DNA of 64,000 nucleotides from Aminobacter niigataensis (GTDB lineage: Bacteria; Pseudomonadota; Alphaproteobacteria; Rhizobiales; Rhizobiaceae), in the NCBI RefSeq assembly GCF_014200015.1, contig NZ_JACHOT010000008.1:1-64000 (forward strand). The letters run 5' to 3'. Below are positions 1 through 64,000 of this stretch, piece by piece. Position numbers and translations under genes: made by a program. The notes beneath the pieces were generated by a model. That model made no database searches and was not told where the DNA came from. It was given only the letters and a program-made list of their open reading frames with translations. Each line of letters opens with the position of its first letter. The stretch's first letter is position 1.

Positions 1-84
1 CTGTTCTACAAGGACGGCACCATGATGCTGCTCGGCGACGCCAAGAAGATGACCGAAGAAATCGTCAAGGCCATGGACCACTGA
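1..84 (+). CDS. pntB: NAD(P) transhydrogenase subunit beta, C-terminal end (partial)
   Basis: The window opens inside a gene; the last 27 codons are present and end in TGA. The visible end contains LFYKDGTMMLLGDAKK followed by a short amphipathic helix. This matches the conserved C-terminus of PntB, where the E. coli protein has a very similar 'LFFKENTHMLFGDAK' ending from memory. PntB is the membrane and NADP(H)-binding subunit of the proton-translocating transhydrogenase, which makes NADPH from NADH using the proton gradient at the inner membrane. Only the NADP-binding domain tail is visible here; pntA is presumably upstream, outside the window. A strong terminator follows at once, so this is the last gene of its operon. 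Confidence 0.85.
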   Translation: MFYKDGTMMLLGDAKKMTEEIVKAMDH

Positions 85-118
85 GCCAGCTCAGCCCTCC
101 AAGGCAGACCAAAAAGAA

Positions 119-144
119 AAGCCCGGCCAAAAGCCGGGCTTTTT
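119..144. terminator. Intrinsic terminator between pntB and the convergent LysE gene
   Basis: A 7-bp GC stem (GCCCGGC/GCCGGGC at 121-127 and 133-139) with a 5-nt loop is followed by TTTTTG and preceded by an A-run. It therefore works on either strand and closes both pntB (+) and the convergent LysE-type gene (-). Confidence 0.85.
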
Positions 145-248
145 GTATTGCTAGCTTAAGGCAGTCCACTGCAGTGCCGCCGTTGAGACGCGACGCTGAC
201 GACCCGTCCCCTTTGTGGGAGGGATAGACAAGGGGGAGGGGAAAGCTC

Positions 249-881
249 TTATCGCTGCGCTTCCGTCGCCATCTTCACCGCCAGTCCCGCCAGCACCGTT
301 CCCATCAGCCAGCGCTGGATCGCCAGCCAGCCGGGGCTGGCGGCGAGGAAGGTCGAGATCCAGCCTGCCGAAATGGCGATGATGGCGTTGACGGTGATGC
401 TGATGGCGATCTGGATCGAACCGAGCACGAGCAGCTGGGTCAGCACGCTGCCGTCGGCGGGATCGATGAACTGGGGAAGCAGCGACAGATAGAGCACCGC
501 GACCTTGGGATTGAGCAGATTGGTGAAGAAGCCCATGGCGAACAGCTTGCGCGGCCTGTCCTTGGGCAATTGCCGGACATGGAAAGGCGAGCGTCCGCCG
601 GGGCGGATGGCCTGCCAGGCGAGCCACAGCAGGTAGGCAGCACCAGCGAAGCGGATGACGTCATAGGCATAAGGCACGGCAAGGACGAGGGCGGTGATGC
701 CGAAGGCGGCGCAGAGCATGTAGACGACGAAGCCGAGCGCCACGCCACCGAGCGAGATCAGCCCGGCCGTGGGACCCTGGCTGAGCGAGCGTGACACCAG
801 GTAGATCATGTTCGGCCCCGGCGTCAGCACCATGCCGAGCGCGATCGCGGCGAAGGCGATGAGGTTTGCAGTCTCGGGCAT
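249..881 (-). CDS. LysE/RhtB family amino-acid exporter
   Basis: A 210-aa membrane protein of the LysE/RhtB translocator family, which exports amino acids or their analogues across the inner membrane. The N-terminus carries the family hallmark GMVLTPGPNMIYLVSRSL in the first helix, followed by hydrophobic segments giving about six membrane spans. I start at the ATG at 881 because AAGGGA lies just upstream and the family motif begins about 20 residues in. An upstream ATG at 992 would add 37 residues without family character. The gene is monocistronic and convergent with pntB. Substrate cannot be told from sequence; homoserine lactone, threonine or lysine export are typical of the family. Confidence 0.85.
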   Translation of the reverse strand: MPETANLIAFAAIALGMVLTPGPNMIYLVSRSLSQGPTAGLISLGGVALGFVVYMLCAAFGITALVLAVPYAYDVIRFAGAAYLLWLAWQAIRPGGRSPFHVRQLPKDRPRKLFAMGFFTNLLNPKVAVLYLSLLPQFIDPADGSVLTQLLVLGSIQIAISITVNAIIAISAGWISTFLAASPGWLAIQRWLMGTVLAGLAVKMATEAQR

Positions 882-1035
882 GGGGTTCCCTTCGCATTTG
901 CCGGACGGCGCCCATCGGACGCAGGTCGGACATCGTGTCGAGGGAATTTCTAGCGGCTGCGGCTGGGCCGCGACAGGGGCAGGTCGGAGCAAGCCATTGC
1001 GACAGCTCCGACCCTAGCGGCCACCTACGTGCCGG

Positions 1036-1512
1036 CTATTTCAGCGGTGCCGTCAACTGCAATGCGCCGATGGCGAGCGCGGCGTTCAGGCCGGTCTGGT
1101 TGGTCACGCTGAGCGGCTGCAGGGCGATGGAGCGCGCAGAGCCGCCGACCAGGACGTTGGCGCCAAGGCCGACCGCAATGGTGGCCTCCGCCGTCGCGCC
1201 GAGATAGTTGCCGGCGAGACCGCCCGGATCATAGACGTCGCGACTCGGCGCCAGCACCAGCCACTCCAGCGCACCGCCAGTCGTGGTGCCGATGTCGACA
1301 CCGTATTTGTTGATCCGGCCGGAATAGATCTCCTGCGTGCGGCTGCCGAATGCCGGCGTGAACGTGCACTGCATGTCCTTGCTCGAGCCGACGACGAAGC
1401 CGGTGCCGCCGTTGACGGTGCAGCTCAGCATGCCGAGCTTGGCGCCGAACTGTGCGTGCGCGGGCACCGCAAACGGCACAAGGGCGAGGGCAAGAAGGAC
1501 GAGTTTCTTCAT
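1036..1512 (-). CDS. DUF992 secreted protein
   Basis: A 158-aa protein with a clear signal peptide (MKKLVLLALALVPFAVPAHA, cleavage after AHA) and a mature part matching the DUF992 family common in rhizobia. Characteristic pieces are LGMLSCTVNGGTGF, a second cysteine in the DMQCTF segment, INKYGVDIG and the C-terminal SIALQPLSVTNQTGLN. The two cysteines of the mature chain could form a periplasmic disulfide. The function of DUF992 proteins is unknown to me. It is read away from the DUF2165 gene, and the 260-bp region between them holds hairpins and palindromes listed separately. Confidence 0.8.
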   Translation of the reverse strand: MKKLVLLALALVPFAVPAHAQFGAKLGMLSCTVNGGTGFVVGSSKDMQCTFTPAFGSRTQEIYSGRINKYGVDIGTTTGGALEWLVLAPSRDVYDPGGLAGNYLGATAEATIAVGLGANVLVGGSARSIALQPLSVTNQTGLNAALAIGALQLTAPLK

Positions 1513-1629
1513 CGGACGTTCCTTTCAGACATGAAGCAACATCAACCGCATGGCCGCCGAAAGGTTCCGTTTGCCGTTGTTGGCGGGAACCAGATCTGCC
1601 CTTGTCTTGGCAGCGCGGCGCGCATGTAT

Positions 1630-1652
1630 CCAGGCGCAAGCCTGGCGTTTTT
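1630..1652 (+). terminator. Hairpin with T-tract, no gene upstream on this strand
   Basis: CCAGGC-GCAA-GCCTGG (1630-1645) is a perfect 6-bp stem with a GNRA-type tetraloop, followed by CGTTTTT. It looks like an intrinsic terminator for plus-strand transcription, yet the only gene before it (DUF992) is on the minus strand. It could end a short plus-strand RNA. Confidence 0.45.
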
Positions 1653-1676
1653 CCATCACGCTTGACGGATTTCATC

Positions 1677-1700
1677 TTATGATCATAAAATGTGATCACA
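1677..1700. promoter_or_regulatory. Two adjacent perfect palindromes upstream of the DUF2165 gene
   Basis: TTATGATCATAA (1677-1688) and TGTGATCACA (1691-1700) are perfect palindromes two bases apart. A TTGACG box at 1662-1667 lies upstream, about 16 bp from CATAAA at 1684-1689, so the palindromes may overlap a promoter for the gene starting at 1774. They are candidate operator sites; no regulator is encoded next to them. Confidence 0.35.
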
Positions 1701-1773
1701 TCGCGTGATAGCACTGCGATGGATAATAGCTCTCGCTGAAAGAGGGCAGAACAAAAAAACCTGGGGGTTAACA

Positions 1774-2268
1774 ATGTTTGCTCGAATTTCGAAGACAACG
1801 ATGTGCTTCTCGTTGGCTGCGTTCGCCTTCCTCGTCGTGTTCAACAACGTCACCGACTATGGTTCCAACTACAATTTCGTCCGTCATGTTCTGAGCATGG
1901 ACACGACGTTTCCTGGCAACGCGCTGATGTACCGCGCCATTACCTTGGAAACACTTTGGCATCTTGGCTACTGGCTGATCATTGCTGGCGAAGCCTTGAC
2001 CTGCGTGTTGTTTACGCTTGGCGCGTTGGCGCTGTTGCGGGCCCGGAACGGCACCGCCACAAGCTTCAACAAGTCGAAAAACTGGGTGCATGCGGCTGCC
2101 TGTGTCGGCTTCCTGGTCTGGTTCTTCGGCTTCATGGTCGTTGGCGGCGAATGGTTCTCGATGTGGCAGTCATCAGACTGGAACGGCCAGGAAGGAGCCT
2201 TCCAGTTCTATATGACGATCCTCGCCGTGGTGATCTACATCGTGCTGCCGGATGGCGAACTGGAGTGA
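1774..2268 (+). CDS. DUF2165 family membrane protein
   Basis: A 164-aa membrane protein with four hydrophobic segments at roughly residues 10-28, 65-90, 108-128 and 145-160. It matches the DUF2165 family ('small integral membrane protein'), seen in pieces such as VFNNVTDYGSNYNFVRHVLSM, the tryptophan-rich WFFGFMVVGGEWFSMWQS and the C-terminal QEGAFQFYMTI. No biochemical role is known for the family. The ATG at 1774 is chosen because GGGGG sits 7-8 bases before it; an in-frame ATG at 1705 would add 23 non-conserved residues. It stands alone in the plus direction and is convergent with the quinone-reductase-like gene. Confidence 0.8.
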   Translation: MFARISKTTMCFSLAAFAFLVVFNNVTDYGSNYNFVRHVLSMDTTFPGNALMYRAITLETLWHLGYWLIIAGEALTCVLFTLGALALLRARNGTATSFNKSKNWVHAAACVGFLVWFFGFMVVGGEWFSMWQSSDWNGQEGAFQFYMTILAVVIYIVLPDGELE

Positions 2269-2396
2269 TGGCACCAGTGTGCTGACTAGCCGCCGCGCGT
2301 CATCTGATACGCGGTCGGCCGCGACCAGGTCTGGGGGGCTGGGCCTGGTCGCACATTTGGCCGAAGGCAGCGAAGGAACCGAGCCGCCAGTACAGC

Positions 2397-2990
2397 CTAT
2401 TTGAACTTGCGCAGTTGCTTCCGGATGCTCTCTGCAAAACGCCCGACCCGTTCGGGCTGCGGCTTTTCTGCGGCATGGAACGACAGCATGGCGAAGCTGG
2501 CCTTCGGCGCGCAGGCCTTGAACACGCCCCATTTGAGGATGCGGCGGACAGGCCGGCGCATGACCAGGCGGTCGACCCACCAGGGGCTGCCGAGCGTGGT
2601 GACGGCGACGACGTGGCGGAGCTTGTAGAGCAGCGGCCTGATCGGGCCGAAATCGGCACCGTGGTCGAAGGCGATGCCGGGCGAAAACACCCGGTCGACC
2701 CAGCCCTTCAGCATCGCCGGCAGGCCGAACCACCATGTCGGGAAGACCAGCACCAGCACCTCCGCCTCGCGCAGGGCGGCGGCATGGCTCATCAGCGCAC
2801 CGGCGTCGAAGCGCTCGCCATAATAGGAGCCTCGCTCGGCCTCGCTCAGCCGCGGGTCGAAGCCGCTGGCATAGAGGTCGAGCAGCGTCACCTTGTGGCC
2901 GGCGTCGGCAAGTTGCTTGATGGCGATGTCGGCGAAGTGCCGGTTCAGGCTTTCTGGCAGCGGGTGCGACAGGACAACGAGGCAGTTCAA
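2397..2990 (-). CDS. NAD(P)H-dependent oxidoreductase, flavodoxin-like (NQO/KefF type)
   Basis: A 197-aa flavodoxin-fold protein of the NAD(P)H:quinone oxidoreductase/KefF family. It starts LVVLSHPLPESLNRHFA, with the first beta strand and the phosphate-binding Ser-Leu-Asn of the FMN site. It then has LDLYASGFDP, the FPTWWFGLPAMLKGWVDRVFSPG segment (flavin isoalloxazine contact and dimer interface) and a TTLGSPWW loop. Such enzymes carry out two-electron reduction of quinones in the cytoplasm to avoid redox cycling, using FMN or FAD. The C-terminal third is more divergent. No partner gene indicates a specific substrate; the nearest gene on the same strand is the TPR lipoprotein. Confidence 0.8.
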   Translation of the reverse strand: MNCLVVLSHPLPESLNRHFADIAIKQLADAGHKVTLLDLYASGFDPRLSEAERGSYYGERFDAGALMSHAAALREAEVLVLVFPTWWFGLPAMLKGWVDRVFSPGIAFDHGADFGPIRPLLYKLRHVVAVTTLGSPWWVDRLVMRRPVRRILKWGVFKACAPKASFAMLSFHAAEKPQPERVGRFAESIRKQLRKFK

Positions 2991-3020
2991 GGCGAAGGCC
3001 TGTCTTTGTGCTGCTCGGTA

Positions 3021-3869
3021 TCAGGCGCCGCGCGTGCGCGCCAGCCCGTCGACTGCCGGCTTGTAGTTCGGGTCGAGCCGAACCGCCTCGGCATATGCCT
3101 TGGCAGCCTTGGCCTTGTCGCCGCGGCGCTCGTAGATCAGCGCCTGGTTGGCCCAGCTCTCGGCGATCTTGCCGTCGAGCTTGATCGCCATGTTGATGTC
3201 GGTGAAGGCGTTCTCGTCGTCGCCGGTGGCGAGATAGGACAGGCCGCGGCCATTGTAGGGCTCGGCCGAGTCGGGGGCGAGCGAGATCGCCTTCGAGAAA
3301 TCCTCGATAGCGAAGGCGTGCTGGCCCTGCTGCTGATAGATCAGGCCGCGATTGTGGTAGGCGCGGGGGTCGGTGGTGTCGAGCTCGATCGCCTTCTGGA
3401 AATCGTTGAAGGCGTCCTGCGTGCGGCCGGCCTTGCGATAGAGATTGCCGCGGCCGATATAGGCTGCGTCATAGGAGGCGTTGAGCTGGATGGCCTTGTT
3501 GTAGTCGGCCAGCGCCGCCGGCTGGTTGCCCATGAAGCGATGGATCAGCGCCCGGTTGGAATAGGCCTGGTAGAAGCTCGGGTTGAGCTGCAGCGCCCGG
3601 TCGAAATCCTGCAGCGCCTCACGGTACTTGCCGCCGCGGCCATAGGCCGAGCCGCGCACATTGTAGGCTTCGGGGTCGTTCGGGTTGCTGGAGACGACGG
3701 CGCTGAGCGAGGAGATGTTCTCGCTCGAACCCTGCATGGTGTCGATGCGGGTCAGCTCGCCGGCAGGTCCCGCCGACTGGCAGCCGGCAACGGCCATCGC
3801 GACGAGCATGAGAGCGGTCATGGCGCCGCCGCGCAGGAGGGAGGTGCGGTTGCTCATGACTGCATTCAT
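3021..3869 (-). CDS. TPR-repeat lipoprotein
   Basis: A 282-aa protein with an N-terminal lipoprotein signal ending in the lipobox VAGC (cysteine near residue 29), so it is probably anchored to a membrane facing the periplasm. The rest is a run of about six tetratricopeptide repeats from residue 65 on, each with the G-x-Y/A-x-F/A pattern (AYNVRGSAYGRGGKYREAL, AYSNRALIHRFMGN, AYIGRGNLYRKAGR, AYHNRGLIYQQQGQ). TPR solenoids are protein-protein scaffolds. Rhizobial homologues of this length resemble NlpI-type periplasmic adaptors, but orthology cannot be claimed from this alone. The nearby M at codon 5 is an alternative start. Confidence 0.8.
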   Translation of the reverse strand: MNAVMSNRTSLLRGGAMTALMLVAMAVAGCQSAGPAGELTRIDTMQGSSENISSLSAVVSSNPNDPEAYNVRGSAYGRGGKYREALQDFDRALQLNPSFYQAYSNRALIHRFMGNQPAALADYNKAIQLNASYDAAYIGRGNLYRKAGRTQDAFNDFQKAIELDTTDPRAYHNRGLIYQQQGQHAFAIEDFSKAISLAPDSAEPYNGRGLSYLATGDDENAFTDINMAIKLDGKIAESWANQALIYERRGDKAKAAKAYAEAVRLDPNYKPAVDGLARTRGA

Positions 3870-4002
3870 CGCGGTATCCCTCGCTTGCGCCCCGGGCAGG
3901 TGGCGCGGCGTCCGGCGGGCGGCCGAACAACAAAAAGGTGGCGGCGATGTTTAGTCGCCCCACCTCGTCGTTATCCTTCGAAAAGGACCAAAGATTGGCA
4001 GA

Positions 4003-4266
4003 TCAACGTGCCGGACGTGCACCAGCGGCGCCAGCAGCAGCGGCCGGACGCGGGGTGCTGGGCAGCAGGCCTTCACGCTGGGCGCGCTTGCGGGCCAGCT
4101 TGCGGGCGCGGCGAACAGCTTCAGCCTTTTCGCGGGCGCGCTTTTCGGAAGGCTTCTCGTAGTGACCGCGCATCTTCATTTCACGGAAGATGCCTTCGCG
4201 CTGCATTTTCTTCTTCAGCGCGCGAAGCGCCTGGTCAACATTGTTATCGCGGACGAGTACCTGCAC
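4003..4266 (-). CDS. rpsU: 30S ribosomal protein bS21
   Basis: An 87-aa basic protein that begins (M)[26 protein letters not shown], the standard start of alphaproteobacterial bS21, followed by the [20 protein letters not shown] helix. bS21 sits on the small-subunit platform near the anti-Shine-Dalgarno and helps initiation. The start codon is GTG at 4264-4266 with AGGA about 6 bases upstream; reading further upstream adds residues foreign to the family. After the conserved core there is a low-complexity tail rich in Ala, Pro and Arg (about the last 20 residues), typical of variable S21 C-termini in this group. Confidence 0.93.
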
Positions 4267-4504
4267 GTGTGATCCTGTCTTTCGGGTTCGATATCCTAAG
4301 GCTAGTGGCAATAGCCACGATGCCTCCGCGATGGTTCCACCGCGAATTGTGGGCGGCTGATAGCAGAATCAGGCCTGCTTGTCCACCGCAAAGGCCGCAT
4401 TTCCTGCGCTGCTTGGGAAAACGGCGCCGGGACGTGCCCACTTCCGCCGCAATCCTTGTCGACCAAGCCTCTCCCATCTTCCGGTCCTACATGCAAGGCA
4501 TTCC

Positions 4505-5692
4505 ATGCGCTCCCTGATTCTCGCCCTGGCACTCGCCGCCGCCGTCCCGCAGGCACATGCTGCCGATCTCATCGGCTTCTGGGACAAGCCACAACATGGC
4601 GGCAACAGCTTCAACCGGCTGCCGCCTGACCAGGCCTATTTCGATGCGCTGCGCGGCTATGGCGCGACCTGGGTGCGGCTGTCCTACGACAAATGGAAGC
4701 CGGAGAAGCGCGACTTCCTGATCGGCACCGCCGACAAATACGAAGGACTCGTCGCCTCCGACGTGAAGACGCTGAAGGAAGTGCTCGACCGCGCCGACAA
4801 GGCCGGGCTCAAGGTGGTGATCGCGCCGCTGTCGTTGCCGGGCATGCGCTGGTCCCAGAACAACGACAAGAAGTTTGACGGCCGGCTGTGGGCGGACAAG
4901 GCGTGGTGGACCGAGGCCGCCACCTTCTGGCGCGATCTTGCCGCCGAGCTGAAGGACCATCCGGCGGTCGCGGCCTACAACATCGTCAACGAGCCGGCGC
5001 CGGAAAAGGAGGGCGGGCTCGCAGAACACGCATCAATCGCAGAAATGCGCTCCTGGTACACCGGGAATGCCGGCAGTTCCCGCGATCTGCTGGCCTTCTA
5101 CGAGACGGTGATCAAGGCGATCCGCGAGGTCGATCCGGTGACCCCCGTCATGACCGACGCCGGCTGGTATGCGGCGGCCGACGCTTTTTCCTATTGGCCG
5201 GCCAAGCTCACCGACCAGCGCGTGCTCTATTCCTTCCACATGTACGAGCCTTATGCCGCCACCAGCGCGCCCAACATGAAGCGCGACAAGCCCTACGCCT
5301 ATCCGGGCAACGTACCCTTTGGCGACGGCGAGCCGCAGAAGTGGGATGCCGAGCGGGTCAAGGCCTATCTCGCCCAGCCCGTCGAATGGGCCGACAGCCG
5401 AGGCGTCGCCCGCAACCGGATCGTCGCCGGCGAGTTCGGCTGCATGCGGCGGCTGCCGTTCTGCACGCAGTATCTCGAGGACGTGCTTGCCCCGCTCGAC
5501 GCCGACAAGCTGCACTGGGCCTTCTACAGCTTCCGCGAGGATGCCTGGGACGGCATGGACTACGAACTCGGCTCGGCCAAGGTGAACTGGAAATACTGGG
5601 AAGCGATGGAGAACAACGAGCCCGATCCGGTCAAGCGCAAGGCGACGCCGCAGTTCGAGCCGATCTCCCGGCGCCTGGCTGCGGGCAAATAG
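4505..5692 (+). CDS. Secreted glycoside hydrolase, GH5-like (cellulase family)
   Basis: A 395-aa enzyme with a signal peptide (MRSLILALALAAAVPQAHA) and a (beta/alpha)8 glycosidase domain of GH5/cellulase type. The motifs seen are YNIVNEPAPE with Glu163 as expected acid/base, SFHMYEPY (His245, Tyr247) on the active-site strand, and IVAGEFGCMRR with Glu310 as expected nucleophile. The AFYSFREDAWDGMDYELG segment supplies the last-strand tryptophan. The enzyme should be exported to the periplasm or outside and hydrolyse beta-glucan or a related beta-linked glycan by retention; the substrate is not predictable here. The ATG at 4505 starts the signal peptide directly. It stands alone. Confidence 0.85.
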   Translation: MRSLILALALAAAVPQAHAADLIGFWDKPQHGGNSFNRLPPDQAYFDALRGYGATWVRLSYDKWKPEKRDFLIGTADKYEGLVASDVKTLKEVLDRADKAGLKVVIAPLSLPGMRWSQNNDKKFDGRLWADKAWWTEAATFWRDLAAELKDHPAVAAYNIVNEPAPEKEGGLAEHASIAEMRSWYTGNAGSSRDLLAFYETVIKAIREVDPVTPVMTDAGWYAAADAFSYWPAKLTDQRVLYSFHMYEPYAATSAPNMKRDKPYAYPGNVPFGDGEPQKWDAERVKAYLAQPVEWADSRGVARNRIVAGEFGCMRRLPFCTQYLEDVLAPLDADKLHWAFYSFREDAWDGMDYELGSAKVNWKYWEAMENNEPDPVKRKATPQFEPISRRLAAGK

Positions 5693-5867
5693 CTGCTTAC
5701 AGGCGCCCGATACGGGATGACGCCGAGGGACGCTTTGCCACGCTCAATTGCGTTGGCGCAGTCCTGCAACTGGACCGCACAGTACCGCATCGTGCACCAT
5801 GAAAGCCGCGCCCCGGCGGTCTATGTCAGCCTTGCCGCACCAGAAGACCGCCCGGGAGTTACCGCCG

Positions 5868-7082
5868 TTGACCGACACAGCCATGCCCAGCCGCCCCTCG
5901 GGGGCCGATGCAACCGTGTTTGCGATCCTGCTTGCGGTGAGCTTCAGCCATTTCGTCAACGACGTCATGCAGTCGCTGCTGTCGGCGCTCTATCCGATGC
6001 TGAAGACCGACTACCAGCTCGACTTCTGGCAGATTGGGCTATTGACCCTGACTTTCCAGATTACCGCGTCGATGCTGCAGCCGCTCATCGGCATGTATGC
6101 CGACAAGAAGCCGCTGCCCTATTCGCTGCCGGTCGGCATGGGTTCGACGCTGGTCGGCCTGCTGATGCTGGCCTTCGCCCACAGCTACACCATGCTTCTG
6201 GTAGGGGCGGCCTTCATCGGTTTCGGCTCGGCGATCTTCCATCCTGAATCGTCGCGCGTCGCGCGCATGGCCTCGGGCGGGCGCTATGGGCTGGCGCAAT
6301 CCTTGTTCCAGGTCGGCGGCAATTTCGGTTCGGCGATCGGGCCGCTGCTCGCCGCGCTCATCGTCGTGCCGCAGGGCCAGACCGGCATCGCCTGGTTCGC
6401 GCTCGGCGCCATCGTCGGCATTGTCGTGCTGATCCGCGTCAGCGCCTGGTACAGCCGCCATCTCGTCGCCACGGCGCGCCACGCGACATCGACGCTGTTT
6501 CCGCCGCTGCCGCGCCGTACGGTGATGGTCGCCCTGATCGTGCTGGCCCTGCTGGTCACGACCAAGAACATCTATACGGCCAGCCTTTCGAGCTTCTACA
6601 CCTTCTATGTCATCGAGCGCTTCGGCGTTTCGGTGCAGGAATCACAGTACCTGCTGTTCCTGTTCCTCGGCTCGGCGGCCCTCGGCACCTTCCTCGGCGG
6701 CCCGATAGGCGACCGTTTCGGCGCCAAGACGGTGATCTGGTTCTCGATCCTCGGGGTTTTGCCGTTCACGCTCCTGCTGCCTTATGCCGACCTGTTCTGG
6801 ACCAAGGTGCTGACGGTGCTGATCGGCCTGATCCTGGCATCCGCCTTCTCGGCCATCGTCGTCTTCGCCCAGGAGCTGGTGCCGGGCCGCGTCGGCATGA
6901 TCGCCGGCGTCTTCTTCGGTTTCGCCTTCGGCGTCGGCGGCATCTCGGCGGCGGTGCTCGGCGTGGTTGCCGACGCTCGCGGCATCGAGTTCGTCTACAA
7001 GATCTGCTCCTACCTGCCGTTGCTCGGGCTGCTCACCGTCTTCCTGCCCAACATGAAGGCCGCGCGCGCCGGCGCGGCCTGA
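5868..7082 (+). CDS. fsr: Fosmidomycin-resistance-type MFS exporter
   Basis: A 12-helix major-facilitator protein very close to E. coli Fsr along its length. Shared pieces are QIGLLTLTFQITASMLQPLIG, SLPVGMGSTLVGLLMLA, the strongly conserved IFHPESSRVARMASGGRYG, LAQSLFQVGGNFGSAIGP and AQELVPGRVGMIAGVFFGFA. Fsr pumps fosmidomycin, an inhibitor of the MEP isoprenoid pathway, out of the cell; the natural substrate is not established. I chose the TTG at 5868 because GGGAG stands 9 bases before it. ATG at 5883 (five codons in, no SD) or 5823 are alternatives. It is a single gene, convergent with the SDR. Confidence 0.88.
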   Translation: MTDTAMPSRPSGADATVFAILLAVSFSHFVNDVMQSLLSALYPMLKTDYQLDFWQIGLLTLTFQITASMLQPLIGMYADKKPLPYSLPVGMGSTLVGLLMLAFAHSYTMLLVGAAFIGFGSAIFHPESSRVARMASGGRYGLAQSLFQVGGNFGSAIGPLLAALIVVPQGQTGIAWFALGAIVGIVVLIRVSAWYSRHLVATARHATSTLFPPLPRRTVMVALIVLALLVTTKNIYTASLSSFYTFYVIERFGVSVQESQYLLFLFLGSAALGTFLGGPIGDRFGAKTVIWFSILGVLPFTLLLPYADLFWTKVLTVLIGLILASAFSAIVVFAQELVPGRVGMIAGVFFGFAFGVGGISAAVLGVVADARGIEFVYKICSYLPLLGLLTVFLPNMKAARAGAA

Positions 7083-7094
7083 CACGGGGGCTTC

Positions 7095-7853
7095 TCAGAC
7101 GCGGGTGATGGAGACGCCGCCGTCGGCGAGCAATGCAGCCCCCGTCGTGAAGCTCGACGCTTCCGAAGCGAGATAGAGCGCGGAGCGCGCGATCTCCTCG
7201 GGTTGTGCGACGCGCTTCAGCGCGTGCAGGCCTTCGACGAATGCGCGTTCGTCAGCAGTCTTGAAGGTGGCAGCCGGCGTGTCGGTGCCGCCGGGCAGAA
7301 GCGCGTTGACGCGGATGCCTTGCGGCCCGTATTCGGCCGCCAGCACCTGGGTCAGACCGATCAGTCCGGCCTTGCTTGCGGCATAGGCGGTCATGCCGGG
7401 CATGCCGACGGTGTGGCCGACGAAGGTCGAGGTAAAGATCAGCGAGCCTGCGCCGCGCTTCAGCATCGCCGGAATCTGGTGCTTCGCGCCGAGATAGGCG
7501 CTGGTCAGGTTGGTTTCCAGCACCTCCGTCCAGTCTTCCAGCGCAAGGCCGGTGACCGGTCCCATCGCGCCGACCAGCCCGACATTGTTGAATGCTATGT
7601 CGAGCCCGCCGAACGCATCTACCGCGAGGTCTACCAACGCGCGTGCATAGGCTTCGTCCCTGACGTTGCCGGCCAGTGTCCGCACTGCGCCGCCGGCCTC
7701 GGCGATCTCGCCTGCGACCGCCCCCAGCTCTGCCTGCCGGCGCGCCGCGAGCACGACTTTTGCTCCCTGGTCGGCGAACAGCTTGGCCGTCGCCCTGCCA
7801 ATTCCCGAGCTGGCCCCGGTGACGATCGCGACTTTTCCGTTCAAATCAAACAT
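7095..7853 (-). CDS. SDR family NAD(P)-dependent oxidoreductase
   Basis: A 252-aa classical short-chain dehydrogenase. The Rossmann glycine motif TGASSGIG is at residues 12-19, an NNVG motif (variant of NNAG) follows, and the catalytic YAASK sits after a serine in the SLIFTSTF strand. The C-terminus AALLADGGVSITRV is typical. It reduces or oxidises a carbonyl/alcohol with NAD(P)H; the substrate is not evident. The ATG at 7853 is preceded by AGGAG at a good distance, so a longer N-terminus reaching to 7952 is unlikely. It is divergent from the sarcosine oxidase genes with 200 bp between, in which I see no clear operator. Confidence 0.85.
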   Translation of the reverse strand: MFDLNGKVAIVTGASSGIGRATAKLFADQGAKVVLAARRQAELGAVAGEIAEAGGAVRTLAGNVRDEAYARALVDLAVDAFGGLDIAFNNVGLVGAMGPVTGLALEDWTEVLETNLTSAYLGAKHQIPAMLKRGAGSLIFTSTFVGHTVGMPGMTAYAASKAGLIGLTQVLAAEYGPQGIRVNALLPGGTDTPAATFKTADERAFVEGLHALKRVAQPEEIARSALYLASEASSFTTGAALLADGGVSITRV

Positions 7854-8053
7854 CGTTGCTGCTCCTGTACGAATTGCGGACGGCGTCTGCCGGCCTCGTT
7901 TGTACAGGTCGCAATTCGCAGGTCCTGCAGCCACCCGATACATGCGGCGCAAAACGGCAGGCCCCGTCGCAAACAGTGCAAGGCTGGTCGTGAGATTTCG
8001 CTAGTGCTACACCTCGCGCTCTTAAGCTTGCGGCATCTGCGAGGCCCTGAAAA

Positions 8054-9307
8054 ATGCGGAAATATTCGGTTTTTGCCATAGCCCGGGAGGCGATGCGCGG
8101 CCACAAGGGCTGGGAGGAGCAGTGGTCCTCGCCCGAGCCGAAGAGCGAATACGACGTCATCATCGTCGGCGCCGGCGGCCATGGCCTTGCCACCGCCTAT
8201 TATCTCGCCAAGGAACACGGCATCACCAATGTCGCGGTGCTGGAGAAGGGCTGGCTCGGCGGCGGCAACACCGGCCGCAACACCACCATCATCCGCTCCA
8301 ACTATCTCTATGACGAATCGGCCGGCATCTACGACCATGCCCTGAAGCTTTGGGACGGGCTGTCTCAGGACCTCAACTACAACGTCATGTATTCGGCGCG
8401 CGGCGTCATGATGCTGGCGCACAATGTCCATGACGTGCAGGTGCTGAAGCGCCACGTGCACGCCAATCGCCTGAACGGCATCGACAATGAGTGGCTGACG
8501 CCCGAAGAGGCGAGGGAGTTCTGCCCGCCGCTCAACATCTCGGCTTCGGCGCGCTATCCCGTTGTCGGCGCCTCGCTACAGCGCCGCGGCGGCACCGCTC
8601 GTCACGACGCCGTCGCCTGGGGCTATGCCCGCGGTGCCTCCGACCGCGGCGTCCACATCATCCAGAATTGTGAAGTCACCGGCGTGCGCCGTACGCCAGA
8701 CGGCCGCGTCTCCGGCGTCGAGACGTCGAAGGGCTTCATCGGCGCCAAGAAGGTCGGCGTCGTTGCCGCCGGCCACACCTCGGTGATCATGAACATGGCC
8801 GGCGTGCGCATGCCGCTCGAAAGCTATCCGCTGCAGGCGCTGGTGTCGGAACCGGTCAAGCCGATCTTCCCCTGCGTGGTCATGTCCAACACCGTGCATG
8901 CCTACATTTCGCAGTCCGACAAGGGCGAACTGGTCATCGGTGCCGGTACCGACCAGTACATCTCCTATTCGCAGACCGGCGGCCTGCACATCATCAACCA
9001 CACGCTCGACGCCATCTGCGAGATGTTCCCGATGTTCACGCGCATGAAGATGCTGCGCTCATGGGGCGGTATCGTCGACGTCACGCCGGATCGCTCGCCG
9101 ATCCTGGCCAAGACGCCGGTGCCGGGGCTCTACGTCAATTGCGGCTGGGGCACGGGTGGCTTCAAGGCGACGCCGGGTTCTGGCAACGTCTTTGCCCACA
9201 CCATTGCGCGTGACGAGCCGCACCCGATCAACGCGCCCTTCACCATCGAGCGCTTCCGCACCGGCCGCCTCATCGACGAAGCGGCAGCGGCGGCGGTGGC
9301 GCACTGA
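8054..9307 (+). CDS. soxB: Sarcosine oxidase subunit beta
   Basis: A 417-aa flavoprotein subunit of heterotetrameric sarcosine oxidase, which demethylates sarcosine to glycine, H2O2 and a one-carbon unit for tetrahydrofolate. The FAD-binding motif [20 protein letters not shown] lies at about residues 35-54. The [16 protein letters not shown] block contains His184, which I expect to be the residue that carries covalent FMN in characterised enzymes. The C-terminus has [14 protein letters not shown], the substrate-side flavin loop. Length and start ([13 protein letters not shown]) are normal for the family. It leads an operon-like run through soxG, with a cupin gene and an unknown gene placed between soxB and soxD. 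Confidence 0.95.
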
Positions 9308-9321
9308 GGGGCGAGGTCGAT

Positions 9322-9678
9322 ATGTCCGAGACGCCGGTCAACCTCGCCGAGAAGCTTGCGCTGTTCTCCGAGCGCTGGACGCCCAAGATCGTTGCCGGCT
9401 TCAACGGCAACGACATCATGGTCGTCAAGGTCCAGGGCGAGTTCAACTGGCATTCGCACCCTGATACCGACGACTTCTTCATGGTGCTGAGCGGCCGGTT
9501 GCGCATCCAGATGAGGGAAGGCGATGTCGTTCTCGGACCTGGCGAGCTCTATGTCGTGCCCAAGGGCGTCGAGCATTGCCCGCTGGCCGAGGAAGAGACC
9601 CACCTGCTGCTGATCGAGCCCGCCGGCGTGCCCAACACCGGCGATGTGACGACTGCCGTGACCAAGAACCGGATCTGA
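9322..9678 (+). CDS. Small cupin-domain protein inside the sox operon
   Basis: A 118-aa single-domain cupin starting 14 bp after soxB. Motif 1 is FNWHSHPDTDDFFMVLSGRL (two His and an acidic residue for metal binding) and motif 2 is LGPGELYVVPKGVEHCPLAE with the third His. Such small cupins bind a metal and often a small acid or sugar; many have no known reaction. The tight spacing to soxB and the shared direction indicate co-transcription with sarcosine oxidase, so a role in handling sarcosine-derived products is possible but only inferred. Confidence 0.82.
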   Translation: MSETPVNLAEKLALFSERWTPKIVAGFNGNDIMVVKVQGEFNWHSHPDTDDFFMVLSGRLRIQMREGDVVLGPGELYVVPKGVEHCPLAEEETHLLLIEPAGVPNTGDVTTAVTKNRI

Positions 9679-9758
9679 GCCCGCATGGTGCCGACGCATT
9701 GCCATTCCAGCGATCTGCATGCCGTAGGCGCAGCGGTCGCCTGCGCCATGGTGCGCCG

Positions 9759-10193
9759 ATGACGATGCTCGCTACCACATTGGCCGCTGTCGCAGCGCCC
9801 TTCGTTCTCGCCGACGAAAAGGGCATGTTCCACATGCCCGACGCCAGCGAGGTCCGGCTGCAGGCGATCAGCCGCACCGGCAACGAGGACGAATGGCCGT
9901 TCTCGGTCGCTTCGGGCATTCTCGCCTGCGTCTGGAGCGGCGGGCGCAAGGTCGTCTCCTTCATCGAACAGCCCGAAGACCCCGACGACGAGCACGATGC
10001 CCCGCCCGGGCGCCACGTCATCGTCTCGGCCAATCCGTTCGAACTCACCTTCCTCAACATATCGAGCCGCGACCTGTTCCTGCCGGCGGACACGGTGGAG
10101 GCGCTGATCAAGCGTGTCGCCCCGTTCGAGGCATTGGGGCAAAGGCTCTGCGACCAGCCCCAAGGCTCCAATATCGGCCCCGGCGAACTCTAG
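9759..10193 (+). CDS. Hypothetical protein between the soxB-linked cupin and soxD
   Basis: A 144-aa protein I do not recognise. It starts MTMLATTLAAVAAPFVLADEKG, which might be a weak signal sequence, and has a hydrophilic remainder containing FSVASGILACVWSGGRKVVSFIEQPEDPDDEHD and NPFELTFLNISSRDLFLPADTVEAL. There is one cysteine and no transmembrane segment beyond the start. It ends 11 bp before soxD and lies in the same direction, so it is almost certainly expressed with the sox genes. The open frame has codon use like its neighbours and the opposite strand shows nothing recognisable, so I regard it as a real gene of unknown function. Confidence 0.65.
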   Translation: MTMLATTLAAVAAPFVLADEKGMFHMPDASEVRLQAISRTGNEDEWPFSVASGILACVWSGGRKVVSFIEQPEDPDDEHDAPPGRHVIVSANPFELTFLNISSRDLFLPADTVEALIKRVAPFEALGQRLCDQPQGSNIGPGEL

Positions 10194-10204
10194 GGATCAT
10201 CCAG

Positions 10205-10585
10205 ATGCTTCTCATTCACTGCCCCTATTGCGAGGAAGAGCGCCCCGAGCTCGAATTCCGCGCCGCCGGCGAGGCGCATATCGCGCGCTCCACCAACATC
10301 GCCGCCGAAAGCGACGAGGATTTCGAGAAGTTCTTCTTCATCCGCTCCAACCCCAAGGGCGTGATCTTCGAGCGCTGGCGCCACATCCATGGCTGTGCGC
10401 GCTTCTTCAACGCCGCGCGCGACACCATCACCGACCGGTTCCTGCTCACCTACAAGGCCGGCGAGCCGAAACCGGATGTCTCGACCCTGTCGAGCGAAGG
10501 CGGACCCGCTGCCTGGGCCAACCGGCCGCCGGATCAGCTCAACGAGAAGCCCAAGGCAAAACGCTCCACCAAGGGAGAGGCATGA
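10205..10585 (+). CDS. soxD: Sarcosine oxidase subunit delta
   Basis: A 126-aa zinc subunit of heterotetrameric sarcosine oxidase. It begins MLLIHCPYCEEERPELEF, giving Cys6 and Cys9; together with His59 and Cys63 in WRHIHGCARFF these are the expected zinc ligands. The FFIRSNPKG and RDTITDRFLLTYKAGE segments are also family-typical. The subunit is structural and holds the tetramer together. The stop codon overlaps the soxA start (ATGA at 10582-10585), a sign of translational coupling. Confidence 0.95.
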   Translation: MLLIHCPYCEEERPELEFRAAGEAHIARSTNIAAESDEDFEKFFFIRSNPKGVIFERWRHIHGCARFFNAARDTITDRFLLTYKAGEPKPDVSTLSSEGGPAAWANRPPDQLNEKPKAKRSTKGEA

Positions 10586-13578
10586 TGGCCGGTTCCTACC
10601 GCATTTCCGGCCAGGGCCGCCTGACGCCTGCCAAGACCGCGCGCTTCACCTTCGACGGCAAGGCGATGACCGGCCTCGCCGGCGACACCGTCGCCTCGGC
10701 GCTGCTCGCCAACGGCGTGCATCTAGTCGGCCGCTCGTTCAAGTATCATCGCCCGCGCGGCATCCTGTCGGCCGGCGCCGAGGAGCCCAACGCGCTGGTG
10801 ACGGTGACCCGCGACGCCGCGCGCAAGACGCCCAACGTGCGCGCCACCGTGCAGGAGCTCTATGACGGGCTCAACGTCGCCTCGCAGAACCGCTGGCCGT
10901 CGCTCTCCTTCGACGTCGGTGCCGTCAACGATCTGGCGTCGCCGTTCTTCTCGGCCGGCTTCTACTACAAGACCTTCATGTGGCCGAAGGCGGCGTGGAA
11001 GAACTTCTACGAGCCCAACATCCGCGCGGCGGCCGGCCTCGGTGTCGCGCCCGATCAGCCAGATCCCGACCATTATTCGGCCCGTTACGCCCATTGCGAA
11101 GTGTTGGTACTCGGCGGCGGCGCAGCCGGTCTTGCCGCGGCGCTGGCCGCGGCCGAAACCGGCGTTCGCGTCATCATCTGCGACGAGCAGGCCGAGTTCG
11201 GCGGCGCGCTGCGCTTCGAAAAGGGCGCCGTCATCGACGGCCAGGACGGCTGGAACTGGGCCCAGGCGACGGCGGCCAGGCTTGCCGCGATGGACAATGT
11301 CCAGGTGCTGCCGCGCACGACGGCCTTCGGCTATTATGCGCAGAACTTCGTCGGCTTGGTCGAACGCGTCACCGACCATATCGCGCGCCCCGGCCGCGAC
11401 GAGCCGCGCGAGCGGCTGTGGCAGGTCCGCGCTAGGCGCGTGGTGATCGCCACCGGCGCCATCGAGCGTCACATGGTGTTCGCCAACAACGACCGGCCCG
11501 GCGTCATGCTGGCGTCGGCTGCGCGCACCTTCCTCAACCATTACGGTGTCGTCGTCGGCAAGACTGTCGGCGTCTACACCGCCAATGACAGCGCCTATGC
11601 AGCAGCCATCGACCTCAAGAAGGCCGGTGTCGGCGTGGCGGCAATCGTCGACCTGCGTGACAACCCGGCAGGCCCACTGGTCGACGAGGCGCGCGCGCTG
11701 GGCATCGAGGTCAATCATGGTCGCGCCGTCACCAGCGCCAATGGCAGCCAGCGCATCAAGTCGATGACTGTGCAGGCCAAGGCCGGCGGCGCTGAGCGCA
11801 CCATCGCTGTCGATGCGCTGCTGATGTCTGCCGGCTGGACGCCGTCGGTGCACATGTTCTCGCAGTCGCGCGGCAAGGTCGCCTTCGACGACGCCACCAA
11901 GCGCTTCCTGCCCGGCACCTATGCCCAGGATTGCGTCTCGGTCGGTGCCTGCAACGGTTCCGACTCGCTTGAGGACACCGTCGCGCAGTCGCTCGAGGCT
12001 GGTGCCAATGCTGCCCGCGACGCCGGCGCCAGGCCGTCCAGGGGCGTGGCGCTGAAGGTCGAGGCCTCAGAAGGTTGGGGCGGCGGCATGCTGGGTTCCG
12101 GCCCGGGCGCCGGTGCCGACACCAAGGTCAAGGCGTTCGTCGATTTCCAGAACGACGTCACCGCCAAGGACATCCGCCAGGCGGTGAAGGAAGGCATGCG
12201 CTCGATCGAGCACGTCAAGCGCTTCACCACCAACGGCATGGCCACCGACCAGGGCAAGACCTCCAACATGCATGGCCTGGCCATCGCCGCCGAGGCGCTG
12301 GACAAGGACATCCCGCAGGTCGGCCTCACCACCTTCCGTGCGCCCTATACGCCGGTCACCTTCGGCGCCATCGTCAACCACGCCCGCCATGGCCTGTTCG
12401 ACCCGACGCGCAAGACCGCGACCCACGCTTGGGCGGAAGCGCACGGCGCCGTGTTCGAGGATGTCGGCCAGTGGAAGCGCGCCTGGTATTTCCCGCGCGC
12501 CGGCGAGGACATGCATGCCGCGGTCGACCGCGAATGCGTGACGGTGCGAAAAGCCGCCGGCCTGTTCGACGCCTCAACGCTCGGCAAGATCGAGGTCGTC
12601 GGCCCGGATGCGGCGAAATTCATGGAGCTGCTCTACACCAACCCGTGGGAGAAGCTCGAGGTCGGCCGCTGCCGCTATGGCATCATGCTGCGCGAGGACG
12701 GTTTCATCTATGACGACGGCGTGGTCGGCCGCCTGGCGCAGGACCGCTTCCACGTCACCACGACGACGGGCGGTGCCGCCCGCGTCATGCACCACATGGA
12801 GGACTACCTCCAGACCGAGTTCCCCAATCTCGATGTCTGGCTGACCTCTGTTTCCGAACAGTGGGCGGTCATCGCCGTGCAAGGACCCAACTCGCGCGAC
12901 ATCATCGCGCCGCTGGTCGAGGGCATCGACATGTCCGATGCGGCGATGCCGCACATGTCGGTGCGCGAGGGCAAGATCTGCGGCGTGCCGACGCGGCTGT
13001 TCCGCATGTCGTTCACCGGTGACCGCGGCTTCGAGGTCAACGTGCCGGCCGATTATGGCCGCGCCGTCTGGGAAGCGCTGTGGGCCGAGGGCCAGAAGCA
13101 CGGTGCCTGCGCCTACGGCACCGAGGCAATGCACGTGCTGCGCGCCGAAAAGGGCTACATCATCGTCGGCCAGGATACCGACGGCACCGTCACGCCCAAT
13201 GACGCCGGGCTCGACTGGGCCGTCGGCAAGAAGAAGACCGATTTCGTCGGCATTCGCGGCCTGATGCGCCCCGATCTGGTCGCCAAGGGGCGCCGCCAAC
13301 TCGTCGGCCTCAAGACCAGGGATCCGCGCACCGTGCTCGAAGAAGGCGCGCAGATCGTCGAAAATCCCAAGCAGGCGATCCCGATGAAGATGATCGGTCA
13401 CGTCACGTCGAGCTACTGGTCGGCGAATTGCGACCGCTCGATCGCCATGGGTGTCGTTGCCGGCGGCCGCGATCGCATCGGCGAAACGCTCTATGTGCCG
13501 ATGCCCGACGGCGTCATCGAGGTGGAAGTCACCGGAACCGTGTTCTTCGACGAGAAGGGAGACCGCCTCAATGGCTAA
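10582..13578 (+). CDS. soxA: Sarcosine oxidase subunit alpha
   Basis: A 998-aa subunit of normal length. The N-terminal ~120 residues resemble a ferredoxin-like domain but contain no cysteines, as expected for this subunit. An NAD-binding Rossmann motif LVLGGGAAGLAAALAAAE follows, with GGGAAG at 178-183. The C-terminal ~390 residues form a GcvT-like aminomethyltransferase domain, where tetrahydrofolate accepts the methylene group made at the beta-subunit flavin. The start ATG overlaps the soxD stop, with AAGGGAGAGG immediately before it. The end overlaps soxG by 8 bp. The protein is cytoplasmic and works with SoxB, SoxD and SoxG. Confidence 0.95.
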   Translation: MMAGSYRISGQGRLTPAKTARFTFDGKAMTGLAGDTVASALLANGVHLVGRSFKYHRPRGILSAGAEEPNALVTVTRDAARKTPNVRATVQELYDGLNVASQNRWPSLSFDVGAVNDLASPFFSAGFYYKTFMWPKAAWKNFYEPNIRAAAGLGVAPDQPDPDHYSARYAHCEVLVLGGGAAGLAAALAAAETGVRVIICDEQAEFGGALRFEKGAVIDGQDGWNWAQATAARLAAMDNVQVLPRTTAFGYYAQNFVGLVERVTDHIARPGRDEPRERLWQVRARRVVIATGAIERHMVFANNDRPGVMLASAARTFLNHYGVVVGKTVGVYTANDSAYAAAIDLKKAGVGVAAIVDLRDNPAGPLVDEARALGIEVNHGRAVTSANGSQRIKSMTVQAKAGGAERTIAVDALLMSAGWTPSVHMFSQSRGKVAFDDATKRFLPGTYAQDCVSVGACNGSDSLEDTVAQSLEAGANAARDAGARPSRGVALKVEASEGWGGGMLGSGPGAGADTKVKAFVDFQNDVTAKDIRQAVKEGMRSIEHVKRFTTNGMATDQGKTSNMHGLAIAAEALDKDIPQVGLTTFRAPYTPVTFGAIVNHARHGLFDPTRKTATHAWAEAHGAVFEDVGQWKRAWYFPRAGEDMHAAVDRECVTVRKAAGLFDASTLGKIEVVGPDAAKFMELLYTNPWEKLEVGRCRYGIMLREDGFIYDDGVVGRLAQDRFHVTTTTGGAARVMHHMEDYLQTEFPNLDVWLTSVSEQWAVIAVQGPNSRDIIAPLVEGIDMSDAAMPHMSVREGKICGVPTRLFRMSFTGDRGFEVNVPADYGRAVWEALWAEGQKHGACAYGTEAMHVLRAEKGYIIVGQDTDGTVTPNDAGLDWAVGKKKTDFVGIRGLMRPDLVAKGRRQLVGLKTRDPRTVLEEGAQIVENPKQAIPMKMIGHVTSSYWSANCDRSIAMGVVAGGRDRIGETLYVPMPDGVIEVEVTGTVFFDEKGDRLNG

Positions 13579-14119
13579 GCTCGCAACCGCCACCCGCAAC
13601 CCCGCCCTTGCCGGCCACAGCGTCGGCGGTCACGGCGTTTCGCTCAAGGTGCTGGAGCCGGCCAGCCGCATGTCGCTGCGCGCCCGCCCGGCCGCGGTTG
13701 CCGCGCTCTCCAAGGCGCTCGGCATGACGCTTCCGGACAAGGCCAAGACCTCCTCCAACAAGAGCGGCCGCACCGCGCTCTGGCTCGGCCCGGACGAGTG
13801 GCTGGTCATCGACGAGGCCGGGGGCGATCCCGTCGCCGACTGCGCGTCGGTCAAGGGCCTGCACTCGGCGGTCGACGTCTCGCATCGCAACGTCGCCATC
13901 GCGGTGACCGGCCCCAATGCGGCTGCCACCATCAATGCCGGCTGCCCGCAGGACCTGTCGCTTGCGGTTTTTCCGGTAGGTGCCGCCTCGCGCACGGTGC
14001 TCGGCAAGGTCGAGATGGTCCTGCTCAGGACTGGCGAGGAAGCCTTCCGCGTCGAGTGCTGGCGCTCGTTTTCCGACTACGTCTACGGCTTCCTGTCGGA
14101 GGCCGCCCGCGACGGCTAG
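13571..14119 (+). CDS. soxG: Sarcosine oxidase subunit gamma
   Basis: A 182-aa subunit that starts inside the end of soxA. It is GcvT/YgfZ-fold related, seen in ALWLGPDEWLVI, HSAVDVSHRNVAIAVTGPNA and the C-terminal FRVECWRSFSDYVYGFL, which are characteristic of SoxG. It stabilises the sarcosine oxidase tetramer. The direct overlap with soxA and identical direction place it as the last gene of the operon. After it comes a 540-bp gene-free region with a foldback repeat rather than a classic terminator. Confidence 0.93.
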   Translation: MAKLATATRNPALAGHSVGGHGVSLKVLEPASRMSLRARPAAVAALSKALGMTLPDKAKTSSNKSGRTALWLGPDEWLVIDEAGGDPVADCASVKGLHSAVDVSHRNVAIAVTGPNAAATINAGCPQDLSLAVFPVGAASRTVLGKVEMVLLRTGEEAFRVECWRSFSDYVYGFLSEAARDG

Positions 14120-14295
14120 TAACGGAAGATGCCGTGCCCCAGACTCGACGAGGGTCTGGAAGACAGTTTTCCGGGCCAGCGATCCGGTGTCGGTGACCTC
14201 GACGACCATTTCCTCGATGGCGATGCGAAGGGCAAGGAAGCACTAGGTCGTCCGCAACTGGCGCAATACTGGACAGCTTTTGTGATGGCTCGTCC

Positions 14296-14514
14296 GCGGC
14301 ATGGATCCTAGGGTCTGCGCAGTTCGCTGCGCTCCTGCTCCGCCCTAGGATGACGAATGTGCGAGGGCGGCGGCAACAGCTAGTCGAAGACCTTGGAGAT
14401 CTGCAGTTCATTTGCAAACGTTCGTGACTGGCGGAATCGAAGATCGAATTCGTCATCCTAGAGCGGAGCAGGAGCGTAGCGACGTTGCGCAGACCCTAGG
14501 ATCCATGCCGTGAC
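14296..14514. repeat. Foldback intergenic repeat, copy pair 1
   Basis: Two inverted copies of a ~60-bp unit (14296-14357 and 14449-14514) face each other around ~90 bp of unrelated sequence. Each unit contains CATGGATCCTAGGGTCTGCG, the TTCGCTGCGCTCCTGCTCCG block and ends in TAGGATGACGAA. A second pair with the same consensus lies at 33039-33300. No open frame of note is present; the 14120-14660 gap holds only this element and the terminator at 14612. Confidence 0.75.
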
Positions 14515-14611
14515 GTTCGAGCTGTGGCACCGTTCCAAGCATAGCGGGCGACCCTCCAGCAACGAACGGAATGACTCCTGTACCTGCCCGACAAAGCACA
14601 CGCACCGAAAC

Positions 14612-14639
14612 AAAAAGCCGCCCTTTTGGGCGGCTTTTT
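14612..14639. terminator. Bidirectional terminator after the small secreted protein gene
   Basis: A perfect 12-bp inverted repeat (AAAAAGCCGCCC/GGGCGGCTTTTT) with a 4-nt loop. It lies 21 bp past the stop of the minus-strand gene at 14661 and also insulates it from the sox side. Confidence 0.9.
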
Positions 14640-14660
14640 CATTGAAATTGCTCGAGAAAA

Positions 14661-14912
14661 TCAGTTGAAGCTGGGCACGATCCAAGGGTTGATGTCGATG
14701 CCGACCCTGGGCTTGTCGCTGGTCCGGATGCTGTTGGTCGTCAGCGGTCCTCGGTCGTCCTTGACCGAACCGGTTGCGCTGCAGTCGAGCTTGCCCGAGG
14801 CCATCTCGCTGCATGCAGCGGGGGTGTGCGGCTTCGTCGTGTGCGTGTCTTTTGCCATTGCAAGGCCACTCGTCGCGAGCACCGCCGCGAGCGCCAGTAT
14901 AGTCCGTTGCAT
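14661..14912 (-). CDS. Small secreted protein, function unknown
   Basis: An 83-aa protein starting MQRTILALAAVLATSGLAMA, a standard signal peptide with cleavage after AMA, so the product is periplasmic or secreted. The mature ~63 residues hold two cysteines (in AACSEM and LDCSAT) that could pair, and a C-terminal GIDINPWIVPSFN. I do not recognise a family. It has its own terminator and a 140-bp upstream region with two strong palindromes, suggesting specific regulation, perhaps by the TetR protein encoded just upstream in the same direction. Confidence 0.7.
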   Translation of the reverse strand: MQRTILALAAVLATSGLAMAKDTHTTKPHTPAACSEMASGKLDCSATGSVKDDRGPLTTNSIRTSDKPRVGIDINPWIVPSFN

Positions 14913-14934
14913 TGTCCATCTCCGTAGAGTTTTA

Positions 14935-14948
14935 CCGTACTTGTACGG
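14935..14948. promoter_or_regulatory. Palindromic operator candidate 1 (CCGTAC-TT-GTACGG)
   Basis: A 14-bp inverted repeat with 6-bp arms, 23 bp before the start codon of the small secreted protein. It shares the CCGTAC/GTACGG half-sites with the palindrome at 14993-15010, centre to centre 60 bp, close to six helical turns. TetR-type repressors use sites of this size; binding by the adjacent TetR is inferred. Confidence 0.5.
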
Positions 14949-14992
14949 AACGCCTTACAGATACGACCGCACTTCGCGTGCTGAAAGAGGTA

Positions 14993-15010
14993 TTCCGTAC
15001 GCGTACGGAA
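14993..15010. promoter_or_regulatory. Palindromic operator candidate 2 (TTCCGTACGCGTACGGAA)
   Basis: A perfect 18-bp palindrome between the TetR gene stop (15056) and the secreted-protein gene. Same half-site as the site at 14935-14948. Confidence 0.55.
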
Positions 15011-15055
15011 TTTTTTGTTGAGGCACTGAAAGCACTGAATGCTGCCCGGCTGGAG

Positions 15056-15700
15056 CTAGCAATTGCCGGGTTCGTCGGTGAGTGGGTCGGTCTCGCCTGC
15101 TGCCAGTCCGGCAAGGGCGAGGTCGCCGATCCGCATCACATAGGCCTTCGGGTCGCCGAACGGATAGAAGGGAAACGTGATCAGCAGCGAGATCGCACCA
15201 TGGGCCACGGTCCACAGGGAGGTGGCGATGGCGCGCGCGTCGCCCTTCATCTTGCCGGCCGCGATGCAGGCTTCGACCCGTTCCATGATCACCTGGAAGG
15301 CCGGGTTTCCACGTTCCATCTCGGCAAAGGTTTTGTCGATCGGCGGTTTCTGCTTCTCGGTCATGAACACGGTCCGGTATTCGTTCGGATTGCCAAGGCC
15401 GAACTCGGCATACTCAGCAAGCGCTGCGCGGACCGCTTCGAGTGGATCGCGAGGCCGGTTTTGCCGCATCCTGCGCGCCAGGTCGATGAAGGCATCCTCG
15501 GCAAGCGCCATCAGGATCTCTTGCTTGTCGGCAAAGTAGGAATAGACCGACATCGGCGCATAGCCGACCCTGGTGGCGAGTTTGCGGATGGTCAGGCCCT
15601 CATAGCCTTCTTCCCGCACCAGCGCGTGAGCGGCTGCCACCAGGTCGGCCCTGAGTTCGGCCTTCTGGAGCTCACGTCGGTTTGCGGCAAAACTGGTCAA
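15056..15700 (-). CDS. TetR/AcrR family transcriptional regulator
   Basis: A 214-aa regulator with an N-terminal TetR helix-turn-helix (about residues 15-62: LVAAAHALVREEGYEGLTIRKLATRVGYAPMSVYSYFADK) and an effector domain containing WTVAHGAISLLITFPF, the WHG-type C-terminal domain. The first codon appears to be TTG (15698-15700), since no ATG or GTG precedes the HTH in frame. Its upstream neighbour on the same strand is a MaoC hydratase 132 bp away, and downstream lie two palindromes and the small secreted protein. Likely targets are its neighbours; the ligand is unknown, although acyl-CoA-type ligands are common where MaoC genes are adjacent. Confidence 0.85.
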   Translation of the reverse strand: MTSFAANRRELQKAELRADLVAAAHALVREEGYEGLTIRKLATRVGYAPMSVYSYFADKQEILMALAEDAFIDLARRMRQNRPRDPLEAVRAALAEYAEFGLGNPNEYRTVFMTEKQKPPIDKTFAEMERGNPAFQVIMERVEACIAAGKMKGDARAIATSLWTVAHGAISLLITFPFYPFGDPKAYVMRIGDLALAGLAAGETDPLTDEPGNC

Positions 15701-15832
15701 GGATACGCCCTGCTGACTTCACGTACTCGAAGCGTGGGACTCTATACGCCGCTCCCGAGGGCAGCAAGTTAACCGCCCATAGCTCATCAGGACTAGGGCC
15801 ACGATGCGGCTGCAGGGCCAGTGATGCCGGTG

Positions 15833-16318
15833 TCAGGCGGTTTCGCGCTTCGGCTCGACGAAAGTCAGCGTCAGCCAGCGCGCGGTCAGCGCCGGCTTCT
15901 TCTGGTCCTCGATCTCGATGGTCACGTCGTGCGTCGCCTGGATCCAGCCCGACGGACGGATCTTGAGGTCGGCCAGCACGAAGCGGGTGCGGATGCGGGA
16001 TCCGGTTTTCACGGGTGCCGCGAACTTCAGCGATTCGAAGCCCTGGTTGATGCCCATGTCGCCGCCTTCGACGGGCGGAACGGTCTCGAAGGTCATCGCC
16101 GATAGCAGCGACAGCGTCAGGAAGCCGTGCGCGATGGTGCCGCCAAAGGGCGTTTCGCGGGCTGCCCGCTCGGGGTCGCAATGGATGAATTGATGGTCGT
16201 CGGTGGCGTCGGCGAACTTGTCGATCATCTCCTGGGTAACGGTGCGCCAGGGCGACACGCCAATCTCCTTGCCCACGGTGGCCTGAAGTTGCTCGAGATT
16301 GATCGGTTTCAGGCTCAT
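15833..16318 (-). CDS. MaoC family dehydratase
   Basis: A 161-aa single hot-dog-fold hydratase. The catalytic signature is seen as KFADATDDHQFIHCDPERAARETPFGGTIAHGFLTLSLL, with the D-x4-H pair and the IAHG loop of R-specific enoyl-CoA hydratases. Such enzymes add water to 2-enoyl-CoA and serve lipid or PHA metabolism. I chose the ATG at 16318 because a purine-rich GGACGGGA lies before it; an ATG at 16348 would add ten residues (MTFSYAGRDA). It is followed by the TetR gene on the same strand. Confidence 0.87.
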   Translation of the reverse strand: MSLKPINLEQLQATVGKEIGVSPWRTVTQEMIDKFADATDDHQFIHCDPERAARETPFGGTIAHGFLTLSLLSAMTFETVPPVEGGDMGINQGFESLKFAAPVKTGSRIRTRFVLADLKIRPSGWIQATHDVTIEIEDQKKPALTARWLTLTFVEPKRETA

Positions 16319-16449
16319 CGCATCCCGTCCTGCATAAGAAAAAGTCATGCACCGCGCACCAGCGACCAGACTGATACAGAATCAGACAGGCGCTGTCATC
16401 GCTTGCGGCGGCAAATCCGTCGCAGATTGGCCAACCAAGTAACCGAAAA

Positions 16450-19400
16450 CTATTCCGCAGGTTCCACGCCGGTATAGGCGGCTTCCTCGAGCTCGCGCTT
16501 GAGGCGGCTTTCCTCAGCGACCTTCGGTGTGATGAAGCGGCCGAGCAGCAGGTAGGCCACCGGGGTCAGGAACAGCGTCGAGACGGTCGCCAGGCCAAGG
16601 CCGCCGACGATCACCCAGCCGAGCGCGATACGGGCCTCGGCTCCGGCGCCCTGCGCCAGCACCAGCGGCAGGCCGCCGAGCACGGTACAGATCATCGTCA
16701 TCAACACCGGCCGCAGGCGGATGCTCGCCGCATCCTCGATCGCCTGGCGGACGCCCATGCCGCGGTCGCGCAACTGGTTGGCGAACTCGACGACGAGGAT
16801 GCCGTTCTTGGCCATGACGCCGACAAGCAGCACCAGGCCGATCTGGCTGTAGGCGTTGAGCGACGTGCCGGTCAGGATCAGCGCGAAGACGGCGCAGGCC
16901 AGCCCCAGCGGCACGGTCGCCATGATGATGATCGCCGAGACGAAGCTCTCGAACTGTGCCGCCAGAACCAGCAGGATGATGACGATGGCAAAGCCGAAGA
17001 TCGTCAGCATGCTGCCGCTGGTCTCGTTCAGCGTGGCGGCCTCGGCGAGCGGCAGCAGGCGGCTGCCGGCAGGCAGCACGGGAGCCGCGATTTCCTCGAC
17101 ACGCGTCAGCGCGTCGCCGAGCGCGAAATCGTCGGCCAGGCTCGCGGTGATGGCGATCGAGCGCTGCTGCTGTTCGCGCGACAGCGACGGCGCCACGGCG
17201 CGTTCGCTGAGCGAGGCGATGGTCGAGACCGGTACGAAGCGTCCGTCGCTTGCCCGGATGAAGATGTTTTCGAGATCGGTTGAATCGTTGATCGGGTTTG
17301 TGGTCGAGACCAGCTTCACGTCGTAGCTGCGGTCCTCGATGAAGACGCTGGCGATCTTGCGGCCGTCGAGCATCGCCTGCAGCGCCGGCGACAGCCCGTT
17401 GATGTCGATGCCCAGGTCGGAGGCACGGTCGCGGTCGACGGTGACAAAGAGCTGCGGCTGGTTGGCGTCGGTGGAGAGGCGCGGCTGGCGGAAGCGCGGG
17501 TCCTTCTCCATCTCGGCCAGCACCTTGGCGGCGGCGACGCCGAGATCGGCATAGCTGTTGCCGACAAGAGCAAATTGCAGGCCGTTGCCGGCGCCGCGGA
17601 TGCCCAGGCTGTTGGGCTGGCCGACGGTGGTGCGCACGCCCGGCACATCGCGGGTCCGCGCCAGGATGTCGGCGGCGATCTGCTGCTGGGTGCGTTCGCG
17701 CTCGCTCCACGGCGCCAGTGACAGCACCATGAAGCCGCTGTTGTTGTTATTGCCCATGCCGGCGCTGACGAAGGTGCTCTCGATCTCACCCGACTTGCGC
17801 AGCGGCTCGATCAGCGCCTCGATGCGGCGTAGCTGCGAGGCGGTGTAGTCGAGGCTGACGCCCTGCGGGGCGGAGACACGCAGCATCACCATCGAGCGGT
17901 CTTCAGTGGGCGTCAGTTCCTGGCGCACATTGCCGAAGGCTAGGTAGGCGGCACCTGCAAACAGCACCGAAGCCAGGATGACCAGCCACGGTGCGTTGAG
18001 GCAGGCGCGCAGGCAGCGCGCGTAGACGGCGGCGAGCTTGGTGCCGAGCTTGCCGAGCGCGCCGCCATGGCTGTGCTCGATGCTCTTTTCGGTCAGCATG
18101 CGCGAGGCCAGCATCGGGCACAGCGACAGGGCCACCACCGACGACAGCAGCACCGCGATCGCCAGCACGAAGCCGAATTCGCGAAACAGGCCGCCGGTCT
18201 GGCCGGGCAGGAACGAGATCGGGATGAACACGGCGGCAAGCGTGGCCGTCGTCGCCACAACGGCGAAGAACACTTCCTGCGTGCCGAGCACGGCTGCGGC
18301 GCGCGGGCCCATGCCCTCGTTGCGGCGGCGGACGATGTTTTCGAGCACCACGATGGCGTCGTCTACGACAAGGCCGGTCGCCAGCACCAATGCCAGCAGC
18401 GTCAGGATGTTGACCGAGAAGCCGGCGAGATAGATGCCGGCGATGGTGCCGATCATCGCCACCGGCATGGCGAAGCCGGGGATCAGCGTCGCGCGCCAGT
18501 CCTGCAGGAAGACGTAGATGACCAGGAGCACGATGGTCACCGCAAGGATCAGCGCGATCTCGACTTCTTCGATGGCGCCCTTGACGAAGGTGGCGTCGTC
18601 GGAGGTGACGCGGATGGTCATGCCTTCGGGCAGGGTGGCCTGGATCTTTTCCGCTGCGGCCCGCACGCCCTGGGAGATGTCGAGCGTGCTCGACTGCGCC
18701 TGGCGCACGATGCCGATGCCGATGCCGGTCTTGCCGTCGGAGCGCAGCGAGGTCGAGCCGGGATCGCCGCCGAGCGTCACCGTCGCGACGTCGCCGAGCT
18801 TGGTCTTGCCGTTGATGATGATGCTTTCGAAGGCTTCGGGCGTGGTCACCGCAGCGCTTGCGCGCACGATGATGTCCTGGTTGCCGACGGTCAGCGAACC
18901 CGCTGGTGCGTCGAAGGAAACGCTCGCCAGCGCGTTGGAGATGTCGGCCAGCGTCAGGCCGAGGCTTGCCACCCTGGCCTGGTCGATGTCGACGCGGAAC
19001 ACCTTGGCGCGGTCGCCATAGGTCTGCACGTCGGCAACGCCGTCGACGGCGGCCAGCGCGTCGACGATCTGGTCCTCGACCAGGATCGTCATGTCCTCGA
19101 CCGGCATGGTGTCGGAGGTCACCGCCAGCCGCATCACCGCGTCGGCATTTGCGTCGGCCTTGACGATGCGCGGTGCGTCGGCGTCGTCGGGCAGCGTATT
19201 GGTCACCCGCCCGACAGCGTCGCGCATGTCGGAGGCGGCGACGTTGAGGTCGACGCCGTCGTTGAATTCAACGGTGACGCGGCTGTTGCCGTAGGACGAG
19301 CTCGACGAGATCGACTTGACGCCGGTGACGCGCGCCACCGCGCCTTCGACCACCGCCGTCACCTCGCGGTCGACGATTTCGGCTGCGGCATCGGAGTAGG

Positions 19401-19578
19401 AGGTCGAGACGGTGATGACCGGGCGGTCGACGTCGGGCAGTTCGCGCACTTCGACGCCGTAGAAGGCGGCAAGGCCAGCCACCACGATCAGCGTGTTGAT
19501 GACGAAGGCCAAAACCGGCCGGCGCACGAACAGCGCGGTGATGCCTTTCTCGGCGTTCTCATTGTGGACGGTGCTCAT
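16450..19578 (-). CDS. RND multidrug efflux permease (HAE1 family)
   Basis: A 1042-aa inner-membrane proton-driven RND pump. It starts with FVRRPVLAFVINTLIVVAGLAAFYGVEVRELPDVDRPVI (TM1 and start of the porter domain). The proton-relay aspartates appear in LALVLATGLVVDDAIVVLENIV, and the second-half repeat has the GVMAKNGILVVEFANQLRDRG signature. It exports drugs or other amphiphiles with the membrane fusion protein encoded just upstream in the operon (14 bp apart) and an outer-membrane channel not encoded here. The ATG at 19578 is chosen because it begins the conserved N-terminus; the open frame upstream overlaps the adaptor gene and is not real. Confidence 0.93.
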   Translation of the reverse strand: MSTVHNENAEKGITALFVRRPVLAFVINTLIVVAGLAAFYGVEVRELPDVDRPVITVSTSYSDAAAEIVDREVTAVVEGAVARVTGVKSISSSSSYGNSRVTVEFNDGVDLNVAASDMRDAVGRVTNTLPDDADAPRIVKADANADAVMRLAVTSDTMPVEDMTILVEDQIVDALAAVDGVADVQTYGDRAKVFRVDIDQARVASLGLTLADISNALASVSFDAPAGSLTVGNQDIIVRASAAVTTPEAFESIIINGKTKLGDVATVTLGGDPGSTSLRSDGKTGIGIGIVRQAQSSTLDISQGVRAAAEKIQATLPEGMTIRVTSDDATFVKGAIEEVEIALILAVTIVLLVIYVFLQDWRATLIPGFAMPVAMIGTIAGIYLAGFSVNILTLLALVLATGLVVDDAIVVLENIVRRRNEGMGPRAAAVLGTQEVFFAVVATTATLAAVFIPISFLPGQTGGLFREFGFVLAIAVLLSSVVALSLCPMLASRMLTEKSIEHSHGGALGKLGTKLAAVYARCLRACLNAPWLVILASVLFAGAAYLAFGNVRQELTPTEDRSMVMLRVSAPQGVSLDYTASQLRRIEALIEPLRKSGEIESTFVSAGMGNNNNSGFMVLSLAPWSERERTQQQIAADILARTRDVPGVRTTVGQPNSLGIRGAGNGLQFALVGNSYADLGVAAAKVLAEMEKDPRFRQPRLSTDANQPQLFVTVDRDRASDLGIDINGLSPALQAMLDGRKIASVFIEDRSYDVKLVSTTNPINDSTDLENIFIRASDGRFVPVSTIASLSERAVAPSLSREQQQRSIAITASLADDFALGDALTRVEEIAAPVLPAGSRLLPLAEAATLNETSGSMLTIFGFAIVIILLVLAAQFESFVSAIIIMATVPLGLACAVFALILTGTSLNAYSQIGLVLLVGVMAKNGILVVEFANQLRDRGMGVRQAIEDAASIRLRPVLMTMICTVLGGLPLVLAQGAGAEARIALGWVIVGGLGLATVSTLFLTPVAYLLLGRFITPKVAEESRLKRELEEAAYTGVEPAE

Positions 19579-19592
19579 CGGCCGCGCTCCGC

Positions 19593-20747
19593 TCAGGAGC
19601 CGCTGCGCGTGGCAGCTTCGCTGCCGGCGATGAGAAGTTCGGCGCCCTCGCGGACGGTGTGGATGCCTTCGGTGACGACCTGGTCGCCCGGCACCAGCGC
19701 TGCCTCGACCAGCACGCTGTCGGTGTTGCGCTGGATGATGCGAACCGGCACACGCTTGGCCTTGCCGCCGGCCAGCGCCCAGACGAAGGCGCCGTCGCCG
19801 CCCCACTGGATCGCCAGCGGATCGACGGAGGGGAAGGTGTCGCCGGGAAACTGCATGACGACCTGGAACGACATGCCGGCCCGCAGCAGGTCGCCGTCAT
19901 TGTCGAGACGGGCCTGGATGCGCAGCGTCCGGCTCTGCTCTTCGAGCCTGTTGTCCACGGCGCTGACCACGCCGTTGAAGACCTGGCCCGGGCGCGCGAC
20001 CGAATTGGCGGTCAGCGGCGCGCCGACCGCGATCAGCCCGGTGAAGCGCTCAGGCACCCAGAAGTCGACGATGATGCGCGAGCGGTCGTCGATGGTGGCG
20101 ATCGTCGTCTGGCTGGTGACGTAGTTGCCGGCCTCGACCGGCAGGATTCCGACAATGCCGGCGATGGGAGCCGTGATGGTGCGGCGGTCGAGTGCAAGGG
20201 CCGCGTCGCGTACGGCGAGGCGGGCGTTCTCGACGGCGAGTTCAGCCTCCTTGAGCTGGACGTTCGTCGCAGTGTTGGTGGCGCGCAATGCCTTGATGCG
20301 CTCCAGCGAGGCCTCGGCGTCGCCCTGTGCGATGCGGGCGCGCTCGAGCGCGATTTCTTCGGAATCGGCATCGAGCCTGGCCACGACCCCGCCGGCCTCG
20401 ATCTTCTCGCCGGCCTCGACCGCGATCTCGGTCAGGCGGCCGGAGGCGTAAGGATTGATCACCACGGAGTTCAGCGCGCGGCCGGTGCCGATCGCCGACA
20501 GCCGGTCGTTGATGGTGCCTGTGGTTACCGGCTGTGTGACGACGGGAGTCTGCGCCTGCCCGCCACGGCCGCCGCCCTGGCGGCCATTGCCGCCGCTCGC
20601 CTGCTCGGCCTTTTCCGTCGCGGCCCGCGCCCAGTCGATGCCCCAGCTGGCCAGCACGTCGCGCGAACCCGGGACGAACAGCACCCAGCCGGCGGCTGCG
20701 GCGAGCACAATGACGGTTGCCAAGACAATCTGCTTCCAGGCGGCCAT
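19593..20747 (-). CDS. RND efflux periplasmic adaptor (membrane fusion protein)
   Basis: A 384-aa HlyD/AcrA-type adaptor. It has an N-terminal membrane anchor (IVLATVIVLAAAAGWVLF), then a Gly/Gln-rich linker (GGNGRQGGGRGGQAQ). The lipoyl half-motifs follow, with GRLTEIAVEAGEKIEAGGVVARLD and ITAPIAGIVGILPVEAGNYV flanking a coiled coil of about residues 140-190, and then the beta-barrel (IIVDFWVPERFTGLIAVG). It links the RND pump to an outer-membrane channel. The ATG at 20747 has GGAG 8 bases upstream; an ATG at 20789 is an alternative. It is the first gene of the two-gene efflux operon; no repressor gene is adjacent. Confidence 0.92.
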   Translation of the reverse strand: MAAWKQIVLATVIVLAAAAGWVLFVPGSRDVLASWGIDWARAATEKAEQASGGNGRQGGGRGGQAQTPVVTQPVTTGTINDRLSAIGTGRALNSVVINPYASGRLTEIAVEAGEKIEAGGVVARLDADSEEIALERARIAQGDAEASLERIKALRATNTATNVQLKEAELAVENARLAVRDAALALDRRTITAPIAGIVGILPVEAGNYVTSQTTIATIDDRSRIIVDFWVPERFTGLIAVGAPLTANSVARPGQVFNGVVSAVDNRLEEQSRTLRIQARLDNDGDLLRAGMSFQVVMQFPGDTFPSVDPLAIQWGGDGAFVWALAGGKAKRVPVRIIQRNTDSVLVEAALVPGDQVVTEGIHTVREGAELLIAGSEAATRSGS

Positions 20748-20969
20748 GCGTACTCCGGTCTGCTGCGTTTCGTTCCGCTTTGGGAACACGTGGCGTTTCG
20801 ATCGTTGCGCTCGGCGCAGCCTTCGCTGCGCGGCGCATACAAAATCGCTCTTCGGCGTCAGGCCTGTTCAGCCGCGTATCATAGCCTAGTTCGATAGCGG
20901 AGACTTATGGCAATTCTCCAACTGCCGCACATTAAATCTGCGTAATCTTTGCAGGATTGGCGCTCGGCC

Positions 20970-21797
20970 TCAGCGCAGATCCTCGATCGCGCGGATGCGC
21001 TTGGCACCCTCGGTTTCGAGCTTTCGCGTCAGCGCGCCGATCAGCGTTTCGGCGGCGACGAACAGGGCCGCAGATGAGTCCCAGGCCGAAGGCACGGCGG
21101 TACGGCCGGCGACGACATGGCGGGCAAAGCGCGCGATCGGCGACAGCCACTGGTCGGTGAACAGGATGATGGTCGTGCCCCTGTTGTGCGCCTTCTCGGC
21201 CAGGCGGATCAGGCTGTCCTGATAGCGGCGGATGTCGAAGATCAGCAGCGTGTCGCGCTTGCCCATGTCGATCAGCCGGTCGCGCCACAGGCTTTCCTGT
21301 CCGACGAGATGGCTGACATTCGGCCGGATCAGGTTGAGGTGGGCGGCCATGTAGCGCGCCAAGGGATCGGTGAAGCGACCGCCGACCAGGTAGACATGCG
21401 CCTTCGGATTGGCGAGCTGGGCGACGATATCGGTCAGTTGCCGATCCGAAATATGCCGGAAGGTCTCGCGGATGTTTTCGAGCACGGCTTCGAGGATCGG
21501 TGCGGTCGAGGCGGGCAGGGGCGACTGCGTCGCCGTCGTGCGCGAGGCCGGAGACTGCAACTGCGCTGCCAATTCGTCCTGCAGGGCCGACTGGAACTCG
21601 GGATAGTTCTGGAAGCCGAGCCGGGCGACGAACCGCAGGATCGTCGGCGACGAGACGCCCGCCTGCTGGGAAAATTCCGCCACCGTCTTGAGCCCGATCA
21701 GCGGGTAGGAGGCGATCAGGGTCTGCGCCGCGCGGCGCTCGCCGGCGGGCATGGTGTCGATCCTTTCAGTGATCAGTTCGGCAACGCTCGAAACCAT
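20970..21797 (-). CDS. MurR/RpiR family transcriptional regulator
   Basis: A 275-aa regulator with an N-terminal RpiR helix-turn-helix (about residues 18-70: GERRAAQTLIASYPLIGLKTVAEFSQQAGVSSPTILRFVARLGFQNYPEFQ) and a C-terminal SIS domain (about 120-260: VYLVGGRFTDPLARYMAAHL, DTLLIFDIRRYQDSLIRLAEKAHNRG). SIS domains of this family sense phosphosugars or related small metabolites. The ATG at 21797 has GGGGAG upstream. It is divergent from the amidohydrolase-permease-ligase operon across 169 bp containing a promoter and an inverted repeat, so it is the obvious regulator of that operon. Confidence 0.88.
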   Translation of the reverse strand: MVSSVAELITERIDTMPAGERRAAQTLIASYPLIGLKTVAEFSQQAGVSSPTILRFVARLGFQNYPEFQSALQDELAAQLQSPASRTTATQSPLPASTAPILEAVLENIRETFRHISDRQLTDIVAQLANPKAHVYLVGGRFTDPLARYMAAHLNLIRPNVSHLVGQESLWRDRLIDMGKRDTLLIFDIRRYQDSLIRLAEKAHNRGTTIILFTDQWLSPIARFARHVVAGRTAVPSAWDSSAALFVAAETLIGALTRKLETEGAKRIRAIEDLR

Positions 21798-21876
21798 TCG
21801 TCTCCCCGTCTCGGTCCTGCACCGCTCGCCCTGTTCTGGCACAGCGCTCAGTCCGGTGCATGCCTTCAAATGGCAT

Positions 21877-21914
21877 TTGACAAACTCTCATGATGTGTAT
21901 GAAATCATCCATAC
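21877..21914 (+). promoter_or_regulatory. Promoter and operator candidate in the RpiR/amidohydrolase divergent region
   Basis: TTGACA (21877-21882) is followed 15 bp later by TATGAA (21898-21903), a plausible sigma-70 promoter for the plus-strand operon. The -10 region lies within the inverted repeat GTATG-N8-CATAC (21897-21914), which could be the site for the divergent RpiR regulator. Confidence 0.45.
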
Positions 21915-21966
21915 GGGCGCAATGAACAAAAATACGTAACATACGATACGCCCTGGGGATGAAAGA

Positions 21967-22788
21967 ATGGGAACAGCGAAGGTAGCCGCGCGCGCCATTT
22001 CGAATGCTGTCCGGGTGACAAACCGGGACGGGCGCAGCCCCTACGTCATCCTTTGCGACCACGCCTCCAACCATTTGCCCGCGAGCGTCGGCCCGCTCGG
22101 CCTCGATGCATCGGAAATGCTGCGCCACATCGCCTGGGATCCGGGCGCGCTGCCGGTGTCGCGGCGCATGGCCGAGGGCCTCGACGCGACGCTGGTCGAG
22201 TCCTGCGTCTCTCGCCTCGCCATCGACTGCAACCGTCCGATCGGCGCCCCCGACCTGATCCCCGAGATCAGCGAGACCACCGTCATCCCCGGCAACGCAG
22301 GGCTTTCGGCCACTCAGCGCGAGGCGCGAATCGCGCTATCATGGCAGCCGTTCCACGAAGCGATCGACGAGATTGTTTCGGAGCGGCGCCGCGAAGGGCG
22401 GGAGACGAGACTGGTGTCTGTCCATTCCTTCACTCCGGTCTACAAGGGCGTTTCGCGCCCCTGGCACATTGGCATCATCCATGACGAGGACGCCCGGCTC
22501 GCCGCGCCGCTGGTCGCGGCGCTGCAGCAACTCGCCGGCGTCACCGTCGGCGTCAACGAGCCGTACTCGCCGGCCGACCGCGTCTACTTCACGCTGGAAC
22601 ACCACGGCAGGTCGCGCGGCCTGGCGTGCGCGATGATCGAAATCCGCAACGACGAAATTTCGGCGCAGGCCGGGCAGCGGAAATGGGCGGATCTGCTCAC
22701 GGGCATCTTTGCCGAACTCGAACCCGAAGCGGGCGAAGCTGTCCCATTCGGGTCGGGCAGCGGTCGCGCAGCGCAGACAAAGGCATAA
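21967..22788 (+). CDS. N-formylglutamate amidohydrolase family protein
   Basis: A 273-aa member of the N-formylglutamate amidohydrolase (FGase, HutG-like) family. The zinc-enzyme motifs are VILCDHASNHLP near the start, DCNRPIGAP, LVSVHSFTPVYKG and AMIEIRNDEI. Classical members split N-formylglutamate to glutamate and formate. Here no hut gene is near; the gene instead precedes a permease and a glutamine-synthetase-like ligase. A more fitting role may be hydrolysis of a gamma-glutamyl amide to free glutamate. That substrate is inference; family membership is well supported. It starts 53 bp after the end of the operator region and is 19 bp ahead of the permease. Confidence 0.85.
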   Translation: MGTAKVAARAISNAVRVTNRDGRSPYVILCDHASNHLPASVGPLGLDASEMLRHIAWDPGALPVSRRMAEGLDATLVESCVSRLAIDCNRPIGAPDLIPEISETTVIPGNAGLSATQREARIALSWQPFHEAIDEIVSERRREGRETRLVSVHSFTPVYKGVSRPWHIGIIHDEDARLAAPLVAALQQLAGVTVGVNEPYSPADRVYFTLEHHGRSRGLACAMIEIRNDEISAQAGQRKWADLLTGIFAELEPEAGEAVPFGSGSGRAAQTKA

Positions 22789-22807
22789 CAACAAGGGGAC
22801 ATTCAAA

Positions 22808-24367
22808 ATGACATCGCCTGGTTATTCCGATCACGACAAGAGCGAGGACGTCAAAGTCCTGCACAGCATGGGCTATGCCCAGGAACTCGAACGGAGAATG
22901 AGCCAGTTCTCCAATTTCGCCGTTTCCTTCTCCATCATCTGCATCCTGTCCGGCGGCATCAACTCGCTGGCGCAGGCCACCTCCGGTGCCGGCGGCGCGG
23001 CGATCGGCATCGGCTGGCCGCTGGGCTGCTTCGTGTCGCTGGTCTTCGCCGTCGCCATGGCCCAGATCAGCTCGGCCTATCCGACGGCCGGCGGCCTCTA
23101 TCACTGGGGTTCGATCCTCGGCAACCGCTTCACCGGCTGGCTGACCGCCTGGTTCAACCTGCTCGGCCTCGTCACCGTGCTCGGCGCCATCAATGTCGGC
23201 ACCTACTACTTCTTCATGGGCGCCTTCGGCACGACCTATCTCGGGCTCGAAGACACCACCACCACGCGCATCATCTTCCTGGCCATCATCACCGGCCTGC
23301 AGGCGCTGGTGAACCACATGGGCATCGGCCTCACGGCCAGGCTGACCGACTTCTCCGGCTACCTGATCTTCGCAACCGCGATTGCGCTGGCACTGGTCTG
23401 CCTGGCAGCCGCCGACAGCTACGAGATCTCCAGGCTGTTTACCTTCGCCAACTATTCGGGCGAAGCGGGTGGCAATGTCTGGCCTGCCAACTCGTCGATG
23501 TGGGTGTTCATGCTCGGCCTGCTGCTGCCGATCTACACCATCACCGGCTACGACGCCTCGGCGCACACTTCTGAGGAAACGCTGAAGGCCGCACATTCGG
23601 TGCCGCGCGCCATGGTCGGCTCAGTGCTGTGGTCGGCATTGTTCGGCTACATCATGCTGTGCTCGTTCGTGCTGATGCTGCCGAGCATGGACGAAGCCGC
23701 CAAGCAGGGCTGGAACGTGTTCTTCTGGGGCATGGAACAGCAGGTCAATCCGGTGGTGAAGGACATCCTGTACCTTGCCATCTTCGTCGCCCAGTGGCTT
23801 TGCGGCCTGGCGACGGTGACGTCGGTGTCGCGCATGATCTTCGCCTTCTCGCGTGACGGCGGCCTGCCGGGCTCGAAGGCACTGGCCAAGGTCAGCCCGA
23901 CCTACCGCACGCCTGTCGCGGCAATCTGGACCGGCTCGATCCTGGCCGTGCTGTTCGTCTGGGGTTCGTCGCTGGTCTCCATCGGCGAGACGCCGGTCTA
24001 CACCATCGTCGTCGCCTGCACGGTCATCTTCCTGTTCTTCTCCTTCACCATTCCGATCGCGCTTGGCCTGATGGCCTGGGGCACTTCGAAGTGGGACAAG
24101 ATGGGTCCGTGGGATCTCGGCGAAGGTACCTTCAAGCTGTTTGCGGTGCTGTCGATCATCGCCATGGTGCTGATCTTCGTGCTCGGCATCCAGCCGCCGA
24201 ACGACTGGGCGCTCTACATCACCGTCGGCTTCCTGGTCGTTACCGGCATCGTCTGGTTCGTGTTCGAGCGCGGCCGCTTCCAGGGCCCGCCGATCGGCGA
24301 CGAGGTGGCCAAGCGTGCCGCCGAGATCGCTGCGGCCGAGCGCGCCGTGGGCGAAACCGGACACTGA
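22808..24367 (+). CDS. APC superfamily amino acid/amine permease
   Basis: A 519-aa inner-membrane transporter with about 12 hydrophobic spans. It begins DVKVLHSMGYAQELERRMSQFSNFAVSFSIICILSGGINS, the typical start of the amino acid/choline/GABA (ACT) branch of APC transporters. It continues with AYPTAGGLYHWGSILGNRFTGWLTAWFN and the TGYDASAHTSEETLKAAHSVPRAM signature. Members take up GABA, choline-like amines or ethanolamine. Given the following gamma-glutamyl ligase-like gene and alcohol/aldehyde dehydrogenases, import of an amino alcohol such as ethanolamine is my preferred guess, not shown directly by sequence. Confidence 0.9.
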   Translation: MTSPGYSDHDKSEDVKVLHSMGYAQELERRMSQFSNFAVSFSIICILSGGINSLAQATSGAGGAAIGIGWPLGCFVSLVFAVAMAQISSAYPTAGGLYHWGSILGNRFTGWLTAWFNLLGLVTVLGAINVGTYYFFMGAFGTTYLGLEDTTTTRIIFLAIITGLQALVNHMGIGLTARLTDFSGYLIFATAIALALVCLAAADSYEISRLFTFANYSGEAGGNVWPANSSMWVFMLGLLLPIYTITGYDASAHTSEETLKAAHSVPRAMVGSVLWSALFGYIMLCSFVLMLPSMDEAAKQGWNVFFWGMEQQVNPVVKDILYLAIFVAQWLCGLATVTSVSRMIFAFSRDGGLPGSKALAKVSPTYRTPVAAIWTGSILAVLFVWGSSLVSIGETPVYTIVVACTVIFLFFSFTIPIALGLMAWGTSKWDKMGPWDLGEGTFKLFAVLSIIAMVLIFVLGIQPPNDWALYITVGFLVVTGIVWFVFERGRFQGPPIGDEVAKRAAEIAAAERAVGETGH

Positions 24368-24383
24368 CAGTCCTCGACATGGC

Positions 24384-24408
24384 CGTGGCCGGCCAAGCGC
24401 CGGCCACG
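24384..24408 (+). other. Stem-loop between permease and glutamine-synthetase-like gene
   Basis: CGTGGCCGGC (24384-24393) and GCCGGCCACG (24399-24408) form a perfect 10-bp stem with a 5-nt loop. No T-tract follows, so it is more likely an mRNA-stability or attenuation element than a terminator. Confidence 0.5.
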
Positions 24409-24471
24409 TCTCGTTTCACCATCTCGATCATCCCGAAAACCTGAAGCGGCATCGCCCGGAGCGGAACAAAA

Positions 24472-25842
24472 ATGGCTGGAAATCTTACTTTCGATCAGTT
24501 GAAGAAGGCTGTTGCCTCGGGCGAGATCGACACGGTCCTCGCCTGTGCCGTCGACATGCAGGGCCGTCTGGTCGGCAAGCGCTTCCTGGCCAAGTACTTC
24601 GTCGAATCCGCCTACGACGAGACGCATGGCTGCAACTACCTGCTGGCCAACGACATCGATATGGAGCCGGTGCCCGGCTACAAGGCGGCAAGCTGGTCGA
24701 AAGGCTATGGCGACTTCGTCATGAAGCCCGACCTCAACACGATCCGAAACGTGCCTTGGCTCGAAAAGACGGCGCTGCTGCTCTGCGACCTGCAGGATCA
24801 CCATACACATGAGGACCTGCCGCATTCGCCGCGCGGGATCCTGCGCAAGCAGGTCAAGCGGCTGCAGGAGCGCGGCTATCTCGCCTATTTCGCATCCGAG
24901 CTCGAATTCTACCTGTTCTCCGAAACCTACGATTCGGCCCGCGCCAAGCACTGGCAGAACCTCGACACAGCATCGCCCTATATCGGGGACTACCTGATCG
25001 GCATCACCACCAAGGAAGAGGGCGTCATGCGCCGGCTTCGCAACGAGATGGAAGCCGCGGGCATTCCGATCGAGAATTCCAAGGGCGAGTGGGGCCCGGG
25101 CCAGGAAGAGATCAACGTCCGCTACGCCGAAGTGCTGGAAATGGCCGACCGGCACGTCATCCTGAAGAACGGCGCCAAGGAGATCGCTGCTAGCGAAGGC
25201 AAGTCGATCAGCTTCATGTCCAAATACAATTACGGCCTCGCCGGCAACTCCAGTCACATCCACAATTCGCTGTGGAGCGCCGACGGCAAGACGCCGCTGT
25301 TCTTCGACAAGGGTGCGGAGTGGACGCTGTCCAAGCTCGGCCAGCAATGGGCCGCAGGCCAGCTCAAATACGCCAAGGAGTTCACCTGGTTCCTGGCGCC
25401 CTACATCAACTCCTACAAGCGCTTCCAGGCCGGCACGTTCGCGCCGACCAAGATCATGTGGAGCGAGGACAACCGCACCGCCGGCTTCCGCCTGTGCGGC
25501 GAGGGCACCAAGGGCATCCGCATGGAGTGCCGCATCGGCGGCGCCGACCTGAACCCGTATCTCGCCTTTGCCGCTCTGATTGCCGCCGGCCTCGCCGGCA
25601 TCGACGAGAAGCTCGAGCTGCAGAAGCCGTTTGTCGGCGATGCCTATCAGGCGGCCAGCCTGCCCGAAATTCCGAAGACCCTGCGCGATGCCACCGAGAC
25701 CCTGGCATCGTCGAAGATGCTGATCGAGGCGCTGGGGGAGGACGTCGTCGAGCACTACGTCCACACCGCGCGCTGGGAGCAGTTCGAATACGACCGCCGC
25801 ATCACCGACTGGGAATTGCACCGTGGTTTCGAGCGGTACTAA
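24472..25842 (+). CDS. Glutamine synthetase family protein, probable gamma-glutamylamine ligase
   Basis: A 456-aa enzyme with the GS fold. The metal-binding ELEF glutamates are near residue 145, EWGPGQEEIN holds the second metal site, and GLAGNSSHIHNSLW contains the ATP-binding histidine. MECRIGGADLNPYLAFAALIAAG forms the last conserved strand. The ammonium-site Asp-Ser signature of true glutamine synthetases is replaced by CAVDMQGRLVGKRF, as in gamma-glutamylmethylamide and gamma-glutamylpolyamine synthetases (GmaS, PuuA). It likely ligates glutamate to an amine using ATP. Neighbouring ALDH and iron ADH fit an alkanolamine substrate, as for Streptomyces GlnA4. Methylamine or a polyamine remain possible. 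Confidence 0.85.
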   Translation: MAGNLTFDQLKKAVASGEIDTVLACAVDMQGRLVGKRFLAKYFVESAYDETHGCNYLLANDIDMEPVPGYKAASWSKGYGDFVMKPDLNTIRNVPWLEKTALLLCDLQDHHTHEDLPHSPRGILRKQVKRLQERGYLAYFASELEFYLFSETYDSARAKHWQNLDTASPYIGDYLIGITTKEEGVMRRLRNEMEAAGIPIENSKGEWGPGQEEINVRYAEVLEMADRHVILKNGAKEIAASEGKSISFMSKYNYGLAGNSSHIHNSLWSADGKTPLFFDKGAEWTLSKLGQQWAAGQLKYAKEFTWFLAPYINSYKRFQAGTFAPTKIMWSEDNRTAGFRLCGEGTKGIRMECRIGGADLNPYLAFAALIAAGLAGIDEKLELQKPFVGDAYQAASLPEIPKTLRDATETLASSKMLIEALGEDVVEHYVHTARWEQFEYDRRITDWELHRGFERY

Positions 25843-25912
25843 AGTCATCACCACCCACTGACACCCTCCGGCCGATGGCCAGAGGGACTTGAATACTGGA
25901 AGGACCAAAAAA

Positions 25913-27301
25913 ATGACCGAAACGGTCAAGCTCAAATCCCCCATCGACGGTTCGATCTATGTCGAGCGCCCGTTTGCCGAGGACAAGGCGGTCGGCGCCG
26001 CCGTCGAGCGCGCCCGCGCCGCCCAGGTCGCCTGGGCCCAGACCTCGATCGCCGAACGCGGCAAGTACATGCTCGCCATGCTCGAAAACCTCGTGGCGAT
26101 GAGCGACGAGATCGTGCCCGAGATCGCCTGGCAGATGGGCCGGCCGACCCGCTATGGCGGCGAGTTCGGCGGCGTCAAGGAACGCACCAACTACATGGTC
26201 GAGATTGCCGAACAGGCGCTTCGGCCGGTGCCTGCCTCCAATCCCAAGGACGGCTTCCGCCGTTATGTCCGCAAGGATCCGCTCGGCGTCGTCATGGTGG
26301 TTGCGCCGTGGAACTATCCGTACCTGACGGCCGTCAATACCATCGTGCCTGCGCTGATGGCCGGCTCCACCGTCATCCTCAAGCACGCCGCCCAGACGCT
26401 GCTCGTCGGCGAGCGCTTCCAGCAGGCCTTCGACAAGGCCGGCTTGCCGAAGGGCGTGTTCCAGAACGTCGTGCTCAACCACGCCCAGACCGAGAAGCTG
26501 CTCGCCTCGGGCAAGATCGACCACGTCAACTTCACCGGCTCGGTGGCCGGCGGCCGCGCCATCGAGAAGGCCGCGGCAGGCACCTTCATGACGCTCGGCC
26601 TCGAACTCGGCGGCAAGGACCCGGCCTATGTGCTGCCCGACGCCAAGCTCGACCATGCCGTCGCCAACCTCGTCGAGGGCGCCTTCTTCAATTCGGGCCA
26701 GTGCTGCTGCGGCATCGAGCGCGTCTACGTCCACGAGAAGGTCTACGACCAGTTCGTCGAGGGCTTCATCGCCGAGACCAGGAGCTATGTGCTCGGCAAT
26801 CCGCTGGAGCAGGCGACGACCATGGGGCCGATGGCGCAGGCGCGATTTGCCGACTTCATCCGCGAGCAGAAGGCGGAAGCCCTGCGCAAGGGTGCCGTCG
26901 CCCACATGAACACCAAAGATGCCCAGGACAAGGCCGGCTCGCCCTACCTGCCGGCCGAGGTGCTGACCAATGTCGACCATCAGATGTCGGTGATGCGCGA
27001 GGAAAGCTTCGGCCCTATCGTCGGCATCATGAAGGTGCGCAACGACGAAGAGGCGATCGCGCTGATGAACGATAGCCCCTATGGCCTGACCGCCTCGATC
27101 TGGACCGCCGACACCGAGCACGCCATCGCCATCGGCGACCGCGTCGAGACCGGCACCGTGTTCATGAACCGCTGCGACTATCTCGATCCGGCACTCGTCT
27201 GGACCGGCGTCAAGGACACCGGCAAGGGCGCCGCCCTGTCGCAGATCGGCTACGACAACCTGACCCGGCCGAAGTCGTATCACCTGCGCGAAACCATCTG
27301 A
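25913..27301 (+). CDS. NAD(P)-dependent aldehyde dehydrogenase
   Basis: A 462-aa ALDH superfamily protein. The NAD site is seen in VMVVAPWNYPYLTAVNTIVPALMAGSTVILKHA, the general-base Glu in LGLELGGKDPAYV, and the nucleophile in FFNSGQCCCGIERVYV, an unusual triple cysteine. It starts at an ATG preceded by GGAAGGA. It oxidises an aldehyde to an acid in the cytoplasm. Position between the gamma-glutamyl ligase and an iron alcohol dehydrogenase suggests it takes the aldehyde made by that dehydrogenase, for example a gamma-glutamylated aminoaldehyde to the acid. The precise substrate is inference. Confidence 0.88.
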   Translation: MTETVKLKSPIDGSIYVERPFAEDKAVGAAVERARAAQVAWAQTSIAERGKYMLAMLENLVAMSDEIVPEIAWQMGRPTRYGGEFGGVKERTNYMVEIAEQALRPVPASNPKDGFRRYVRKDPLGVVMVVAPWNYPYLTAVNTIVPALMAGSTVILKHAAQTLLVGERFQQAFDKAGLPKGVFQNVVLNHAQTEKLLASGKIDHVNFTGSVAGGRAIEKAAAGTFMTLGLELGGKDPAYVLPDAKLDHAVANLVEGAFFNSGQCCCGIERVYVHEKVYDQFVEGFIAETRSYVLGNPLEQATTMGPMAQARFADFIREQKAEALRKGAVAHMNTKDAQDKAGSPYLPAEVLTNVDHQMSVMREESFGPIVGIMKVRNDEEAIALMNDSPYGLTASIWTADTEHAIAIGDRVETGTVFMNRCDYLDPALVWTGVKDTGKGAALSQIGYDNLTRPKSYHLRETI

Positions 27302-27339
27302 TTTCCCAAAAGCTCATCTGATTTTCTGAAAGCGAAGAC

Positions 27340-28512
27340 ATGTCCAAACTCGTTTCCAAGTGGAACTACCCGACCACCGTGCGCTTCGGCGCCGGCCGCA
27401 TCTCCGAATTGCCCGACGTGCTTGCCGCCACCGGCATCAAGAAGCCGCTGTTCGTCACCGATCCGGGCCTCGCCAAACTTCCGGTCGTAGCCAGCACGCT
27501 GAAGATACTCGATGACGCCAAGGTGCCTTACGGCGTCTTCTCCGACGTCAAGCCGAACCCGGTCGAATCGAACCTCACCGCCGGCATCGCGGTGTTCAAG
27601 AAGGGCAAGCATGACGGCGTCATCGCCTTCGGCGGCGGCTCGGCGCTCGACTTGGGCAAGCTGATCGCCTTCCAGGCGGGGCAGACGCTTCCGGTTTGGG
27701 ATTTCGAGGATGTCGGCGACTGGTGGACCCGCGCCAATTCCGACGCCATCGCGCCGATCATCGCGGTGCCGACCACCGCCGGCACCGGCTCCGAAGTCGG
27801 CCGCGCCGGCGTCATCACCAATGAAGAGACCCACACCAAGAAGGTCATCTTCCATCCCAAGCTCCTGCCGGCCATCGTCATTGCCGATCCCGAGCTTTCG
27901 GTCGGCATGCCGTCCTTCATCACCGCCGGCACCGGCATGGACGCGCTTGCCCACTGCCTCGAGGCCTACTGCGCTCCGGGCTACCATCCGATGGCCGACG
28001 GCATCGCCGTCGAAGGCATCCGGCTGGTGTTCGAGAACCTGCCCAAGGCCTTCGCCAACGGCAAGGACCTGACCGCCCGCGCCCACATGATGAGCGCTGC
28101 CGCCATGGGTGCCGCCGCCTTCCAGAAGGGCCTTGGCGCGATCCACTCGCTGTCGCACCCGATCGGCGCGCTCTACGACACCCATCACGGCATGACCAAT
28201 GCCGTGTTCATGCCATATGTGCTCGCCTTCAACCGCGACGCCATCGAGGAGCGCATCGCGCGCCTGTCCGCCTATTGCGGCATCAAGGGCGGGTTCGACG
28301 GTTTCGCCAAGGCGGTCATCAAGCTGCGCAAGGAACTCAAGGTGCCGCACGCGCTGCCGGGCCTGATCAAGGGCCTCGACATGGACAAGAAACGCAAGGG
28401 CCTGATCGCCGACATGGCCGTGGTCGATCCGACCGCTGGCGGCAACCCGGTCAAGCTCACCAAGAAGGCCGCGCTCGGCTTGCTTGAAAACGCCATCGAA
28501 GGGACGGTTTGA
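27340..28512 (+). CDS. Iron-containing alcohol dehydrogenase
   Basis: A 390-aa group III (iron-dependent) alcohol dehydrogenase. The NAD-binding GGGSALDLGKLIAF is at about residues 95-108, and TTAGTGSEVGRAGVI follows. Metal ligands are expected from the Asp/His in the LPAIVIADPEL and DALAHCLEAYCAPGYHP regions and from LSHPIGALYDTHHGMTN. It oxidises primary alcohols reversibly with NAD. It is 38 bp after the ALDH, so the two probably act in sequence (alcohol to aldehyde to acid) on the product of the gamma-glutamyl ligase. It is the last gene before a 240-bp gap with a strong palindrome. Confidence 0.9.
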   Translation: MSKLVSKWNYPTTVRFGAGRISELPDVLAATGIKKPLFVTDPGLAKLPVVASTLKILDDAKVPYGVFSDVKPNPVESNLTAGIAVFKKGKHDGVIAFGGGSALDLGKLIAFQAGQTLPVWDFEDVGDWWTRANSDAIAPIIAVPTTAGTGSEVGRAGVITNEETHTKKVIFHPKLLPAIVIADPELSVGMPSFITAGTGMDALAHCLEAYCAPGYHPMADGIAVEGIRLVFENLPKAFANGKDLTARAHMMSAAAMGAAAFQKGLGAIHSLSHPIGALYDTHHGMTNAVFMPYVLAFNRDAIEERIARLSAYCGIKGGFDGFAKAVIKLRKELKVPHALPGLIKGLDMDKKRKGLIADMAVVDPTAGGNPVKLTKKAALGLLENAIEGTV

Positions 28513-28677
28513 GACTAGTGCAGGGAGGTATTCCTGATTTCTATAGTCGGCAAAATAGAGGGAGGGGCTTGGGAAGGCATGCGGAATTTAATTAGCCGGT
28601 AAACAACGGCGACGATTGCGACAACCGATTAAAAGTAGTTAACTTTTTTCCACTGCGGGCGGTGGCTTCATGGAACT

Positions 28678-28698
28678 TTCATGTGACTGTCACATGAA
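28678..28698. promoter_or_regulatory. Perfect 10-bp-arm palindrome upstream of the ABC importer
   Basis: Arms TTCATGTGAC and GTCACATGAA surround a single T, 52 bp before the start of the solute-binding-protein gene at 28751. Symmetry and position are those of an operator for a dimeric repressor or activator; the regulator is not evident. Confidence 0.5.
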
Positions 28699-28750
28699 GC
28701 CATTACCGCATCGCAGGCGTCTCATGGCGTCAGTTCAACGGAGAGAACAC

Positions 28751-29857
28751 ATGTTCAAGTTTGCAGGGAAAGTGCTTTCCCTAAGCGCGGCGTCGCTGAT
28801 GGTGACGACGGCAATCGTGTCGGCCCAGGATATGGCCGCGCTCGAAGCCGCCGCGAAGGCGGAGGGCCAGCTGACCACGATTGCGCTGCCACACGACTGG
28901 TGCGGCTACGGCGCCGTCATCGATGGTTTCAAGAAGAAGTATCCCGAGATCACCGTCAACGAGCTGAACCCCGACGCGGGCTCCAGCGACGAGATCGAGG
29001 CGATCAAGGCGAACAAGGACAACAAGGGCCCGCAGGCGCCTGACGTCATCGACGTCGGCCTCTCCTACGGCCCGCAGGCCAAGGCCGACGGCCTGATCCA
29101 GCCCTACAAGGTCGCGACCTGGGACTCGATCCCCGACACCGCCAAGGACGCTGACGGCTTCTGGTACGGCGACTATTACGGCGTGCTGTCGTTTGAAGTG
29201 AACAAGGACCTCGTCAAGAACGCACCGGCCGACTGGGCCGACCTGCTCAAGGACGAATACAAGAACTCGGTCGCGCTTGCCGGCGATCCGCGTGCGTCCA
29301 ACCAGGCGATCCAGGGCGTCTACGCCGCCGGCCTGGGCTCGGGTGCCACCGACGCCGCTTCGGCCGCCGAGAAGGGCCTCGCCTTCTTCAAGGAACTGAA
29401 CGCCAAGGGCAACTTCGTGCCGGTCATCGGCAAGTCGGCGACGCTGGCCCAGGGCCAGACCCCGATCCTGATCACCTGGGACTACAACGCCCTTGCTGGT
29501 CGCGACACCCTCAACGGCAACCCGCCGGTTGAGGTCGTCGTTCCGAAGTCGGGCGTCGTCGCCGGCGTCTACGTCCAGGCGATCAGCGCCTATGCACCGC
29601 ATCCGAACGCTGCCAAGCTATGGATGGAGTATCTCTATTCCGACGAAGGTCAGCTCGGCTGGCTGAAGGGCTATTGCCACCCGATCCGCTTCAACGATCT
29701 CGCCAAGAACGGCAAGATCCCGCAGGAGATGCTCGACAAGCTGCCGCCGGCCGCCGCCTATGAACAGGCCGTGTTCCCGACGCTCGACGATCAGGCCAAG
29801 GGCAAGGAAGCGATCACCAAGCAGTGGGATGCCGTGGTCGGCGCCAACGTTCAGTAA
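28751..29857 (+). CDS. ABC transporter substrate-binding protein
   Basis: A 368-aa periplasmic binding protein with a signal peptide ending near AIVSA. It has a type-2 binding-protein layout: LTTIALPHDWCGYGAVIDGFKKKYPEITVNE, then PDVIDVGLSYGPQAKADGL, and ILITWDYNALAGRD at the hinge region. It captures a small solute for the two permeases and the ATPase that follow. The mature chain resembles the iron/amine/phosphonate-type cluster of binding proteins rather than sugar binders; the ligand is not determinable. Since it follows the gamma-glutamylation genes, an amine or amino alcohol is a reasonable guess. The ATG at 28751 is preceded by GGAGAGAA. Confidence 0.88.
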   Translation: MFKFAGKVLSLSAASLMVTTAIVSAQDMAALEAAAKAEGQLTTIALPHDWCGYGAVIDGFKKKYPEITVNELNPDAGSSDEIEAIKANKDNKGPQAPDVIDVGLSYGPQAKADGLIQPYKVATWDSIPDTAKDADGFWYGDYYGVLSFEVNKDLVKNAPADWADLLKDEYKNSVALAGDPRASNQAIQGVYAAGLGSGATDAASAAEKGLAFFKELNAKGNFVPVIGKSATLAQGQTPILITWDYNALAGRDTLNGNPPVEVVVPKSGVVAGVYVQAISAYAPHPNAAKLWMEYLYSDEGQLGWLKGYCHPIRFNDLAKNGKIPQEMLDKLPPAAAYEQAVFPTLDDQAKGKEAITKQWDAVVGANVQ

Positions 29858-29873
29858 TTGAGCAATTGCCATC

Positions 29874-29902
29874 GCGGGCGGCTTTGCGGCCGCCCGCATT
29901 TT
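29874..29902 (+). other. GC-rich hairpin between binding-protein and permease genes
   Basis: GCGGGCGGC/GCCGCCCGC form a 9-bp stem (29874-29882 and 29889-29897) with a 6-nt loop and ATTTT after it. Located between the binding protein and the first permease, it is placed to stabilise or partly terminate the message so that the binding protein is made in excess. Confidence 0.65.
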
Positions 29903-29921
29903 CTCTCGATACGGCGGCCCG

Positions 29922-30839
29922 ATGACCCAAGCCAGCATATCCACCACGGCTGATGCCGCGCGCTCCGCGCCGCCGGAGGCGAAGAGCGGCTTCCGCCTGC
30001 CGACCCATTGGCTCGGTGTCGCGCCGTTCTTCATCTTCGCCCTGATGTTCCTGATCCTGCCGACGCTCTATCTCGTCGTCGGCGCCTTCCAGAACGATCA
30101 GGGCCAATACACGCTCGACAACATTCGCCAGCTTTTCACCGACCAGTCGATCCGCGACTCCTACTGGGTGTCGATCAAGATCAGCTTCTGGTCGGCCACC
30201 ATCGGCGCCTTCGTCGGCCTCGCCATGGCGATTGCCATCGTGCGCGGCGGCCTGCCCAGGTGGGTGCGCTCGTCGACCATGACGTTTTCCGGCGTCGCCT
30301 CCAATTTCGCCGGCGTGCCGCTGGCCTTCGCCTTCCTCGCGACGCTCGGCCGCCTCGGCCTCGTCACCGTCATCCTGCGCGACGTGTTCGGCATCAACAT
30401 CTACGCGATGGGCTTCAACGTGCTCACGTCGTGGGGCCTGATCATCGTCTATCTGTTCTTCCAGATCCCGCTGATGATCGTCATCATCACGCCGGCGATC
30501 GACGGCCTCAAGCGCGAGTGGGGCGAGGCGGCAGCCACGCTCGGCGCCACCACCTGGCAATACTGGCGCATGGTCGTCATTCCGGTGCTGTGGCCGAGCT
30601 TCCTCGGCACCGTCATCCTTTTGTTCGCCAACGCCTTCGGGGCGATTGCCACGGCCTATGCCTTCACCGGTTCGTCGCTCAACATCGTGCCGATCAAGCT
30701 CTATGCGCAGATCCGCGGCGACGTGCTGCACAACCCGCACCTCGGCTATGCGCTGGCTTTCGGCATGATTGTCGTCACCGGCCTCGCCAACATCTTCTAC
30801 ATCTGGTTTCGCACCCGCAGCGAGAGGTGGCTCAAATGA
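29922..30839 (+). CDS. ABC transporter permease
   Basis: A 305-aa inner-membrane permease of the PotB-like type with about six spans. The cytoplasmic EAA loop that contacts the ATPase is recognisable in GEAAATLGATTWQYWRMVVIPVLWPSFLG. The N-terminus has ~30 polar residues before the first span (LGVAPFFIFALMFLILPTLYLVVGAF). It forms the channel with the second permease, whose start codon overlaps this stop (ATGA). Confidence 0.9.
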   Translation: MTQASISTTADAARSAPPEAKSGFRLPTHWLGVAPFFIFALMFLILPTLYLVVGAFQNDQGQYTLDNIRQLFTDQSIRDSYWVSIKISFWSATIGAFVGLAMAIAIVRGGLPRWVRSSTMTFSGVASNFAGVPLAFAFLATLGRLGLVTVILRDVFGINIYAMGFNVLTSWGLIIVYLFFQIPLMIVIITPAIDGLKREWGEAAATLGATTWQYWRMVVIPVLWPSFLGTVILLFANAFGAIATAYAFTGSSLNIVPIKLYAQIRGDVLHNPHLGYALAFGMIVVTGLANIFYIWFRTRSERWLK

Positions 30840-31627
30840 AGACCGGTCGCTTCTGGGCCTGGCTCGTCTTTGCCATCGGCACCGCCTATTTCTTCATTCC
30901 GCTGATCGCCACTTTCGAGTTCTCGCTGCGCATGCGGCGCGGCGTCTATTCCTTCGACGCCTATCGCGTCGTGCTCGGCGACAGCCGCTTCCAGGAGACC
31001 TTCGCCTATTCGGTGACGGTGGCCGTGTTCACCATCCTGCTCGGCGTCCTGCTCGTGGTGCCGACAGCCTACTGGATCCGGCTGCGCATGCCGCATCTCA
31101 GGCCGGTCGTCGAGTTCATCACGCTGCTGCCGCTGGTCATCCCGGCGATCGTCATCGTCTTCGGCTATATCAGGATGTACGGCTCCAACTCGCCGCTGCC
31201 GTTCCTCGGCACGGCGCGCGGCACCGATGCGCTGCTGGTCATCGGCTACGCCACGCTGGCGCTGCCCTACATGTACCGCGCCGTCGACACCGGCCTGCGC
31301 ACCATCGACGTGCGCACGCTGACCGAGGCGGCCCAGATCCTCGGCGCCGGGTGGACGACGATCATCGCCCGCGTCATCCTGCCCAACGTGCTGATCGCGG
31401 TTCTGTCGGGCGCCTTCCTGACCTTCGCCATCGTCATCGGCGAGTTCACGCTGGCGAGCCTGCTCAACCGCCCGGCCTTCGGTCCGTACCTGCAGAACAT
31501 CGGCGCCAACCGCGCCTATGAGCCGGCGGCGCTTGCTGTCATCGCCTTCGCCATCACCTGGGGCTGCATGTCGGTGATCCAGATCCTCGCCCGTTTCGCG
31601 CCGAAGTCGGCAAATCGCCCGAACTGA
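30836..31627 (+). CDS. ABC transporter permease
   Basis: A 263-aa PotC-like permease with about six spans. It starts MKTGRFWAWLVFAIGTAYFFIPLIATFEFS; the EAA loop is LTEAAQILGAGWTTIIARVILPNVLIAVLSG. It pairs with the preceding permease. The start overlaps the upstream stop by four bases, indicating translational coupling; the ATPase gene follows after 19 bp. Confidence 0.9.
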   Translation: MKTGRFWAWLVFAIGTAYFFIPLIATFEFSLRMRRGVYSFDAYRVVLGDSRFQETFAYSVTVAVFTILLGVLLVVPTAYWIRLRMPHLRPVVEFITLLPLVIPAIVIVFGYIRMYGSNSPLPFLGTARGTDALLVIGYATLALPYMYRAVDTGLRTIDVRTLTEAAQILGAGWTTIIARVILPNVLIAVLSGAFLTFAIVIGEFTLASLLNRPAFGPYLQNIGANRAYEPAALAVIAFAITWGCMSVIQILARFAPKSANRPN

Positions 31628-31646
31628 ACAAGAAGAGCAAAAGCCA

Positions 31647-32711
31647 ATGGCCGATCCCTTCCTCTCCATCCAGAACGTCAAGAAGTCGTTCGGCAACGTC
31701 GCCGTCGTCAAGGACTTCAATCTCGACGTCGGCGCCGGCGAGTTCGTTTCCTTCCTCGGGCCGTCGGGCTGCGGCAAGACCACCATGCTGCGCATCGTCG
31801 CCGGCTTCGAGGAGCCCTCGGCTGGCAAGGTCTTCGTTGGGGGCAAGGACGTCACCGGCCTCAAGCCGAACCAGCGCCACATCGGCATGGTGTTCCAGGC
31901 CTATGCGCTGTTTCCCAATTTGACGGTTGCCCAGAATATCGGCTTCGGCCTCAAGGTGGCCGGCATGCCGAGGGCCGAGGCGGATGCCCGCATTGCCGAG
32001 ATGCTCAACATCATCAAGCTGCCCGATTTCGGCGACCGCTATCCCTACCAGCTCTCCGGCGGCCAGCAGCAGCGCATTGCACTTGCGCGCGCGCTGGCGC
32101 CCAAGCCCAAGCTGCTCCTGCTCGACGAGCCGCTGTCGGCGCTCGACGCCAAGGTGCGTCTGTCGCTGCGCGAGGAAATCCGCGCCATCCAGAAAAAGCT
32201 CGGCATTACCACCATCTTCGTCACCCATGACCAGGAAGAGGCGCTGTCGATGTCCGACCGCATTGTGGTGATGAACGAAGGCCGCGCCGATCAGACCGGC
32301 ACGCCGTTCGAGATCTACAACCGGCCTTCGACCAAGTTCGTCGCCAATTTCGTCGGCACGCTCAACGTGCTCGAAGGCACGATCAGCGACGCCGCGTCCG
32401 GCACGGTCACGATCAACGCCGAGGAGATCGGCCTCAAGGGCAAGCTCAACGGCTCCAAGGCCGGCGACACGCTGTCGCTGGCGCTGCGGCCCGAGGCGAT
32501 CTCGCTCGGCCGCAAGGCGGGCAACGATTCGAACCTCACCGGCCAGATCGCCGACGTGCATTTCCTCGGCTCGGTCATCCGCGTCCGCGTCGGCGTCGGC
32601 CAGAGCGTCGTGTCGCTCGACACCTTCAACAGCCCCAACAGCCCGCCACCGGTCGTCGGCGAAAAGACCGAGATCAGCTTCTCCTCCGGCGACGTGCTGG
32701 TGCTGCATTAA
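31647..32711 (+). CDS. ABC transporter ATP-binding protein
   Basis: A 354-aa ATPase with Walker A GPSGCGKTT (residues 38-46), a YALFPNLTVAQNI Q-loop region, signature LSGGQQQRIALARALA, Walker B LLLLDEPLSALD and the switch His in IFVTHDQEEALSMSDR. The C-terminal ~110 residues form a TOBE-type regulatory domain. It powers the importer encoded by the three preceding genes (binding protein, two permeases). A terminator hairpin follows 30 bp downstream. Confidence 0.93.
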   Translation: MADPFLSIQNVKKSFGNVAVVKDFNLDVGAGEFVSFLGPSGCGKTTMLRIVAGFEEPSAGKVFVGGKDVTGLKPNQRHIGMVFQAYALFPNLTVAQNIGFGLKVAGMPRAEADARIAEMLNIIKLPDFGDRYPYQLSGGQQQRIALARALAPKPKLLLLDEPLSALDAKVRLSLREEIRAIQKKLGITTIFVTHDQEEALSMSDRIVVMNEGRADQTGTPFEIYNRPSTKFVANFVGTLNVLEGTISDAASGTVTINAEEIGLKGKLNGSKAGDTLSLALRPEAISLGRKAGNDSNLTGQIADVHFLGSVIRVRVGVGQSVVSLDTFNSPNSPPPVVGEKTEISFSSGDVLVLH

Positions 32712-32740
32712 TCTGTCTCAGACGGATCATCGATTGTGTG

Positions 32741-32768
32741 AGGCGGGATTTTCCCGCCTGCTGCTTTT
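32741..32768 (+). terminator. Terminator-like hairpin after the ABC ATPase gene
   Basis: AGGCGGGA-TTT-TCCCGCCT (32741-32759), a perfect 8-bp stem, followed after GCTGC by TTTT. Closes the importer operon. Confidence 0.65.
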
Positions 32769-33038
32769 GGTGGCTGATGCTGTTTCGCAGTCCCGCGAGG
32801 AGACGTTTTCCACGGTCACCGCGATTTTTCGCCGTCGCGCCCGACAGGGAGGGAGAATAGCCGCGTCGCCTGCAGGGCATATCCTGCAACACCGCAAGGA
32901 CAAGTCTTGCGATCTTGGCGATTGGCTGCGGTGCCGATGACGGCGTAATCTCCCTCCTTGTGGAGGAGATGGCCGGCAGGCCAGAGGGGAACGAAGGATC
33001 GCGGCGGCTTTTTTCTGCACGGTCAGCTAGACGGGACG
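32769..33038. other. Gene-free spacer
   Basis: Between the importer terminator and the foldback element at 33039 I see no gene, only short chance open frames on both strands with no recognisable protein, and no RNA motif. Confidence 0.6.
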
Positions 33039-33300
33039 GTCACGGCATGGATCCCCGGGCTCCGCAGTTCGCTTCGCTCCTGCTCCGCCCGAGGATGACG
33101 AAGGCATGGTGGCTTTCGGCTAGTCTCCAAGGTTGGCCCTTGGCAGGGAGTCCTCGCAATTGAGAGCTACGCAAGAACAAGAGCCGGAGCTCTCTGCAGT
33201 CACCGACGTTGACGATTAGCCGCGAGCCCCAATGCCTTCGTCATCCTCGGGCGGAGCAGGAGCGAAGCGACGTGCGGAGACCCGGGGATCCATGCCGTGA
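33039..33300. repeat. Foldback intergenic repeat, copy pair 2
   Basis: Inverted copies of a ~68-bp unit (33039-33106 and 33232-33300) around ~125 bp. Each unit has CACGGCATGGATCCCCGGG, the TTCGCTTCGCTCCTGCTCCG block and ends CGAGGATGACGAAGGCAT. The family is the same as at 14296-14514, with about 80% similarity by eye. No transposase is present. Confidence 0.75.
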
Positions 33301-33464
33301 AGTGGCAATTGCTGCTGCGGTGCAGAACCGGCTTGCTTGTCAGGAGCTCTGTCACCATCCCGCGTGGATCAAACTATCGGCAGGCAGGGCCTCGCGCCCC
33401 GCTGCCCGAACCTTTTCATCACGATGGCCAGACCGGAAACGGGGCGTGGCAAGGCGAGAACCTG

Positions 33465-33640
33465 ACCTTCTCTCCTTGTGGGAGAAGGTGGATTGGCGTG
33501 CAGCACCAAGACGGATGAGGGGTGTTGGAAGCAATGAGAAGCTGGAGAAGAGATAATAGCGCACAATCTGAACGCCTCACTCCGTCCAACACCCCTAATC
33601 CGCCCCTTCGGGGCACCTTCTCCCACAAGGGGAGAAGGGA
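33465..33640. repeat. RIME-like intergenic palindrome
   Basis: ACCTTCTCTCCTTGTGGGAG (33465-33484) faces CTTCTCCCACAAGGGGAGAA (33617-33636). An inner pair GGGGTGTTGGA/TCCAACACCCC sits at 33519-33529 and 33584-33594. The same cassette, with CTTCTCCCGCAAGGGGAGAA, occurs at 40524-40668. This resembles the Rhizobium-type intergenic mosaic elements. It ends just before the LysR gene. Confidence 0.65.
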
Positions 33641-33686
33641 ACGCCGGCCTCTTCCCAAATTCCCCGCCGCCCTGTCTACTCCCGCC

Positions 33687-34598
33687 ATGGCCTTCACGCT
33701 TCGTCAGCTTCAGTTCTTCGTCGCCGTCGCCGAGCAGGGCACGATCTCACGCGCGGCGCAGAACCTGTCGATCTCGCAGTCGTCGGTCACCGAGGCGATC
33801 AAGGAGCTGGAGGGCGATCTCGGCGTCGAGCTGTTCGAGCGCCATCCGCGCGGGCTCAACATTACCCACAAGGGCCACCAGTTCCTGCGCCACGCCACCA
33901 AGATCCTGGCCGATGTGTCGGACGCGCGGCGCACCTTCTTCGGCGGGCAAGCGACAGCCACCGGCCAGCTCAAGCTCGGCGTGACCTCGCTGGTCGCCGG
34001 CTACGTGCTCTCCGACCTGCTGGCGCGCTACCGTCGTGCCCATCCGGCGGTCGAGATCTCGGCGATCGAGGACAATGGCGACTATCTCGAGCACCTTCTG
34101 GTCGGCGGCAAGCTCGACCTCGCCGTCATGGTCACCTCCAATCTGCGCGACCGCATGGCGCTGCAATCGGAGATTCTCGAGGTCTCGGCCTACCGGCTGT
34201 GGCTGCCGCTCGGCCATCCGCTGGCCTCCGCCGAGATCATCAGCGTCGGCGACATCGCATCGGAGCCACTGATCATGCTGTCGGTCGACGAGATCGAGGA
34301 GAACACCGGCAAGCTGCTTTCGGCCATCGGCGCCAAGCCGCATGTCGCCTTCCGCACGCGTTCGGTCGAGGCGGTGCGTTCGCTGGTGGCGACCGGGGCA
34401 GGGGTGGCACTGCTGCCCGACCTCGTCTACCGGCCGTGGTCGCTCGAAGGCGACCGCATCGAGTCGCGCGACGTCTCCGGCTCGCTGCCGGTGGTACAGG
34501 TCGGCATGGTGTGGCGGCGCGGCTCGTCGCTGCCGGCGGCAGCGCGCGATTTCATCGGCATCGCCCAGGCGCAGCGGACCGTCCGCCAGAAGCTTTGA
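33687..34598 (+). CDS. LysR family transcriptional regulator
   Basis: A 303-aa LysR-type regulator with the N-terminal winged HTH (MAFTLRQLQFFVAVAEQGTISRAAQNLSISQSSVTEAIKELEGDLGVELFER) and a C-terminal periplasmic-binding-like effector domain from about residue 92 (GQLKLGVTSLVAGYVLSDLLARYRRAHPAVEI). I begin at the ATG at 33687, where the family N-terminus starts; the frame is open back to 33522 but that part is repeat sequence. It lies upstream of and parallel to the ydcSTUV-patD-like operon with 228 bp between, so it is a candidate regulator of that operon, responding to an amine or its product. Confidence 0.9.
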   Translation: MAFTLRQLQFFVAVAEQGTISRAAQNLSISQSSVTEAIKELEGDLGVELFERHPRGLNITHKGHQFLRHATKILADVSDARRTFFGGQATATGQLKLGVTSLVAGYVLSDLLARYRRAHPAVEISAIEDNGDYLEHLLVGGKLDLAVMVTSNLRDRMALQSEILEVSAYRLWLPLGHPLASAEIISVGDIASEPLIMLSVDEIEENTGKLLSAIGAKPHVAFRTRSVEAVRSLVATGAGVALLPDLVYRPWSLEGDRIESRDVSGSLPVVQVGMVWRRGSSLPAAARDFIGIAQAQRTVRQKL

Positions 34599-34657
34599 CG
34601 TGCCGGCGCGAAAATCGGGCTCGATCTTCGCAAAGCACGATGCGTAGCTACAAAGTG

Positions 34658-34701
34658 CCAGAGCGTCCTTTGCGCGTCCGAACGGACGCGCGGCGCTCTG
34701 G
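34658..34701. repeat. Nested hairpin of a rhizobial intergenic repeat
   Basis: Outer arms CCAGAGCG (34658-34665) and CGCTCTGG (34694-34701) enclose a perfect inner stem GCGCGTCC-GAAC-GGACGCGC (34672-34691). The sequence just before (CGATGCGTAGCTACAAAGTG) is also of the type I remember from many rhizobial intergenic regions. Confidence 0.6.
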
Positions 34702-34826
34702 GTATCGGAAAAACCGATATCACCCTTCTTTCGAATGAATTTGCGAAACCTGCGCTTTCGCCGCACCTTTCGTTTCAGGGCAACACCGCCGATGAGAGAG
34801 CGGTTCCTGCACATGGGAGGATCGTG

Positions 34827-35981
34827 ATGAAGGCATTTCTGAAATCCTGCACGGCAATCGCCTTGGCTTGCAGCTTTTCCGGCCAGGCGGTGGCGCAGGT
34901 CAAGGAGATCGGCAAGGCCGAGGGCCAGGTCAACATCATCGCCTGGCCGGGCTACATCGAGCGCGGCGAGACCGACAAGAATTACGACTGGGTCAGTGAT
35001 TTCGAGAAGGCGTCGGGCTGCAAGGTCAACGTCAAGACCGCCGCCACTTCCGACGAAATGGTCGCGCTGATGAACGAGGGCGGCTTCGACCTCGTCACCG
35101 CTTCGGGCGACGCCTCGCTCCGCCTCGTCGCCGGCAAGCGTGTCCAGCCGATCAACACCGACCTCGTCAAGAGCTGGTCGACCGTCGACGAGCGCCTCAA
35201 GGATGCGCCGTGGTTCACCGTCGACGGCCAGCATTACGGCGTGCCCTACCAGTGGGGCCCGAACGTCTTGATGTACAACACCGACGTGTTCAAGGAAGCG
35301 CCGAAGAGCTGGAGCGTCGTGTTCGAGCCGATGGACCTACCCGACGGCAAGCCCAACAAGGGCCGCGTCCAGGCCTATGACGGCCCGATCCATATTGCGG
35401 ACGCCGCCAACTACCTGATGGCGCACAAACCCGATCTCGGCATCAAGGATCCCTACGAGCTCAACGAGGACCAGTACAAGGCAGCGCTTGATCTGCTGCG
35501 CGTGCAACGCACGCTGGCCGGCCGCTACTGGCACGATGCCATGATCCAGATCGACGACTTCAAGAACGAAGGCGTCGTCGCTTCCGGTTCGTGGCCGTTC
35601 CAGGTCAACCTGCTCAAGTCGGAGAAGCAGCCGATCGCCTCGACCATCCCGGAAGAGGGTGCCACGGGCTGGGCCGATACGACGATGATGCATGTCGAAG
35701 CCGCCAACCCCAACTGCGCCTATATGTGGCTCGAGCATTCGCTGAACCCCAAGCTGCAGGGCGATCTTGCCTCCTGGTTCGGCTCGAACCCGGCAGTACC
35801 AGCCGCCTGCAAGGGCAACGCGCTGCTCACCGACGAGGGTTGCAAGACCAACGGCTTCGAGGACTTCGCCAGGATCAAGTTCTGGAAGACGCCGGTGTCG
35901 AAATGCGCCAGCCAGAACGACCAGTGCGTACCCTATTATCGCTGGGTCTCGGACTATATCGGCGTGATCGGCGGCCGCTGA
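34827..35981 (+). CDS. ydcS: Putrescine/spermidine-type ABC substrate-binding protein
   Basis: A 384-aa PotD/PotF/YdcS-like periplasmic binding protein. The signal peptide is followed by QVNIIAWPGYIERG, the usual start of polyamine binders. VSDFEKASGCKVNVKTAATSDEMVALM, GVPYQWGPNVLMYN and the C-terminal CVPYYRWVSDYIGVIG also fit. It should bind a polyamine such as putrescine. The operon order (binding protein, ATPase, permease, permease, gamma-aminobutyraldehyde dehydrogenase) is the same as E. coli ydcSTUV-patD, which supports the assignment. The ATG at 34827 has GGGAGG upstream; a GTG three bases earlier is equally in frame. Confidence 0.88.
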   Translation: MKAFLKSCTAIALACSFSGQAVAQVKEIGKAEGQVNIIAWPGYIERGETDKNYDWVSDFEKASGCKVNVKTAATSDEMVALMNEGGFDLVTASGDASLRLVAGKRVQPINTDLVKSWSTVDERLKDAPWFTVDGQHYGVPYQWGPNVLMYNTDVFKEAPKSWSVVFEPMDLPDGKPNKGRVQAYDGPIHIADAANYLMAHKPDLGIKDPYELNEDQYKAALDLLRVQRTLAGRYWHDAMIQIDDFKNEGVVASGSWPFQVNLLKSEKQPIASTIPEEGATGWADTTMMHVEAANPNCAYMWLEHSLNPKLQGDLASWFGSNPAVPAACKGNALLTDEGCKTNGFEDFARIKFWKTPVSKCASQNDQCVPYYRWVSDYIGVIGGR

Positions 35982-35999
35982 GGCCAGCAACGAACGATG

Positions 36000-36060
36000 T
36001 CCCCTCGCCAGGCCGCGTTGCGGCCAACCCTCTCCCCGTGGGGAGAGGGGGCGGAGGGCA
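36000..36060. repeat. Short RIME-like palindrome in the ydcS-ydcT spacer
   Basis: CCTCTCCCCGTGGGGAGAGG forms a compact hairpin (around 36031-36050) next to a GGCCGCGTTGCGGCC hairpin (36011-36025). The sequence is related to the CTTCTCCC-type palindromes elsewhere in the window and lies in the 212-bp gap between the binding-protein and ATPase genes. Confidence 0.55.
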
Positions 36061-36193
36061 CCAACCGACCTGAAATGACCGCCTGACGGCGGCGGCAGAC
36101 AAGCATCGGCGGCCGTGGGTCGGCCGGATGCGCAGCCATGGCCAGGGCATATCGCCCGGGCTTGCATGGCCCAGACATCGAAAGCCTGAGACG

Positions 36194-37192
36194 ATGACCC
36201 CAGCAGTCGCCTTTCAAAAGACCTCCCGCCATTTCGGCGCGGTGCGCGCGGTCGATGCTGTCGACCTCGAGATCAAGCCTGGCGAGTTCTTCGCCATGCT
36301 GGGACCGTCTGGCTCGGGCAAGACCACTTGCTTGCGTTTGATCGCCGGCTTCGAGCAGCCGACATCGGGCAGTATCTCGATCTTCGGCGAGCGCGCCGAG
36401 GGCGTGCCGCCTTACCGGCGTAACGTCAACACGGTGTTCCAGGACTACGCGCTGTTTCCGCATCTCAACGTGCTCGACAACGTCGCCTACGGGTTGATGG
36501 TCAGGGGCATGGGAAAGGACGAACGCCACCGCGCCGCCGAGGACGCACTCAAGCTGGTGCAACTGCCGGGCTATGGCAGCCGTAAGCCGGGCCAGCTGTC
36601 CGGCGGCCAGCGGCAGCGCGTGGCGCTGGCGCGTGCGCTGGTCAACAAGCCCAAGGTGCTGCTGCTCGACGAGCCGCTCGGCGCGCTCGACCTCAAGCTG
36701 CGCGAGAGCATGCAAGAAGAGCTCAAGCAATTGCAAAAGGCGCTCGGCATCACCTTCGTCTTCGTCACGCACGACCAGGGCGAGGCGCTGTCTATGGCCG
36801 ACCGGGTCGCGGTCTTCAACGACGGCCGCATCATGCAGGTCGGCGCGCCGGAGGACATCTACCAGCGCCCGGCGTCGCGCTTCGTCGCTGATTTCGTCGG
36901 CTCGTCCAACGTGCTGCCGCCCGATTTCGTACAGCGTTATGCCGGCCAGCGCCGCTGGGGCAGCCTCAGGCCGGAACAGATCCGCGTCGGTCGCGACAAG
37001 AGCGGCGATGGCGTCGCCGCCCGCGTCCTGTCGCGGCACTATCTGGGTGCGGCCACCAAGCTGGCGCTCGATGCCGATGGCCTCCGGCTGCACGCCACGG
37101 TGCCGGCCGGCGCTTCGCTGCCCGACGATGGCGAGCATGTCATGCTCAGCTTCAACCGCGACCAGCTCCACCTGATGGAGGAGCAGGCATGA
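36194..37192 (+). CDS. ydcT: Polyamine-type ABC transporter ATP-binding protein
   Basis: A 332-aa PotA/YdcT-like ATPase with Walker A GPSGSGKTT (37-45), Q-loop VFQDYALFPHLNVLDNVAYGL, signature LSGGQRQRVALARALV, Walker B LLLDEPLGALDLKL and switch His in FVFVTHDQGEALSMADR. A shortened TOBE domain follows (RPEQIRVG and onward). It energises uptake by the two following permeases; its stop overlaps the start of the first permease (ATGA at 37189-37192). Confidence 0.92.
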   Translation: MTPAVAFQKTSRHFGAVRAVDAVDLEIKPGEFFAMLGPSGSGKTTCLRLIAGFEQPTSGSISIFGERAEGVPPYRRNVNTVFQDYALFPHLNVLDNVAYGLMVRGMGKDERHRAAEDALKLVQLPGYGSRKPGQLSGGQRQRVALARALVNKPKVLLLDEPLGALDLKLRESMQEELKQLQKALGITFVFVTHDQGEALSMADRVAVFNDGRIMQVGAPEDIYQRPASRFVADFVGSSNVLPPDFVQRYAGQRRWGSLRPEQIRVGRDKSGDGVAARVLSRHYLGAATKLALDADGLRLHATVPAGASLPDDGEHVMLSFNRDQLHLMEEQA

Positions 37193-38160
37193 GCGTCCAG
37201 GCTGTCACCGGGGCGACCGACGTGGCTGCCGCGATCCTGCCCAAGCGTGGCGGTTTCGCCGGGTCGTTGTCGGACCTGCTGTGGCGCCGGCCGGGCCTGC
37301 TGCTGTTCCTGATGCTGGCGCCGCCGCTGCTCTGGCTCGGCGTCGTCTATATCGGCTCGCTGATCGCGCTCTTGGCGCAGAGCTTCTTTTCGATCGACGA
37401 GTTCTCCGGGCTGATCAGCCGAGAGCTGACGCTCAAGACTTATGGCGACCTGTTCCAGGCGGCCAATCTCGACATCATCGTGCGCACGGTAACCATGGCG
37501 GCACTGGTCACGCTGGCTTCTGCCGTCGTCGCGTTCCCCATCGCCTATTACGCGGCGCGCTATGCCCGCGGCAAATGGAAGGCGCTGTTCTATCTTGGCG
37601 TCATGCTGCCCTTGTGGTCGAGCTACCTGGTCAAGATCTACGCGTGGAAGCTTATCCTCGCCAAGGAAGGCATCCTGACCTGGCTGTTCGCCAAGCTGCA
37701 CCTGTCCTGGCTGCTCGACAGCTGGCTGTCACTGCCTGTGGTCGGCGGCAACTCGCTGTCGGTCTCGTTCACCGGCACCTTCATCGTCTTCGTCTATGTC
37801 TGGCTGCCGTTCATGATCCTGCCGATTCAGGCCGCCCTCGAACGCGTGCCCGGCAACCTTGTCGAGGCCTCGTCCGATCTCGGGGCGTCGCCGGGCCAGA
37901 CCTTCCGCAACGTGCTGTTCCCGCTGGCGCTACCGGGCATCGTCGCCGGCTCGATCTTCACCTTCTCGCTGACGCTCGGTGACTACATCATCCCGCAGAT
38001 CATCGGCACGTCCAGGCTGTTCATCGGCCAGGCGGTCTATGCCCAGCAGGGAACCGCCGGAAACATCCCGCTCGCCGCCGCCTTCACCGTGGTGCCCATC
38101 GTCATCATGGGTTTCTACCTCTGGGGCGCTAAACGCATGGGAGCCTTCGATGCGCTCTGA
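37189..38160 (+). CDS. ydcU: Polyamine-type ABC transporter permease (PotB/YdcU-like)
   Basis: A 323-aa permease with about six membrane spans (first [26 protein letters not shown]). The EAA loop is [32 protein letters not shown] and the [16 protein letters not shown] segment is typical of PotB-type subunits. It overlaps the ATPase gene at its start and the next permease gene at its end (11 bp), so the set is tightly coupled. Confidence 0.92.
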
Positions 38161-38965
38161 CCGTTCGCAATCGGCTCCGCGCGGCCTCAAGATCGCGGCT
38201 GCCGCAGGGCTTGCCTTCCTGCACCTGCCGATCCTGCTGATCTTCGTCTATGCCTTCACGACGGAGGAGAAGAGCTACCAGTGGCCGCCGCCCGGGCTGA
38301 CGACGCAGTGGTTCGCGGCCACCTGGGCACGGCCCGATGTCTGGCAGGCGCTCGGCCTGTCGGTGCAGGTCGCGGCGATCTCGACGGCGATTGCGCTGGT
38401 GCTCGGCACGTTGTGTGCCGCCGCCGTCAGCCAGACAAGGTTCTTCGGCCGTGAGGCGATCTCGCTTTTGGTCATCCTGCCGATCGCGCTGCCCGGCATC
38501 ATCACCGGCATCGCCTTGCGCTCGGCCTTCAGCCTGGCGGAGATCCCGTTCTCGTTCTGGACGATCGTGCTCGGCCACGCGACCTTCTGCGTCGTGGTCG
38601 TCTACAACAATGCGGTGGCGCGGTTCCGCCGCACCTCGGGCTCGCTGATCGAGGCCTCGATGGACCTCGGCGCCGACGGGTTCCAGACGTTCAGGCACGT
38701 GATCCTGCCCAATATCGGCACCGCACTTCTGGCAGGTGGCATGCTGGCGTTCGCGCTGTCGTTCGACGAGGTCATCGTCACCACCTTCACCGCCGGACAA
38801 CAGCAGACGCTGCCGATCTGGATGCTCGAGGAACTGGTGCGGCCGCGCCAGCGCCCGGTCACCAATGTCGTTGCCATGATCGTGGTTCTGGCGACCCTGC
38901 TGCCGATCCTCGCCGCCTATTACCTGACCCGCGAAGGCGACCAGATCGCCGGGGCGGGAAAATGA
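38150..38965 (+). CDS. ydcV: Polyamine-type ABC transporter permease (PotC/YdcV-like)
   Basis: A 271-aa permease with six spans. The [17 protein letters not shown] start, the EAA loop [31 protein letters not shown] and [23 protein letters not shown] are all hallmark PotC/YdcV segments. It forms the channel with the preceding permease. It starts within the last codons of that gene. A 29-nt foldback repeat separates it from patD. Confidence 0.92.
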
Positions 38966-38970
38966 CAACA

Positions 38971-39056
38971 GCGAATAGGGAGTAGCGAGTAGCGAGTAGC
39001 GGATAGGATCTGTTCGATCGTTTGTTTCTACTCGCTATTCGCTACTCCCTATTCGC
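38971..39056. repeat. 29-nt foldback with AGTAGCG heptad repeats
   Basis: Arm 38971-38999 and arm 39028-39056 are reverse complements with one mismatch in 29 and a 28-nt loop. Arm 1 contains GAGTAGC three times in a row (7-bp period). It lies in the ydcV-patD spacer and would form a strong hairpin in the mRNA. It has no T-tract, so it is not a simple terminator. Confidence 0.75.
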
Positions 39057-39088
39057 CCTCCAAAGACACTGATCCAGGGAGAACTTAC

Positions 39089-40516
39089 ATGGACACCCAA
39101 ATGCTGATCGGCTCGAAGTTCGAGCGCGGAACCGAGACGGAAGAAGCGATCCTCAACCCGCGTACCGGCGAGACGATCCTCAGCCTGCCGGAGGCCTCGC
39201 CGGCGCAGATCGAGGCGGCAGTCGCGGCGGCACAGAAGGCGTTCGTGACGTGGTCCAAGACCACCCCGGCGCAACGCTCGGGTTATCTGCTCAAGATCGC
39301 CGACCGGATCGAGGCCGAGGCGGAAGGCTTTGCCAAGCTTGAAGCGCTCAATTGCGGCAAGCCGATCAATGCCGTGCTCAATGACGAGATTCCGGCCATT
39401 GTCGACTGCTACCGCTTCTTTGCCGGTGCGGTGCGCTCGATGCCGGGGCTGGTGGCCGGCGAATACCTGCCCGGCCATACCTCGATGATCCGCCGCGACC
39501 CTGTGGGTATCGTCGCCTCGATCGCGCCGTGGAACTATCCGCTGATGATGATGGCGTGGAAGCTGGCACCGGCAATCGCCGGCGGCAACACGGTCGTCTT
39601 CAAGCCTTCCGAGCAAACGCCGCTGACGGCGCTGAAGCTGGCGAAAATCCTTGCCGACGTGCTGCCCGAGGGCGTGGTCAATGTCGTGCTTGGCCGCGGC
39701 GAAAGCGTCGGCAACACACTGATCAACCATGCTGCCGTCAGCATGATCTCGATCACTGGCGACGTCGCCACCGGCAAGAAGGTGCTGCAGGCGGCGGCCA
39801 AGTCGGTCAAGCGCACGCATCTGGAACTCGGCGGCAAGGCGCCGGTGATCGTCTTCGACGATGCCGATATCGACGCCGTGGTCAGCGGCCTGCGTGCCTT
39901 CGGCTACTACAATGCCGGCCAGGACTGCACGGCGGCCTGCCGTATCTATGCCGGCAAGAAGGTCTACGATAAGCTCGTCGCCGACCTGTCGTCTGCTGTG
40001 TCGACCATCCGCTTCGGCCAGGCCGACGACACCGAAAACGAGATCGGTCCGCTCATCTCCAGGCGCCAGCGCGACCGCGTCGCTTCCTTCGTCGAGCGCG
40101 CCTCGGAGCTCAAGCACATCGATATCACCACCGGCGGCAAACCGGGCGAGGGCGGCGGATTCTACTATCAGCCAACCGTCGTCGCCGGCGCGCTGCAGGA
40201 AGACGAGATCGTGCGCCGCGAGGTGTTCGGGCCGGTGGTGTCGGTGACGCGCTTCTCCGACGTCGACGAGGCAATCAACTGGGCCAATGACAGCGACTAC
40301 GGCCTGGCGTCGTCGGTTTGGACCAAGGACATCTCGCGCGGCATGTCGACGGCGGCACGGCTGCAATATGGCTGCACCTGGATCAACACGCACTTCATGC
40401 TGACCAACGAGATGCCGCATGGCGGCCTCAAGCAATCCGGCTACGGCAAGGACATGTCGGTCTATGCGCTGGAGGACTACACCGCCGTGCGCCACGTGAT
40501 GATCGCGCATGGGTAA
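39089..40516 (+). CDS. patD: Gamma-aminobutyraldehyde dehydrogenase
   Basis: A 475-aa ALDH that tracks E. coli PatD (YdcW) along its length: [35 protein letters not shown], the [21 protein letters not shown] site, [18 protein letters not shown] with the base Glu, [17 protein letters not shown] with the nucleophile Cys, and [18 protein letters not shown]. PatD oxidises 4-aminobutanal from putrescine to GABA. Its position after the polyamine-type importer reproduces the ydcSTUV-patD order. The putrescine aminotransferase or oxidase that would supply 4-aminobutanal is not in this window. Confidence 0.92.
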
Positions 40517-40523
40517 CTTTTTG

Positions 40524-40668
40524 ACCTCTCCCCTTGTGGGAGAGGTCGGATTGCCCCGAGCCGCTTGCGGCGAGGTTGGCAATCCGGGTGAGGGGTCGCT
40601 GCGGCCAACACCCCTCATCCGACCTCGCTTCGCTCGGCCGCCTTCTCCCGCAAGGGGAGAAGGTGAGG
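40524..40668. repeat. RIME-like intergenic palindrome, second copy
   Basis: CTCTCCCCTTGTGGGAGAG at the left end and CTTCTCCCGCAAGGGGAGAA at 40644-40663 face each other. Inner pieces are TCGGATTGCC, GGTGAGGGGT and CACCCCTCATCCGACCTCGC. It is the same family as 33465-33640. The reading frame of the following gene happens to stay open through it. Confidence 0.7.
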
Positions 40669-40692
40669 CCGTTCAACTTGGGAGGAAAAGAC

Positions 40693-41181
40693 ATGCACCG
40701 CCGTCAGTTTCTCGCATCCGCAGCAGTAGCAGCGCTCCTCGCAGCGGTCCCTTCAGTCGCGCTGGCGCAGGATACGCCGCAGGCCGTGGTCGAAGCCTAT
40801 CTCGCCGCCTGGAACGCGCATGACTCCGCCAAGGCAGCCGAGCATCTCGCCGACAATGTCACCTACTATGACGCCTCGGTCGGCAAGCCGGTCGAAGGCA
40901 AGGATGCCGCAAAAACCGGCGTCATCGACAATTTTCTGACCGCCGTTCCGGACGCCGTCTGGCAGATGAAGGGTGCGCCGGTGGTGCAGGATGACCGCGT
41001 GTCGTTCGAATGGGAGTTCTCCGGCACCAATACCGGCGACTGGTCCGATGGCACCAAGGCGACCGGCAAGAAATTCGCCATCACCGGTGCCTCGATGTTC
41101 TCGGTCAAGGACGGGAAGATCGCCAGCCAGAGCGACTATTACGACGCGCTCGGCTTTTACAAGCAGCTTGGGCTGATGTAG
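40693..41181 (+). CDS. Secreted NTF2/SnoaL-like protein
   Basis: A 162-aa protein with a signal peptide (MHRRQFLASAAVAALLAAVPSVALA, with a twin Arg near the start that could be a Tat signal but lacks the full motif) and an NTF2/SnoaL-like cone-shaped domain (AVVEAYLAAWNAHDSAKAAEHLADNVTYYD, VIDNFLTAVPDAVWQMKG, FEWEFSGTNTGDWSDG, FSVKDGKIASQSDYYD). Such proteins bind small hydrophobic molecules or act as isomerase-like enzymes; the function is unknown here. The ATG at 40693 is preceded by GGGAGG. It may be transcribed with patD, since only a repeat separates them. Confidence 0.8.
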   Translation: MHRRQFLASAAVAALLAAVPSVALAQDTPQAVVEAYLAAWNAHDSAKAAEHLADNVTYYDASVGKPVEGKDAAKTGVIDNFLTAVPDAVWQMKGAPVVQDDRVSFEWEFSGTNTGDWSDGTKATGKKFAITGASMFSVKDGKIASQSDYYDALGFYKQLGLM

Positions 41182-41185
41182 CCGG

Positions 41186-42352
41186 TCAGGCGATGCCGTA
41201 CTGGGTCATGAAGGCTGTCATCCGCTCAACGGCGAGGTCTGGCTTGTCGAGCACATTGGCCTGGTCGGCCAGGCGGAAGATGTCAGCGTAGTGCACCGCA
41301 CCTCGCGCGGACTGCATGCCGGCAGGCATGGTGAAATGGCTCTGGTGGCCATTGAGCCAGGCGAGGAAGACGACGCCGGCCTTGTAGTATTGCGTCGGCG
41401 CCTCGAAGATTTTCCGCGACAGCGGCACCGTCGGCTCGATGGTGCCACGGAAAGTGGCGAGGTCGCCTTTGGCCAGTGCCGCCAGAGCCTTGGACGCCTG
41501 CGGCGCGACTGCGTCGAAAATGCCGAGCAGGGCATGGCTGTGGTGCGTGCCGTCGCCCTCGATCAAGGCGGCATAGTTGAAATCGTCGCCGGTGAAGCAG
41601 ATCACGCCTTCGGGCAGGCGGCGGCGCAGTTCGACCTCACAGGACTGGTCGAGCAACGAGATCTTGATGCCTTCGACCTTGTCTTTGTGGTCGCGGATGA
41701 TGGCGAGCACCGTGTCGAGTGCGTCCTCGAAACGCGTGCTGCCCCAATAGCCCGCGAGTTCGGCGTCGAACATGTCGCCCAGCCAGTGCAGCACCACCTT
41801 GTCCCTGGCCTGGCCAAGGATACGGCCATAAACCTTGTTGTAGTCGTCGGGCGAGGTGGCGACATGGGCAAGCGCGCGGCTGGCCATCATGATCGAGCGG
41901 CCACCATGCTTTTCGATGAAGTCGAGCTGTTCCTCATAGGCAGCGATCACGTCGTCGAGCGATCGCGCATCGCGCTTGTCGAGCTGGTCGGTGCCGGCGC
42001 CGCAGGCGAGGTCGGCGCCCGGAACCGTGCGAGCTTCGGTGAGCGAGCGCCGGATCAGCTCCTGCGCACCGGCCCAGTCGAGCCCCATGCCGCGCTGCGA
42101 GGTGTCCATCGCCTCGGCGATCCTGAAGCCGAGCGACCAGAGGTGATGGCGGAAGGCCATCGTCGCATCCCAGTCGATGGCCGGGCTGGTCCAAGGGGTG
42201 GCGTCGGCCCACGGGTCGGAGACGACATGGGCCGCCGCATAGGCGATGCGGTTGAAAACAGGTGCCGCTTGAGGCCGTTCTGTCGGCGTGCCGACAAGCG
42301 CGTAGGTCTCGATCGAGCGGTCCGCCCGCGGAAGTTTCACTGCCTTGGCCAT
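41186..42352 (-). CDS. DUF993 dihydrodipicolinate-synthase-like protein
   Basis: A 388-aa protein of the DUF993 family, related to the class I aldolase/dihydrodipicolinate synthase fold. Pieces such as YALVGTPTERPQAAPVFNRIAYAAAHVV, SPAIDWDATMAFRHHLWSLGF, AYEEQLDFIEKHGG and the VEGIKISLLDQSCEVE strand are consistent. The lysine in IKISLLD sits where the Schiff-base lysine of such aldolases would be. I know of no experimentally assigned reaction for DUF993. It is transcribed away from a LacI regulator whose operator sits in its promoter, so it belongs to the same catabolic regulon and probably cleaves a keto-sugar acid or similar metabolite. Confidence 0.82.
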   Translation of the reverse strand: MAKAVKLPRADRSIETYALVGTPTERPQAAPVFNRIAYAAAHVVSDPWADATPWTSPAIDWDATMAFRHHLWSLGFRIAEAMDTSQRGMGLDWAGAQELIRRSLTEARTVPGADLACGAGTDQLDKRDARSLDDVIAAYEEQLDFIEKHGGRSIMMASRALAHVATSPDDYNKVYGRILGQARDKVVLHWLGDMFDAELAGYWGSTRFEDALDTVLAIIRDHKDKVEGIKISLLDQSCEVELRRRLPEGVICFTGDDFNYAALIEGDGTHHSHALLGIFDAVAPQASKALAALAKGDLATFRGTIEPTVPLSRKIFEAPTQYYKAGVVFLAWLNGHQSHFTMPAGMQSARGAVHYADIFRLADQANVLDKPDLAVERMTAFMTQYGIA

Positions 42353-42377
42353 GGGTTCCTCCCCTGATCGGCTGAAT

Positions 42378-42406
42378 CTCGTAATTTAGATCGTTCCAAA
42401 TTTCAA
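42378..42406 (-). promoter_or_regulatory. DUF993 promoter with LacI operator in the spacer
   Basis: Read on the minus strand, TTGAAA (42401-42406) and TACGAG (42378-42383) are separated by 17 bp. The spacer contains TTGGAACGATCTAA (42386-42399), matching 12 of 14 bases of the perfect operator at 42607-42620. The start codon at 42352 is 26 bp further on. Confidence 0.6.
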
Positions 42407-42598
42407 GTTGGAATTTTGGGACCCCGAGCGGTTGTGCGGATCGACTTGCCGGTGATGCGGGGCGTCGAAGCGGTTGAACGCTATTCAAGTGTAGTAAATC
42501 GTTTGAAATGTCGAATTGTGTACAATTTTGGCGTTTCGGTGGCCGTGCGCCTGTCGTTCGCTCTTTGTGAAAACGGCAGCGTTCGGGTTCTTCAATGC

Positions 42599-42627
42599 TT
42601 GACAGTTTGGAACGTTCCAATTATTGG
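42599..42627 (+). promoter_or_regulatory. lacI-family operon promoter with operator in the spacer
   Basis: TTGACA (42599-42604) and TATTGG (42622-42627) are 17 bp apart. The spacer holds the perfect palindrome TTGGAACGTTCCAA (42607-42620) with the central CG usual for LacI-family operators. A partial copy (core GAACGTTCC, 42647-42655) lies downstream, near the start codon at 42671. Confidence 0.75.
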
Positions 42628-42670
42628 ACTCGGAAATGGGAGCCAAGAACGTTCCCTCGGGAGGATCGGT

Positions 42671-44706
<2,036 letters not shown>

Positions 44707-44708
44707 CC

Positions 44709-46319
44709 ATGGGCAAGCACATCACCCCAGCTCAGGCCGTAGCACTCATCCCCGACGGTGCAGTCGTCTCGGTATCGTCGTCGAGCGGGCTCGGCTGTCC
44801 CGACCTGATGCTGAAGGCGATCGGCGAGCGCTTCGAGGCGACGGGCCATCCGCGGGATCTCACGACGCTGCACCCGATCGCCGCCGGCGACATGAGCGGC
44901 ATCAAGGGCGTCGACCATATCGCCAAAAAAGGTCTGCTGAAGAAGATCATCGGCGGCTCCTATCCGTCTGGTCCGTCGAGCGCCGAACCGCCGCTGATCT
45001 GGCAAATGATCGGCAACGAGGAGGTGGCGGCCTACAACGTTCCCTCGGGCATCATGTTCGACATGCATCGGGAGGCCGCGGCCAAGCGGCCGGGCGTGAT
45101 GACCAAGGTCGGGCTCGACACCTTCGTCGATCCGGAGCGCCAGGGCTGCGCCATGAATGCGCGCGCCGCGGCCGAACCGCTGGTCAAGAAGATCAGCTTC
45201 GAGGGCGAGGACTGGCTGTTCTTCCCGGCGATCAAGCCACAAGTGGCGATCATCCGCGCGACGACGTCAGACGAGCGCGGCAACCTGACCTACGAGCACG
45301 AGGGTGCTTATCTCGGTGGTCTCGACCAGGCGCTCGCCGCCCGCAACAATGGCGGCATCGTCATTGCCCAGGTCAAGCGCATCACCAAGGACGGCTCGCT
45401 GCGTCCGCATGACGTGCGCGTGCCCGGCATGCTTGTCGACTACATCGTCGTCGATCCAGAGCAGAAGCAGACGACGCAGACGGCCTACGATCCGGCGATT
45501 TCGGGCGAGATCATGCGCCCGCTCGACAGTTTTCGCGTGCCCGAATTCAACATCCAGAAGGTCATCGCCCGCCGAGTGGCTCAGGAGCTGGAGGCCGGCA
45601 GCGCCGTCAATCTCGGCTTCGGCATCTCGGCCAACGTGCCGCGCATCCTGCTCGAAGAGGGGCTGCATGGCGAGGTCACCTGGGTGATCGAGCAGGGGGC
45701 TGTCGGCGGCGTGCCGCTGCTCGACTTCGCCTTTGGCTGCGCCTCGAATGCCGACGCCTTCATGCCGTCGCCCTACCAGTTCACCTATTTCCAGGGCGCA
45801 GGGTTCGATGCCTCGCTCTTGTCCTTCCTCGAGATCGACCGCAGCGGCTCGGTCAACGTCTCCAAGCTCAGTTTCCGGCCGCATGTGACGGCCGGTGCCG
45901 GCGGCTTCGTGGACATCACGGCGCGGGCGAAAAAGATCGTCTTTTCCGGCATGTTCAATGCCGGTGCCAAGCTCGATATCGCTGGCGGCAAACTGGTGGT
46001 GGAGAAGGAAGGTAAGCTCAAGAAGCTGGTCAACGAGGTCGAACACGTCACCTTCTCCGGTCGTCGCGCCGTCGAGCAGGGCCAGGACATTACTTACGTC
46101 ACCGAGCGCTGCGTAATGAAGCTGACGCCCGAGGGCGTCGTGCTGACCGAGATCGCGCCGGGCGTCGATCTGCAGGCGCATATCCTTGATCAGTCCGAGT
46201 TCCCGCTGATCGTTTCGGACAAGCTCAAGCAGATGGACGCAGTACTTTTTGCCGAAACGCCGATCGGGCTCAAGCTCCCGCGCAAGGCCGAACGCAGGCT
46301 GGAGGGCGCCCATGGCTGA
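44709..46319 (+). CDS. Fused acyl-CoA:carboxylate CoA-transferase (propionate/acetoacetyl type)
   Basis: A 536-aa family I CoA-transferase with alpha-like and beta-like halves fused, as in propionate CoA-transferase and YdiF. The N-terminal half starts with ITPAQAVALIPDGAVVSVSSSSGLGCPDLMLKAI. The C-terminal half begins near residue 285 (GSAVNLGFGISANVPRILLEE), and VIEQGAVGGVP carries the expected catalytic glutamate, Glu328. It moves CoA between acids and acyl-CoAs, activating a carboxylic acid for further metabolism. Its presence in a sugar-type operon is unusual. It overlaps the enoyl-CoA hydratase gene by 8 bp. Confidence 0.9.
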   Translation: MGKHITPAQAVALIPDGAVVSVSSSSGLGCPDLMLKAIGERFEATGHPRDLTTLHPIAAGDMSGIKGVDHIAKKGLLKKIIGGSYPSGPSSAEPPLIWQMIGNEEVAAYNVPSGIMFDMHREAAAKRPGVMTKVGLDTFVDPERQGCAMNARAAAEPLVKKISFEGEDWLFFPAIKPQVAIIRATTSDERGNLTYEHEGAYLGGLDQALAARNNGGIVIAQVKRITKDGSLRPHDVRVPGMLVDYIVVDPEQKQTTQTAYDPAISGEIMRPLDSFRVPEFNIQKVIARRVAQELEAGSAVNLGFGISANVPRILLEEGLHGEVTWVIEQGAVGGVPLLDFAFGCASNADAFMPSPYQFTYFQGAGFDASLLSFLEIDRSGSVNVSKLSFRPHVTAGAGGFVDITARAKKIVFSGMFNAGAKLDIAGGKLVVEKEGKLKKLVNEVEHVTFSGRRAVEQGQDITYVTERCVMKLTPEGVVLTEIAPGVDLQAHILDQSEFPLIVSDKLKQMDAVLFAETPIGLKLPRKAERRLEGAHG

Positions 46320-47091
46320 CCAGCGCATCAAGGTGGCGTTCGACGGTCCTGTCGCAGTCATCACTGCGGCCCGGCCGGACAAACTCAACGCCTTCGACAT
46401 TGAGATGCTGAAGGCACTGGCGGCGGCCTGTGATGAGGTCGAGGCGAATGCCGAGACCCGCGTCGCGATCCTGACCGGCGAGGGCAAGGCGTTCTCGGCC
46501 GGCGGTGACATCAAGGCCTGGGGCGGCATGACGCCCAACGAGTTCGGTCATGCCTGGGTGCGCTTCGGCCACCGTGTGTTCGAGCGGCTGGCGACGCTGC
46601 GCGTGCCATTGATCGCTGCCATCAACGGCCATGCGCTGGGCGGTGGGCTGGAACTGGCGATTGCCGCCGACATCCGCATTGCCGAACGTCACGTGAAGAT
46701 CGGCTTGCCGGAGACCGGGCTCGGCATGGTGCCGGGATGGTCGGGCACGCAGCGGCTGGTGCGGCGCGCCGGCGCGCAGGTGGTGCGGCGCATGGCGCTG
46801 GGCGGCGAGGTTTTTTCCGCCGACGAGGCGGCAGTGCTCGGGCTGGTCGACCATGTGGTCGAGACCGGCGAGGCGGTCGCTGCCGCGCGCGACTATGCGG
46901 CCCGGATCGCCGCGCGTGGCCCGGCGGCAGTCGAGGTCGCAAAACTGATGATCGCGGCTGCGAACGGCGAAGACAATGGCACCGCCGTCGAGGCGCTGGG
47001 CTCGATTCTCGTGGCCAAGACCGGCGACCTCAAGGAGGGGCTCGCGGCCTTCAGCGAGAAGCGTGCCGCCAAATTTGCAGGAGAATGGTGA
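46312..47091 (+). CDS. Enoyl-CoA hydratase/isomerase family protein
   Basis: A 259-aa crotonase-fold enzyme. It has FDGPVAVITAARPDKLNAFDIEMLKAL at the start, the oxyanion-hole motifs FSAGGDIKAWGG and LIAAINGHALGGGLELAIAADIRIAE, and the active-site region GLPETGLGMVPGWSGTQRL with one of the usual catalytic glutamates. It should hydrate, isomerise or cleave an acyl-CoA. The overlap with the CoA-transferase (8 bp) and with the aldehyde dehydrogenase (TGATG) makes a three-gene coupled module: activation of an acid as CoA ester, processing of it, and oxidation of an aldehyde. Confidence 0.9.
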   Translation: MADQRIKVAFDGPVAVITAARPDKLNAFDIEMLKALAAACDEVEANAETRVAILTGEGKAFSAGGDIKAWGGMTPNEFGHAWVRFGHRVFERLATLRVPLIAAINGHALGGGLELAIAADIRIAERHVKIGLPETGLGMVPGWSGTQRLVRRAGAQVVRRMALGGEVFSADEAAVLGLVDHVVETGEAVAAARDYAARIAARGPAAVEVAKLMIAAANGEDNGTAVEALGSILVAKTGDLKEGLAAFSEKRAAKFAGEW

Positions 47092-48611
47092 TGACGGTCC
47101 TGATGCGCCCCAAGCCGCTCGACGGCTTCAAGGTCCGCGAGTTCAAGATGCTGATCGACGGCAAGTGGACCGCCGGCGCCGAAGGCAAGATTCTTGAGCG
47201 TTCCAGCCCCGGCCACGGCACCGTTGTTAGCCGCTACGAGGCTGCGACATCAGTCGACGCCGAGCGCGCTATCGCGTCCGCGCGGAAAGCTTTCGACGAC
47301 GGCCACTGGCCGCGCATGACCGGTGTCGAGCGCTCGCGCATCCTGCTGAGGGCCGCCGACATCATTGACGAGCGTGCCGACGAACTGGCCTTCCTCGACT
47401 GCATTGAGTCCGGCAAGCCGATCTCGCAGGCCAAGGGCGAACTCGGCGGTGCCGCTGACATCTGGCGCTACGCCGCTGCCCTTGCCCGTGACCTGCATGG
47501 CGAAACCTACAACACACTGGGCGACGGCACGCTGGGCGTGGTTCTGCGCGAGGCGATCGGCGTGGTGTCGATCATCACGCCATGGAATTTCCCGTTCCTG
47601 ATCGTCAGCCAGAAGCTGCCGTTTGCGCTGGCCGCAGGCTGCACGGCAGTGGTCAAGCCGTCGGAGCTGACGTCTGGCTCGACGCTGGTGCTTGGCGAGA
47701 TCCTTGAGGCCGCTGGCGTGCCGGCAGGCGTGGTCAACATCATCGTCGGCACCGGCCCCGAGGCGGGCGCGCCGCTGACCAGCCATCCCGACATCGACAT
47801 GGTGTCGTTCACCGGGTCGACCGGCATTGGCCGGCTGACCATGGCGAATGCGGCACAGACGCTGAAGAAGGTGTCGCTGGAGCTCGGCGGTAAGAACCCG
47901 CAGATCGTGTTCCCCGACGCCAATCTCGACGACTTCATCGATGCGGCGGTGTTCGGCGCCTATTTCAACGCCGGCGAGTGCTGCAATGCCGGCTCGCGCC
48001 TGATCGTCCATCGCGACATCGTCGACGAGGTGACCAGCCGCGTGGCCGCGCTTTCGGCGAAGGTCAAGGTCGGCGATCCGCTGGACCCTTCGACACAGGT
48101 TGGTGCTATCATCACGCCGCAACATCTTGCGAAGATCGTCACTTACGTGAAAAGTGCGAGCGACAATGGCGCTGATGTCGCCATCGGCGGTTCTGCCGCC
48201 GATCTCGGCCTTGGCCAGTTCATGGAACCGACGATTCTGTCGTCGGTCGCCCCCGACATGGCGGTGGCGCGCGAGGAGGTGTTCGGACCGGTGCTTTCGG
48301 TGCTTGCCTTCGAGACCACTGACGATGCGATCCGCATCGCCAATTCCATCGACTATGGCCTGTCAGCCGGCGTGTGGAGCCGCGACTTTGACACCTGCCT
48401 GACCGTAGGTCGGAGGGTTCGAGCGGGCACCGTCTGGATGAACACCTTCATGGATGGCGCTTCGGAACTGCCCTTCGGCGGCTATCGCCAGTCGGGCATC
48501 GGCCGCGAGCTCGGCCGCCATGCGGTGGAGGACTACACCGAGACCAAGACGCTCAACATGCATATCGGACCGCGCACCGGCCACTGGATGCCGAAGGAGG
48601 CGCGGACCTGA
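47091..48611 (+). CDS. Aldehyde dehydrogenase family protein
   Basis: A 506-aa NAD(P)-dependent ALDH of the betaine-aldehyde/2-hydroxymuconic type. The NAD site is VVSIITPWNFPFLIVSQKLPFALAAGCTAVVKPSE, the base Glu lies in VSLELGGKNPQIVFPDANL and the nucleophile Cys in FNAGECCNAGSRLIV. The C-terminal SELPFGGYRQSGIGRELG is conserved. It starts with the ATG at 47091 overlapping the hydratase stop; a GTG three bases earlier is also in frame. It oxidises an aldehyde intermediate of the pathway to an acid, possibly the substrate of the CoA-transferase. Confidence 0.9.
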   Translation: MTVLMRPKPLDGFKVREFKMLIDGKWTAGAEGKILERSSPGHGTVVSRYEAATSVDAERAIASARKAFDDGHWPRMTGVERSRILLRAADIIDERADELAFLDCIESGKPISQAKGELGGAADIWRYAAALARDLHGETYNTLGDGTLGVVLREAIGVVSIITPWNFPFLIVSQKLPFALAAGCTAVVKPSELTSGSTLVLGEILEAAGVPAGVVNIIVGTGPEAGAPLTSHPDIDMVSFTGSTGIGRLTMANAAQTLKKVSLELGGKNPQIVFPDANLDDFIDAAVFGAYFNAGECCNAGSRLIVHRDIVDEVTSRVAALSAKVKVGDPLDPSTQVGAIITPQHLAKIVTYVKSASDNGADVAIGGSAADLGLGQFMEPTILSSVAPDMAVAREEVFGPVLSVLAFETTDDAIRIANSIDYGLSAGVWSRDFDTCLTVGRRVRAGTVWMNTFMDGASELPFGGYRQSGIGRELGRHAVEDYTETKTLNMHIGPRTGHWMPKEART

Positions 48612-48649
48612 GGAGGAATTCCCCGAGGCGGGGCCAAGGGGAACTTATG

Positions 48650-48667
48650 TCACGCAATGATGCGTGA
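48650..48667. promoter_or_regulatory. Inverted repeat TCACGCA-ATGA-TGCGTGA
   Basis: A perfect 7-bp-arm inverted repeat in the 83-bp spacer before the sugar-binding-protein gene, followed by GGGAGGAA at the ribosome site. It may be a binding site or a processing hairpin; it does not match the LacI operator. Confidence 0.4.
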
Positions 48668-48694
48668 GGAACTTGCAACCCGGGAGGAACTGGA

Positions 48695-49948
48695 ATGCGT
48701 AAGTTTTTGATGAGTACGGCAGCTGTGGCGGCCCTGTTTGCCGCGCCGATGCCGATGGCACATGCCGAGGAAAGCGTCGAAGTGCTGCACTGGTGGACGT
48801 CAGGCGGCGAGGCCGCGGCACTCGACGTGCTGAAGAAGAACCTCGAGGCCCAGGGCGTGACCTGGAAGGACATGCCGGTTGCCGGCGGCGGCGGCGAAGC
48901 GGCGATGACCGCCCTGCGTGCTCGCGTCACCGCGGGCGATCCGCCCACCGCCGTGCAGGCGCTTGGCTTCGACATCACCGACTGGGCCAACCAGGGCGTG
49001 GTCGGCGATCTCGGCGAAGTGGCGGACAAGGAAGGCTGGGACAAGGTCGTTCCGGCAGCGCTGCAGAACTTCGCCAAGCATGACGGCAAGTGGATCGCAG
49101 CACCGGTCAACGTGCATTCGACCAACTGGGTCTGGATCTCCAAGAAGGCGCTCGACGCTGCCGGCGGCAAGGCGCCCGAGACCTGGGACGAGCTGGTCGC
49201 GGTGCTCGACAAGATGCAGGCCAACGGCATCACCCCGCTCGGCCATGGCGGCCAGGCCTGGCAGGATGCCACCATCTTCGACGCCGTGGTGCTGTCGCTC
49301 GGCACAGATTTCTACAAGTCGTCGATGATCGACCTCGACCCGGCGGCACTTGGCGGCGACAAGATGGTCGAAGCCTTCGACCGCATGACCAAGCTCAAGG
49401 GCTATGTCGACAAGGACTTCTCCGGCCGCGACTGGAATCTTGCCTCGGCGATGGTCATCGAGGGCAAGGCCGGCATGCAGATGATGGGCGACTGGGCCAA
49501 GGGCGAGTTCCTGAAGGCTAACCAGAAGCCGGGCACCGACTTCGTCTGCATCCGCTTCCCCGGCACGCAGGGCGCCGTCACCTTCAACTCGGACATGTTC
49601 ATGATGTTCAAGGTCGGCGACGACAAGAAGAAGGCGCAGCTTCAGATGGCCGCCGACATCGAGGACCCGGCTTTCCAGTCGTCGTTCAACGTGGTCAAGG
49701 GTTCGGTGCCGGCACGCACCGACGTGCCTGACACCGCTTTCGACGATTGCGGCAAGAAAGGCATCAAGGATCTGGCGGAAGCCAGCTCCGCCGGCAAGCT
49801 GTTCGGCTCCATGGCCCATGGCTACGCCGCACCTGCAGCGGTCAAGAACGCGCTCTATGACGTCGTCACTCGCCACTTCAACGGCGAGCTCGACTCCAAG
49901 GCTGCCGCCAAGGCGCTGGCCGAAGCGGTTGCCGCTGCAAAAGGCTGA
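48695..49948 (+). CDS. Carbohydrate ABC transporter substrate-binding protein
   Basis: A 417-aa type 1 (UgpB/MalE-like) extracellular solute-binding protein with a signal peptide (cleavage after AHA). It has [81 protein letters not shown] and [16 protein letters not shown], the common skeleton of mono- and disaccharide binders such as glucose/mannose-type proteins. It delivers a sugar to the permeases and ATPase that follow. The gene has its own GGGAGGAA ribosome site, and a hairpin separates it from the permeases. Confidence 0.92.
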
Positions 49949-49960
49949 TCGCCTGCTTTC

Positions 49961-49984
49961 GTGCCCCGGCTTCGGCCGGGGCAC
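49961..49984 (+). other. UUCG-capped hairpin between sugar-binding protein and permease genes
   Basis: GTGCCCCGGC-TTCG-GCCGGGGCAC is a perfect 10-bp stem with a very stable TTCG tetraloop, with no T-tract. Its position suggests 3'-end protection of the binding-protein message, giving more binding protein than permease. Confidence 0.7.
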
Positions 49985-50015
49985 ATCCTGACCTGACAAC
50001 CCAGAGGCTGGACCC

Positions 50016-50933
50016 ATGGCCGATCTCACCACGACCGCACCCCGCGCGGTAACGAACCCGCGCGCGACGTTGCAGGACCTGCTGCCGAAGATCGTGCTGG
50101 CGCCGAGCTTCGCGTTGATCCTGATCTTCGTCTACGGTTTCATTGTCTTCACGGGCTTCCTGTCGTTTTCCGGCTCGAAGCTTTTGCCCGATTTTTCGAC
50201 CTGGGTCGGCCTGAACAACTATGTCAGGCTGTTCAACCATCCCAACTGGATCACGGCGCTGAAGAACCTCGCCATCTTCTCGGTGCTGTACATCGTCGTC
50301 TGCAGCTTCATCGGGCTGGCGCTGGCGATCTTCCTTGACCAGAAGATCCGGGGCGAAGGCTTTCTGCGGCCGATCTATCTCTACCCGATGGCGCTTTCCT
50401 TCATCGTCACCGGCGTCGCCTGGAAGTGGTTCCTCGATCCCGGCATCGGCCTTGAGCACGTGATGCAGTCATGGGGCTGGGAGAGCTTCTCGTTCCGCTG
50501 GATCAAGGAAGGCCAGATGGCGATCTACACCATCGTCATCGCTGCGGTCTGGCAGTCGTCCGGCTTCGTCATGGCGATGTTCCTCGCCGGCCTGCGCGGC
50601 GTCGACAACGAGATCATCAAGGCGGCCCAGATCGATGGCGCCTCGACGCTGACAATCTATCGCCGGATCATCATTCCGCTGATGCGGCCGGTGTTCCTGT
50701 CGGCCTTTGTCGTGCTCGCCCACCTTGCCATCAAGTCTTACGACCTTGTGGTGGCGATGACCGACGGCGGGCCAGGCACCGCGACGTGGACGCCTGCGCT
50801 GTTCATGCAGAAGTTCACCTTCGGCCGCAACGAAATGGGCATGGGCGCGGCGTCCGCGATCATCATGATGATGATGATCTTCGCCATCATCGTGCCCTAT
50901 CTGTACTCCGAACTCGGGGGGAAGAAGAAATGA
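50016..50933 (+). CDS. Sugar ABC transporter permease
   Basis: A 305-aa permease of the MalF/UgpA type with about six spans (first IVLAPSFALILIFVYGFIVFTGFLSF). The EAA motif is EIIKAAQIDGASTLTIYRRIIIPLMRPVFLSAFVVLAH, followed by SYDLVVAMTDGGPGTATWTPALFMQKFTF, a very typical MalF-type C-terminal loop. It forms the sugar channel with the next gene, whose start overlaps this stop (ATGA). Confidence 0.93.
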   Translation: MADLTTTAPRAVTNPRATLQDLLPKIVLAPSFALILIFVYGFIVFTGFLSFSGSKLLPDFSTWVGLNNYVRLFNHPNWITALKNLAIFSVLYIVVCSFIGLALAIFLDQKIRGEGFLRPIYLYPMALSFIVTGVAWKWFLDPGIGLEHVMQSWGWESFSFRWIKEGQMAIYTIVIAAVWQSSGFVMAMFLAGLRGVDNEIIKAAQIDGASTLTIYRRIIIPLMRPVFLSAFVVLAHLAIKSYDLVVAMTDGGPGTATWTPALFMQKFTFGRNEMGMGAASAIIMMMMIFAIIVPYLYSELGGKKK

Positions 50934-51811
50934 GCGCCGCTTCCCAGGACGTCGCCACGCGCAACAGCATCTTCGTTCGCGCCATCATCTATGTCGTGCT
51001 GATTCTTTTTGCGATCTACTACCTCTTGCCGCTCTACGTCATGGTGGTGAACTCGCTGAAGCCGCTGGACGAAATCCGCCAGGGCAACATGCTGGCGCTG
51101 CCCAAGCAATGGACCATCGCGCCATGGCTGTCGGCCTGGTCGACCGCGCAGATCGGCGTTCAGCCGGTTGGACTGAAGCCCTACTTTATCAATTCTGTGC
51201 TGATGGTCGTGCCGGCGGTTGCGCTCTCGACTATCCTCGGCGCGCTCAACGGCTATGTGCTGACCAAGTGGCGCTTCAAGGGCGACAACATCGTCTTCGG
51301 CCTGATGCTGCTGGCCTGCTTCATCCCGTTCCAGATCGTGCTGATCCCCTCGGCGCGCATCCTCGGACTGACCGGGCTTGCCGGCACTATCACCGGGCTG
51401 GTGCTGATCCATGCCATCTATGGCCTCGGCTTCACCACGCTGTTCTTCCGAAACTACTATGAGGCATTCCCGACCGAGCTGGTGCGGGCGGCACAGATCG
51501 ACGGCGCCAGCTTCTTCCAGATATTCCGGCGCATCCTGTTGCCGTCGTCGGGTCCGATCATCGTCGTCACCGTCATCTGGCAGTTCACCAACATCTGGAA
51601 CGACTTCCTGTTCGGCTCATCGTTCTCGGGCTTCAATTCCATCCCGCTGACAGTGGCGCTGAACAATCTGGTGAACTCGTCGACCGGCGTGAAGGAATAC
51701 AACGTGCATTTCGCCGGCGCGATCCTCGCCGCCCTGCCCACCCTCATCGTCTACATCGTCTCCGGACGCTATTTCGTGCGCGGCCTGATGGCCGGCGCGG
51801 TCAAGGGGTAA
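50930..51811 (+). CDS. Carbohydrate ABC transporter permease
   Basis: A 293-aa MalG/UgpE-type permease. It has IIYVVLILFAIYYLLPLYVMVVNSLKPLDEI at the start and the EAA loop ELVRAAQIDGASFFQIFRRILLPSSGPIIVV. The NIWNDFLFGSSF motif follows, and a RYFVRGLMAGAVKG C-terminus is standard for this subunit. It pairs with the preceding permease and is 4 bp from the ATPase gene, so the three are one operon segment. Confidence 0.93.
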   Translation: MSAASQDVATRNSIFVRAIIYVVLILFAIYYLLPLYVMVVNSLKPLDEIRQGNMLALPKQWTIAPWLSAWSTAQIGVQPVGLKPYFINSVLMVVPAVALSTILGALNGYVLTKWRFKGDNIVFGLMLLACFIPFQIVLIPSARILGLTGLAGTITGLVLIHAIYGLGFTTLFFRNYYEAFPTELVRAAQIDGASFFQIFRRILLPSSGPIIVVTVIWQFTNIWNDFLFGSSFSGFNSIPLTVALNNLVNSSTGVKEYNVHFAGAILAALPTLIVYIVSGRYFVRGLMAGAVKG

Positions 51812-51815
51812 GCCC

Positions 51816-52934
51816 ATGTCGTTTCTCAAGATCAGCAATCTCTACAAGAACTACGGCCAGGTAGAGATCCTCAAGGACATCAACATCGAGATCGACAAGG
51901 GCGGTTTCCTGGTGCTGGTCGGGCCGTCGGGCTGCGGCAAGTCCACGCTGCTCAACACCATCGCCGGGCTCGAGCCGATCACCTCGGGCGAGATCGCGAT
52001 CAACGGCAAGTCGGTGGCCGGTCTGCATCCGTCCAAGCGCGACATTGCCATGGTGTTCCAGTCCTACGCGCTCTACCCGAACATGACGGTGGCGGGGAAC
52101 ATCGCGTTCGGCATGGAAATCCGCGGCGTGCCCAAGGACGAGCGCGACAAGGCGATCAAGCAGGTGTCCGACATCCTGCAGATCGGCCACCTGCTCGACC
52201 GCAAGCCGAGCCAGCTTTCCGGCGGCCAGCGCCAGCGTGTGGCCATGGGCCGGGCGCTGGTGCGCGATCCGCAGGTGTTCCTGTTCGACGAACCGCTGTC
52301 GAACCTCGACGCCAAGCTGCGCGTCGACATGCGCACCGAGATCAAGCGCCTGCACCAGCGCATGAAGACGACCATCGTCTATGTCACCCACGACCAGATC
52401 GAGGCGATGACGCTTGCTTCCAAGATCGCGGTGCTGAAGGACGGTATCCTGCAGCAGTTCGGCACGCCGGCCGAAATCTACAACAGCCCGGCCAACATGT
52501 TCGTCGCCGACTTCATGGGCTCGCCGGCGATGAATCTGCTCAATTGCCGTCTCGAAGGTGGGGCGGGCAGCAGCCTTAGCGTCATCCTCGATCGCCCTGG
52601 CGACCAGCCGCTGGCGCTGCCGATCAAGCTGGCCAATGGCGCGCTCGGCGCTTACGCGGGCAAGGAGATCATCTTCGGCGTGCGCCCGGAAGCGCTGACC
52701 GATCCCGACGGCGCCGACCGCAACGCCAAGTCGATCGCCGAGGGCGAATGCCTGATCGAGGTGGTCGAGCCGGCAGGCTCCGACACCTTTGCCGTCACCA
52801 AGCTCGGCGGCAAGGAAGTGGTGGCGCGCCTGCGTGCCGATGCGGCGATCCATGCCGGCCAGAAGACCAAGCTCGCCTTCAATCTCGACAAGGCGGTGTT
52901 CTTCGACCCCAAGAGCCAGCTGCGCATCGCCTGA
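51816..52934 (+). CDS. Sugar ABC transporter ATP-binding protein (UgpC/MalK type)
   Basis: A 372-aa ATPase with Walker A GPSGCGKST (36-44), Q-loop VFQSYALYPNMTVAGNIAFGM, signature LSGGQRQRVAMGRALV, Walker B VFLFDEPLSNLDAKL and switch His in IVYVTHDQIEAMTLASK. The MalK-like C-terminal regulatory domain includes MGSPAMNLLNCRLEGGAG and FGVRPEAL. It drives the sugar importer. The next gene begins almost immediately after its stop, so the GMC oxidoreductase gene was part of the same transcript. Confidence 0.94.
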   Translation: MSFLKISNLYKNYGQVEILKDINIEIDKGGFLVLVGPSGCGKSTLLNTIAGLEPITSGEIAINGKSVAGLHPSKRDIAMVFQSYALYPNMTVAGNIAFGMEIRGVPKDERDKAIKQVSDILQIGHLLDRKPSQLSGGQRQRVAMGRALVRDPQVFLFDEPLSNLDAKLRVDMRTEIKRLHQRMKTTIVYVTHDQIEAMTLASKIAVLKDGILQQFGTPAEIYNSPANMFVADFMGSPAMNLLNCRLEGGAGSSLSVILDRPGDQPLALPIKLANGALGAYAGKEIIFGVRPEALTDPDGADRNAKSIAEGECLIEVVEPAGSDTFAVTKLGGKEVVARLRADAAIHAGQKTKLAFNLDKAVFFDPKSQLRIA

Positions 52935-52935
52935 C

Positions 52936-54441
52936 ATGTCCGGACAGCCTGACATCGTCATCATCGGTTCGGGGGTCGGCGGGGCGACGGTTGCCGCCGG
53001 GCTCGCCGCGACCGGGGCCGAAATCCTCATCCTTGAAGCCGGCGGCCATATCGAGGATCGGCCGGAGAACCGCGACCAGCGCGCCATCTTCCAGCGTGGC
53101 CACTTCCGGCCCGACGAGACCTGGTACGAGGCTGACGGCACCGGCTTCAACCCCGGCAACTACTACAATGTCGGCGGCAACTCGAAGTTCTACGGCGCCG
53201 TGCTGACGCGCTATCGCCGCGAGGACTTTGCCGAGATGCAGCATCTCGACGGTGTCTCGCCGGCATGGCCGATTGCCTATGAGGAACTGGAGCCGTGGTA
53301 CGGCCTGGCGGAAGAACTCTACCAGGTGCGTGGCGCACTGGGCGAAGACCCGACCGAGCCGGTACATTCGAAGCCCTATGGGCTGAAGCCGGTCGCTGAC
53401 GAGCCGGCGATCTCGAAGGTGCGGATGCGCCTCAAGGCGAAGGGCGTGCACCCTTTTTCGCTGCCGCTGGGCGTCGACATCGAGCGCTGGCTGGCCAAGG
53501 GTAAGACGCCGTGGGACGCGCATCCCAACAGTTTTGACGGCAAGATGGACGCCGAAACGACGGCACTTGCAGCGGCGCTGAAGCATGACAACGTCAAGCT
53601 GCAGACCGGTTCGCGGGTGACGCGGCTGGTGAGCGGCCCGGACGGCCGGATCGTCGCGGTTCACTATGTCAGCAACGGTGAGGCCGCCGTACTGAAGCCC
53701 AAGCTGGTGATCCTGTCTGCGGGTGCGGTGCAGTCGGCGGTGCTGCTGCTGCGCTCGGCCAACGACAGCAATCCGACCGGGCTCGCCAACCGCTCCGACC
53801 AGGTCGGCCGCAACTTCATGAACCACAATTCGACGGCGGTGATCGCCATGAGTCCGTGGTTCCGCAACGACTCGGTCTACCAGAAGACTTTCGGCTTCAA
53901 CGACTTCTATCTCTCCGACGGCGAGGGCGGGCCGCCGCTGGGCAATGTGCAACTGTTGGGGCGCATCTCGGGAACGATCCTGAAGGGGGCGATGCCTTCG
54001 GTGCCGGAGTGGCTGCTCAACCGGGTGACCGCGCATTCGATCGATTTCTACGCGATGAGCGAGGACCTGCCGTCGCCCGAAAGCCGCATCATGGTCGATG
54101 GCGACCGCATCGTGCTGAAATGGGTGCGCAGCAACTGGGAGGCGCATGAGCGGCTGGTGGCCAAGCTCAAGCAGGTGCTGCGTAGCGCGGGCTTCCCACT
54201 CGTCGTGTCACGCGCTTTCGACAAGCGCACGCCGTCGCACTAGTGCGGCACGGTACGCATCGGCAACGACCCCGCGCAGGCGCCGCTCGACGTCTTCTGC
54301 CGTGCCTTCGATCATCCGAACCTGTTTGTCGTCGACGCCGGCTTCCTGCCGACCTCGGCGGCGGTCAATCCGGCGCTGACGATCGCGGCCCAGGCGCTGC
54401 GCGTCGCCGACCATATTGCCAGGAAGGATCTCGCGGCATGA
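52936..54441 (+). pseudogene. GMC family oxidoreductase interrupted by an in-frame TAG
   Basis: A FAD-dependent GMC oxidoreductase frame of 501 codons whose codon 436 is TAG (54241-54243). The first 435 residues have the FAD motif IVIIGSGVGGATVAAGL, the NVGGNSKFYGAVLTRYR loop and LVILSAGAVQSAVLLLRSAN. The stop falls exactly in the GMC catalytic signature: SH-[stop]-CGTVRIGNDP, where homologues have H-Q-CGT. A CAG-to-TAG change explains it. The remaining 65 codons stay intact (NLFVVDAGFLPTSAAVNPALTIAAQALRVADHI, with the second catalytic Asn) and end overlapping the next start codon (ATGA at 54438). The truncated product would lack the active-site end. Recent pseudogene, readthrough or a base-call error are all possible. 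Confidence 0.8.
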
Positions 54442-55214
54442 GTATCCAGGCGAAACCCGTGGCGCTGGTGACCGGCGCGCGCCGCGGCATCGGGCTTGCG
54501 GCTGCCAAGGCATTGGCCGAAGCGGGCTTCGATCTTGCCATCACCGACCGAGAAATGGATCAGGCTGCGGTGGAGGCCGTATCCGGCCTTGAAAAGCACG
54601 GCGCCAAGGTGCTGTTCGTCGCCTCCGACCTCGCCGAGATCGACGGTCATGCATCGACGGTCGAAAAGATCGCCGATCATTTCGGGCGGCTCGACTGCCT
54701 GGTCAACAATGCCGGCATCGCGTCCAAGGTGCGCGGCGATTTCCTCGAGCTTTCGCCCGAGAATTACGATGCCATCATGGCGGTCAATTTGCGCGGCACG
54801 GTGTTCTTCACGCAAGCTGTGCTGCGCGCGATGCTGGCCATGTCGCCGCCGAGCCAGCGGCGATCGATCATCAACATCACCTCGATCTCGGCCGAGATGA
54901 CCTCGCCGGAGCGGCTCGACTACTGCATGTCGAAAGCCGGGCTCTCCGCCTTTACGCAAGGGCTGACGCTCCGGCTGGCGAGCTCCGGCATCGACGTGTT
55001 CGAGATCCGGCCCGGCATCATACGCTCCGACATGACGGCCAAGGTCCAGGAAAAATACGACCGGCTGATCGGCGACGGGCTTGTGCCGATCAAACGCTGG
55101 GGCGAGCCGGACGATATCGGCCGCATCGCGGCAGCCCTTGCCAGCGGCAGCTTCGGCTTCGCCACGGGCACCATCATCAAGGCCGACGGCGCATTGTCCG
55201 TCGCGCGTCTCTGA
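54438..55214 (+). CDS. SDR family oxidoreductase (3-ketoacyl-ACP-reductase-like)
   Basis: A 258-aa classical SDR. The cofactor motif is [20 protein letters not shown] at residues 11-30, NNAGIAS follows, and the catalytic Ser-Tyr-Lys lies in NITSISAEMTSPERLDYCMSKAGL. The end is GFATGTIIKADGALSV. Members named 3-ketoacyl-ACP reductase in sugar operons usually act as polyol or sugar dehydrogenases. The start codon overlaps the stop of the full GMC frame, evidence that the upstream gene was intact when the operon formed. It is followed by a second GMC gene 11 bp on. Confidence 0.9.
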   Translation: MSIQAKPVALVTGARRGIGLAAAKALAEAGFDLAITDREMDQAAVEAVSGLEKHGAKVLFVASDLAEIDGHASTVEKIADHFGRLDCLVNNAGIASKVRGDFLELSPENYDAIMAVNLRGTVFFTQAVLRAMLAMSPPSQRRSIINITSISAEMTSPERLDYCMSKAGLSAFTQGLTLRLASSGIDVFEIRPGIIRSDMTAKVQEKYDRLIGDGLVPIKRWGEPDDIGRIAAALASGSFGFATGTIIKADGALSVARL

Positions 55215-55225
55215 GAGTTTTCGGG

Positions 55226-56881
55226 ATGAGCTACGACTACATCATCACTGGTGCCGGCCCAGCCGGCTGCGTGCTCGCCAATCGGCTGAGCGAGGACCCT
55301 GAAGTGCGCGTGCTGCTGCTGGAAGCCGGCGGCGGCGACTGGAACCCGCTGTTCCACATGCCGGCAGGCTTTGCCAAGATGACCAAGGGCGTGGCGAGCT
55401 GGGGTTGGGAGACAGTGCCGCAGAAGCACATGAAGAACCGCGTGCTGCGCTATACCCAGGCCAAGGTGATCGGCGGCGGCTCCAGCATCAACGCCCAGCT
55501 CTACACGCGCGGCAACGCCGTCGATTATGACCTCTGGGCGAGCGAGGACGGCTGCACCGGCTGGGACTATCGTTCGGTGCTGCCCTATTTCAAGCGCTGC
55601 GAGGACAACCAGCGCTTTGCCGACGACTACCATTCCTATGGCGGGCCGCTGGGCGTGTCGATGCCGTCGGCGGCGCTGCCGATCTGCGACGCCTATATCC
55701 GCGCCGGGCAGGAATTGGGCATTCCCTACAACCACGACTTCAACGGCCGCCAGCAAGCCGGCGTCGGCTTCTACCAGCTGACCCAGCGCAACAAGCGCCG
55801 CTCTTCGGCCTCCATGGCCTATCTCGCGCCGATCAAGGATCGGCGCAACCTGACCGTTCGGATGAGTGCCCAGGTCAGCCGCATCGTGGTGGAGAAGGGC
55901 AGGGCGGTTGGCGTCGAGATCGCCAACGGCAGCAGCACCGAAATCATCCGCGCCGAGCGCGAGGTCCTGGTGTCCTCGGGCGCCATCGGCTCGCCCAAAC
56001 TGCTTCTGCAGTCGGGCATCGGCCCGGCCGATCATTTGAAGAGCGTCGGCGTGCCGGTCATGCACGACCTCAAGGGCGTCGGCGAGAACATGCAGGATCA
56101 CCTCGACCTGTTCGTGATCTCCGAATGCACCGGCGATCACACCTACGACAACGTCGCCAAGCTGCACCGCACGCTGTGGGCCGGGCTGCAATATGTGCTG
56201 TTCCGTACCGGGCCGGTGACATCGAGCCTCTTCGAGACGGGCGGGTTCTGGTATGCCGATCCCGATGCGCGCTCGCCCGATATCCAGTTCCACCTTGGGC
56301 TCGGCTCGGGCATCGAGGCGGGCGTGGCGCGCCTCAAGAATGCAGGGGTGACGCTGAATTCAGCCTATCTGCATCCGCGCTCGCGCGGAACGGTACGCCT
56401 TGCCTCGAACGATCCGGCGGCCGCTCCCCTGATCGACCCGAACTACTGGGCCGATCCGCACGACCGCAAGATGTCGATCGAAGGCCTCAGGGTCGCGCGC
56501 GAGATCATGCAGCAGGCAGCGCTCAAGCCGTTCGTGCTGGCCGAGCGGCTGCCGGGGCCGGACATCGTGACCGAGGAACAGCTGTTTGACTACGGTTGCG
56601 CCAATGCCAAGACCGATCATCACCCTGTCGGCACCTGCAAGATGGGCACCGATGACATGGCCGTGGTCGACCTCGAGCTCAAGGTGCGCGGCATCGAGGG
56701 CCTGCGCGTCTGTGACAGCTCGGTGATGCCGCGCGTGCCGTCCTGCAACACCAATGGGCCGACGATCATGGTGGGTGAGAAGGGTGCGGACATCATCCGC
56801 AACCGCGAGCCCTTGCCGGCCGCGATCTTCACCCACGAGCGCAACGATGCGCGGCCGCGGGCGCGGGCCGAGGTGAGATAG
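55226..56881 (+). CDS. GMC family oxidoreductase (choline-dehydrogenase-like)
   Basis: A 551-aa intact GMC flavoenzyme. The FAD motif [20 protein letters not shown] is at residues 4-23. GMC signature 1 is in [23 protein letters not shown] and signature 2 in [25 protein letters not shown]. The catalytic region is [13 protein letters not shown] with an HH pair and [19 protein letters not shown] with the Asn. It oxidises a primary or secondary alcohol to a carbonyl using FAD and passes electrons to oxygen or the respiratory chain. It belongs to the choline/alcohol dehydrogenase branch, distinct from the interrupted GMC gene upstream. It is the last gene of the LacI-linked locus. Confidence 0.9.
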
Positions 56882-56989
56882 CCGGCTCCACGGCGCACGA
56901 TGAGTACCGGACCGCTGCGCTACCTGGAAGCGCGGACGCGGCAAGGGCCGGCGGGCAACAATTGCGCCCGTTTGCCTATCGACATATTG

Positions 56990-57009
56990 ACATAAAGATG
57001 TCTTTATGT
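56990..57009. promoter_or_regulatory. Palindrome ACATAAAG-ATGT-CTTTATGT upstream of metH
   Basis: A perfect 8-bp-arm inverted repeat overlapping a TTGACA (56987-56992), 34 bp before the metH start. The sequence resembles the operator I recall for SahR, an ArsR-family repressor of methionine-cycle genes in Proteobacteria. That identification is from memory and no sahR gene lies in this window. Confidence 0.5.
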
Positions 57010-57042
57010 GACCTGACGGCTTTGTCGCCGAAAGGACGTAAA

Positions 57043-60852
<3,810 letters not shown>

Positions 60853-60904
60853 TCGGAGCAGCTTTAGGCGCTTGACTTGTCAATGCGCGCCTATAGCTTG
60901 CCGC

Positions 60905-61140
60905 GTGGTTATGGTTCTCCCGCCTCTCGGCGGGAGCTAAGAGGGAATTCGGTAGAAGCCGAAGCTGCCCCGCAACTGTGAGCGGTCAGGGCATGGTCCC
61001 GAAAAGTGGTTTCCGCTTTTCGGAAACGATCATGCCCAATGGTGAATAGCCACATTGCCCACCACGTCACTGGCATGGAGCCGGGAAGACGGGCGATGAA
61101 GCAACGACCCGCGAGCCAGGAGACCTGCCTGACCAAGTGA
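60905..61140 (+). ncRNA. Cobalamin riboswitch with an inserted palindromic repeat
   Basis: The conserved cobalamin-aptamer blocks are in order: a GGTTC helix near 60914, AGGGAATTCGGTAGAAGCCGAAGC near 60942, the GCTGCCCCGCAACTGTGAGCGG core (60964-60985), CACTGG near 61068, CCGGGAAGACGGGCG (about 61081), and the B12 box GCGAGCCAGGAGACCTGCC at 61111-61129. It should bind adenosylcobalamin and reduce expression of the following CbiX/ferredoxin gene. The segment between the core and CACTGG is about 80 nt, lengthened by the 49-nt repeat at 60989-61037. A weak promoter (TTGACT 60872, TATAGC 60892, short 14-bp spacer) lies upstream. Confidence 0.93.
60989..61037. repeat. Palindromic intergenic repeat inside the cobalamin riboswitch
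   Basis: GGGCATGGTC (60989) pairs with GATCATGCCC (61028-61037) with one mismatch, and an inner stem CCGAAAAG/CTTTTCGG lies at 60999-61006 and 61016-61023. The unit is of a kind I recall as abundant between rhizobial genes. It lies in the variable stem of the aptamer. Confidence 0.7.
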
Positions 61141-61250
61141 GGTTCCGTGGGCGGGGTGTACCACAGGAGCGCGGATTGAAACGGTAGCCATCCGGCACCG
61201 GCTTTGGCCTGCGTTGCTGCAATCCCGCTACGGCTGGTCAGGGATTGCAG

Positions 61251-62060
61251 GTGTCGAACTCAAGCGAAAACAACTCCGCGCCGCAAAGGCATGTGCTGCT
61301 GGTCGCCAAGTCGGCCTTTGCCGCTGCGCCCTACAGGCAGATGCAGCGCCTTGCCGAGCTTGCGGCCACGCTGCCAGGTGTCGCCGGCGCCAGCTTCGGC
61401 TTCACCGAGCAGGGCACGCCGTCGCTGCGAGAGGCGCTCGGAGCCCTGCGTGAGGCCAGCGCCTCCGACATTCTCATCCTGCCGCTGATGCTGCCGATCG
61501 AGCCGAGCTTCACCGCCTGGCTCACCAAGTCGCTGCGTCGATGGCAGGCCGAGGATGGTGCGCAATGGCCCAATGTCCGCATCGCACAGGGCCTCGCCGA
61601 AAGCCCGCTCTTGGCAGCCCTCATGGCCGGGCTTGTCGAAACAGCAGAAGTCGCAGCCCCTGTTCCGCCTGCCGAAAAGCTGGCGCCGGAGGGGTCGCTG
61701 ATCCCGGCCCAGAAGCGCCGCGTGCTGGTCTGCCAGGGCGGCCCGTGCAACGCCGCCGGCGCCGATCTCATCTGGGGCCACCTGCGCAACCAGCAGGACC
61801 GCCAGAAGCTGCGCACGACAGGCGACGGCACCATGAGCTGCAAGTCGACCTGCCTCGGCCCCTGCAACCTCGCCCCCGTCATCCAGGTCTTTCCCGAGGG
61901 GACCTATTACGGCGGCGTCACCGAGGCCGCCATCGACCGCATCGTTGCCGAGCACCTGCTCGGCGGCCGTGTGGTCGATGAGTTTGCCTACGAGCCAACC
62001 GGTCGCAAGCAGACGCTGCGCGCTGCCGCTCCTGTCAAACCCTCGCTGGCCAAATCCTAG
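61251..62060 (+). CDS. CbiX-like domain fused to a [2Fe-2S] thioredoxin-like ferredoxin domain
   Basis: A 269-aa two-domain protein. Residues ~12-120 resemble a CbiX/sirohydrochlorin-chelatase half (HVLLVAKSAFAAAPYRQMQRLAELAATLPG, DILILPLMLPIEPSFTAWL). Residues ~155-250 form a thioredoxin-like [2Fe-2S] domain with four cysteines placed in RRVLVCQGGPCNAAGAD and SCKSTCLGPCNLAP. Following the cobalamin riboswitch, a role in cobalt insertion, cobalt trafficking or corrin redox chemistry is likely. I start at the GTG at 61251 with CAGGGA about six bases upstream; TTG at 61245 is an alternative. The exact reaction is not established. Confidence 0.82.
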   Translation: MSNSSENNSAPQRHVLLVAKSAFAAAPYRQMQRLAELAATLPGVAGASFGFTEQGTPSLREALGALREASASDILILPLMLPIEPSFTAWLTKSLRRWQAEDGAQWPNVRIAQGLAESPLLAALMAGLVETAEVAAPVPPAEKLAPEGSLIPAQKRRVLVCQGGPCNAAGADLIWGHLRNQQDRQKLRTTGDGTMSCKSTCLGPCNLAPVIQVFPEGTYYGGVTEAAIDRIVAEHLLGGRVVDEFAYEPTGRKQTLRAAAPVKPSLAKS

Positions 62061-62071
62061 CGGGACGTTCG

Positions 62072-63094
62072 TCAGGCCATTTCGTGCGTGGCGCGGCCCA
62101 AGCCGTGGCGCGCCTGTCGCGTCTCGCGCGGAAGCTCGCCGAATTCATGCCTGTATTCGGCGGCGAAGCGGCCGAAGTGGGTGAAGCCCCATTTCAGAGC
62201 GACATCGGTGACGGTGGCTTCGCTCGCCACCAGGTCGAAGCGGGCGCGGCGCATGCGTTCTCGCGTCAGCGCGCGCAGCGGCGAGATGCCAAAGGCATTC
62301 CTGTAGGCAAGTTGCAGCGTCCGGGGCGCGACACCAGCGGCGCCGGCGATCTCGTGCAGCCCGATGGGCAAGGCGGCATGGGCGCGGATGAACTCCTCGG
62401 CGCGCTTGAGATGGCGAGGTGCCGCACCTTGCCTCCGGTCGTCGAAGAACAGGCTCATGTTGCTGGGCTGGCTGCGCAGGAACAGTTCCAGGAGGTGCTG
62501 CTCGTACAGAACGTTCTGGATGCCCGATCCCGCTGAAGCCGTCTTCCTCTCCGCGGCTTGGAACAGTGAGTTGGCGAGGCGCCGCCACGCCTGCATCTCG
62601 GGCCTCGAAAAATCCACCAGCGGATCGAAGATCAGCGGCCCCGGTATGTCGCGGTCGAGCAGGCGCATGGCAAAGGCGTGCAGCGGCGCCTTGCGCACCT
62701 GGATGAGCAGTTGCGCGCAGCCCTGCCACCACTTCATCCTCGTCGCCAGGTCGGCGTTGAGCACGGAGGCGATGCTGCGGTTTGTGATGAATTCGCGCGA
62801 GCCGTTGCGGACGGTCGCCGTGCCCGAAACCGGCATCTGGATCAGATAGAAGTCGCCAAGTTCGCCGGGGTCGATCAGCACGTCGGCGCCATAGCTGATG
62901 TAATTCAGCGAGATCATCTCGCCGGGGGCATGATTGTGTGTGACACGAAAAGATTTTCGATCACCGATGATGTCCAGTCGGTGATTGCAGAACTTCTGGG
63001 CGACCCGCTCCCTGGCGCAGTCGAGATCGTTCGACTGAAACAAGACATGATCGGAAAGCGGTACCCTTCGAATGGACGCCTCTTCCATCAGCAT
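62072..63094 (-). CDS. AraC family transcriptional regulator
   Basis: A 340-aa AraC-type activator. The N-terminal ~200 residues are an AraC-binding-like (FeaR/NitR type) domain (FRVTHNHAPGEMISLNYISYGADVLIDPGELGDFYLIQMPVSG). The C-terminal ~100 residues have the double HTH (RAEEFIRAHAALPIGLHEIAGAAGVAPRTLQLAYRNAFGISPLRALTRERMRRARFDL, then VTDVALKWGFTHFGRFAAEYRHEFGELPRETR). It is divergent from the cupin and flavin monooxygenase genes across 195 bp and probably controls them. The inducer is unknown, possibly an aromatic or cyclic ketone given the monooxygenase. Confidence 0.9.
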   Translation of the reverse strand: MLMEEASIRRVPLSDHVLFQSNDLDCARERVAQKFCNHRLDIIGDRKSFRVTHNHAPGEMISLNYISYGADVLIDPGELGDFYLIQMPVSGTATVRNGSREFITNRSIASVLNADLATRMKWWQGCAQLLIQVRKAPLHAFAMRLLDRDIPGPLIFDPLVDFSRPEMQAWRRLANSLFQAAERKTASAGSGIQNVLYEQHLLELFLRSQPSNMSLFFDDRRQGAAPRHLKRAEEFIRAHAALPIGLHEIAGAAGVAPRTLQLAYRNAFGISPLRALTRERMRRARFDLVASEATVTDVALKWGFTHFGRFAAEYRHEFGELPRETRQARHGLGRATHEMA

Positions 63095-63289
63095 CCGGCC
63101 AGACTAGCACCGATCCTCCTGCTGCCAACGAAAATGAACGGCAATGCATCCACCCTGCTGCATTTTTGCGTTTTCTGGATAGTCGCCGCGCATTCCGGCT
63201 AGTTCATTGACGATGTCTGCAGCACTCTTCGGGGTGGAACAAATGAAAGGGCCGCCATGGGCAGGTCCTTCGAACAGAGGGAGCTTATG

Positions 63290-63742
63290 ATGAGCAAGGA
63301 ACTCGCCAAGGGCATTACGCGCAAGGGCGACGGCTATGCCGGCAAGACCTGGAATATCCTTGGACAGGTCTATTTTCCGAAGGCGGTTTGCGATGCCACC
63401 TTCGCCTTCGAGACCAACAGCGAGCCGGGTCAGTTCGTGCCCGTGCACATCCATCCGACCCAGGAAGAGTTCATCCTCGTGCAGGAAGGCGAACTCGATC
63501 TCAAGCTCGACGGCGAATGGGTCAAGGCCAAGGCAGGCGACCTGGTGCGCATGCCCAGAGGCATCCCGCACGGCTACTTCAACAAGTCGGACAAGCCGAC
63601 CAAGGCACTGTTCTGGGTGTCGCCGGCGGGCATGCTGGAAGAGCTGTTCAACAAGCTCGACAATCTCGCCGACCCGGCCGAGGTGGTGAAGGTCTCGGCC
63701 CAGCACGAGGTCAACTTCCTGCCGCCGGAAGCCAACGACTAA
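63290..63742 (+). CDS. Cupin-domain protein
   Basis: A 150-aa single cupin. Motif 1 is FVPVHIHPTQEEFILVQEGELDLKLDG with the two metal-binding histidines and a Glu, and motif 2 is AKAGDLVRMPRGIPHGYFNKS with the third histidine. The ATG at 63290 has AGAGGGAG upstream; the ATG three bases before is equally in frame, while the ATG at 63257 would add 10 residues with no ribosome site. It is 93 bp before the flavin monooxygenase and likely part of the same operon under the AraC regulator. It could be a dioxygenase or isomerase of the same pathway. Confidence 0.82.
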   Translation: MSKELAKGITRKGDGYAGKTWNILGQVYFPKAVCDATFAFETNSEPGQFVPVHIHPTQEEFILVQEGELDLKLDGEWVKAKAGDLVRMPRGIPHGYFNKSDKPTKALFWVSPAGMLEELFNKLDNLADPAEVVKVSAQHEVNFLPPEAND

Positions 63743-63835
63743 GCCGCCGGATCACACGCCGCTGACCGTCCTGGCGCACGCGACATCCGTCGCGTGCGAA
63801 GGCGAGCCTGCGTCCTGGCTGACAAGGAAAAGCAA

Positions 63836-64000
63836 ATGGTCGACAAGAAGAAAGTCTGCGTCATCGGCGCTGGCGTGAGCGGGCTCGCGGCTGCTCATGC
63901 CTTCAGGCAACGCGGTCACGAGGTGCACATCGTCGAGCGCGGCAATGATCTGGGCGGGGTCTGGGAGCCGTCGCGCTCCTATCCCGAGGTGCAGACGCAA
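63836..64000 (+). CDS. FAD-dependent (flavin-containing) monooxygenase, N-terminus (partial)
   Basis: The first 55 codons of a gene cut by the window edge. It starts MVDKKKVCVIGAGVSGLAAAH, a Rossmann FAD motif (GAGVSGL). HIVERGNDLGGVWEPSRSYP follows, the GG-x-W arrangement typical of flavin-containing monooxygenases and Baeyer-Villiger oxygenases. AAGGAAAAG precedes the start. Only the FAD half-site is visible, so FMO versus BVMO cannot be decided here. It is read with the cupin gene and divergent from the AraC regulator. Confidence 0.85.
   Translation, partial: MVDKKKVCVIGAGVSGLAAAHAFRQRGHEVHIVERGNDLGGVWEPSRSYPEVQTQ

Follow-up and report, generated by a model that had tools for sequence, protein, structure and literature searches.

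The window, a 64,000-nt stretch of the Aminobacter niigataensis genome (G000), carries a cobalamin riboswitch that lies between metH, encoding B12-dependent methionine synthase, and a gene whose product joins a CbiX domain (28.2 bits against a Pfam cut-off of 22) to a thioredoxin-like 2Fe-2S ferredoxin domain (Table 1). The latter gene starts at TTG 61245 or GTG 61251, and its two domains mark it as a gene of B12 or cobalt metabolism 3' of the riboswitch. No other Rfam match in the 64 kb reaches the gathering threshold; the riboswitch spans all 189 positions of the RF00174 model, its 95.1 bits compare with a gathering score of 31.5, and it was recovered again by genome searches. Within the alignment to the model, a block of ~60 nt was left unexplained. 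The remaining elements of the aptamer could be placed. The stem closing the arm, GCGG/CCGC, lies at the ccgc of the Rfam consensus and its pairs reached probabilities of 0.98, 0.98, 0.67 and 0.36 in a fold of the subdomain. Directly 3' of the match is a putative hairpin, which we take to be P13, whose loop GCGGGG (61151-61156) is able to kiss the complementary CCCCGC of L5; both letter sets are the same in seven of nine orthologues and read TCCCGC with TCGGGG in the other two. We assume that this pair plays the part of the L5-L13 kissing interaction. Further downstream, a hairpin over the translation start is a plausible, fold-based candidate for the expression platform, and an imperfect one in the orthologue of genome G009, where its 5' arm carries a substitution and the hairpin is absent from the minimum free energy (MFE) structure.

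Table 1. Features of the riboswitch locus, in positions of the window
Feature	Position	Strand	Evidence
Upstream gene, B12-dependent methionine synthase metH	56962..60852	+	ORF; Pfam PF02965, PF02574, PF00809, PF02607, PF02310
Cobalamin riboswitch aptamer RF00174, insert included (253 nt)	60894..61146	+	cmscan 95.1 bits, E 2.1e-22
L5 kissing sequence CCCCGC	60968..60973	+	complementary to 61151-61156
Stem closing the arm, 5' strand GCGG	60982..60985	+	partner CCGC 61109-61112
Inserted segment, 62 nt replacing 2 nt (net +60)	60986..61047	+	empty-site alignment, 7 orthologues
49-nt palindromic repeat GGGCATGGTCCCGAAAAGTGG-TTT-CCGCTTTTCGG-AAAC-GATCATGCCC	60989..61037	+	folds, repeat matches, family alignment
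10-nt 3' tail AATGGTGAAT	61038..61047	+	only in the two filled riboswitches of nine
Small predicted hairpin TGGT-GAATA-GCCA	61040..61052	+	MFE fold of both filled riboswitches
Native variable stem, 5' strand CATTGCC	61053..61059	+	partner GGCGATG 61092-61098
Conserved GTCACTGG block	61066..61073	+	sequence, CM alignment
Putative P13 hairpin GTGG-GCGGGGTGTA-CCAC	61147..61164	+	sequence in 9 orthologues
Candidate expression-platform hairpin TGCAATCCC...GGGATTGCA at start codon	61218..61249	+	fold of 61147-61270, G006, G009
Downstream gene, CbiX + thioredoxin-like 2Fe-2S ferredoxin domain	61245..62060	+	ORF; Pfam PF01903, PF01257

Alignment of the nine orthologous riboswitches resolved the extra length into a single step of +60 nt. 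This step is filled in the window and in Aminobacter aganoensis DSM 7051 (G006; Phyllobacteriaceae, Hyphomicrobiales; the site is also on NZ_JACHOU010000006.1) and empty in the other seven (G009, G007, G001, G003, G005, G004 and G002), so the ancestral riboswitch of the genus lacked the extra length, in agreement with an earlier note on this DNA, which took it for an insertion. Across the genus, the 72 cobalamin matches measured 180-215 nt with only two exceptions, the window (253 nt) and G006:C6:184804-185057 (254 nt). The tenth genus genome, G008 (81% complete), had no orthologue at E<=1e-20, and the site is empty in G016, which belongs to another genus of the same family. Each of the eight orthologues outside the window has a cbiX-type gene next to it. 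metH lies upstream of the riboswitch in G006 and G009 and is adjacent also in G004; the stretches examined around the other five gave no metH match. The cbiX-ferredoxin gene 3' of the empty riboswitch of G009 (L182:4790-5176) matches in two pieces only (residues 1-80 and 210-267) and looks internally deleted, its riboswitch still being conserved. Because only two carriers are known, the step probably goes back to one insertion event.

From 5' to 3', the insert consists of TCA, the 49-nt palindrome and AATGGTGAAT, with junctions uncertain by 1-2 nt. The earlier note had described a cobalamin riboswitch with a repeat inserted between GCAACTGTGAGCGG and CACTGG, a description that the RF00174 match and the seven empty orthologues bear out. 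The palindrome lies where the note put it and folds on itself; as to the extent of the insert, the 49 nt stood, and TCA in front and AATGGTGAAT behind have to be added. Alone, the palindrome (GGGCATG...CATGCCC) forms a 21-bp hairpin with a 4-nt bulge at -31.7 kcal/mol. Together with its flanks (60984-61070) it reaches -38 kcal/mol (z -4.6), and none of 200 shuffled sequences was as stable. AATGGTGAAT is possibly the repeat's own 3' tail; if such a tail is a normal part of the unit, the 10 extra bases of the riboswitch may have come in with it.

The same palindrome is scattered over many genomes. BLAST of the locus against 101 genomes found the repeat alone, without a riboswitch, in many places. 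Among the matches listed were two in the window's genome (G000:C3:342298-342350, 83%, E 3.1e-8; G000:C1:595346-595397, 83%, E 4.6e-6) and others at 80-90% identity in further genomes of the genus, the family and the order. We built a model, R1, from 20 copies with the consensus GAGCATGATCCCGAAAAGTGGnnACCGGTTTTCGGaaAAGATCATGCTC; the window copy is one of the 20, and its own score therefore holds by construction. With 150 candidates scored per genome, which makes all counts lower bounds, the window's genome had at least 27 rows at E<=0.01. Once opposite strands were collapsed, these amounted to at least 19 places including the window, in line with the earlier statement that the unit recurs elsewhere in the genome. 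At E<=0.001, each of the ten genus genomes had at least 19-82 rows, giving at least 394 in the genus with opposite-strand duplicates counted. In all ten the family is a dispersed, multicopy inverted repeat. Cover of the copies by open reading frames is uninformative in this GC-rich genome; when 10 of the 21 ORFs covering other own-genome copies were searched with Pfam, no domain overlapped a copy, and the two ORFs with a domain had it downstream of the copy.

Rfam scans detected no riboswitch at the 18 other own-genome copies with 1.5-kb flanks and none at 20 copy loci from other genomes, 18 of which have flanks of ~80 nt, too short for a full one; both scans together returned three tRNAs only. 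A pattern combining the exact cobalamin core with the element gave 0 loci in a genome collection from which the window's own and near genomes may be left out. A second subfamily occurs in the window's genome at L132, L133, L136, L139, L141 and L149 (positions about 1500-1600). Its arm reads CGAAAATCG instead of CGAAAAGTGG, most members reading GCATGACCC.CGAAAATCG, and five of the six loci share a GCGTCCTTTGCGCG motif at a similar distance 3', with a near variant in L132. One weak copy in the same genome (L147:1501-1557) lies between two tRNA genes.

The riboswitch is not the only place where relatives differ by such a unit, as two more filled and empty sites separate G000 from G006. At L135, a palindrome with a 3' tail whose letters are unlike AATGGTGAAT is present in the window's genome and the site is empty in A. 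aganoensis. At the other site A. aganoensis has a unit of ~110 nt, a palindrome beside a second palindrome, and the window's genome is empty. As compared between these two genomes only, both sites would fit recent movement. A ~110-nt unit reads as palindrome, spacer and second palindrome (TAGAGCCCCATTCCGATT...AATCGGAATGGAAC.GGCTCTAA) at L183:1380-1490 of G006 and L130:1444-1554 of G000, and its TAGAGC/GCTCTA ends suggest, at the level of sequence, a composite mobile element. The riboswitch site has no clear target-site duplication; by eye, one other site has AGAGC at both insert ends and AAAGC in its empty counterpart. A search for the Y1 (HUH) transposase domain PF01797 (Y1_Tnp) was negative in all ten genus genomes and positive in 5 of 14 control genomes, and we rejected a RAYT-driven REP element for the genus on this ground. 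Taking a few hundred copies in the genus, and riboswitches as a few tenths of a percent of its intergenic DNA, we roughly estimate that chance would produce about one such insertion, so that targeting need not be invoked.

We next consider what the insert does to the fold. In arm folds, which are secondary-structure predictions without pseudoknots, the native stem CAUUGCC/GGCGAUG has a pairing probability of 0.97-1.0 in both carriers and in the empty G009, and a corresponding stem appears in the covariance model (CM) alignment of G009. In both carriers the repeat is predicted to fold as its own helix, separate from this stem, with the small TGGT-GAATA-GCCA hairpin between the two. CM alignments locate the insert badly, and not at the same point in the two carriers; the empty sites place it well. 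The earlier note had the repeat occupy the variable stem, which does not hold: the native stem comes after the insert, has the same sequence in both carriers and pairs with a predicted probability near 1. Nor is the repeat an extension of a peripheral stem, as also proposed. In these predictions it is a new, separate helix beside the variable stem, added to the 5' strand of the internal loop that separates the native stem from the GCGG/CCGC stem, which converts the internal loop to a multi-helix junction and neither replaces nor lengthens the native stem. Pairing of the AATGGTGAAT tail with the native strand (CAAU(G)GUG with CACAUUG), which would block the native stem, was rejected, its probability being 0.00 in both carriers.

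The aptamer around the insert has hardly changed between the carriers. From 61046 to 61146 there are 0 differences in 101 positions, plus one gap, and none in the 35 positions of 61039-61073; the 5' side (60894-60985) has 6 in 92, against 131 differences at 645 fourfold sites of metH. Compared with the empty G009, each carrier differs at 5/91 and 6/100 positions in the same aptamer parts, so change has not been faster in the carriers. This points to continued selection on the aptamer since the carriers split, and the filled riboswitch presumably works. The insertion thus looks tolerated, as had been suggested before.

We regard as highly probable a tolerated single insertion of a mobile palindromic repeat into a permissive joint of a working riboswitch, whose function we infer. 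A mobile non-coding repeat, made of the palindrome and a short 3' tail, would have inserted once, in the common ancestor of the window's species and A. aganoensis, upstream of the CbiX-ferredoxin gene, into the riboswitch joint that links the GCGG/CCGC stem to the CAUUGCC/GGCGAUG stem. The repeat RNA would fold on itself and so add an independent helix of ~20 bp; the core, the native arm and the L5-L13 kissing sequences being unchanged, the switch would be under selection and presumably works. The filled riboswitches differ from their seven empty orthologues by the insert, the rest is conserved, and the insert is predicted to fold independently. In the cell the RNA would fold in this way, regulation would be unchanged, and the repeat would have moved in the manner of a miniature inverted-repeat transposable element (MITE).

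The A. aganoensis copy bears on whether the hairpin has since been put to use. It scores 23.4 bits with R1 and is absent from the R1 matches listed for its genome; its place in the family would follow largely from its position, the shared tail and a gapped alignment to the window copy. In that alignment, over 49-50 nt, 8 substitutions and 5 indel bases separate the two copies, a divergence close to the metH fourfold-site rate. When the 86-nt A. aganoensis insert region was used as a query, two matches ran along its length, the region itself (E 5.5e-39) and the window (E 7.1e-17). Among the matches listed the next best had E 0.02, most of the others covering only 17-19 nt of the riboswitch core and a few lying as short matches inside the hairpin (for example, 92% over 24 nt, E 0.04). 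Overwriting of this copy by another repeat was rejected: at E<=1 the genus offered no full-length donor, only short matches.

An alternative, which we judge unlikely, is that the hairpin was taken over, with the extra helix selected for stabilising the arm or for tuning folding or the ligand response. After all of its changes the A. aganoensis hairpin still has 20 bp and -24.4 kcal/mol. Drift simulated from the window copy left a hairpin as stable in 23-234 of 4000 runs over six settings (0.6-5.9%); with the family consensus as the starting point, 0-9 of 4000 runs did so. This hints that pairing has been kept in A. aganoensis, in a test that comprises one species pair and in which the window copy or the consensus stands in for the true ancestor. 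Both copies also have a CCGC that pairs where the CCGG of the family consensus leaves a G-G mismatch. Against this, the sequence divergence of the hairpin is about that of the fourfold sites, and the 234 of 4000 obtained under the least strict drift setting is not significant at 5%. The CCGC variant is shared by L094, a copy that lies in no known riboswitch; lower in its stem the A. aganoensis copy carries a G-G mismatch; and seven relatives do without the insert. Moreover, hairpin-templated quasipalindrome correction during DNA replication keeps palindromic DNA paired with no RNA role and no selection on the RNA. We therefore think it improbable that the pairing of the hairpin, and not its letters, was conserved after the species split and that the hairpin changes the folding or response of the aptamer. 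If it did, mobile DNA would have supplied a riboswitch with one of its helices.

The insertion might instead have damaged or disabled the riboswitch and persist as a slightly harmful relic. It is large and sits within the aptamer arm, and at 95.1 and 95.9 bits (the window and A. aganoensis, respectively) the carriers score ~14 bits below the empty orthologue in G009 (109 bits). We nonetheless consider damage very unlikely, as the kissing sequences and the native stem are intact and the aptamer has stood almost still since the carriers split, far below the pace of the fourfold sites.

Long joints at this place are found in other riboswitches too. A scan for them returned six loci, from A. aganoensis, Methylobacterium, Blastochloris, Caulobacteraceae, Hyphomonadaceae and Rubritepida. 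The five hairpins outside Aminobacter look unrelated by eye, and Rfam confirmed Blastochloris only, with a joint identical to that of L172. A looser pattern matched 10 of 397 genomes in the order. Besides the window these were nine, of which three had an Rfam cobalamin riboswitch (L166, L169 and L172); L169 has a normal joint, matched only via a second CACTGG, so that two of the three are truly long, both with other hairpins. In Blastochloris sulfoviridis the joint of the long-joint riboswitch holds a palindromic hairpin of another sequence, GGATCGCGAAGCGATC, and this genome (L180/G455) has 133 rows of R1-like elements. The joint thus seems to accept extra hairpins of several origins, and long joints with unrelated hairpins support tolerance. 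An ordinary lineage-specific expansion of a variable arm that resembles the repeat by chance, although it could appeal to the unrelated-looking hairpins at this place in other Alphaproteobacteria, is barely credible and already contradicted by 80-90% identity over ~50 nt to many dispersed copies and by a sharp +60-nt step whose flanks align on either side.

That cobalamin riboswitches can have extra stems is in itself well known. To our knowledge, riboswitches differ widely in their peripheral stems, and where such a stem came from can seldom be told. With a tolerated insertion, two related soil bacteria would provide a clean natural example of a riboswitch gaining a new arm, one that arose in a single step from mobile DNA of a known donor repeat family at a tolerant joint. 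At this site a hairpin can be added, and with the natural pair of filled and empty riboswitches one can readily test how well the cobalamin aptamer withstands large insertions at its periphery.

Among the openly licensed papers listed in literature searches, no title or opening of an abstract names a mobile repeat inside a riboswitch and none gave a sequence match to the repeat family, and the available parts of two MITE reviews (PMC2229807, PMC10969869) name no MITE inside a riboswitch. As described in those parts, bacterial MITEs such as Correia, ERIC and RUP resemble the repeat in being short, dispersed inverted repeats that some related genomes have and others lack at a given site, and differ in that the repeat is shorter than the ~100-200 bp given for them. 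The available text of PMC10969869 also raises the possibility that MITEs could form riboswitches and points to potential T-box motifs of pneumococcal BOX elements, which is the reverse of a repeat inserted in a riboswitch. By description only, the likeness extends to the RIME and the A, B and C palindromes, intergenic repeats of Hyphomicrobiales some of which are palindromic (PMC2573895, in part). The window's riboswitch is like other members of RF00174 in its full-length match, its kissing sequences and the B12-related gene downstream, and unlike them in an extra helix from a mobile repeat; by length it is unique among the 72 genus matches bar its A. aganoensis orthologue. The available part of PMC2229807 describes, after Ogata et al. 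2002, Rickettsia palindromic elements (RPE) inside the genes for tmRNA and RNase P (M1) RNA, where, as here, a stem-loop palindromic repeat sits, possibly neutrally, inside a conserved structured RNA. The hosts of RPE are housekeeping RNAs and the repeats measure 105-146 bp, as against a ligand-sensing riboswitch and a repeat of 49 nt plus a tail in the present case, in which filled and empty orthologues could be compared directly. Palindromic repeats in structured RNAs are thus already known, and what is new is a well-resolved riboswitch case with its filled and empty orthologues.
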